From positions 1 to 33,354 of the forward strand of contig JAURYL010000024.1 of assembly GCA_030653935.1 (NCBI GenBank): a stretch of 33,354 nucleotides of DNA, read 5' to 3'. Positions 1 through 33,354 of this stretch are shown here, in pieces (the first letter of the stretch is position 1; each line of letters begins with the position of its first letter). The notes beneath the pieces were generated by a model. The model saw only the letters and a program-made list of their open reading frames with translations, made no database searches and was not told the origin of the DNA. The position numbers and the translations under genes are program-made. The stretch comes from Pseudomonadota bacterium. Lineage in GTDB: Bacteria > Pseudomonadota > Gammaproteobacteria > Burkholderiales > Thiobacillaceae.

Positions 1-151
1 CGGCTACAAAACCACCGCGACGGCCCATTTTTCACCGGATTCTTGCCCCATAGCTCGACTATGCGGCGGCGAATCCGGCAAAAACTGCGCTCGTCGGGGT
101 GACTTCTCGCTATCGACAACCAAAGTCCGACAGGCTGCTAGCCACTCGCCA
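1..151. other. Left-edge noncoding stretch with an imperfect hairpin
   Basis: No convincing gene lies here. A dyad spans 35-78: CCGGATTC (35-42) pairs with GAATCCGG (71-78), and CATAG (49-53) pairs with CTATG (59-63) around a 5-nt loop. The middle part does not pair well. Neither strand has a T-run directly after the hairpin, so it does not look like a standard Rho-independent terminator, although it lies just downstream of the minus-strand GGDEF-EAL gene and could mark its 3' end. It may be one of the palindromic intergenic repeats seen elsewhere in the window. Confidence 0.4.
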
Positions 152-3151
152 TCACGATCCGAGCCAGTTCCGGGCGAAGTCCTCGGCCGTTTGCGGGGCG
201 CCGAAATGGTCGCCCTGGGCCTCGTCACAGCCGAGCGCCTTGAGGGCCGAGGCCTGATCCGCGCTTTCCACGCCTTCGGCGATGGTGGTCAGTTCCAGGG
301 TGCGGCCCATGCCGATGATGGTGTTGACGATGGCGTGGTCATTGCGGTCCACCAGCATGTCGCGGACGAAGGAGATGTCGATCTTGATCTTGTCCACGGG
401 CAGACGCTTGAGATAGGCCAGCGACGAGTAGCCGGTGCCGAAATCATCGATGGCGAAGGCGAATCCGGCGGCTTGCAGGCGATTGACGTTGGCGAGCGCG
501 AGGTCGATGTTGTGCATGAAACCGCTTTCCGTCAGTTCCAGCTCGAACAGGGCGGGTTCGAGGCCGGCATCGCGGATGATGGCCTCGGCCTGCTCCGGGA
601 ATACCACGGACTCGATCTGCTGAACGGCGATATTGATCGCTAGCCGTCCGCGCAGCGGCGTTCCCGCCGCCCGCCAAGCCTTGAGCTGGCGACAGGCCTG
701 GCGCAGCACCCAGGCGCCCAGTTCGCACATCATGCCGCGCTCCTCGGCGATGGTGATGAACACGGCCGGACTGATCATGTCGTCACCGCGCCGCCAGCGC
801 ATCAGTGCCTCGGCGCCCAGCAAAACCCCGTCGCGCAGTGACACCTGGGGTTGGAAATGCAGCGATAGCGCGCCTTCTTCCGTGTCCGCCTGAGCGCGCA
901 AGGCGGCTTTCAGATCGCGCGCCAACGCCATCCGCTCGATCAGGCCCGCGCTCATTTCCGGGCTGTAGAAGCGGTAGCCGCCGCCCGCGGCCTTGGCGCG
1001 GTACATGGCGACGTCCGCGTGACGCATCAGCACTTCCGCCGTGTCGCCATCGGCCGGGCTGATCGCGATGCCGATGCTCACCCCGAGCGTGAAATGCTGC
1101 CCCTTCACTTCCAGCGGCGCGGACAGCGCGGCGAGCAGACGCTCCGCGATCGACACGACGGCAGCTTGATCGGCATCGGGAGCGAGCACGACGAACTCGT
1201 CGCCACCCACGCGGGCAATGGATTCACCCTGACGCAGCAAGGCCTGGAAACGCCGCGCCACTTCCACCAGGGCGGCATCACCCATGGAGTGGCCCTGGCT
1301 GTCGTTGATTTCCTTGAAGCGGTCCAGATCCAGCAACAGCAGACCAACCTTGCCCTGGCGCCGTTGCGCGGCGGCCAGCGCCAGTTGCAAACGGTCGAGC
1401 AACAGCACACGGTTGGGCAGGTCGGTCAGCACATCGTGAAAGGCGAGGTATTCGAGTTGTTGCTCCGCCTGTTTGCGCTCGGTGATGTCCTGCAGGCTGA
1501 ACTGCAACAGGGTGCGACCGGCATGGCGGAAAGCCATGAGCCGCACCTCGGCATCCCACTCCTCGCCATCGGCGCGACGATGCCGCCATTCGAACACGTG
1601 CGACCCCCGCACCAGCGCCACCTCGATATATTCACGCGCGGCGGTGGCGGTGTCGCGGCCGTCGTACTGCACGCTCGCCGACACCTCGGCGGGGGTCAGG
1701 CCCAGCACGGCCTCGCGGTTCGCGAGACGATAGATCCTCGCGGCGGCGGCGTTGCAATCGATGAAACGGCCACTCTCCGGGTCCAGTACCACCAAGGGAA
1801 TACCGGAATCCGCGAACAGCACCTTGTTGTATTCGTCGCTCTCGCGCAGGCTGGCTTTCGCCTGATGCAGGGCCTCGATCCGCGCGCGCAGATCGTCCGC
1901 CTGGGTGGAAAGCGTGGCCTGGTTCTCCCAGAGCAGGTCGCGCATGCCGTGCTGCGCCGCGGCCAGCCGGTCGATCTCGGCGATGCCGCTGCGCGACACG
2001 GGTGCCACCGAGAAATCGAGGCAGCCGATGCGTTCGCTGGCGGCGGCCAGCGCCTCCAGAGACTCGGCGATGCGACGCGCCTGGGCACGCGCGATCATGA
2101 TCGCCAAGCCGAGCAAGGCAAGCAGGGCGCCCGCCAGAACCACCAGCAAGGGGAGCCATTGCGGCGCGAAATCCGATGCCGGCGCCAAGGTGAGCACCTG
2201 GAGGCGTTGCTCGCCGAGCCGATAGGGCCGCATGCTGGCCAGCCAGGCCTCATTGTTGCCGCGGAAGCTCCATACCACGTCGCCCGCCCGCGTGAGCGCA
2301 GGCCGGGAAGCCAGCACCGCGTCGAGCACGGCGATGCCCGTTTTCTCCGCCGGCCGCAGGATATGCCGCATCCACTCGATCTGCCGCATGCCCTTGGGCA
2401 TCGCGGGCAGGGCGAGCAGACGTCCATCTTCGGTCAATACCAGCGCCAGGCCACGCTGGCCGACCCGCGCGTCCATGGTTGCGCGCGAGAGATCGCGCAG
2501 CTTGAGGTCGACGCCCACCACGAAATCGCGGCCATCGTTGAGGCGCAGGCGGGTCGAGGCGGTAATCCCCGGCTCGCCGGTGGTGAAGAATAGGTAGGGC
2601 GAGGTCCAGACCCGCTCGCCGATGGGCGCCGCCGCGGCCGCCTTGAACCAGGGCCGCGTCCGCGCATCGTAATCGAGGCGCGCCCACTGGCGTATCTCCC
2701 GGCCATCGGCGCCACGGTCGATCAACAGATGCCGATCATCCCAGCGCGCGCGGTCGGTCATCCGGTTGCGCCAGGAGCCATCGATCTGTTGCAGCAGCAG
2801 CCAGGCCTGGCCGTCGGAAGTGCCGGCGACGATGGACGTGGCCTGCGGAATCGCGCGCAATACCGGCTGGAACAGGTGATTGAAGGCCGCCGACGATTCC
2901 AGGTCGGGCACCTCGCCGGCGATCCAGCCGCCAGCCATGGTGAGCATGGCGTCGGCGGGTTTGAACAAGGCGTCGAGACTCGCCTCGACCCGCGTCGCCG
3001 CCGCGCGGAACTGGCTTTCCGCGATCCGTTCGGTCACGGGGGTCAACCCAAGAATGACCAGCCCGGCCCCCACCATGAAGGCCGTGCCAACGACCAGACC
3101 GGCCATCCGGGTCAGCAGAACGCGGCGCAGAGAGGAGGAATTGGGGGGCAT
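152..3151 (-). CDS. Membrane-bound dCache-PAS-GGDEF-EAL cyclic-di-GMP signalling protein
   Basis: A 999-residue sensor that makes and/or degrades cyclic-di-GMP. A membrane helix at about 14-38 is followed by a periplasmic sensor domain at about 40-330, which includes a DYDARTRPWF stretch typical of dCache domains. A second helix lies at about 333-355, then a HAMP-like/coiled linker and a PAS domain at about 438-560. The GGDEF domain (about 570-735) has an intact GGDEF motif at 649-653, but its inhibitory I-site reads RQGE instead of RxxD. The EAL domain follows from about 755: EALMRW, ELTESGF, the DDFGTGYSS loop and AEGVES are all present, so phosphodiesterase activity looks possible. It stands alone, divergent from the cytochrome-like gene at 3391. 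The start is the ATG at 3149-3151; no strong Shine-Dalgarno is visible. The ligand and the net activity cannot be read from sequence. Confidence 0.93.
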   Translation of the reverse strand: MPPNSSSLRRVLLTRMAGLVVGTAFMVGAGLVILGLTPVTERIAESQFRAAATRVEASLDALFKPADAMLTMAGGWIAGEVPDLESSAAFNHLFQPVLRAIPQATSIVAGTSDGQAWLLLQQIDGSWRNRMTDRARWDDRHLLIDRGADGREIRQWARLDYDARTRPWFKAAAAAPIGERVWTSPYLFFTTGEPGITASTRLRLNDGRDFVVGVDLKLRDLSRATMDARVGQRGLALVLTEDGRLLALPAMPKGMRQIEWMRHILRPAEKTGIAVLDAVLASRPALTRAGDVVWSFRGNNEAWLASMRPYRLGEQRLQVLTLAPASDFAPQWLPLLVVLAGALLALLGLAIMIARAQARRIAESLEALAAASERIGCLDFSVAPVSRSGIAEIDRLAAAQHGMRDLLWENQATLSTQADDLRARIEALHQAKASLRESDEYNKVLFADSGIPLVVLDPESGRFIDCNAAAARIYRLANREAVLGLTPAEVSASVQYDGRDTATAAREYIEVALVRGSHVFEWRHRRADGEEWDAEVRLMAFRHAGRTLLQFSLQDITERKQAEQQLEYLAFHDVLTDLPNRVLLLDRLQLALAAAQRRQGKVGLLLLDLDRFKEINDSQGHSMGDAALVEVARRFQALLRQGESIARVGGDEFVVLAPDADQAAVVSIAERLLAALSAPLEVKGQHFTLGVSIGIAISPADGDTAEVLMRHADVAMYRAKAAGGGYRFYSPEMSAGLIERMALARDLKAALRAQADTEEGALSLHFQPQVSLRDGVLLGAEALMRWRRGDDMISPAVFITIAEERGMMCELGAWVLRQACRQLKAWRAAGTPLRGRLAINIAVQQIESVVFPEQAEAIIRDAGLEPALFELELTESGFMHNIDLALANVNRLQAAGFAFAIDDFGTGYSSLAYLKRLPVDKIKIDISFVRDMLVDRNDHAIVNTIIGMGRTLELTTIAEGVESADQASALKALGCDEAQGDHFGAPQTAEDFARNWLGS

Positions 3152-3333
3152 TTAGCGGCGATTGGTGGCGGTTGGGTTTCCGGAGAAAAACGCGCACTAA
3201 CCATGCGAATAGCGGCGCGATGTCGGCGGCGGCTGGCGACAAAGCATAACAAGCGCGGATGGATAAATCACAAACCGGTGCCGAAGTACCACCTCCGGCC
3301 TGGGGATCAGAACAACATCAGACCTTCTCCAAT

Positions 3334-3347
3334 TACCAATATTGGTA
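3334..3347. promoter_or_regulatory. Perfect 14-bp palindrome, candidate operator
   Basis: TACCAATATTGGTA is a perfect palindrome ending 43 bp before the ATG at 3391. It lies in the 239-bp region between the divergent GGDEF-EAL gene and the cytochrome-like gene. The local sequence is AT-rich compared with its surroundings. Size and position fit a dimeric regulator site overlapping a promoter, but no regulator can be named. The rest of 3152-3390 shows nothing I can identify. Confidence 0.4.
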
Positions 3348-3390
3348 GTAGTCTCTGGTGCTCATTCAACAGACACCCTGGGGAGATTCC

Positions 3391-3840
3391 ATGTCACAAC
3401 GCGTTATCGCCATCGCCTTGTTCTGTTTCTCCACAAGTGCATTGGCGCTGTCACCGACCGCCCAAGACAATCGCATCGCCATCGTGATTACGCCGAATGA
3501 GCGCAATCAACTGCTCTATGAGATGCGTGAATCCCTGCATACGCTGTTCAACATGCACAATGCCCTGGCGAAACAAGACATGAAGGCGGTCGCCGTCGCG
3601 ACACGGCCGATGGCCGGGTTGCTCGAAAGGCTCCCCGAAAATGTCAAGTCCCAATTTCCCGCCGAGTTCACCCAGATGGCGATCGGCATGCAGGAAGCCT
3701 TGCAAGTCATCGCGCGCGACGCGGAAACCAAGGGTGACATGAGCCTGACACATAGCCAGATGGCCGAGGTGATGACGTATTGCTCGGGTTGCCACGACAC
3801 CTACCGAGTCGAGGTCAAACCGCCGAAAACCCGGCGCTGA
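3391..3840 (+). CDS. Exported class II (c'-like) cytochrome c-type protein
   Basis: A 149-residue protein starting at ATG 3391, preceded by GGGGAGA as Shine-Dalgarno. Residues 1 to about 20 form a signal peptide (short basic start, hydrophobic core, ALA cleavage region), so it should reach the periplasm. The body is predicted helical, and a single CSGCH haem-binding motif lies at residues 131-135, close to the C terminus. A C-terminal CxxCH on a helical protein of this size is the arrangement of class II cytochromes (c', c556), where haem is bound covalently by the two Cys and His is the fifth ligand. Its electron partner is unknown, and no oxidase or sensor gene is adjacent. Cytochrome c556-like and c'-like assignments cannot be separated by eye. 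Confidence 0.75.
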   Translation: MSQRVIAIALFCFSTSALALSPTAQDNRIAIVITPNERNQLLYEMRESLHTLFNMHNALAKQDMKAVAVATRPMAGLLERLPENVKSQFPAEFTQMAIGMQEALQVIARDAETKGDMSLTHSQMAEVMTYCSGCHDTYRVEVKPPKTRR

Positions 3841-3926
3841 TCAGTGCGGACAAGGGACCAGCGAGGGCGCGTGAGGATTCATGAAATATCCGGCTCTGTG
3901 TGAATCGTAGTGGGTAACGCGTAGCT

Positions 3927-4003
3927 GTAGGGGCGGGTTTTAAACCCGCCCCTACTCGCGATGCAACGGTGGCTATCGCGGGCAAGCCCGCTCCCACGCC
4001 ACC
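3927..4003. repeat. Pair of intergenic palindromic (REP-like) repeats
   Basis: Two dyads lie between the convergent cytochrome-like gene and smc. The first, 3927-3955, is a perfect 29-bp palindrome: 14-nt arms GTAGGGGCGGGTTT and its complement around one T. The second is nested: GGTGGC (3968-3973) pairs with GCCACC (3998-4003), enclosing GCGGGC (3978-3983)-AA-GCCCGC (3986-3991). Similar elements are common between genes in GC-rich proteobacteria. They could stabilise the 3' ends of both transcripts; no T-run supports a classical terminator. The rest of 3841-4090 shows no gene. Confidence 0.75.
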
Positions 4004-4090
4004 ATCGCCGGCATGTGGGTGGTCGGTGTGACCTGCCCGCCAGGCTGGCTCGATGACCCACTGCATTTCATACAGAGCCAAATATCCGGG

Positions 4091-7000
4091 CTACACCGCC
4101 ATCCTGACCGCATCCTCCACATCGACCGCCACCGGCCGCGACACGCCCGGCTCCGGCATGGTGACGCCGATCAGGTTGTGCGCCATTTCCATGGTGATGC
4201 GGTTGTGGGTAATGAACAGGAACTGGGTTTCCGCCGACATCTTGCTGACCAGAGCGCAGTAGCGCTCGGTGTTGCTGTCGTCGAGCGGCGCATCGACCTC
4301 GTCGAGTAGACAGAACGGCGCCGGATTGAGGCGGAAAAAAGCGAACACCAGCGACAAGGCGGTCAGCGCCTTTTCGCCGCCGGAGAGAAGATGGATGGAA
4401 CTGTTCTTCTTGCCTGGCGGTTGCGCCAGCACGGTGAGGCCGGCGTCGAGGATTTCATCGCCGGTGAGGGTGAGCTGCGCTTCACCGCCACCGAATAGTT
4501 CGGTAAACAGCACCTTGAATTCGCGGCTGACCTTGTCGTAGGTCTCCTTCAGGCGAATGCGGGTTTCCGCGTCGATGCGGCGGATCGCCTCCTCCAGCGT
4601 GTTGGCGGCGGTTTCCAGGTCTTCCGCCTGGGCGTCGAGGTACTGCTTTCTCTCCCGCGCGGCGGTGAGTTCGTCCAGCGCCGCCATGTTGACCGGACCG
4701 AGTCCGCTGATCTCGGCCTCCAGGCGGCCGAGTTCGGATTTCAGCCAGGCTTCGCTTTTCGCCGCGATGGCGGCCGTCTGGGCGGCGACTTCCAGTTCCG
4801 CCTCGTCGACACCTTCCAGTTCCTCGCCAAAGCGGGCCTCACCCAGTCGCGCTTCCTGAAGTTTCAGTTCCAGCGAGATCTCGCGCTCCCTCAAGGGCTC
4901 AAGCGCGCGTTCGCAAGCGATCCGCGCGCTGTCGAACTCGCGCAGGGCGCCGTTGGCACCCTCCAGGGCTTCGCGCGCGGCGGTGAGCGTGATTTCGGCG
5001 GTCTGTCGCTTTGCGAGGGCGGTATCCAGGGCCGCCAGGGCCGGTGATTCCTGGGCCTGATCGAGTTCGGCCTGGAGGCGCGCACAGGCCTGGGCCAGAT
5101 CTTGCAAGCCATGCGCGGCGCGCTGTTTGCGCTCATCCAGGTCTTTCAGCCTGGCGGTGAGCGAGCGCGCCAGGAAAGCCGCCTCCTGCGCTTCGCGCTC
5201 GGCTTGGCGCAGGCTTTCGCGGACACCGTGCAACTTTTGTTCAGCGGCCTGGCGCGCGGCGCGCGCCACATCGAGACGTTCCCGCGCCTCGTCGTGTTGC
5301 AGGCTGGCCTCACGCTGGCGTTCGCTGGCGTCGTTCCAGGCCTCCTCGTCCACGCCCAGTTGCGCGTAGACCTCGTTCAATTCCAGTTCGATGCCGGCGC
5401 GCCGCTCCGCCACCCGCCGCGCGGCTTCCTGAACCCGGACCAGATTGACCTGAAGCTCGTGTACCTGGTTCTGCGCCTGCGCCACCTGCGCTTGCAGGGC
5501 TTCCCCCTGGCGCCGCGCGGTCTGTTGCGTGGACTCGGCCGCGACGACTTCCTCGGCCACCGCCTCGACCGAGGCCAGCGCCAGTTCCAGCGTTTCTTCC
5601 AGCCGCTCGATTTCCCGCGCGCGCGCGATCAGGCCCTGATGCGCTTTCTCCGGCGCGTTGAAAATCAGGCTGTCGCGGCTGACCCGGTGACCTTCGCGGG
5701 TGGCGATGAAGCCGCCCGGCGGCAGACTGGCGCGTTGCGCGATGGCGTGTTGCAGGGTGTCAGTGGCCCAGGCCAGGGCCAGGCGGTCGGCGAGAAAACG
5801 GGCGATCAGCGGGTCGTCCGTGTGGATGAGGTCGGCGAGTGGGTTCATATCCCCCTCTCCCGAAGCGCCGGCTTCCAGCCGGCTGTTTTCGCGAGACGCC
5901 GGCAAGGATGGCGGCGCTACAAAGGGCAGCAACAGCTCGAAGCGCGCTTCCGGCGGCTGTTCCGCCCAAGACGCCTCGGCTTCCACCGCCAGCGCCGCCA
6001 TCGCATCACCCAGCGCCGCTTCCACCGCTGTTTCCCAGCCCGCCTCCACCCGGATCCGCTGCCACAGACGCGGCACCGAATCCAGGCCCAGGCGTTTTAA
6101 CCAGATGGCACCGCCACTTTCCGCCTGATGCGTGCTGTGTTGCAGTTTCTTCAGGGCGCCGGCTTCCGCTTCCAGACGGTGCAATTCACGGTTGGCGGCT
6201 TCCTGGGCCTGGCGCGCCTGGCGCAATCGCGCCTCCTGTTGCGGCCATTCCGCGCGCGCGGTTTCCAGATATTCGCGCAGGCGTTCCACCCGTTCCTGCT
6301 CGGTTTCCAGGTCCATCTGCCGGCGTTCGACCTCGGCTGCGTCGTTTTCCGCCAGTTGCTCCTGTTCCCGCATCAAGCGCAGTTCGCGCGCCTTCAACTG
6401 GTTGATGGCGCGTTCCGCGTGGGCGGCGTTGGCTTCTTCCACTTGCGCGGCCTGCTCCAATTGCGCCATGTCCCGTTGCACCTCGGCGACGGCGGCCTGC
6501 GACGCACGCCAGGCTGCGTCGACTTCCGGCAGGTTGTCGCTGGCCTGGGCGGCGCGCTCGGAGAGGATTTCCGCTTGCTCCTCGGCCTGTTCCAGTTCGG
6601 CGCGGCGGAGTTCGCTCTCTTCCGCCGCGGCCTCCCGCTCGGCCACGGTGGCGGCCTGGCGATCATCCGCCTGTTGGATTTCCCGGGCCAGGCGCTCACG
6701 GGTACCGTGCAGGTGGCGCAACTCCTGTTCCACCCGCGCCACTTCGCCGCTTTCCGCGTAGAAATGCGCCTGCGCCTGGTTGAGCGCCTCGGTGGCGTTG
6801 AACTGATCCAGGCGTTGTTGTTCCAGCGTGGCCTCCAGCCGGCGCAATTCCGCGGTCTTGGCTTCGATCTCGTTGCGCGCGGCTTCCATCTGCCGCGTCA
6901 GTTCCGCCTGGCGCGCCTGCGCCTCGCGTTTTCGGGTGAGGGATAGAAATCGGGTCTTCAGCGTGCGCTCGGTATCCAGCCCGAAAAAACGCCGCGCGAC

Positions 7001-7639
7001 CTCGGCCTGCACCCCCAGCTTTTCCAGTTGCCGCCCGAGCTCCTCGCGAATGTCGGAGACGCGGTCCAGGTTTTCACGGGTGTCGCGCAAGCGATATTCG
7101 GTTTCTTTGCGCCTTTCCTTGTACTTGGAAACCCCCGCCGCTTCTTCCAGAAAACCGCGCAACTCCTCCGGCTTGGCCTCGATGATGCGCGAAATCATGC
7201 CCTGCTCGATGATCGCGTAGGCGTCGCCGCCGAGGCCGGTGCCGAGGAACAGGTCGGCCATGTCGCGCTTGCGGACCTGGACGTTGTTGACCCAGTAGCT
7301 GGAATCACCACTGCGGGTCAGCATCCGCTTGACCGCGATTTCCGCATATTGCGACCACTGCCCGGCAGCTTTGCCGGCGCTGTTGTCGAACAGGAGTTCA
7401 ACCGACGCCCGCGAGGCCGGCTTGCGCCCGGAAGAACCGTTGAAGATCACGTCCTGCATGCTGGCGCCGCGCAACTCGCGCGCCTTCGACTCGCCCAGCA
7501 CCCAGCGCACCGCGTCGATCACGTTCGACTTGCCGCAGCCGTTGGGCCCGACGATGCCGGTCAACTGCGCGCCGGCGGGGAGCGTCACCGGATCGACAAA
7601 CGATTTGAAGCCGGCGATGTGGATGTGTTTGAGGCGCAA
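4091..7639 (-). CDS. smc: Chromosome segregation protein SMC
   Basis: An 1182-residue SMC ATPase, normal length for the family; it forms the DNA-entrapping core of the bacterial condensin and compacts and segregates the chromosome. The Walker A motif GPNGCGKSN is at 31-39. Two very long coiled coils rich in Glu, Ala, Arg and Gln flank a hinge at about 510-660. The C-terminal head carries the LSGGEK signature and Walker B CLLDEVDAPLDD. The start is a TTG at 7637-7639 giving MRLKHIHIAGFKSF, the usual SMC N terminus; no Shine-Dalgarno precedes it. It lies 5 nt after the hepT stop, suggesting translational coupling. Residues 574-593 in the hinge are encoded by a palindromic repeat (see 5862-5920). 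The frequent betaproteobacterial partners zipA and ligA do not follow it here. Confidence 0.97.
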   Translation of the reverse strand: MRLKHIHIAGFKSFVDPVTLPAGAQLTGIVGPNGCGKSNVIDAVRWVLGESKARELRGASMQDVIFNGSSGRKPASRASVELLFDNSAGKAAGQWSQYAEIAVKRMLTRSGDSSYWVNNVQVRKRDMADLFLGTGLGGDAYAIIEQGMISRIIEAKPEELRGFLEEAAGVSKYKERRKETEYRLRDTRENLDRVSDIREELGRQLEKLGVQAEVARRFFGLDTERTLKTRFLSLTRKREAQARQAELTRQMEAARNEIEAKTAELRRLEATLEQQRLDQFNATEALNQAQAHFYAESGEVARVEQELRHLHGTRERLAREIQQADDRQAATVAEREAAAEESELRRAELEQAEEQAEILSERAAQASDNLPEVDAAWRASQAAVAEVQRDMAQLEQAAQVEEANAAHAERAINQLKARELRLMREQEQLAENDAAEVERRQMDLETEQERVERLREYLETARAEWPQQEARLRQARQAQEAANRELHRLEAEAGALKKLQHSTHQAESGGAIWLKRLGLDSVPRLWQRIRVEAGWETAVEAALGDAMAALAVEAEASWAEQPPEARFELLLPFVAPPSLPASRENSRLEAGASGEGDMNPLADLIHTDDPLIARFLADRLALAWATDTLQHAIAQRASLPPGGFIATREGHRVSRDSLIFNAPEKAHQGLIARAREIERLEETLELALASVEAVAEEVVAAESTQQTARRQGEALQAQVAQAQNQVHELQVNLVRVQEAARRVAERRAGIELELNEVYAQLGVDEEAWNDASERQREASLQHDEARERLDVARAARQAAEQKLHGVRESLRQAEREAQEAAFLARSLTARLKDLDERKQRAAHGLQDLAQACARLQAELDQAQESPALAALDTALAKRQTAEITLTAAREALEGANGALREFDSARIACERALEPLREREISLELKLQEARLGEARFGEELEGVDEAELEVAAQTAAIAAKSEAWLKSELGRLEAEISGLGPVNMAALDELTAARERKQYLDAQAEDLETAANTLEEAIRRIDAETRIRLKETYDKVSREFKVLFTELFGGGEAQLTLTGDEILDAGLTVLAQPPGKKNSSIHLLSGGEKALTALSLVFAFFRLNPAPFCLLDEVDAPLDDSNTERYCALVSKMSAETQFLFITHNRITMEMAHNLIGVTMPEPGVSRPVAVDVEDAVRMAV
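5862..5920 (-). repeat. Palindromic REP-like element inside the smc hinge coding region
   Basis: A 59-bp element with near-matching ends (GTAGCGCCG in the smc sense, GAAGCGCCG from the other end). It contains two hairpins: GCCGGC-TTCCA-GCCGGC at 5867-5883, and an imperfect one at 5897-5916 with loop AGGA and one G-G mismatch. It is read in frame as smc residues 574-593, a stretch rich in Pro, Ser, Ala and Gly, unlike the surrounding hinge. The tail GGCGCTAC recurs at 8819-8825 and, as TGCGCTAC, at the 19664-19743 repeat, which supports reading it as a mobile intergenic repeat that landed in a gene. Confidence 0.75.
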
Positions 7640-7644
7640 AAGTA

Positions 7645-7992
7645 TCAGTCAGCCGGGTGCTGTTCGACCAACCGCGCGAGTTGTGTAATCAAGGCCGGCA
7701 CCTCATTCGCCACGATATCCCAAAGAATTCTGTCGCTGATGGCGAAATAGCCATGCACCAGGGCATTGCGCGTGGCCACGATTTCAGTCCAGGGAATAGC
7801 CGGCCAGCCGGCCCGAATGTCCATCGGGATATGTGCGGCGGCTTCCCCCAGCAACACGATGTTGAACAACAAGGCATCGCGATCCTTGGGGGCTCGCGCC
7901 AGGGCATCAAAATCCAACCCTTCGGCATATACCGTGATCCTGTGGCAGAAATCCAGCATGTCGGCGGCAAACAAAGGCCAATCACGCGACAT
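7645..7992 (-). CDS. hepT: HepT-like HEPN toxin (DUF86) of an MNT-HEPN module
   Basis: A 115-residue all-helical protein of the HepT/DUF86 family. The HEPN RNase motif RX4HXY is intact: R75, H80 and Y82 in RNALVHGY. In characterised MntA-HepT pairs HepT is an RNase toxin, and the partner nucleotidyltransferase AMPylates the Tyr of this motif to neutralise it; Y82 is the expected target here. The gene starts inside the end of mntA (11-nt overlap), and its stop lies 5 nt before the smc start. Its GC content looks lower by eye than that of smc, which fits an acquired module. Confidence 0.88.
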   Translation of the reverse strand: MSRDWPLFAADMLDFCHRITVYAEGLDFDALARAPKDRDALLFNIVLLGEAAAHIPMDIRAGWPAIPWTEIVATRNALVHGYFAISDRILWDIVANEVPALITQLARLVEQHPAD

Positions 7993-8272
7993 TAATCGCC
8001 TCCCGCTCGATTCTCGACTTCAGGCGTGGCCGAACCGCGTCATCGCAGACCAGATCGACCGATGAACTAAACATGTCTTCGAGAAAAAACTTGAGCCCCA
8101 TGTAGCCACGGAAGGTCGGTTCGACAAAATCCACCAGCACATCCACATCGCTGTCCTCGCGCGCCTCGTCGCGTGCCGTCGAGCCGAACAGCGCCAAGTG
8201 CTTCACCCCGAAGCGGGAAATAATTTCCGCTTTGTGGGCTTGCAACAGAGTGATGGCTTGGTCACGACGCAT
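7982..8272 (-). CDS. mntA: MntA-like minimal nucleotidyltransferase antitoxin
   Basis: A 96-residue MNT-fold protein with the GSX10DXD active site at 30-44 (G30, S31, D42, D44), as needed for transfer of AMP from ATP. In known modules this enzyme AMPylates HepT and acts as the antitoxin. I place the start at the ATG 8270-8272 ([10 protein letters not shown]); an in-frame ATG at 8293 would add MLCRALS but overlaps the likely queF -10 box. No good Shine-Dalgarno is seen for either start. It is the first gene of mntA-hepT-smc and is divergent from queF. Confidence 0.87.
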
Positions 8273-8292
8273 GGAGAGGGCTCGGCACAACA

Positions 8293-8298
8293 TATAAT
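8293..8298 (+). promoter_or_regulatory. Likely -10 box of queF
   Basis: A perfect TATAAT stands 31 nt before the queF ATG at 8329. No clear -35 hexamer is found at the usual spacing. The short divergent gap means the mntA promoter must overlap or lie inside the queF start region. Confidence 0.5.
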
Positions 8299-8328
8299 CG
8301 ACGCGCCATTTTATCCGTGTTCATCCCC

Positions 8329-8748
8329 ATGCCTACCCTGCCCAGCAAATCCCTGGAAACCTTCGACAACCCGAATCCAGGCCGCGATTACCACATCCAT
8401 ATGGAAATCCCGGAATTCACCTGTTTGTGCCCGAAAACCGGTCAGCCGGACTTCGCCACCCTGTATCTGGACTACATCGCAGACCAGCGTTGCGTGGAGT
8501 TGAAGAGCCTCAAGCTCTACATCTGGTCGTTCCGCGAAGAAGGGCATTTCCACGAAGACGTCAGCAACCGTATCCTCGACGATCTGGTGCGCGCTACCGA
8601 CCCGCGCTTCATGCGCCTCACCGCGAAGTTCTACGTGCGCGGTGGCATTTTCACCAATGTCGTCACCGAGCACCGCAAACCCGGCTGGGAGCCGGCGCCG
8701 CGCGTCGAACTCAGCCAATTCGCAGGCAACTCCAACACGCGCGGGTGA
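8329..8748 (+). CDS. queF: NADPH-dependent 7-cyano-7-deazaguanine reductase QueF
   Basis: Reduces preQ0 to preQ1 with NADPH in the cytoplasm, the committed step that yields the queuosine precursor for tRNA. The 139-residue protein is the short, single-domain form of the family. The catalytic Cys is expected at C34 in [10 protein letters not shown], with the Asp at 41. The QueF signature [18 protein letters not shown] supplies the nicotinamide and substrate contacts. I use ATG 8329 ([12 protein letters not shown]) because it matches the usual N terminus; an upstream GTG at 8317 would add four residues. The gene is monocistronic and convergent with the phosphatase gene. No other queuosine genes are nearby. 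Confidence 0.95.
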
Positions 8749-8752
8749 GTAG

Positions 8753-8827
8753 GTCGGGTTAGCGGCTTTATCGCGTAACCCGACAGATTCGTCGGGTTAC
8801 GGCTGCGGAACATCATGCCGGCGCTAC
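8753..8827. repeat. GTCGGGTTA inverted repeats plus a fragment of the GCGCTAC repeat
   Basis: GTCGGGTTA (8753-8761) pairs with TAACCCGAC (8776-8784), and a third copy of GTCGGGTTA lies at 8791-8799. Directly after it, 8815-8825 reads ATGCCGGCGCTAC-like sequence, matching the end of the element inside smc. The block fills the gap between convergent queF and the phosphatase gene and slightly overlaps the latter's 3' end. There is no T-run, so terminator function is uncertain. Confidence 0.6.
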
Positions 8828-9435
8828 AACCTTGGCCCCGAGGTCAGCCAGAGCAGCGCGTCCAGGCGCCGTACATCCTTCTGTTCCACCTTGATGCGCG
8901 CCATGCCAGCCGACGCGACATTGATGCTGTAAGCCTGTGTGGGTGACAGACCCAGCACATGGCAGATCACCATGCGCATCACCCCGGCATGCGCCACCAC
9001 CAGGATATGGCCGCCAATATGCCCGGCGAGAATGTCTTCGTAGGCGGTGGTGACGCGCGCATGGAAGGCCTCCAGCAATTCCGCGCCTGGCGGCCGGTGG
9101 CGCACCGGGTCGCGCTTGAAGTCGAACACGCAATCGGGCGCCGCCTGCTTGAGTTCATCCGGCGTCTTGCCTTCCCAGGCGCCGAAGCCGACTTCCTTGA
9201 GCCGTTCGTCGAAACTCAATGGCAGGCCAGTTTCCGCCGCCAGCCATTCCGAAAACGCCGCGCAGCGGGCCAGGGGTGAACTGACGATGGCGCTCCACGG
9301 GCGCTCGTCGGCGGTTGCCGCGTGCATCTGCACCCAGCCTTTTTCAGACAACGGATCATCGATCTGGCCGCGATAACGGCGGCCGCCCACTGGTTCGCCG
9401 TGGCGCAGAAAATCGAGTTGCGTATAGATAGCCAT
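8824..9435 (-). CDS. Histidine phosphatase family protein (CobC/phosphoglycerate-mutase-like)
   Basis: A 203-residue member of the histidine phosphatase superfamily. The phosphorylated His lies in LRHGE (H12), the second catalytic His in VVAHAGVMR, and a conserved Glu probably in ERLKEVGFGAWEG. This layout fits alpha-ribazole phosphatase (CobC) and related small phosphatases, but no cobalamin genes are nearby, so the substrate cannot be assigned. Its ATG overlaps the stop of the upstream ParA-like gene as TGATG, implying translational coupling. Confidence 0.85.
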   Translation of the reverse strand: MAIYTQLDFLRHGEPVGGRRYRGQIDDPLSEKGWVQMHAATADERPWSAIVSSPLARCAAFSEWLAAETGLPLSFDERLKEVGFGAWEGKTPDELKQAAPDCVFDFKRDPVRHRPPGAELLEAFHARVTTAYEDILAGHIGGHILVVAHAGVMRMVICHVLGLSPTQAYSINVASAGMARIKVEQKDVRRLDALLWLTSGPRL

Positions 9436-10094
9436 CAGTCATTCTCCCCGTTCAAAAAACCTTCAACCTCGCGCCGCAGTGCCTCCAGTTCCATAATCGC
9501 CAGCCCGGCGCGCGACCCCATCGCCGAGATGGTGGCGCCCAGAGCCGCGCACTGGCGATAGGCGGTCCGGCCCTTCAGGCTGGCGGCCAGCAGCGGAATG
9601 CCGAATTCCGGCAACATGCCCAGCACCTCGCGCGCCAACACGGTATTCGGCTGCATCTGGTTGACCACCAGTCGAGCAATCAAATCAGGATTCTTCTGCC
9701 GGGCATCGCTGATAGCCTCGCGAATGCGCACCGAGGCCCACAGATCCAGGGGCGAGGGAATCACCGGCACCAGGGCGAGATCGGCGATGCGCAGGGCGCT
9801 TTGCGTCACCGGCGCGGCGGCGGCGGGCGGGCTGTCGATGACGATGTAGTCGTAGGCGTCACGCCGTTTGCGCAAGACCTTGTGCAATTTACCCTCCTCG
9901 CCGGAGACATCTTCCACCGCGGCGGGAAAGCCCTCCCCCATGCCGGCCCAGTGCAGCGCGGTGTTTTGCGAATCGGCATCCGCGACCAGCACGGCGTGGC
10001 CGGCATCCGCCAGACTGCCCGCCAGCAACATGGCCAGGGTGGTCTTCCCGGCGCCGCCTTTCTGATTCACCACCGCAATAATTTTCGCGCGCAC
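9435..10094 (-). CDS. Orphan ParA/MinD-type P-loop ATPase
   Basis: A 219-residue ParA-family ATPase. It has the deviant Walker A KGGAGKTT near the N terminus, the [11 protein letters not shown] box and the Walker B-like YIVIDSPP, so nucleotide-dependent dimerisation is expected. I choose the GTG at 10092-10094 ([14 protein letters not shown]) because it places the P-loop at the usual distance; an upstream extension to 10256 would overlap the fabI promoter and start and has no family-like sequence. No ParB or parS-like site is seen, so its cargo is unknown. It is co-directional and overlapping with the histidine phosphatase gene. Confidence 0.85.
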
Positions 10095-10160
10095 GGCATC
10101 ACTCCAAGATTCAACCAGCGCGATGGTAGCGCCGACCCGCGCCCCATGCAGCGCTACAGG

Positions 10161-10166
10161 TATAAT
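10161..10166 (+). promoter_or_regulatory. Likely -10 box of fabI
   Basis: TATAAT stands 31 nt upstream of the fabI ATG (10198), in the gap shared with the divergent ParA-like gene. The -35 region is weak. Confidence 0.5.
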
Positions 10167-10197
10167 CCGCTCCGTTTCATTAACCGAGTACCGAGAC

Positions 10198-10992
10198 ATG
10201 GGCTTTCTCTCCGGCAAAAAGATTCTTATCACCGGTCTGATCAGCAACCGTTCCATCGCCTACGGCGTGGCCAAATGCTGCCACCGCGAAGGCGCGGAAC
10301 TGGCTTTCACCTATCAGGGCGAAAAGGTCAAGGATCGGGTCATGGGCTTGGTTCAGGGGTTCAGCGTCGGCGAACCGCTGGTGTTCCCCTGCGACGTCGG
10401 CAGTGACGAGGAAATCACCGCCCTGTTCGAGAACCTGGGCAAACACTGGGATGGCCTCGACGGTCTGGTTCACTCGATCGCCTTCGTCCCCAAGGATGCG
10501 CTGGTCGGCAGCTATATCGACAACGTCACCCGCGAGAACTTCCGTATTGCCCACGACATCTCCAGCTATTCCTTCACCGGCCTGGCCAAAGCGGCGCTAC
10601 CAATGATGCAAGGCCGCAAAGGCGCCATGCTGACCATGACCTACCTGGGCGCGGTGCGCTCGGTGCCACACTACAACGTCATGGGCCTGGCCAAAGCCAG
10701 CCTGGAAACCAGCGTCTACTATCTGGCATCCAGTCTGGGCCCACGCGGCATCCGCGTGAACGGCCTCTCCGCCGGCCCGATCAAGACCCTGGCCGCTTCC
10801 GGCATCGCCGACTTCAGCAAGCTCCTGGCCTGGGGCGAGCAGCACTCGCCGCTGCGCCGCAATGTCACCATCGAGGAAGTCGGCAACGTTGCCGCCTTCC
10901 TGATGTCCGACCTGGCTTCCGGCGTGACCGGCGAAATCAGCTATGTGGATTCCGGCTTCAACAGCACGGCGGGACTTTCGGTAGACGATTGA
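10198..10992 (+). CDS. fabI: Enoyl-[acyl-carrier-protein] reductase FabI
   Basis: NADH-dependent reductase that completes each fatty-acid elongation cycle by reducing trans-2-enoyl-ACP. The 264-residue protein is a typical FabI: the glycine-rich nucleotide loop is [13 protein letters not shown], and the catalytic set is Y149, Y159 and K166 (Y-x6-K in YNVMGLAK). The family C-terminal block [11 protein letters not shown] is present. The start at 10198 gives [13 protein letters not shown], the standard N terminus; the upstream in-frame ATG at 10123 would add unrelated sequence. FabI is the target of triclosan and isoniazid-type inhibitors. The gene ends at a strong terminator shared with ppiD. 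Confidence 0.97.
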
Positions 10993-11004
10993 TCCCCGCT
11001 CGAA

Positions 11005-11040
11005 CATGAAAAAAGCCGGGCATGCCCGGCTTTTTTCATG
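11005..11040. terminator. Bidirectional Rho-independent terminator between fabI and ppiD
   Basis: A perfect 36-bp palindrome made of AAAAAAGCCGGGC and its complement, with A- and T-runs on both sides. It can end the fabI transcript rightwards and the ppiD transcript leftwards. Confidence 0.95.
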
Positions 11041-11053
11041 TTGGCTTCAAAGC

Positions 11054-12928
11054 TTATTCCGCCTTCGGCTCCAGCGCGCTCGGCGCGATCTTGATCTTGG
11101 CGTTGGCCCTGAGATTCTCCAGATAGGCGCGCATTTCTTCCTGGGCGACCATGCGTCGAACGTCGTCACGAATACGCTTGACCATTTCCGGCTGGGTCTG
11201 GCCCGCCGCGACCCGATTGATGCGATACAGGCGGTAGCCCTCGGTGGTTTCGGCACCGGCATAAGCCGGCAGTTTTCCGGCATCGGCGCGGAACACGGCC
11301 TTGACCGACTGCGGCGTCAGATTGAGTGGTCGCATCCGCGACACGGTCATCGGCGCGGGCCAGCCGATCGGCTGACCGGCACGAGCATTCTCCAACGCCT
11401 TGCCACCGGCCTCGATTGCCCGCTTACGCGCCAGTTCCAGGCTCAGCTTCTGACGAATCACCTCCGCGACCTCCGCCAGGGGGCGCTGACCGGCGGCGCG
11501 GTACTCCAGCACGCGCGCGGAAACCAGGGTGTTGGGGGACACTTCAACCGCTTCGGTATTCTGCTTCTTGCCGCGCGCGTCTTCGGAAAGCAAGGCGTCC
11601 AGCAAGCGCTCGCTGGCCAGGGGTGCTGGTGCCGTGTTGCGGTCGAACCAGCCGCTTTCCTCGATGTTGAGGCCGAATTCCTTGGCCGCCGGAGCCAGAC
11701 TGTCGGGCTGCTCGTAGACCATGTTGCTGAAGCGCTCGGCTGTTTCAATGAAGCGGCGTTGTGCTTCCTGCTGCTTGAGTTCGCTCAGGATGTCAGCCTT
11801 GGCCAGCGCGAAACCAATTTTGGCGCCAGGCACGATCGCGTCGAGTCGAATGATGTGATAACCGAACTGGGTTTCCACCAGACCGCTGATCGCGCCCTGT
11901 TGCAACAGGAACGCCGCGTCGGAGAAAGGCTTGACCATCATGTCGCGGGTAAAGGCGCCGAGATCGCCACCACGCGCTCCGGAAACCGGATCCTGGGAGT
12001 GCTTGCGCGCCAGATCGTCGAAGCTTGCCGGCGTTTTCTTCACTTCGGCCAGGATCTGCTCGGCGCTGGCCTTCGCCGCGGCGCGCGCCTTGGCATCACC
12101 GGCGGCATCGATCTTGATCAGGATGTGGCTGGCACGACGCCGTTCCGGCTCCTGGAAACGCGCGGCATTGGCTTCGTAGAACTTGTTGGCCTGCTCATCA
12201 CTGACCTGCACTTTTTCGGCCAGCGCGGCCTGCGACAGCACCAGGTATTGCACACGCAGCGTGGCGGGGGTCGCGTAGTCGCTCTTGTGCGCATCGTAGT
12301 CGGCCTGAATCGCGGCCTGATCGACCTGAACAGCGGCGAGGAAATCCTTGCGGTCGAAGCCGACCTCATTGACTTCCCGTTCCTGCGCCAGCAATCCATT
12401 CAGGCGAACGGCGGTAGGCATGGGAACCACAGCGCCCTCGCCATAGCCGATTTGCACCTGCTTGAGCAGCATATCCTGGGCGATCATGCCCATGAGTTCC
12501 GCTTGCCCCATGCCCTGGTTGCGCAACCAAGCCTCCAGGCGGGCGTTGGAAAACTTGCCCTCCTCCTGAAATTGTTCGATCCCGCCCAGAATCGCCTGTA
12601 TCTGTGGGTCGAGCACGGTGAATCCAGCATTTTGCGCGGTGCGCAGCAACAGTCGGGTATTGACCAGTTGCTCCAACACCCGGGCGCGCAAGGCCTTGTC
12701 TTCCACCGTGGCGCCGAGTTGTTGCTGCATCTCCTCGCTCTGCTCCTTGAGCGCCTTGAGGAAATCACGCTGGCTGATCTCGTCATCGTTGACCTTGGCC
12801 GCCGGCGGTTCTTTGCCGTCGTTACCGAAATAACCCTCGACCCCCCAAACGGCGAATGTCAGCGCGATCAACACCAGAATGACGCGAGCAATCCAACCCT
12901 GGGCACGTTCTCGTATGGCTTCTAGCAT
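11054..12928 (-). CDS. ppiD: PpiD-like membrane-anchored periplasmic peptidyl-prolyl isomerase/foldase
   Basis: A 624-residue protein anchored in the inner membrane by a helix at about 13-33, with a large periplasmic part. A SurA-like N-terminal chaperone region (about 35-240) precedes one parvulin domain at about 262-360, recognisable from [17 protein letters not shown] and the FGYHIIRLD end. A further long C-terminal region follows. PpiD works at the Sec translocon exit and helps outer-membrane and periplasmic proteins fold. I start at ATG 12926-12928 ([12 protein letters not shown]), the family's usual start; 12955 would add MNFFCRAYA with no family support. It lies directly downstream of tRNA-Asp and its terminator, leaving only 25 bp for a private promoter. 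Confidence 0.93.
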
Positions 12929-12953
12929 GGCGTAGGCACGGCAAAAAAAGTTC

Positions 12954-12983
12954 AAAAAAAAAGGCGAACTCGCGTTCGCCTTT
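12954..12983 (-). terminator. Rho-independent terminator after tRNA-Asp
   Basis: A perfect 10-bp stem AAAGGCGAAC/GTTCGCCTTT with a 4-nt loop (12960-12983), followed on the minus strand by nine T (12962-12954). It ends the tRNA-Asp transcript just before ppiD. Confidence 0.92.
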
Positions 12984-12990
12984 GAGGTGT

Positions 12991-13067
12991 TGGCGGAGTG
13001 GACGGGACTCGAACCCGCGACCCCCGGCGTGACAGGCCGGTATTCTAACCGACTGAACTACCACTCC
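12991..13067 (-). tRNA. tRNA-Asp (anticodon GUC)
   Basis: A 77-nt tRNA with encoded CCA. The acceptor stem GGAGTGG pairs with CCACTCC, the T arm contains GGTTCGAGTCC, and the anticodon loop reads CTGTCAC, giving GUC. The discriminator base is G. All arms fold normally, and a promoter and a terminator flank it. Confidence 0.98.
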
Positions 13068-13134
13068 ATGTGTTGCATATTTGTTGCTTCACTTGCTGGA
13101 CAGCTCCGTTTGGAGGCATCTGCAAAGTCCGAGC

Positions 13135-13163
13135 ATTGTAGCCACGCCCCCTCACATCCGCAA
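13135..13163 (-). promoter_or_regulatory. Sigma-70 promoter of tRNA-Asp
   Basis: On the minus strand, TTGCGG (13163-13158), a 17-bp spacer, then TACAAT (13140-13135). Expected transcription start is near 13128, about 60 nt before the mature tRNA 5' end. Confidence 0.8.
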
Positions 13164-13600
13164 GAAGAAATTCACGTCATGACGGGTGATTCGAGAAAAA
13201 TACATGGCCCATCCCTGTCGTGGGCAGGCCCTCGCAATATAGATAGAGACAAACAAGCAAAACGCATCGAGTACAGCGCAAGGAATCGTGTGACTTCACC
13301 GGGCAAGCCACCCGCGCGAACAACGGCGGCCGGTGAGAACAAGCTTGCACCGCCTCGAACGCCGGGCAAATTGCTCCCGCCTGGTAGCGTGTGCCGCGCA
13401 CAGATTGGTGTTTTTCCAAGTCATCCCATGTCGGTTGCCCCTGGAGTAGGCCCCCTGCTAGAATGCGCCCCGCTTTACGCTCGGCAACCCGGCATCTGGC
13501 CTGGTCCGGCTTTAGCGAAATCCACACATCTCCCCGCGTTAAGGTGCCCGTACCGGGTTCAGTTGGGAGATGGAGGCTCAACCTTAACCAAGGAATTTTC
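13164..13600. other. Intergenic region and rpsB leader, no gene
   Basis: This stretch between the divergent tRNA-Asp and rpsB has no convincing gene; an open frame that reads into rpsB from 13391 lacks family sequence before residue MSVTMRQML. After the rpsB promoter there is a leader of about 130 nt (13470-13600) with several short complementary segments. In many proteobacteria the S2 protein regulates rpsB-tsf through such a leader; I cannot confirm that motif by eye. Confidence 0.5.
13435..13464 (+). promoter_or_regulatory. Sigma-70 promoter of the rpsB operon
   Basis: TTGCCC (13435-13440), an 18-bp spacer, then TAGAAT (13459-13464) preceded by TGC as an extended -10. It lies about 135 nt upstream of the rpsB ATG and is the best promoter candidate before the ribosomal gene. 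Confidence 0.65.
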
Positions 13601-14341
13601 ATGTCCGTTACCATGCGTCAAATGCTCGAGGCCGGTGTTCACTTCGGCCACCAGACCCGTTACTGGAATCCGAAGATGGCGCCGTACATCTTCGGTCACC
13701 GCAACAAGATCCACATCATCAACCTGGAAAAAACCCTGCCGTTGTTCAACGACGCCGCGACTTTCGCGCGTCGCCTGGTTTCCAACAAGGGTTCCATCCT
13801 GTTCGTCGGCACCAAGCGCCAGGCGCGCGAGATCATGGCCGAGGAAGCCACCCGTTGCGGCATGCCCTATGTCTCCCACCGCTGGCTGGGCGGCATGTTG
13901 ACCAACTTCAAGACGGTCAAGCTCTCGGTCAAGCGCCTGAAAGATCTGGAAGCACAACTCAACGAAGGCACCCTGTCGAAAAAGGAAGCCCTGCTCGTGC
14001 AGCGCGAATACGGCAAGCTGGTGCAAAGCCTGGGCGGCATCAAGGAAATGGAGCGTCTGCCTGATGCCCTGTTCGTGGTCGACGTCGGCTACCAGAAAAT
14101 CGCCATTACCGAAGCCGTCAAACTCGGCATTCCCGTGATCGGTGTGGTCGATACCAACAACAGCCCGATCGGCGTGAATTACGTCGTCCCCGGCAATGAC
14201 GACTCCAATCGCGCCATCCGTCTGTATGCCCGCGGCCTGGCCGACGCGATCCTGGAAGGCAAGACCACGGTCATCGAGGAAATGGTCGCCGCCGGTGAAG
14301 ACGAGTATGTCGAAGTCGAGGAAGGCGCCGCCACCGAGTGA
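13601..14341 (+). CDS. rpsB: 30S ribosomal protein S2
   Basis: A 246-residue S2 of normal length. It binds the 30S head-body junction with S1 and is needed for translation initiation on most mRNAs. Recognisable family blocks are [19 protein letters not shown] at the start, [27 protein letters not shown] and [18 protein letters not shown] precedes the ATG at 13601. It heads the operon and is separated from tsf by a terminator-like hairpin. Confidence 0.98.
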
Positions 14342-14383
14342 GCGCTTCCCCCTGGTCTGAGCGGGCCGGGAAAGCATTTCTAG

Positions 14384-14408
14384 ACGCCCCGGTGATCGGG
14401 GCGTTTTT
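14384..14408 (+). terminator. Terminator/attenuator between rpsB and tsf
   Basis: A 7-bp stem ACGCCCC/GGGGCGT with a 7-nt loop, followed by TTTTT. A similar partial terminator lies between rpsB and tsf in Escherichia coli; here it would lower tsf expression relative to rpsB. Confidence 0.85.
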
Positions 14409-14434
14409 CAATACGGAAAACAGGAGTTAGCAAA

Positions 14435-15307
14435 ATGGCGGAAATCACCGCATCCATGGTTAAAGAGCTGCGTGAGCGCACCGATGCCCCCATGATGGAC
14501 TGCAAGAAAGCGCTGACCGAAGCTGGCGGCGATATGCAGAAGGGCGAAGAAATCCTGCGCGTGCGCTTCGGCAACAAGGCCGCCAAGAGCGCCGGCCGCG
14601 TTGCCGCCGAAGGCGTGGTCGCCATCAGCATCAGCGCCGACGGCAAGTCGGCCGCGATGGTGGAAGTGAACTGCGAAACCGACTTCGTCGCCAAGAACGA
14701 CGACTTCCTGGCCCTGACCAGCGCCCTGGCTGACATGGTGCTGAACCAGAACCCGGCCGACGTGGCCGCGCTGTCCGCCCTGCCCTACGGCGGCAAGACG
14801 GTGGAAGAAACCCGTACCGAACTGGTCGGCAAGATCGGCGAGAACATGTCCATTCGCCGCTTCGTGCGCCTCGACGGACAGGGCAAGTTCGCCAACTACA
14901 TCCACGGCAAGAAGATCGGCGTCCTGGTGGACATTTCCGGTGACGAAGCGCTGGCCCGCGACATCGCCATGCACATCGCCGCCTCCAAGCCCAAGTCGCT
15001 CGACGCCTCCGGCGTGTCGCAAGACCTGATCGACACCGAGCGCCGCGTCGCCATCGAGAAAGCCAAGGAAGCCGGCAAACCGGAAGCCATGCTGGAAAAG
15101 ATCGCCGATGGCACCGTGCAGAAGTTCCTGAAGGAAGTGACCCTGCTGTCGCAGCCCTTCGTCAAGGATGACAAGCAGACCATCGAGCAGGTACTGAAAT
15201 CCAAGGCTTCGCAGTGCCACGGTTTCAGCATGTTCATCGTCGGTGAAGGCATCGAGAAGAAAGTCACCGACTTCGCCGCCGAAGTGGCCGCCGCCGCCAA
15301 GGTCTGA
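14435..15307 (+). CDS. tsf: Translation elongation factor Ts
   Basis: A 290-residue EF-Ts, the nucleotide exchange factor that releases GDP from EF-Tu. The N-terminal UBA-like helix region contains [16 protein letters not shown], followed by the core with [12 protein letters not shown], which holds the TDFV contact with EF-Tu. Two core repeats and the C-terminal module complete a normal-length protein. AGGAG stands before the ATG. It follows rpsB beyond the attenuator, and a repeat block separates it from pyrH. Confidence 0.98.
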
Positions 15308-15325
15308 GATCCGAGTTGGCGGTAT

Positions 15326-15405
15326 GTGTGGGATGGGTTGAGCGACAGCGAAACCCATCCCACACGCCCGATGCCATGATGGGTTTCGCTACCGCTCAAC
15401 CCATC
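15326..15405. repeat. Two inverted copies of a GATGGGTT...AACCCATC repeat
   Basis: Copy 1 has perfect 14-nt arms GTGTGGGATGGGTT (15326-15339) and AACCCATCCCACAC (15352-15365). Copy 2 (15378-15405) has GATGGGTT and AACCCATC arms and is nearly the reverse complement of the core of copy 1. Each loop carries GCGAAAC/GAGC-type sequence. The block lies in the 123-bp tsf-pyrH gap. Repeats of this type occur in many betaproteobacterial genomes, from memory. Confidence 0.8.
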
Positions 15406-15430
15406 CTACTCACTCACCAGCCACCAGCCC

Positions 15431-16138
15431 ATGACAATCAAACGCATCCTTCTGAAGCTTTCCGGCGAGGCGCTGATGGGGCCGGATGCCTTCGGTTACC
15501 ACGCCGAGACCATGGCCGGCATGGTCGCCCAGATCAAGGAAGTGACCGAACTGGGTGTGCAAGTGGGCATCGTGGTCGGCGGCGGTAATCTGTTTCGCGG
15601 CGCCACCGGGGCCCTCTCCGGCATGGACCGCGCCACCGCCGACAGCATGGGCATGTTGGCCACGGTGATGAACGCGCTAGCCTTGAAAGATGGCCTGGTG
15701 GCGGCCGGCGTGGCCGCCCGCGTGCAGACCGCCGTGACCATCGCTCATGTCGGCGAGCCGTTCGAGCGCGACAGCGCGGTGCGGCATCTGGAAGCCGGCC
15801 GCGTGGTGATATTCGGCGGTGGCACCGGCAACCCCTTCTTCACCACCGATACCGCCTCCGCCCTGCGCGGCGCGGAAATCGGCGCCGACCTGATGCTGAA
15901 GGCGACCAAGGTGGACGGCGTCTACACAGCCGACCCAAAGAAAGACCCCAGCGCCACCCGCTACGAACAACTGACCTTCGACGAGGCCATCAGCCGCAAT
16001 CTGGGCGTACTGGATACCGCCGCCTTCGCGCTCTGCCGCGAGCAGAAGCTGCCCTTGTGCGTATTCAACATTTTCAAGCCGGGCGCGCTGCGCCGGGTGG
16101 TACTGGGTGAGGTGGAAGGCACCCGCGTCGTTCTGTAA
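15431..16138 (+). CDS. pyrH: UMP kinase
   Basis: A 235-residue hexameric bacterial UMP kinase of the amino-acid-kinase fold; phosphorylates UMP to UDP with ATP, feeding RNA, DNA and sugar-nucleotide synthesis. The N-terminal [10 protein letters not shown] and [10 protein letters not shown] loops bind phosphates, [18 protein letters not shown] is the UMP site, and [12 protein letters not shown] is the family's ATP-side block. The ATG at 15431 has no clear Shine-Dalgarno; the preceding sequence is the edge of a repeat block. Confidence 0.98.
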
Positions 16139-16157
16139 ACAACAAGGAGACGAGCAC

Positions 16158-16715
16158 ATGATCGCCGAGATCAAGAAGTCCGCCGAGGACAAGATGAAGA
16201 AGTCCCTGGAAGCTCTGAAACACGACCTGATGAAGGTTCGCACCGGCCGCGCCCACACCGGCATCCTGGATCACGTCATGGTGGATTATTACGGTTCGCC
16301 GGTGCCGGTGAATCAGGTGGCCAACGTCAGCCTGATCGACGCCCGCACCATCGGTGTGCAGCCGTATGAGAAGAACATGGCCGGCAAGCTGGAAAAGGCG
16401 ATCCGCGACTCCGACCTGGGCCTCAATCCGGCCAATATGGGCGAACTGATCCGCGTGCCGATGCCGCCGCTCACCGAGGAACGCCGCCGCGATCTGATCA
16501 AGGTGGTCAAGGGCGAGACGGAAAACGCCCGTGTCGCGATACGCAACATACGCCGCGACGCCAACGCGCATCTGAAGGATCTGGTCAAGGACAAGGAAGC
16601 ATCCGAGGACGAGGAGCGCCGCGCCATCGACGACATCCAGAAACTGACCGACAAATACATCGCGGAACTCGACAAGGCTTTGGCGGAAAAAGAAAAGGAT
16701 TTGATGGCGGTTTAA
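16158..16715 (+). CDS. frr: Ribosome recycling factor
   Basis: A 185-residue RRF, the standard length. With EF-G it splits post-termination ribosomes so they can be reused. Family blocks are [30 protein letters not shown], and the helical C-terminal [20 protein letters not shown]. The ATG at 16158 follows AAGGAGA. An in-frame upstream ATG at 16107 lies inside pyrH and is not needed. It is 19 nt after pyrH. Confidence 0.98.
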
Positions 16716-16723
16716 CCAAGTTG

Positions 16724-16797
16724 GCAGTCGGAAGTCGGCAGTCGGCAGTACCATCGCCGGAAGCTGCCAACCGCAAACTGCGAACCGCTAACTGAAT
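16724..16797. repeat. Period-7 tandem repeats, two opposed arrays
   Basis: Between frr and uppS. Array 1 (16724-16749) reads GCAGTCG, GAAGTCG, GCAGTCG, GCAGT. Array 2 (16763-16797) reads GCTGCCA, ACCGCAA, ACTGCGA, ACCGCTA, ACTGAAT, which on the other strand gives units of the same GCRGTT kind. The two arrays could pair weakly. The same seven-base periodicity occurs at 28900-28932. Confidence 0.8.
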
Positions 16798-16800
16798 CCC

Positions 16801-17550
16801 ATGATCAAACGCTTCTTCAGCAGCACCACCGAGATTCCCCAGGCAGCGACGGTTCCGCGCCACATTGCGATCATCATGGATGGCAATGGTCGCTGGGCGA
16901 AAAAACGCCTGATGCCCCGTATCGCCGGCCACGCCCAGGGTGTTGAACGGGTGCGCGACATGGTCAAGGCCTGCATCGAAAGAGGGGTCGAGTATCTGAC
17001 GCTGTTCGCCTTCAGTTCGGAAAACTGGCGCCGCCCGGAGGATGAAGTCTCGCGTCTGATGGAACTCTTCGTGATGGCGCTGGAGCGGGAAGTCGGCAAG
17101 ATGCACCGCAACGGCGTCTGCCTGAAAGTAGTGGGCGATCTCTCCCGCTTCGACCAGCGTCTCCGCGACCTGATCACCGAGGGGGAGCGGAAAACGGCGG
17201 CCAACCAGCGCCTGACCCTCACCGTCTGCGCCAACTATGGCGGCCGCTGGGACATCCTCAACGCCGCCAACAACTGGCTGCGCGACAATCCCGGTGGCGA
17301 ACTGAGCGAGGCGGTGCTGGCGCCTTACCTCTCGATGCCCTACGCGCCCGAGCCCGATCTCTTCATCCGCACCGGCGGCGAGCAGCGCATCAGCAATTTC
17401 CTGCTCTGGCAGCTGGCCTATAGCGAGTTGTATTTCACCGAGACGCTGTGGCCGGACTTCAACGCCGAAGCACTGGACCTGGCCATCGCCTCCTATCAAA
17501 AACGTGAGCGCCGCTTTGGCCGCACCAGCGAACAACTCGTCGAGCGCTAA
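16801..17550 (+). CDS. uppS: Isoprenyl transferase, undecaprenyl diphosphate synthase
   Basis: A 249-residue cis-prenyltransferase that adds isopentenyl units to farnesyl diphosphate to make the C55 lipid carrier for peptidoglycan and O-antigen. Catalytic D27 lies in [21 protein letters not shown] and the [15 protein letters not shown] block near the C terminus complete the family pattern. The ATG at 16801 has no strong Shine-Dalgarno. Its 3' end overlaps the start of cdsA by 47 nt. Confidence 0.97.
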
Positions 17551-18328
17551 GCAGCGCATCCTTACCGGTCTGGTCCTTGGCGGCGTTTTTCTTGCCGCGC
17601 TGTTGGGTTTACCGACCCCCGCCTGGGGCGCGGTGATGCTGGGAATCGTCGCGCTGGGGGCCTGGGAATGGGCGGGTCTGGTGAAATTCGGCGCCCGCGC
17701 CCGCATCGGCTACGCCCTCGCCACGCCCATCCTCGCCCTGTTGGTTTACCAGGCCGCGCCCAGGGAAATGATCGCCGCCATCGCCGTCGTCTTCTGGCTG
17801 TTGCTGGCGCCGCTCTGGCTGGCGCGCGGCTGGCCCGTGCCCGGCGGCATCGGCGGCGCGCTGCTCGGCTGGCTACTGCTGGTGCCTACCGCTTATGCCG
17901 CCGTGCATCTGCATGGCCATTCCCCGAGTTTCCTGCTTGTCTGCATCCTGCTTGCCGTGATCGCCGATAGCGCCGCCTACTTCAGTGGCCGCCGCTTCGG
18001 CCGTCACAAGCTGGCGCCGCGCATCAGTCCGGGAAAATCCTGGGAAGGCGCTCTCGGCGCCGCCTTGGCCGTGGCCATTTATGGCGCGCTGATCGGTGTT
18101 TTCGCCCTGGGCGAATCCGCCGAAAACACGGCTCGCCTGCTGGGTTACGCCTTGATCCTGTTTATCGCCAGCATCCTCGGCGACTTGTTCGAAAGCCACG
18201 CCAAGCGCCAGGCCGGCATCAAAGATAGCGGCAACTGGCTCCCCGGACACGGCGGTGTCCTTGATCGCATCGACAGTCTCTCCGCCGTGCTGCCCCTCGC
18301 CCTCTGTTTCCTGCTGCTATGGCCATGA
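17504..18328 (+). CDS. cdsA: Phosphatidate cytidylyltransferase
   Basis: A 274-residue integral membrane enzyme that makes CDP-diacylglycerol from phosphatidate and CTP, the entry point to all major phospholipids. About seven to eight hydrophobic segments fill the protein. The C-terminal signature is complete in two blocks: [13 protein letters not shown] and [12 protein letters not shown], with the metal-binding Asp residues. The GTG at 17504 gives [13 protein letters not shown] before the first helix. The TGA stop (18326-18328) is followed directly by a MITE-like insertion; before the insertion it would have overlapped the dxr ATG. Confidence 0.95.
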
Positions 18329-18329
18329 C

Positions 18330-18446
18330 CCTATATTCCTCAGTTGACCGCTCCGTGGTCCTCGAGAGGCTGCGGGAATGCTGGCGTTTGCGCCTCCGAT
18401 GGCGCGCACCAATCGGGTGGCGCCGCGTTCAACTGAGGAACATAGG
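18330..18446. mobile_element. MITE-like 117-bp element at the cdsA/dxr junction
   Basis: 22-bp terminal inverted repeats (18330-18351 and 18425-18446) match at 20 of 22 positions and share TTCCTCAGTTGA. The element is flanked by a direct repeat ATGAC (18325-18329 and 18447-18451), which looks like a target-site duplication. The 73-bp interior encodes nothing obvious. The left ATGAC holds the cdsA stop and the right one holds the dxr start codon. The right arm contains GAGGA, 6 nt from that ATG, so the element provides the dxr ribosome-binding site, while the left arm (TCCTC) can pair with it in RNA. The parent transposon is not recognised. Confidence 0.82.
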
Positions 18447-19622
18447 ATGACCCCTCGCAATCTCACCATCCTCGGCGCGACCGGCACCATCGGCGTCAAC
18501 ACCCTCGATGTGGTCGCCCGCCATCCGGACAAATTTCGTGTGGTGGCGCTCAGCGGCCTCAACCAGATCGATAAACTGGCCGCGCAGTGTCGTCAGTTCC
18601 AGCCGCGCTATGCCGTGGTGCTGGACCCCGACAAGGCGGTGACGCTGCAAGGATTGCTCGCTGGCAGCCAAACCGAAGTATTGGTGGGCATGGAGGCGCT
18701 GGAATTCATCTCCGCGCTGCCGGAAGTGGATAGCGTCATGGCCGCCATCGTCGGCGCCGCCGGCTTGCGGCCCGCGCTTGCCGCCGCCCGCGCCGGCAAG
18801 CGGGTGCTGCTGGCAAACAAGGAAACCCTGGTCATGGCCGGCCGCTTCTTCATGGAAGCGGTACGCGAACACGGCGCCACGCTGTTGCCGATCGACTCCG
18901 AACACAATGCCGTATTCCAGTCCCTGCCCGCCGATTACAACGGCGATCCGGCCCGACATGGCGTGCGCCGCATCCTGCTCACCGCCTCGGGCGGCCCGTT
19001 CCGCACCCGCGCGGTGGAGACCCTGAAAGACGTGACCCCGGAAGAGGCGGTGGCGCATCCCAACTGGGTGATGGGCAAGAAGATCTCGGTGGACTCCGCC
19101 AGCATGATGAACAAGGGCCTGGAAGTGATCGAGGCGCGCTGGCTGTTCAACGCCCGGCCCGAGCAGATCGAAGTGGTCATCCACCCCCAAAGCATCGTCC
19201 ACAGCATGGTGGAATACCTCGATGGTTCGGTGCTCGCGCAGTTATCCAACCCGGACATGCGTACCCCCATCGCCCATTCGCTGGCCTACCCGGAACGCGT
19301 CGAAGCCGGCGTCAACTGGCTGGACCTGGCGAAGCTCGGCCAGCTCACCTTCGAGGCGCCCGACTTCGCCCGTTTCCCCTGCTTGAAGCTGGCTTACCAA
19401 GCGCTCGCGGCCGGCGCCGCCGCGCCTGCCGTCCTCAATGCCGCCAATGAGGTCGCGGTCGCCGCCTTCCTCGACCGCCGCATCCCCTACCTCGGCATCG
19501 CCGCCAGCCTGGAATCCGTGCTCGGCCGACTTGCCGGAATGGCCGCCGACTCGCTGGAAGACCTGATGGTGGCCGATGCCACCGCGCGGCGGGAAGCCGA
19601 ATCCCTGATCGCGCATGGCTAA
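18447..19622 (+). CDS. dxr: 1-deoxy-D-xylulose 5-phosphate reductoisomerase
   Basis: A 391-residue enzyme of the MEP pathway that converts DXP to 2-C-methyl-D-erythritol 4-phosphate with NADPH and a divalent metal; the target of fosmidomycin. The nucleotide loop is [14 protein letters not shown] near the N terminus. The metal and substrate residues lie in [14 protein letters not shown], and [19 protein letters not shown] is the flexible-loop region. The start at 18447 gives [13 protein letters not shown] and follows GAGGA; the upstream in-frame ATG at 18378 lies inside the MITE-like element. The product feeds UppS upstream in the same operon. Confidence 0.97.
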
Positions 19623-19663
19623 GGTCTCGGAGATGGCGTGTGTTTTTCCCGCATCCGGCGTTA

Positions 19664-19759
19664 CGTGCAGGCGAGGACGCCTGCGCTACAACCTCGGCCA
19701 GCCAACCGCCGCTCCATGTAGCGCAGGCGTCCTCGCCTGCACGCGGGCTGCAAGCCCGC
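19664..19759. repeat. 26-bp perfect inverted repeat plus a small hairpin
   Basis: Arms 19664-19689 and 19718-19743 are exact complements, each containing GCAGGCGAGGACGCCTGCGC, around a 28-nt spacer. Each arm is itself a short hairpin (GCAGGCG-AGGA-CGCCTGC). A second hairpin, GCGGGCT-GCA-AGCCCGC, follows at 19743-19759. The block fills the 153-bp dxr-rseP gap. The tail GCGCTACAACCT resembles the sequence at 8820-8831. Confidence 0.85.
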
Positions 19760-19775
19760 TTTCCGGCAGTGCCCC

Positions 19776-21125
19776 ATGACCACGCTCCTCGCCTTCCTCT
19801 TCACCCTGGCCATCCTCATCATCTTCCACGAATTCGGCCACTACTGGGTCGCGCGCCGCGCCGGGGTGAAAGTCCTGCGCTTCTCGGTCGGCTTCGGCCA
19901 GGTTATCGCCAAACGCACGGATCGCCATGGCACGGAATGGGCGTTGTCCGCGATTCCCCTGGGCGGTTACGTGAAGATGCTCGACGAACGCGAAAGCGAA
20001 GTGCCCGCCGGGCAGCTCGACCAGGCGTTCAACCGCAAGTCGCTGGGCGCGCGCGCGGCCATCGTCGCGGCTGGCCCGCTGGCCAATTTTTTGCTCGCCA
20101 TCCTGCTGTTCTGGAGCCTGTTCCTGATCGGCGTGCCGATTCTCAAGCCCATCATCGGCGAGCCGACCACGGGCAGCCCAGCGCAACTGGCTGGTATCCG
20201 GGGTGGCGAAACCATCACCCGGGTCAGCGGCGAACCGGTCGAAAGTTGGCAGGATCTGCACTGGCTGACCCTGAAACAGGTGCTGCGCGGCGACACGCTG
20301 CGCATCGAGTCGGTGGACCGGCGTGGCTCTATCACCGAGCACACCCTGGCCGTGCCGACCTTAAACGCGGAACTCGAACAGGCGCCACTGAAAGCCCTCG
20401 GCCTGGTCCGTTACCTGCCGCCGCTGGACCCGGTACTGGGTCAGCTCAGCCCGGATGGCGTCGCCACGAAGGCGGGCATGCGTGCGGGCGACCGCATCGT
20501 CGCCATCGACGGCATCACCATGGCGACCTGGGAACAGGTGGTCGACATTGTCCGCCGTTCGCCGGAACGCCCCCTGCGCCTGAGCGTGGTTCAGGCCGGA
20601 CAGACCCGGGAAGTCACCCTGATTCCGGCCGCCGCGCGCGACGGCCAGATCGAGATCGGCCGCATCGGCGCCGGGCCGCATATCGACCCGGCACTGCTCG
20701 CCGAACTGCACGGCACCGCGAGCTATGGCCCACTTGAGGCCATGTCGCGCGCCCTCTCCAGAACCTGGGAGCTCTCCGCCTTCAGCCTGGAAATGCTGGG
20801 CCGCATGATCACCGGCCAGGCCTCGCTGAAAAACCTCTCCGGCCCCCTCACCATCGCCGACTACGCGGGCCAATCCGCGCAGTCGGGCGTGGCCAGTTTC
20901 ATCGCGTTCCTGGCGCTGGTCAGCGTCAGCCTCGGGGTACTCAACCTGCTGCCCGTGCCGCTACTTGATGGCGGGCACTTGCTGTATTATTTCGCGGAAT
21001 TTTTGACCGGCCGCCCCGTCTCCGAGCGCATCCAGGAGATCGGCCAGAAGATCGGCATGGGTCTGCTTGGCCTGCTCATGTTCTTCGCCCTTTTCAACGA
21101 TTTGAACCGGCTGATTTTTCAATGA
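19776..21125 (+). CDS. rseP: Site-2 intramembrane metalloprotease RseP
   Basis: A 449-residue inner-membrane zinc protease. It makes the intramembrane cut in the anti-sigma factor RseA to release sigma-E and also clears signal peptides. The zinc motif HEFGH is at 18-22 in the first membrane helix; the third ligand lies in LLDGGHLLYY near the C terminus. Two periplasmic PDZ domains lie between (about 115-205 and 210-300), with the ligand loops QLAGIRGGETI and KAGMRAGDRIV. The ATG at 19776 matches the family start. Its TGA overlaps the bamA ATG. Confidence 0.97.
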   Translation: MTTLLAFLFTLAILIIFHEFGHYWVARRAGVKVLRFSVGFGQVIAKRTDRHGTEWALSAIPLGGYVKMLDERESEVPAGQLDQAFNRKSLGARAAIVAAGPLANFLLAILLFWSLFLIGVPILKPIIGEPTTGSPAQLAGIRGGETITRVSGEPVESWQDLHWLTLKQVLRGDTLRIESVDRRGSITEHTLAVPTLNAELEQAPLKALGLVRYLPPLDPVLGQLSPDGVATKAGMRAGDRIVAIDGITMATWEQVVDIVRRSPERPLRLSVVQAGQTREVTLIPAAARDGQIEIGRIGAGPHIDPALLAELHGTASYGPLEAMSRALSRTWELSAFSLEMLGRMITGQASLKNLSGPLTIADYAGQSAQSGVASFIAFLALVSVSLGVLNLLPVPLLDGGHLLYYFAEFLTGRPVSERIQEIGQKIGMGLLGLLMFFALFNDLNRLIFQ

Positions 21126-23500
21126 ATCGCCGACAGAGAAAAATACCCATGCACGCCTTCCGTCCCAGCCTGCTCGCCCTCGCTTTATTCGCCGCCCAAG
21201 CCCAGGCTTTCGAACCGTTCCAGGTCAGGGACATCCGCGTGGAAGGCATCCAGCGCACCGAGGCCGGCACCGTGTTCAGCTATTTGCCGGTGAAGGTGGG
21301 CGAGACCCTCACCCCGGAGATGGCGGCCGCCTCGATCAAGACGCTCTACGCCACGGGGTTCTTCAAGGACGTGCGCCTGGAAACCCAGGAAGGCGTGCTC
21401 ATCGTCAGCGTCGAAGAGCGTCCCGGCATCGCCAGCGTCGATTTCTCCGGCATGAAGGAGTTTTCCAAGGACGACATCAAGACCGGACTCAAGCAATTGG
21501 GGCTGGCCGAGGGCCGCATCCTCGACCGCTCCCTGCTGGAAAAGGCGGAACAGGAACTGAAGCGCCAGTACTACAACCGGGGGATCTATTCGGTCGAGGT
21601 GAAGGCGGTCACGACACCGCTGGAACGCAACCGGGTCGCGGTGAACTTCGAGGTGAGCGAAGGCGAGATCGCCAAGATTCGCGCCATCAACATCGTCGGC
21701 GCCCAGGCCTTCAAGGAAAAAGACCTGCTCAAGCTGTTCTCGCTGCGTACTCCGGGCATGATGACCTGGTGGACCAAGAACGATCAGTATTCCAAGCAGA
21801 AGCTCGGCGGCGACCTGGAAATCCTGCGCGCCCATTACCAAAACCAGGGCTACCTCGAATTCAACATCGAATCCACGCAGGTCTCGATCACCCCGGACAA
21901 GAAAGATATCTACATCACCATCAACCTCAGCGAAGGCGACAAATACACGGTATCGGAGTTCAAGTTCGCGGGTGAGCTGCCGGTACCCGAGGCCGAACTA
22001 CAAGCCCTGGTCACGCTGAAGCCGGGCGATGCCTTCTCCCGCGAGCAACTCAACGAAACCGTCAAGAAGATCGGTGACCGCCTCGGTAATGAAGGCTATG
22101 CCTTTGCCAACGTCAACGCCGCGCCGGAAATCGACAAGGAAAAACGTAGCGCCGCCTTCACCTTCCTGGTCGATCCGGGTCGCAAGGTCTACGTGCGCCG
22201 CATCAACGTCACCGGCAATACCCGCACCAAGGATGAAGTGGTCCGCCGTGAGATGCGCCAGATGGAAGGCGGCTGGTACGCCGCCGACAAGCTCAACCGC
22301 TCGCGTGTGCGGGTGGAGCGTCTGGGCCATTTCAAAGAAACCCATGTGGAAACCCCAACGGTTCCCGGCACCACGGATCAGGTGGACGTCAACGTCAACG
22401 TTACCGAGATGCCCACCGGCAGCGTCATGCTCGGCGCCGGCTTCTCCAGTTCCGACGGCGTGGTTCTGTCCGGCTCTGTCTCCCAGAACAACCTGTTCGG
22501 CACCGGCAATCGCCTCTCGGCACAGATCAATAGTGGCAGCGTCAACAAGACCTATTCCCTGTCCTTCACCAACCCCTACTTCACCCAGGACGGCATCAGC
22601 CTCGGCTACGACCTGTACCGGCGCGACCTGAATACCTCCAGCCTCAACACGGTGGCGGACTACAGCACCTCGACCACCGGCCTCGGCCTGCGCCTGGGCG
22701 TGCCGATCACGGAACTGGACACGGTCAACTTCGGCGCGGCGCTGGAACAGGTGACCATGAACTTGAGCACGACCGCGCCCGACGTCTATTTCCAATATGC
22801 CAATAGCTACGAACCCAGTTGCCCAGCCAGCAACACAGGCACAACCTGCTCCGTCACCACCAACTCCCTGCGCCTGGAAGCCGGCTGGGCGCGCGATTCG
22901 CGCGACAGCCTGCTCTACCCGACCAAAGGCAGCTACCAGCGCGCCTATTTGGAAACAGGCACCCCGGCGGGTGACCTGAAGTACTACAAGCTCAATTATC
23001 AGTACCAATGGCTTAAACCCATCAACCGCTCGGTCAGCCTTATGCTCAACGGCGAACTGGGCATTGGCGGTGGCTACGGCGGCAAGGACATGCCGCTGTT
23101 CCGCAACTTCTATGCCGGCGGCATCGGTTCGGTGCGCGGTTTCGACAGCGGCACCCTCGGCCCCAAGGCAATCAACACCACGACCGGCAGCACCTTCTCC
23201 GTCGGTGGCAGCAAACGCCTGGTCGGCAATGCCGAACTGCTGTTCCCCTTCCCCGGCATGGGCACAGATCGCTCGGTACGCCTGTCCACTTTCCTGGATG
23301 CCGGCATGGTCGCGGGCGACTACGACAGTCTTGGCCGCTACAAGACCTTGTCGTTCTCCGACCTGCGCTATTCCGTCGGCGCCGCCATCACCTGGTATTC
23401 GCCCATGGGCCCGATCAAGCTCTCGCTGGCGAAGCCGATCAACGCCGCCACGGATGATAAAAAACAAACCTTCCAGTTCCAGCTGGGCAACGTATTCTGA
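21122..23500 (+). CDS. bamA: Outer-membrane protein assembly factor BamA
   Basis: A 792-residue Omp85 protein, the central part of the BAM machine that inserts beta-barrel proteins into the outer membrane. A signal peptide ends near AQAQA, five POTRA domains follow (about 30-430), and then a 16-strand barrel. The barrel carries the conserved SVRGFDSG lid motif and ends in a C-terminal Phe (QFQLGNVF), as barrel proteins do. The ATG at 21122 overlaps the rseP stop (ATGA); the ATG at 21149 (MHAFRPSLLALALF) is an equally reasonable start and gives a more usual signal peptide. Confidence 0.97.
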   Translation: MNRRQRKIPMHAFRPSLLALALFAAQAQAFEPFQVRDIRVEGIQRTEAGTVFSYLPVKVGETLTPEMAAASIKTLYATGFFKDVRLETQEGVLIVSVEERPGIASVDFSGMKEFSKDDIKTGLKQLGLAEGRILDRSLLEKAEQELKRQYYNRGIYSVEVKAVTTPLERNRVAVNFEVSEGEIAKIRAINIVGAQAFKEKDLLKLFSLRTPGMMTWWTKNDQYSKQKLGGDLEILRAHYQNQGYLEFNIESTQVSITPDKKDIYITINLSEGDKYTVSEFKFAGELPVPEAELQALVTLKPGDAFSREQLNETVKKIGDRLGNEGYAFANVNAAPEIDKEKRSAAFTFLVDPGRKVYVRRINVTGNTRTKDEVVRREMRQMEGGWYAADKLNRSRVRVERLGHFKETHVETPTVPGTTDQVDVNVNVTEMPTGSVMLGAGFSSSDGVVLSGSVSQNNLFGTGNRLSAQINSGSVNKTYSLSFTNPYFTQDGISLGYDLYRRDLNTSSLNTVADYSTSTTGLGLRLGVPITELDTVNFGAALEQVTMNLSTTAPDVYFQYANSYEPSCPASNTGTTCSVTTNSLRLEAGWARDSRDSLLYPTKGSYQRAYLETGTPAGDLKYYKLNYQYQWLKPINRSVSLMLNGELGIGGGYGGKDMPLFRNFYAGGIGSVRGFDSGTLGPKAINTTTGSTFSVGGSKRLVGNAELLFPFPGMGTDRSVRLSTFLDAGMVAGDYDSLGRYKTLSFSDLRYSVGAAITWYSPMGPIKLSLAKPINAATDDKKQTFQFQLGNVF

Positions 23501-23512
23501 TCGAGGTCACCC

Positions 23513-24016
23513 ATGAAACGTCTGTTCATCCTCCTGCTCACCTGCGCCGTGCCCGCCTTCGCTCCGCTCGCCGTCGCACAGAGCGCCGACATCAAGATCG
23601 GCTTCGTCAATACCGAGCGAGTATTCCGCGACTCGCAGCAGGCGCTCTGAGCGCAGAAAAAACTGGAAAAGGAATTCCAGAGCCGTGACCAGGAGATACA
23701 GAAGATGGTCAAACAGGCGCGCGACCTGCAATCCTTCCTGGAAAAGGAAGGACTGACGCTGTCCGAGGCCGACCGCACCCGCAAGCAGCGTGAACTCGCC
23801 AACCTCAGCCGTGATCTCCAGCATTCCCAGCGCGAATTCCGCGAAGATCTCAACCAGCGGCGCAATGAGGAATTCGCCACGGTCCAGGAGCGCGCCCGCA
23901 AGGCCATCCTCGATATCGCGGAAAAAGAAAAATTCGACCTCGTCATCGAGAACGTGGTTTACGCCAGCACACGCGTGGATATCACTGATCGGGTCCTCAA
24001 GGCACTTGATCGCTGA
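23513..24016 (+). pseudogene. skp: Periplasmic chaperone Skp/OmpH with in-frame TGA at codon 46
   Basis: A Skp/OmpH gene interrupted by a single TGA. Codons 1-45 give a signal peptide (MKRLFILLLTCAVPAFAP...) and the family start IKIGFVNTERVFRDSQ. Codon 46 (23648-23650) is TGA, followed by 121 open codons with the family's long helical arms and the end LVIENVVYASTRVDITDRV. The family usually has a basic or polar residue at this place before AQKKLEKEF, so one C-to-T change of an Arg codon CGA would explain it. No frameshift or second stop is present. Restart at ATG 23705 would lack the signal peptide, so it could not act in the periplasm. Recent mutation, readthrough, or a sequencing error are all possible. 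Confidence 0.88.
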
Positions 24017-24022
24017 CGCGCC

Positions 24023-25045
24023 ATGCCCAGTCTGACCCTGGCTGAACTGCAAGCACGCCTGGGTGGCTCGGTTCGCGGCGATGGGAGCGTGCTACTGGAT
24101 GCCGTGGCTTCCCTGGAAACGGCACGGGCGAACCAACTGGGATTTCTACTCGGACGCAAGCTGCTCGCACAAGCGCGCAGCTCCGGCGCCGGCGCCCTGA
24201 TCATTCCGGAGAGCCTGGGCGAGCCGTTGTCGCAGCCCTGCCTGGCGGTCGCCAATCCACATGCCAGCATCGCCCGCGCCCTCGCGCTGTTCTATCCGGA
24301 AGCGTCAGCGGCGGCCGGCATCGACCCCAACGCCCATGTGGCCGCCGACTGCGAAATCGACGCGACCGCCAGCATCGGCCCCGGTTGTGTTGTCGAAGCC
24401 GGTGCCCGCATCGGCGCGCGCAGCGTGCTCGGCCCCAATTGCGTCATCGGCGCCAGAGCCGTGCTCGGCGCGGACTGCCATCTTCATGCCCGCGTCACCG
24501 TGCAACACGGCTGCGTCGTCGGCAACCGTGTCGTTCTGCACCCGGGCTGCGTCATCGGCTCGGATGGCTTCGGCCTGGCCTGGGAGAATGAAAGCTGGTT
24601 CAAGGTGCCGCAAGTCGGTCGCGCCATTCTGGGCGACGATGTCGAAGTCGGCGCCAACACCACAATCGACCGCGGCGCCCTCGACGACACCGTGATCGAG
24701 GACGGGGTCAAGCTGGACAACCAGATTCAGATCGCCCACAACTGCCATATCGGCAAACACAGCGCGATCGCCGCCTGCGTCGGCATCGCCGGCAGCACGC
24801 GAATCGGCGCCTATTGCCAGATCGGTGGCGCCGCCATGATCATCGGCCACCTGGAAATTGCCGACCGGGTCACGATTTCCGCCGGTACCTTCGTCGCCAA
24901 GAACATCAAGGAGGCCGGCACCTACACCTCGGTGCAGCCACTCATGCGCCATGGCGACTGGCTGCGCAACGCTTCCCACCTGCGCCATCTCGACGACCTG
25001 GCGCAACGCATCAAGTCATTGGAAAAACAACTGGAACAGCCATGA
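24023..25045 (+). CDS. lpxD: UDP-3-O-(3-hydroxyacyl)glucosamine N-acyltransferase
   Basis: A 340-residue left-handed beta-helix acyltransferase, third step of lipid A synthesis; transfers a 3-hydroxyacyl chain from ACP to the 2-amino group. The N-terminal uridine-binding domain (about 1-100) precedes many hexapeptide repeats; the catalytic His is expected in [18 protein letters not shown]-terminal helical end follows ([15 protein letters not shown]). The ATG at 24023 lies 6 nt after the skp stop without a clear Shine-Dalgarno. Its own stop overlaps fabZ as ATGA. Confidence 0.97.
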
Positions 25046-25497
25046 GTAATGAAGCCGTAATGGACATCACCCAGATCATGAAGCACCTGCCGCACCGCTA
25101 TCCCTTCCTGTTGGTGGATCGGGTGCTGGAACTGGTGCCCAACGAGCGCATCGTCGCGCTCAAGAACATCACCATGAACGAGCCGCAGTTTCCCGGCCAT
25201 TTCCCGCGCCATCCGGTCATGCCCGGCGTCCTCATGGTCGAGGCGCTGGCTCAGACCGCCGGCCTGCTTGCCTTCAAGAGCGCGGAAATCCCGGTGGACG
25301 ACAACACCGTGATCTATTTCGTCGGCATCGATGGCGCCCGCTTCAAGCGCCCGGTGGTGCCGGGCGACCAGTTGCTGATGGAAGCGAGCATCCTGCGCGT
25401 CTCCCGCGGCATCTGGAAATTCGCGGCCAAGGCCACTGTGGACGGCAAGCTCGCCTGCGAAGCCGAGCTAATGTGCACCCTGAAACAGCTGGACTGA
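25042..25497 (+). CDS. fabZ: 3-hydroxyacyl-[ACP] dehydratase FabZ
   Basis: A 151-residue hot-dog-fold dehydratase that removes water from 3-hydroxyacyl-ACP in fatty-acid elongation. It competes with LpxA and LpxD for the same hydroxyacyl-ACP, which explains its place in this operon. The motifs [14 protein letters not shown] and [20 protein letters not shown] hold the catalytic His and Glu. The ATG at 25042 overlaps the lpxD stop. Confidence 0.97.
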
Positions 25498-25504
25498 AGC
25501 CGCG

Positions 25505-26275
25505 ATGATCCACCCCACTGCCATCGTTCATTCCGGCGCCCGCCTTGCCGCCGATGTCGAAATTGGCCCCTACTCGATCATCGGCGAACACGTCGAGATC
25601 GGCGCCGGCACGCGGGTCGGCCCGCATGTCGTGATTACCGGGCATACCCGAATCGGCGAAGGCAATCGCGTGTTCCAGTTCTGTTCGCTCGGAGAAGAGC
25701 CGCAGGACAAGAAATATGCCGGTGAACCCACGCGCCTGGAAATCGGCAACTACAACGTCATCCGCGAGTTCTGCACTTTCAACTGTGGTACCGCGCAGGA
25801 TGTGGGCGTCACCCGTCTGGGCGATCACAACTGGATCATGGCCTATGTGCACATTGCCCACGATTGCCAGGTGGGCAACCACACCATCTTCGCCAACAAC
25901 GCCACCCTGGCTGGGCATGTGCAGATCGGCGACTACGCCATCCTCGGCGGCTTCACCGGCGTGCATCAGTTCTGCCGGGTGGGCGCCCACGTCATCACCG
26001 GCATCGCCTCGGTGGTGCGCCAGGATGTTCCGCCCTTCCTCACCGTCGCCGGCAACCCGCTGGCGCCGTTCGGCATCAATGCCGAGGGCCTGAAACGGCG
26101 CGGCTATTCCGCCGAAGCCTTGAGCGCCCTGAAGCGCGCCTACAAAACCTTGTACAAATCCGGCCTTTCGCTCGCCGATGCCCAGGCGACGATCACGGCC
26201 GAAGCGGAAACGCACGCGGAACTCGTCCCCCTGGCCGAATTCCTGGCAAGCGCCGGTCGCGGCATCGTTCGGTAG
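25505..26275 (+). CDS. lpxA: Acyl-ACP--UDP-N-acetylglucosamine O-acyltransferase
   Basis: A 256-residue trimeric beta-helix enzyme, first step of lipid A synthesis. Hexapeptide repeats run from residue 1 to about 190, followed by a helical C-terminal domain (LKRRGYSAEALSALKRAY). The catalytic and assisting His residues are H119 and H116 in VHIAHDC, as in the well-studied enzyme. Length matches the family (about 255-265). It starts 8 nt after fabZ. Confidence 0.98.
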   Translation: MIHPTAIVHSGARLAADVEIGPYSIIGEHVEIGAGTRVGPHVVITGHTRIGEGNRVFQFCSLGEEPQDKKYAGEPTRLEIGNYNVIREFCTFNCGTAQDVGVTRLGDHNWIMAYVHIAHDCQVGNHTIFANNATLAGHVQIGDYAILGGFTGVHQFCRVGAHVITGIASVVRQDVPPFLTVAGNPLAPFGINAEGLKRRGYSAEALSALKRAYKTLYKSGLSLADAQATITAEAETHAELVPLAEFLASAGRGIVR

Positions 26276-26295
26276 GATCGGACCCTGCCAATCAC

Positions 26296-27447
26296 GTGCC
26301 TCCCCTCCCCGCTCCCCCCCAAATCGCCATTGTTGCCGGCGAGGCATCCGGCGACCTGCTCGGCAGCCTCCTGATCAAATCCGTGCGCGCGGCCGGCCTG
26401 GATGCCGGGTTCCACGGCATCGCCGGCCCGAAAATGCAAGCCGCCGGCGCCCGTTCGCTGTTCCCGCTGGAAGCGCTGTCGGTGCGTGGTTACGTGGAAG
26501 CCCTCGGCAGCCTGCGCAAGATACTCGGCATCCGCCGCGCCCTGAAAAAGCAGTTGTTGGCGCAACCGCCGCGCCTGTTCATCGGCGTCGACGCGCCCGA
26601 CTTCAACCTGGCGCTGGAAAGCGAGCTCAAGCGCGCCGGCATTGCCACCATCCATTTCATCAGCCCATCGATCTGGGCCTGGCGCCCCAAGCGCATCCGC
26701 AAGATCGCGCGCGCCGCGTCCCACGTGCTGCTGGTCTTTCCTTTCGAGGAAGCGATCTACCAACAGGCCGGCATTCCCGCCACCTATGTCGGCCACCCGC
26801 TCGCGCATGCCCTGCCGGAGCCCAATCGCCGCACCGCGCGCGAACGTCTCGGTCTCGCCCAGGATGGCGAATACGTCGCCCTGCTTCCGGGTAGCCGCCT
26901 CGGCGAATTGCAGGCGCTGGGCCGCTTGTACGTCGAAGCGGCGAAACGCATCGCTCAGGCGCGGCCGCAAACCCGTTTCCTGATCCCCCTGGCAACCCGG
27001 GAAACCCGCCAGGCCTTCGAACGCATTTTGTATGAGGCCGACGCGCGGGAACTGCCGCTACGCATCCTCTTCGGCCACGCCCACGATGCCATGCAGGCGG
27101 CCGACGCCGCGCTGATCGCCTCCGGCACGGCAACACTGGAAGCGCTGCTGCTCGACTGCCCGCATGTCATCAGCTACCGTGTACCCTGGTTGACCTGGCA
27201 GATCATGAAGCGGCAGGCCTTGTTGCCCTGGATCGGCCTGCCCAACATCCTCGCCGACCGCACCGTCGTGCCGGAAATCCTGCAAGACCAGGCCACGGCG
27301 GAAGCGCTGGCACTGGCGATTCAGGAACTGCTCGCCGACGAAGAAGCGCGCGCGGCGCAAATCGAGGAATTCCGCATTCAGCGCGCCCGTCTCAAACGCG
27401 ATACGCCCCGGCTCATCGCCGACGCCATCAGCCCCTTCCTGGCATGA
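26296..27447 (+). CDS. lpxB: Lipid-A-disaccharide synthase
   Basis: A 383-residue GT19 glycosyltransferase that joins lipid X and UDP-diacylglucosamine to form the lipid A disaccharide at the inner membrane surface. The start region [17 protein letters not shown] and [39 protein letters not shown] and [11 protein letters not shown] are family blocks. I use the GTG at 26296 ([16 protein letters not shown]), 20 nt after lpxA; no ATG is available close by. The TGA overlaps the rnhB ATG. Confidence 0.97.
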
Positions 27448-28019
27448 TCCTGATCTGCGGCGTCGATGAAGCCGGGCGCGGCCCACTCGCCGGGCCGGTC
27501 TATGCCGCCGCCGTCATCCTCGATCCCGCACGCCCCATCGCCGGCCTGAAAGACTCGAAAAAACTCAGTGCCGCCCGCCGCGAAGTGCTCGCCGAAGCCA
27601 TCAAGGCGAACGCGCTGGCCTGGGCCATCGCCTCGGCCGACGAGGAGGAAATCGACCGCCTCAACATCCTTCACGCCAGCATGCTGGCCATGCGCCGCGC
27701 CGTGCTGGCGCTGCATCCGGCGGCGACGGCGGCGCTGATCGACGGCAATCGCTGCCCGGATTTGCCCATCCCCGCCCGCGCCATCATCAAGGGCGACGCG
27801 CTGGAACCCAGTATTTCAGCGGCATCGATACTGGCGAAGACAGAAAGGGATAAAGTTCTGCGCGAGCTTGCCGATAAGTATCCCGTGTACGGTTTTGAAA
27901 GGCATGCCGGGTATCCGACAGCGGCGCATCTCGCGGCCCTGGAAAAATACGGGCCTTGCCCGTCGCACCGGAAGTCATTCGGGCCCGTACAGAAAATTCT
28001 GCAAAAACAACTGATCTGA
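27444..28019 (+). CDS. rnhB: Ribonuclease HII
   Basis: A 191-residue RNase HII that nicks DNA 5' of misincorporated ribonucleotides and removes RNA in hybrids. The catalytic acids D8 and E9 lie in [14 protein letters not shown]; a further Asp is in LIDGN, and [14 protein letters not shown] is conserved. It is the last gene of the envelope operon and overlaps lpxB by 4 nt, the common arrangement in beta- and gammaproteobacteria. Confidence 0.97.
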
Positions 28020-28035
28020 AAAGGAGTACCTGACC

Positions 28036-28896
28036 GTGTTCGTAATCGTTGGCTGGGCTGTGGTCATGGGCAGCATCTTCGGCGGCTATGTGCTCGCCGG
28101 GGGTCATCTGGGTGGGTTGTGGCAACCGCTCGAAGTATTGATGATCGCGGGCGGCGCCGTCGGCGCTTTCATCGCCGCCAACTCGATGCACGCGATCAAG
28201 CAAACGAGCGCGGCGGTGGGAGGGTGCTTCAAGGGCTCCAAGGTCTCCAAGGCCTATTTCATGGATGTCCTGGGCCTGCTCTTCGAGCTACTCGCCAAGG
28301 TGCGCAAAGAGGGCCTGATGTCGCTGGAAGGCGACGTCGAGGAACCCGAGAAAAGCACGATCTTCAGCAAATATCCCGCCATCCTCGCCGACCATCATCT
28401 GGTGGACTTCATCACCGATTACCTGCGCATGATGGTGGGCGGCAACCTCAACGCCATGGAAATCGAGACGTTGATGGACAACGAGATCGAGACCCATCAT
28501 CACGAGGAACTGCACCCCGCGCACGCGGTGGGCAAACTGGCCGACGCCACCCCCGCCTTCGGCATCATCGCGGCGGTGATGGGGGTGGTGCACACCATGG
28601 AATCCCTGCACCTGCCGCCTTCCGAACTGGGCATCCTGATCGGTCACGCCCTGGTCGGCACCTTCCTCGGTATTCTGATTTCCTACGGCTTCTTCGCGCC
28701 GCTGGTCTCGGTGTTGGAAAGCAAGGCCGCGGAAGCGGGCAAGGTTTATCAGGTGGTCAAGGTCGTCCTGCTCGCCTCCCTCAACGGTTTCGCGCCACAG
28801 ACCTGCGTGGAATTCGGCCGCAAGGTGTTGTTCTCGACAGAACGTCCGTCCTTCCGCGAAATGGAAGAGGACATCAAGGCGCGTAAAGGCAAGTGA
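28036..28896 (+). CDS. motA: Flagellar motor stator protein MotA
   Basis: A 286-residue inner-membrane stator subunit that conducts protons with MotB and turns the flagellar rotor. Four hydrophobic segments are seen: two near the N terminus (about 1-55) and two at about 170-220. The cytoplasmic loop between them contains the rotor-contact region. The conserved TPAFGIIAAVMGVVHTM block carries the essential Pro. The start is GTG 28036 after AAGGAG. It lies 16 nt after rnhB and is likely transcribed at least partly with it. Confidence 0.96.
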   Translation: MFVIVGWAVVMGSIFGGYVLAGGHLGGLWQPLEVLMIAGGAVGAFIAANSMHAIKQTSAAVGGCFKGSKVSKAYFMDVLGLLFELLAKVRKEGLMSLEGDVEEPEKSTIFSKYPAILADHHLVDFITDYLRMMVGGNLNAMEIETLMDNEIETHHHEELHPAHAVGKLADATPAFGIIAAVMGVVHTMESLHLPPSELGILIGHALVGTFLGILISYGFFAPLVSVLESKAAEAGKVYQVVKVVLLASLNGFAPQTCVEFGRKVLFSTERPSFREMEEDIKARKGK

Positions 28897-28899
28897 TGC

Positions 28900-28932
28900 G
28901 ATTTCGGATTTCGGACCTCGGATTTCGGATTT
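28900..28932. repeat. Period-7 tandem repeat between motA and motB
   Basis: Units GATTTCG, GATTTCG, GACCTCG, GATTTCG and a partial fifth. It fills half of the 59-bp gap between two genes that normally lie close together. The unit length and TCG ending match array 1 between frr and uppS. Confidence 0.85.
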
Positions 28933-28955
28933 GTGGATGGAGCACGGAGTAAGCA

Positions 28956-29876
28956 ATGGCTGACGACACCCAACGCCCCATAGTCATCAAGCGGATCAAG
29001 AAGATCAGCGGCGGCGGCCACAGCGGTGGCGCCTGGAAGATTGCCTATGCCGACTTCGTGACCGCGATGATGGCCTTCTTCCTGCTCATGTGGCTGCTCG
29101 GCTCGACCACCAAAGCGCAGATGGAAGGCATCGCGCAATATTTCAAAACCCCGCTGAAAGTCGCCCTCGCCGGCGGCGAGGGCTCCGGTGATGCCTCCAG
29201 CATCATCAAGGGCGGCGGCACCGACCTCACCCGCCGCACCGGGCAGGTCAAGGCGGGTGAGGTGGAGGGCAAGAAAGCCATCAACCTGGAGGCATCCCGC
29301 GAGTCCGCCAAGCAGGAGTCCGAGCGCCTGGAGAATCTCAAGGCCACCCTGGAAAAAGCCATCGCCAGTAATGCCCAGATGTCTCAGTTCAAGAACCAGT
29401 TGAAGATCGACATCATCAGCGAAGGCCTGCGCATCCAGATCATCGACGACAAGAACCGCCCCATGTTCGACTCCGGTGGCGCGGTGATGAAGCCCTACAC
29501 CCGCGTCATCCTGCGTGAAATCGGCCGAACCCTGAATGAAGTACCCAATCGCATCAGCCTCTCCGGTCATACTGACGCCGTTGGCTACTCTGGCGGCGAA
29601 CGCGGCTACAGTAACTGGGAGCTTTCCGCCGACCGCGCCAATGCCTCGCGGCGCGAGCTGGTGGTGGGTGGGCTGGAAGACGGCAAGGTGTTGCGCGTGG
29701 TCGGCCTCGGTTCCGCCATCCCCTTCGACCAGGAAAACCCGAACGATCCGGTCAACAGGCGCATTTCCATCGTCGTCATGAACAAGAAAGCGGAGGAAGC
29801 CATCACCAAGGAGTCTCGCCAGATCGAGGCGGGGACGGCCAAGGAGGTGGCTGAACAATTGAATGTCAAACATTGA
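28956..29876 (+). CDS. motB: Flagellar motor stator protein MotB
   Basis: A 306-residue MotB. One membrane helix at about 31-50 carries the proton-binding D33 in YADFVTAMMAFF. A plug and linker follow, then an OmpA-like peptidoglycan-binding domain at about 150-275 (ISLSGHTDAVGY, NWELSADRANASRREL) that fixes the stator to the cell wall. The residue pattern suggests a proton-driven stator. Its 3' end overlaps the next gene by 14 nt. Confidence 0.97.
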   Translation: MADDTQRPIVIKRIKKISGGGHSGGAWKIAYADFVTAMMAFFLLMWLLGSTTKAQMEGIAQYFKTPLKVALAGGEGSGDASSIIKGGGTDLTRRTGQVKAGEVEGKKAINLEASRESAKQESERLENLKATLEKAIASNAQMSQFKNQLKIDIISEGLRIQIIDDKNRPMFDSGGAVMKPYTRVILREIGRTLNEVPNRISLSGHTDAVGYSGGERGYSNWELSADRANASRRELVVGGLEDGKVLRVVGLGSAIPFDQENPNDPVNRRISIVVMNKKAEEAITKESRQIEAGTAKEVAEQLNVKH

Positions 29877-30639
29877 CATCCTGTTCCCCCCCTTGCTGCA
29901 ACGTCTGCCCCCCGCCCTGCTCGCCCTCGGCGCGCAACTCGTGGCGCTGTTGGCGGTGGCGGCTACCGCAGTCGCCCTGCGCGAAAGCGGTACAGTCCTG
30001 CCATTCCCGCTGTGGATCGGCCTCACCGGCCTGACCGCCGCCCTGTTGAGCCGCTGGTCCGGCCTCCCCGCCTGGTGGCAGGCCATCAACCTGGCCTTCA
30101 TCCCCCTGCTCTGGCTTGCCCTGCAAAGTGAAATCGACCCAGGCTGGTTCCTCGCCGGCTTCGCCCTGCTCGCCCTCACCTCACTGGGTGTTATCCGCAC
30201 TCGGGTACCGCTCTATCTTTCCAGCACGCGCGCCGCCGAAGCCCTGGCCGCACGCCTGCCGAAAAACGCGCGGGTGCTCGATCTGGGCTGTGGCCTGGGC
30301 GGCCCCCTGGCCAACATCGCCGCCTTGCGGCCGGATGCGATGCTGCATGGCGTCGAGGCCGCCCCGCTCAACTGGCTGATCGCCCGCCTGCGCCTGCTCG
30401 GCCGCGCGCGCATCCGCCTGGGCAACCTCTGGGATAGCGATCTGTCGAGTCACGACGTGGTCTACGCCTATCTCTCCCCCGTCCCGATGCCGCGCCTGTG
30501 GGAAAAAGCGCGCGCCGAAATGCGTCCGGGCAGCCTGCTCATCAGCAATACCTTCGCGGTACCCGGCATCGAGCCGGACGAGGTGGTCGAACTCCACGAC
30601 CTTTCCCATGCACGGCTTCTGATCTGGCGGATGCGATGA
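29863..30639 (+). CDS. Membrane-anchored class I SAM-dependent methyltransferase
   Basis: A 258-residue protein with about three to four hydrophobic segments in residues 1-110 and a cytoplasmic Rossmann methyltransferase domain from about 120. Motif I is VLDLGCGLGG at about 140-149, and an acidic HGVEAAP block follows as motif II. The catalytic-site loop reads YLSPVPMPRLW. The substrate is not known; the membrane anchor suggests a lipid, membrane protein or envelope substrate. It overlaps motB by 14 nt and the next gene by ATGA, so it is translated with the stator genes. Confidence 0.82.
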   Translation: MSNIDILFPPLLQRLPPALLALGAQLVALLAVAATAVALRESGTVLPFPLWIGLTGLTAALLSRWSGLPAWWQAINLAFIPLLWLALQSEIDPGWFLAGFALLALTSLGVIRTRVPLYLSSTRAAEALAARLPKNARVLDLGCGLGGPLANIAALRPDAMLHGVEAAPLNWLIARLRLLGRARIRLGNLWDSDLSSHDVVYAYLSPVPMPRLWEKARAEMRPGSLLISNTFAVPGIEPDEVVELHDLSHARLLIWRMR

Positions 30640-32153
30640 CTCTCACGGACTGGCTCGAACGACTTGCGCCCGGCCCCCTGCCGGTATTCGCGCATACCCG
30701 CGAGGTGCTCGCGCAGCAACGACGGCGCACCGAGGAAATCACCGCGCGCGAAGTCGCCCAGACCGTGCTCGCCGACCCACTCGCCACCCTGCATCTACTG
30801 CACACCGCCAACCAGCGCGGCAGCCGCATGGGAAGCGAGGTCACCACGGCGGAAGGCGGCTTGATGATGCTGGGTATCGGTCGTTACCTGGACGATGCCC
30901 GCCAACTGCCCAGCCTTGAGGAAAGCCAGTTCGCGCGTGACGGCAAACGCCTGGCCGCGCTACAGGCACTGACTCGACGCGCATACCACGCCGCCTGGCA
31001 GGCGCGGGATTTCGCGGTACTGCACAGCGACGTGCGCGCCGAGGAAGTCCAGGTGGCCGCGCTGCTTCACGCCGCGCCGGAATACCTGTTGTTGCTGCGG
31101 GCGCCCGACGAAGCCCTGAAAATCATTCGCCGGCAACGCCGCATACCGGCGGTGGAAGCGGAACGCGAGACCTTGGGCATCAGCCTGGAAGAACTTCGCC
31201 TGGCGCTGCTGGAACGCTGGATGATTCCCTACCAGCTACGCTGCCTGCTCGATCCGGAGATGGCGGATAAAGCACGCCAAACCATCCTCAGGGCCAGTCT
31301 CGACATCGCGGATCGGTCTCGGCTGGGTTGGTGGGACGACAATTTGCTCGGCGATTACCTGGCCCTCGCCGGAATCGAGAACATGCCGGTGGAATCCGTG
31401 ATCGCCACCGCCCACACCAACGCAATGCGCGCCGAACGCGCCGCCGGCTGGATCCCCGCCCCGGGCCCCGGTGTCTGGGTACCCATGTTGCCCGGCCCCT
31501 GGCCAGCCGAGCCGGACGACGAGGAGGACGCCGCCACCCCGACCCCGGCAAAGCCCGCGCAGCCGGCGGCGCCCGCACCGGCCAGAGCAACACCGAAAGC
31601 GGCGCCACCAATCGAAGCAGACGCGCACCAGGTCTGCCAGATGCCGGACAAACAGGTCTTGCGCGACGCCCTGCAAAGCATCGAAGGCCACCTCGACGGT
31701 TCGCTCAACCTCAATCAGATGTCCGCGCACATCCTCAAGGGACTGCACAACGGCATTGGCCTCTCCCGCATCCTGTTCGCCATGGTGACGCCGGACGGCC
31801 TGCATGTGAAATCGCGCTTCACCCTCGGCATCCGCCCGGAAGACCCGATGCGCCACTTCGCCTTCGATCTGGGAAAACGCGACCTGTTCGGCCAACTCAT
31901 GGGCAAGATGCAGGGCGTATGGATGAACGGCGGCAATCGGGAAAAGCTGTTTCCCATGCTCACCCCCGCGCTCCAGGGCATGATCGGCGAGGTCGATTTC
32001 TACGCCATGAGCCTGCACGCCAACGGCAAACCGGTCGGCCTCATCTACGCGGATCGCGGCCACGGCGATTGCGGTCTCGACACCCACACCTACACCGACT
32101 TCAAGATGCTCTGCCTGCAAGCCGCGCGCGGTCTGGGCAAGCTCAAGCAGTAA
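30636..32153 (+). CDS. HDOD-domain protein with C-terminal GAF-like region
   Basis: A 505-residue cytoplasmic protein. The N-terminal half (about 10-235) looks like an HDOD domain, a degenerate HD-type fold found in signalling proteins without clear enzymatic motifs. A Pro/Ala-rich linker (about 285-330) separates it from a C-terminal half (about 335-505) that resembles a GAF-like ligand domain (SRILFAMVTPDGLHVKSRF, GLIYADRG). The start at ATG 30636 overlaps the methyltransferase stop. As last gene of a motA-motB-methyltransferase operon it may link motility or adhesion to an intracellular signal, but this is inference. A strong terminator follows. Confidence 0.75.
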   Translation: MTLTDWLERLAPGPLPVFAHTREVLAQQRRRTEEITAREVAQTVLADPLATLHLLHTANQRGSRMGSEVTTAEGGLMMLGIGRYLDDARQLPSLEESQFARDGKRLAALQALTRRAYHAAWQARDFAVLHSDVRAEEVQVAALLHAAPEYLLLLRAPDEALKIIRRQRRIPAVEAERETLGISLEELRLALLERWMIPYQLRCLLDPEMADKARQTILRASLDIADRSRLGWWDDNLLGDYLALAGIENMPVESVIATAHTNAMRAERAAGWIPAPGPGVWVPMLPGPWPAEPDDEEDAATPTPAKPAQPAAPAPARATPKAAPPIEADAHQVCQMPDKQVLRDALQSIEGHLDGSLNLNQMSAHILKGLHNGIGLSRILFAMVTPDGLHVKSRFTLGIRPEDPMRHFAFDLGKRDLFGQLMGKMQGVWMNGGNREKLFPMLTPALQGMIGEVDFYAMSLHANGKPVGLIYADRGHGDCGLDTHTYTDFKMLCLQAARGLGKLKQ

Positions 32154-32192
32154 GGGGCCACATCGCCGGCTCGATGCGACGCCTCCTCTCTC

Positions 32193-32223
32193 CGCCTGAC
32201 GCAGCAATGCGTCAGGCGTTTTT
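32193..32223 (+). terminator. Rho-independent terminator of the motAB operon
   Basis: An 11-bp perfect stem CGCCTGACGCA/TGCGTCAGGCG with a GCAA loop, followed by TTTTT. It lies 40 nt after the HDOD gene and separates it from chrB. Confidence 0.95.
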
Positions 32224-32267
32224 GTTGGTGCGCCGGCCAAGACATCTGTAGTAACCTCTTCAGTTAT

Positions 32268-33239
32268 ATGAAATGGTTGCTACTGATTCTTGCCCTTCCC
32301 ACGGAAAATGCCGCCGCCCGCATGCGTGCCTGGCGCGCCCTGAAGGGGGCCGGCGCCGCTTCCCTGCGTGACGGGGTCTATCTGCTGCCGCAGAGCGACG
32401 CACAGACGGCGGCCTTCGCCGAAGTGGCGCGCGACCTCGACGAATCAGGCGGCCAAGCCTGGCTGGTCACGACCGAGGTACTGGACTACCCCTTCGCGGC
32501 ACTATTCGACCGCACCGAGGAATACCACCAGATCGCAGTCGACATCCAGGAAGGCCTCGCGGCGCTGGAGGGCAATGCGGCGACGGATATTGCCCGTCTG
32601 GCGCGCAAGCTGCGCAAGAACCTCACCTCGCTGACCGCCATAGACTTCTTCCCCGGCGAGTCGCAACGGCAGGTACAGGCGCAACTGGATGAACTCGACC
32701 GTCGCATCCAGGCCCGACAGTCTCCGGGCGAGCCGACGCCCAAGGAAACCGCCATCACGCCACTCGACGCAGCCGACTACCAGGGCCGCCGCTGGGCCAC
32801 CCGGCAACGTCCGTGGGTGGACCGCGTGGCCTCGGCCTGGCTGATCCACCGCTTCATCGACCGGCAAGCGCGTTTCCTCTGGTTGACCGCCCCAGCCGAT
32901 TGCCCCGCCGACGCCCTGGGCTTCGATTTCGACGGCGCGACCTTCACACATACCGGTGAGGGACAAAAAACCCGGGTGAGTTTCGAGACCCTCATGGCCA
33001 GCTTCGGCCTGGAAGGCGATGCCGCCCTCAACAAGCTGGCCGAGCTGGTGCATTTCCTCGACGTCGGCGGCCTGCCGGTAGCCGAAGCCGCCGGCCTGGA
33101 AACCCTGCTCGCCGGCATGCGCGCCAGCCTGGCCGATGACGACGCCCTGCTGGCGGCGGCCAGCCAGGCCTTCGATTTCCTTTACACCCATTACCTGAAT
33201 ACGGGCGAAATCCCCGCGATAGGGGTAGGGAAGGACTAA
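32268..33239 (+). CDS. chrB: ChrB-like chromate resistance protein, C terminus made by an intron
   Basis: A 323-residue ChrB-family protein. The N-terminal domain (LPTENAAARMRAWRALKGAG, LRDGVYLLP) and the C-terminal domain (RRWATRQRPWVDRVASAWLI, FIDRQARFLWL, FDFDGATFTH) match both family parts. ChrB is a chromate-responsive regulator or accessory factor for the ChrA efflux pump; chrA is not in view. The last six codons (I-G-V-G-K-D) and the TAA lie inside a group II intron that begins at 33219, so the native end was displaced, probably by few residues given the near-normal length. The ATG at 32268 has no clear Shine-Dalgarno. Confidence 0.88.
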   Translation: MKWLLLILALPTENAAARMRAWRALKGAGAASLRDGVYLLPQSDAQTAAFAEVARDLDESGGQAWLVTTEVLDYPFAALFDRTEEYHQIAVDIQEGLAALEGNAATDIARLARKLRKNLTSLTAIDFFPGESQRQVQAQLDELDRRIQARQSPGEPTPKETAITPLDAADYQGRRWATRQRPWVDRVASAWLIHRFIDRQARFLWLTAPADCPADALGFDFDGATFTHTGEGQKTRVSFETLMASFGLEGDAALNKLAELVHFLDVGGLPVAEAAGLETLLAGMRASLADDDALLAAASQAFDFLYTHYLNTGEIPAIGVGKD

Positions 33240-33354
33240 CGCCCTCCCCTCCCTCCGAACCGTACGTGCGGTTCTCCCGCATACGGCTCTCCAGTTGGTG
33301 GTTTCAGCATCGTGATTGGCTCGCTTTGGCATGGGCTCCAACCAAGGTGAAGAG
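33219..33354 (-). mobile_element. 3' end of a group II intron (domains V and VI), cut by window edge
   Basis: On the minus strand, 33289-33257 folds as a domain V: GAGCCGTA pairs with TACGGTTC, the AGC catalytic triad is at the start, and the upper stem GCGG/CCGC closes a GAGA-type loop. Domain VI follows at about 33252-33219: GGGG pairs with CCCC, GGG with CCC, and one A (33226) is bulged. That A is 7 nt before the intron end, the standard distance for the branch point. The intron ends in CCCCTAT. Domains I-IV and any reverse transcriptase lie beyond the right edge. It is antisense to chrB. Confidence 0.85.

Follow-up and report, generated by a model that had tools for sequence, protein, structure and literature searches.

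A MITE-like element in the cdsA/dxr stop/start overlap of a Thiobacillaceae bacterium and its dispersed repeat family, which splits such overlaps more often than control sites

Introduction

Short stop/start overlaps between neighbouring genes are thought to set the ratio of partner proteins via translational coupling. The ERIC/IRU sequences of Enterobacteriaceae are palindromic intergenic repeats of near-fixed length (about 127 bp), which insert at TA, have no known transposase and are found in many genera. Their sequence is unlike that of the repeat family described here, and we know of no habit of ATGA-overlap splitting in them. Correia elements of Neisseria make a TA duplication and have other terminal inverted repeats (TIRs), and the REP/RAYT palindromes are small hairpins with GTAG that have no TIR-bounded unit; both resemble the present family in being high-copy palindromic repeats close to proteobacterial genes. 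The IS1031 group of the IS5 family makes a 3-bp TNA target duplication and has a TIR sequence other than that of the present family. Its TNA target matches the TNA core of the sites used here, but 60 of 115 copies here have a 5-bp duplication and no transposase was found.

MITEAba12 of Acinetobacter is described as 111-114 bp long, with 9-bp duplications without clear sequence and with co-resident parent IS elements (PMC6382973). The present family is like it in being short and non-coding, with matched TIRs, target duplications, uniform length and presence in many genomes, and differs in its 234-bp mode, its WTNAW target, the lack of any parent found and the excess at gene overlaps. QMITE1 and QMITE2 of Coxiella are MITE-like, have stable stems and can sit at the 3' ends of genes, where an in-frame 3' extension is reported (PMC5896051), whereas here a stop and a start are rebuilt together with a new ribosome-binding-like sequence.

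The window analysed in this study is a stretch of 33,354 nucleotides from a bacterium of the Thiobacillaceae (contig JAURYL010000024.1, positions 1 to 33,354, forward strand). An earlier note, made from its sequence, had proposed that a MITE-like insertion split a 4-bp ATGA overlap between cdsA and dxr and became the ribosome-binding site of dxr. The family to which the insert belongs is apparently undescribed in the open-access literature searched: six family strings of 15-18 nt had no match there, topic searches gave no description of it, and for the TIR core searched as a text string the titles among the matches listed look unrelated. This study adds a size-constrained repeat family to the Betaproteobacteria.

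Results

The cdsA gene (phosphatidate cytidylyltransferase; 17504-18328, forward strand, start taken from the ORF list; Pfam PF01148 CTP_transf_1, E 1.9e-53) is followed on the same strand by dxr (1-deoxy-D-xylulose 5-phosphate reductoisomerase; 18447-19622; Pfam PF02670, PF08436 and PF13288). Between them the earlier note had described a 117-bp insert with 22-bp TIRs (two mismatches) between ATGAC repeats, and an inverted-repeat search recovered it (18330-18446, forward strand). The two arms, at 18330-18351 and 18425-18446, are 22 nt long, 91% complementary and separated by a 73-nt spacer. ATGAC at 18325-18329 is identical to ATGAC at 18447-18451, one on either side of the insert; read from the sequence, the cdsA stop codon TGA (18326-18328) lies within the left copy and the dxr start codon ATG within the right one, as claimed. 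A Shine-Dalgarno-like GAGG at 18435-18438, predicted to pair with CCTC of the left arm, is located 8 nt upstream of this ATG. The ATGA junctions that the note had assigned to rseP/bamA, lpxD/fabZ and lpxB/rnhB (gene names are those of the note) were found at 21122, 25042 and 27444, and the window has one further ATGA junction at 25505. No Rfam covariance model matched the insert at gathering score; the matches in the window are one tRNA and one group II intron.

The dxr loci were taken from 22 other genomes of the same genus, and 21 of these yielded dxr (G005 did not). The insert is absent from the cdsA/dxr junction in all 21. In 19 of them the two genes meet in an exact in-frame ATGA overlap whose TGA closes the long upstream frame; the overlap is longer in the other two (G008 and G009). 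Two genomes of the same family, G023 and G024, are also without the insert and have ATGA, the upstream frame read in G024 being 189 codons long. Alignment of the window to G011 and G022, each of which has one ATGAC here, gave a single clean gap of 122 columns, which is 117 plus 5 (one ATGAC). The former ATGA overlap is thus found as an empty site in relatives. Far from being conserved at this junction across distant genera, the insert is lacking even in same-genus relatives, and empty sites and dispersed copies are both present. We regard the insertion history of the 117-bp element as established, and the historical half of the earlier reading is strongly supported.

Two other junctions that carry a family member, those of ftsX and acpS, were compared with relatives by eye. 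At ftsX, 14 of 19 relatives have an overlap (ATGA or TGATG), three have stop and start apart (G001, G015 and G022) and two were unreadable (G005 and G020); no TIR was seen at this junction among the 19. The ancestral overlap may have been TGATG or ATGA, since the nearest relatives read TGATGAAAGCC. The site is ATGAA in relatives, as against ATGAA on one side of the insert and TTGAA on the other in the window genome, where ftsX starts with TTG instead of the ATG of insert-free relatives. This copy is therefore a case of imperfect duplication with an empty site in relatives. At acpS, five relatives (G022, G019, G017, G011 and G006) show ATGA following the same upstream sequence, without a TIR, and the ancestral AGGAGG is now separated from the start by the element.

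In the host genome, the TIR pattern (at most one mismatch) was found at 37 sites, which include the two of the window and possibly a few non-members among those with one mismatch, and at 1 site for the reversed-pattern control. Because of these counts and the clean 122-column gap, the inverted repeat is not a product of chance. The genome has about 18 copies, the window copy included, as read from these sites; BLAST with the insert against its own genome gave nine matches at E < 1e-4, self included. Further copies with 5-bp duplications, which the note had suggested looking for, were thus found in the genome itself and also beyond it. The paired copies listed for this genome are mostly 234 bp long, with derivatives of 111, 117, 118, 147 and 246 bp. 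A 234-bp copy on contig C59 is 94% identical to the window copy over the first 97 bp. The family TIR ends are CCTNNNNNCCTCAGTTGA. Among 115 distinct paired copies from all sources, 75 of which come from a pattern scan of named genome contigs (at least 118 stretches), 234 bp is the mode (35/115). All paired units are short (66-407 bp, plus one of 444 bp), and a few of the long ones, such as those of 396 and 407 bp, probably result from wrong pairing. The window copy is without the inner palindrome (about 105-113 bp) found in the longer form. On this comparison, the window insert is best read as a shortened derivative of a non-coding 234-bp family.

Within the genus, the family was detected in 19 of the 23 genomes, with control counts of 0 throughout. 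Outside the genus, the 117-bp query matched none of 18 genomes. The 234-bp query matched 28 of 200 genomes and 23 of 108 genera across the order, some of the matches being short inner pieces. Paired units of 233-238 bp were present in 16 of 20 stretches inspected (12 of 15 genomes, 10 genera) and absent from four, and the full unit was not seen in three of the 15 order-level genomes inspected. The stretches of the named-contig scan that carry the family pattern include many metagenome bins; among the 80 matches listed, the titles include Azonexus, Thiobacillus, Gallionellales, Polaromonas, Sulfuricella sp. T08 and one Thiodiazotropha. Two plasmids carry diverged family members, and no family member was found in the phage sequences searched. 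Judged by these sequence matches, the family is found in many Betaproteobacteria. Copies of 234 bp that are 97% identical occupy unrelated loci in G000 and G019 (L049 and L032), which suggests fairly recent movement. A related element of 188-189 bp occurs in G022 (L366, L368 and L371), with unlike ends, CCTATTTCCCGCAGTTGCAGG and CCTGGAAACCGCAGTTGGTCA, and with flanks that are duplicated or nearly so.

Over the 115 distinct paired copies, the two flanks agree at five positions in 85, 107, 98, 106 and 89 cases, and the agreement drops to 21-42 of 115 when the same register is continued into the element end. The target consensus is WTNAW, whose TNA core reads as a stop codon (TGA or TAA) on one of the two strands. 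The 5-mer flanks are perfect in 60 copies, agree at four of five positions in 34 and at fewer in 21; in G044, which belongs to another family of bacteria, 19 of 20 copies have a perfect 5-mer duplication. A 3-bp TNA duplication of the IS1031 type was also considered: most copies have the TNA core on both flanks, and 5 bp are duplicated in the 60 of 115. Among the 89 copies with intact and equal TNA flanks, 78 can be explained by a 3-bp TNA duplication with the TIR extended by one base pair and 60 by a plain 5-bp duplication; 51 are consistent with either model. The terminal base is shared in 15 of 26 pairs of near-identical copies and differs in 11, and therefore it is not simply inherited and tracks the target more than the lineage. 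We have kept a duplication length of 5 bp, with a putative later matching of the two element-adjacent bases. In imperfect 5-bp duplications these adjacent bases are usually mutually complementary (26 copies; nine keep the duplication without complementarity), which looks like a post-insertion correction of the hairpin foot. Five loci (L160, L168, L169, L173 and L182) have two unlike WTNAW flanks, ATGAT and TTGAA for example; recombination between copies or misassembly could account for this.

The insert is short, with matched TIRs, a target-site duplication, an empty site, dispersed copies and no transposase gene. TIR ends at the examined loci were scanned for a distant partner; 18 had none nearby, and no autonomous parent was found at 12 of these 18 unpaired ends, where long ORFs were read by eye. 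A pair of 1571 bp (L147) was rejected as a parent: it contains an ordinary ORF together with a second element, with no transposase recognised. The site lists of eight genomes contain no TIR pair of IS length save one case in G203 (G203:C1:474855-476049, covered in part by L318), where an ORF resembling an ABC transporter ATPase lies between two complete elements separated by 720 bp. Since no autonomous parent sharing the ends was found, we call the element MITE-like.

Copies of the family split stop/start overlaps more often than matched control sites do. A junction was counted as split when one flank contained a stop closing a frame of at least 100 codons and the other a start opening such a frame; this was so for 24 of 107 copies and for 50 of 1928 control WTNAW sites at the same loci. 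With a simple home-made codon-model gene caller, run after removal of the element, overlaps were split in 20 of 103 copies and 21 of 4245 control sites, and outside gene interiors in 20 of 90 copies and 21 of 1221 controls. When non-interior sites were matched by 5-mer (n = 86; four copies whose 5-mer had no control were left out), 20 overlaps were observed against 1.7 expected from these home-made gene calls, and for ATGA-type sites only, 17 of 44 copies and 34 of 673 controls were at overlaps. Because the caller misses genes (1028 of the 4245 control sites were called intergenic), these overlap ratios are inflated; the ratio of overlaps to other gene-end sites, in which intergenic sites are not used, was 20:24 observed against 1.7:12.1 expected. 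In G044, 4 of 20 copies and 8 of 657 controls were at overlaps (p 2e-4), and outside gene interiors 4 of 18 and 8 of 141 (p 0.03); here one of 21 rows (362 bp, L333) was dropped for a shared end, and the L333 control sites are counted twice.

The split pairs backed by Pfam are cdsA/dxr, ABC ATPase/FtsX, two LptF/LptG proteins and POR/Fer4, and for ACPS and AroE the downstream gene alone has Pfam backing; ftsE/ftsX and lptF/lptG are thus among the pairs split. The inserts in split pairs are 85-351 bp long, and the flanks of the 24 agree at five of five positions in 11, at four in nine and at three or fewer in four. Orientation looked biased when judged by end type (15 to 3, with 6 unclear), but alignment of whole elements gave 12 to 6 (p 0.24), and the bias was dropped as unproven. 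Four more junctions in the same genome look like split stop/start pairs: L028 (C82), L003 (C106), L013 (C69) and L007 (C102).

GAGG is located 8 nt upstream of the start codon in 23 of the 24 split pairs, a count to be read with the named-contig scan in mind, which favours GAGG copies because its pattern requires CCTCAG at one end. The ancestral 20 nt before the dxr start, TGTTTCCTGCTGCTATGGCC, have no obvious Shine-Dalgarno sequence. None of 200 dinucleotide shuffles folds as well as the insert strand (z -3.57), and in the free RNA GAGG is predicted to be buried in the TIR stem, with a probability of being unpaired of 0.000. The claim that the transcript can fold over the dxr start region agrees with the fold model. 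When a ribosome was modelled over the left arm as far as 18336, 18338, 18340 or 18342, the accessibility of GAGG was 0.000, 0.246, 0.214 and 0.019, respectively. Melting of the stem foot alone may not suffice, since the modelled terminating ribosome leaves GAGG at 0.00-0.25. From its spacing and the predicted fold, the element would offer a correctly placed but buried Shine-Dalgarno-like sequence. A simple scan of 18100-18600 found no sigma-70-like promoter and no terminator. Sister subfamilies have CGGCAGTTGA, CCGCAGTTGA or CAGCAGTTGA, and lack GAGG because CGGC, CCGC or CAGC replaces CCTC. In 20 stretches examined, none of the nine no-GAGG copies is at an overlap, a small sample in which three are of the 188-189 bp kind. 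The GAGG-less subfamilies and the predicted full pairing of GAGG weaken the reading of the element as a purpose-built ribosome-binding site. It is plausible that the insert serves as ribosome-binding site and structured leader of dxr, a role that would fit its anatomy and the modelled RNA fold.

Discussion

We consider it very probable that a non-autonomous MITE-like element entered the ATGA at which cdsA and dxr overlapped and duplicated ATGAC, with a putative use of its GAGG and a predicted masking by the stem. This would have been a lineage-specific insertion of an element that targets WTNAW. Insertion into an ATGA overlap rebuilds the upstream stop and the downstream start, because the duplicated TNA is a stop and ATGA holds both. 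After the insertion the reading frames of CdsA and Dxr are whole, and the ancestral upstream sequence has moved about 120 bp from the dxr start. The GAGG of the element end, 8 nt from the start, may now serve dxr. It may be masked by the TIR stem, at whose foot the cdsA stop is located. If so, translation of dxr would hinge on opening of the stem and no longer on an overlapping stop and start.

Two other accounts of the origin of the insert were weighed. In one, it would be an assembly artefact, made by a repeat-mediated join of two contigs. The window is indeed one of 135 contigs, and certain other contigs terminate at family copies; however, the flanks on both sides are syntenic with relatives, the ATGAC duplication is perfect, and the window copy is distinct from the others found (the next best is 93-94% identical over about 100 bp), and an artefact is very improbable. 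In the other, the insert would be an ancestral, covariation-conserved riboregulator of dxr that merely looks like a transposon. The strong hairpin and the co-variation of the outer TIR bases across subfamilies agree with this, but such co-variation is expected for any transposon with matched ends, the insert family is dispersed over many other loci, and no Rfam family was matched at gathering score. As an ancestral trait of dxr, the riboregulator is refuted by the 122-column gap and by the insert-free junction in all 21 same-genus relatives with dxr, and we give it hardly any credence.

The cause of the excess at overlaps is a separate question, whose answers are compatible with the same insertion history. 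It is reasonably probable that survivorship alone accounts for it: the element would insert at WTNAW anywhere, and overlaps would look favoured because an insertion there harms neither gene while others are purged. Stop-only sites (8 against 2.8 expected) and start-only sites (16 against 9.3) are also above expectation, and only 13 of 103 insertions, as against 3024 of 4245 control sites, are within called genes. Survivorship fits less well with intergenic insertions, which are presumably tolerated too and yet are below expectation (42 against 72.2, though the genes missed by the caller inflate the intergenic controls), and with an overlap excess of about 12-fold after 5-mer matching. A rather doubtful proposal is that of an operon-adapted transposon, TNA-targeting and ATGA-preferring, with an outward ribosome-binding site at each end, which would regenerate stop, start and Shine-Dalgarno sequence at each insertion; the TIR stem would keep stop and start adjacent for the handover of ribosomes across the insert. 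If this is true, coupling has been rewired repeatedly in core operons (cdsA/dxr, ftsE/ftsX and lptF/lptG) by a mobile element. As for dxr itself, the insert may instead be a neutral or mildly harmful passenger, with dxr expressed from elsewhere or at a lower level and GAGG playing no part. We hold this to be possible though not the likelier course: the predicted full pairing of GAGG and the sister subfamilies without it speak in its favour, whereas the simple scan of 18100-18600, which gave no sigma-70-like promoter, and the ordinary spacing of GAGG in 23 of 24 split pairs, even in a search whose pattern favoured such copies, speak against it. The absence of the nine no-GAGG copies from overlaps points the same way, in a sample too small to decide.

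Insertion of a MITE-like element into the overlap thus remains our preferred reading of the cdsA/dxr junction, which is one case among many and shows one route by which overlapping genes separate. An element that repeatedly enters overlaps, leaves the frames intact and adds a ribosome-binding-like sequence amounts to a natural replicated experiment on the role of overlaps. The three junctions compared with relatives (cdsA/dxr, ftsX and acpS) each have counterparts that overlap and carry no insert, and so allow expression to be compared between the two arrangements.

Some other features of the window were noted. The tRNA match in Rfam is at 12994-13067 (reverse strand), and the group II intron match (59.9 bits) is near the end of the window, at 33219-33291 (reverse strand). 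Between dxr and rseP, at 19664-19743, there is a 27-bp perfect inverted repeat with arms 26 nt apart, which belongs to a second, REP-like repeat family with 37 matches in the same genome, its own site counted.
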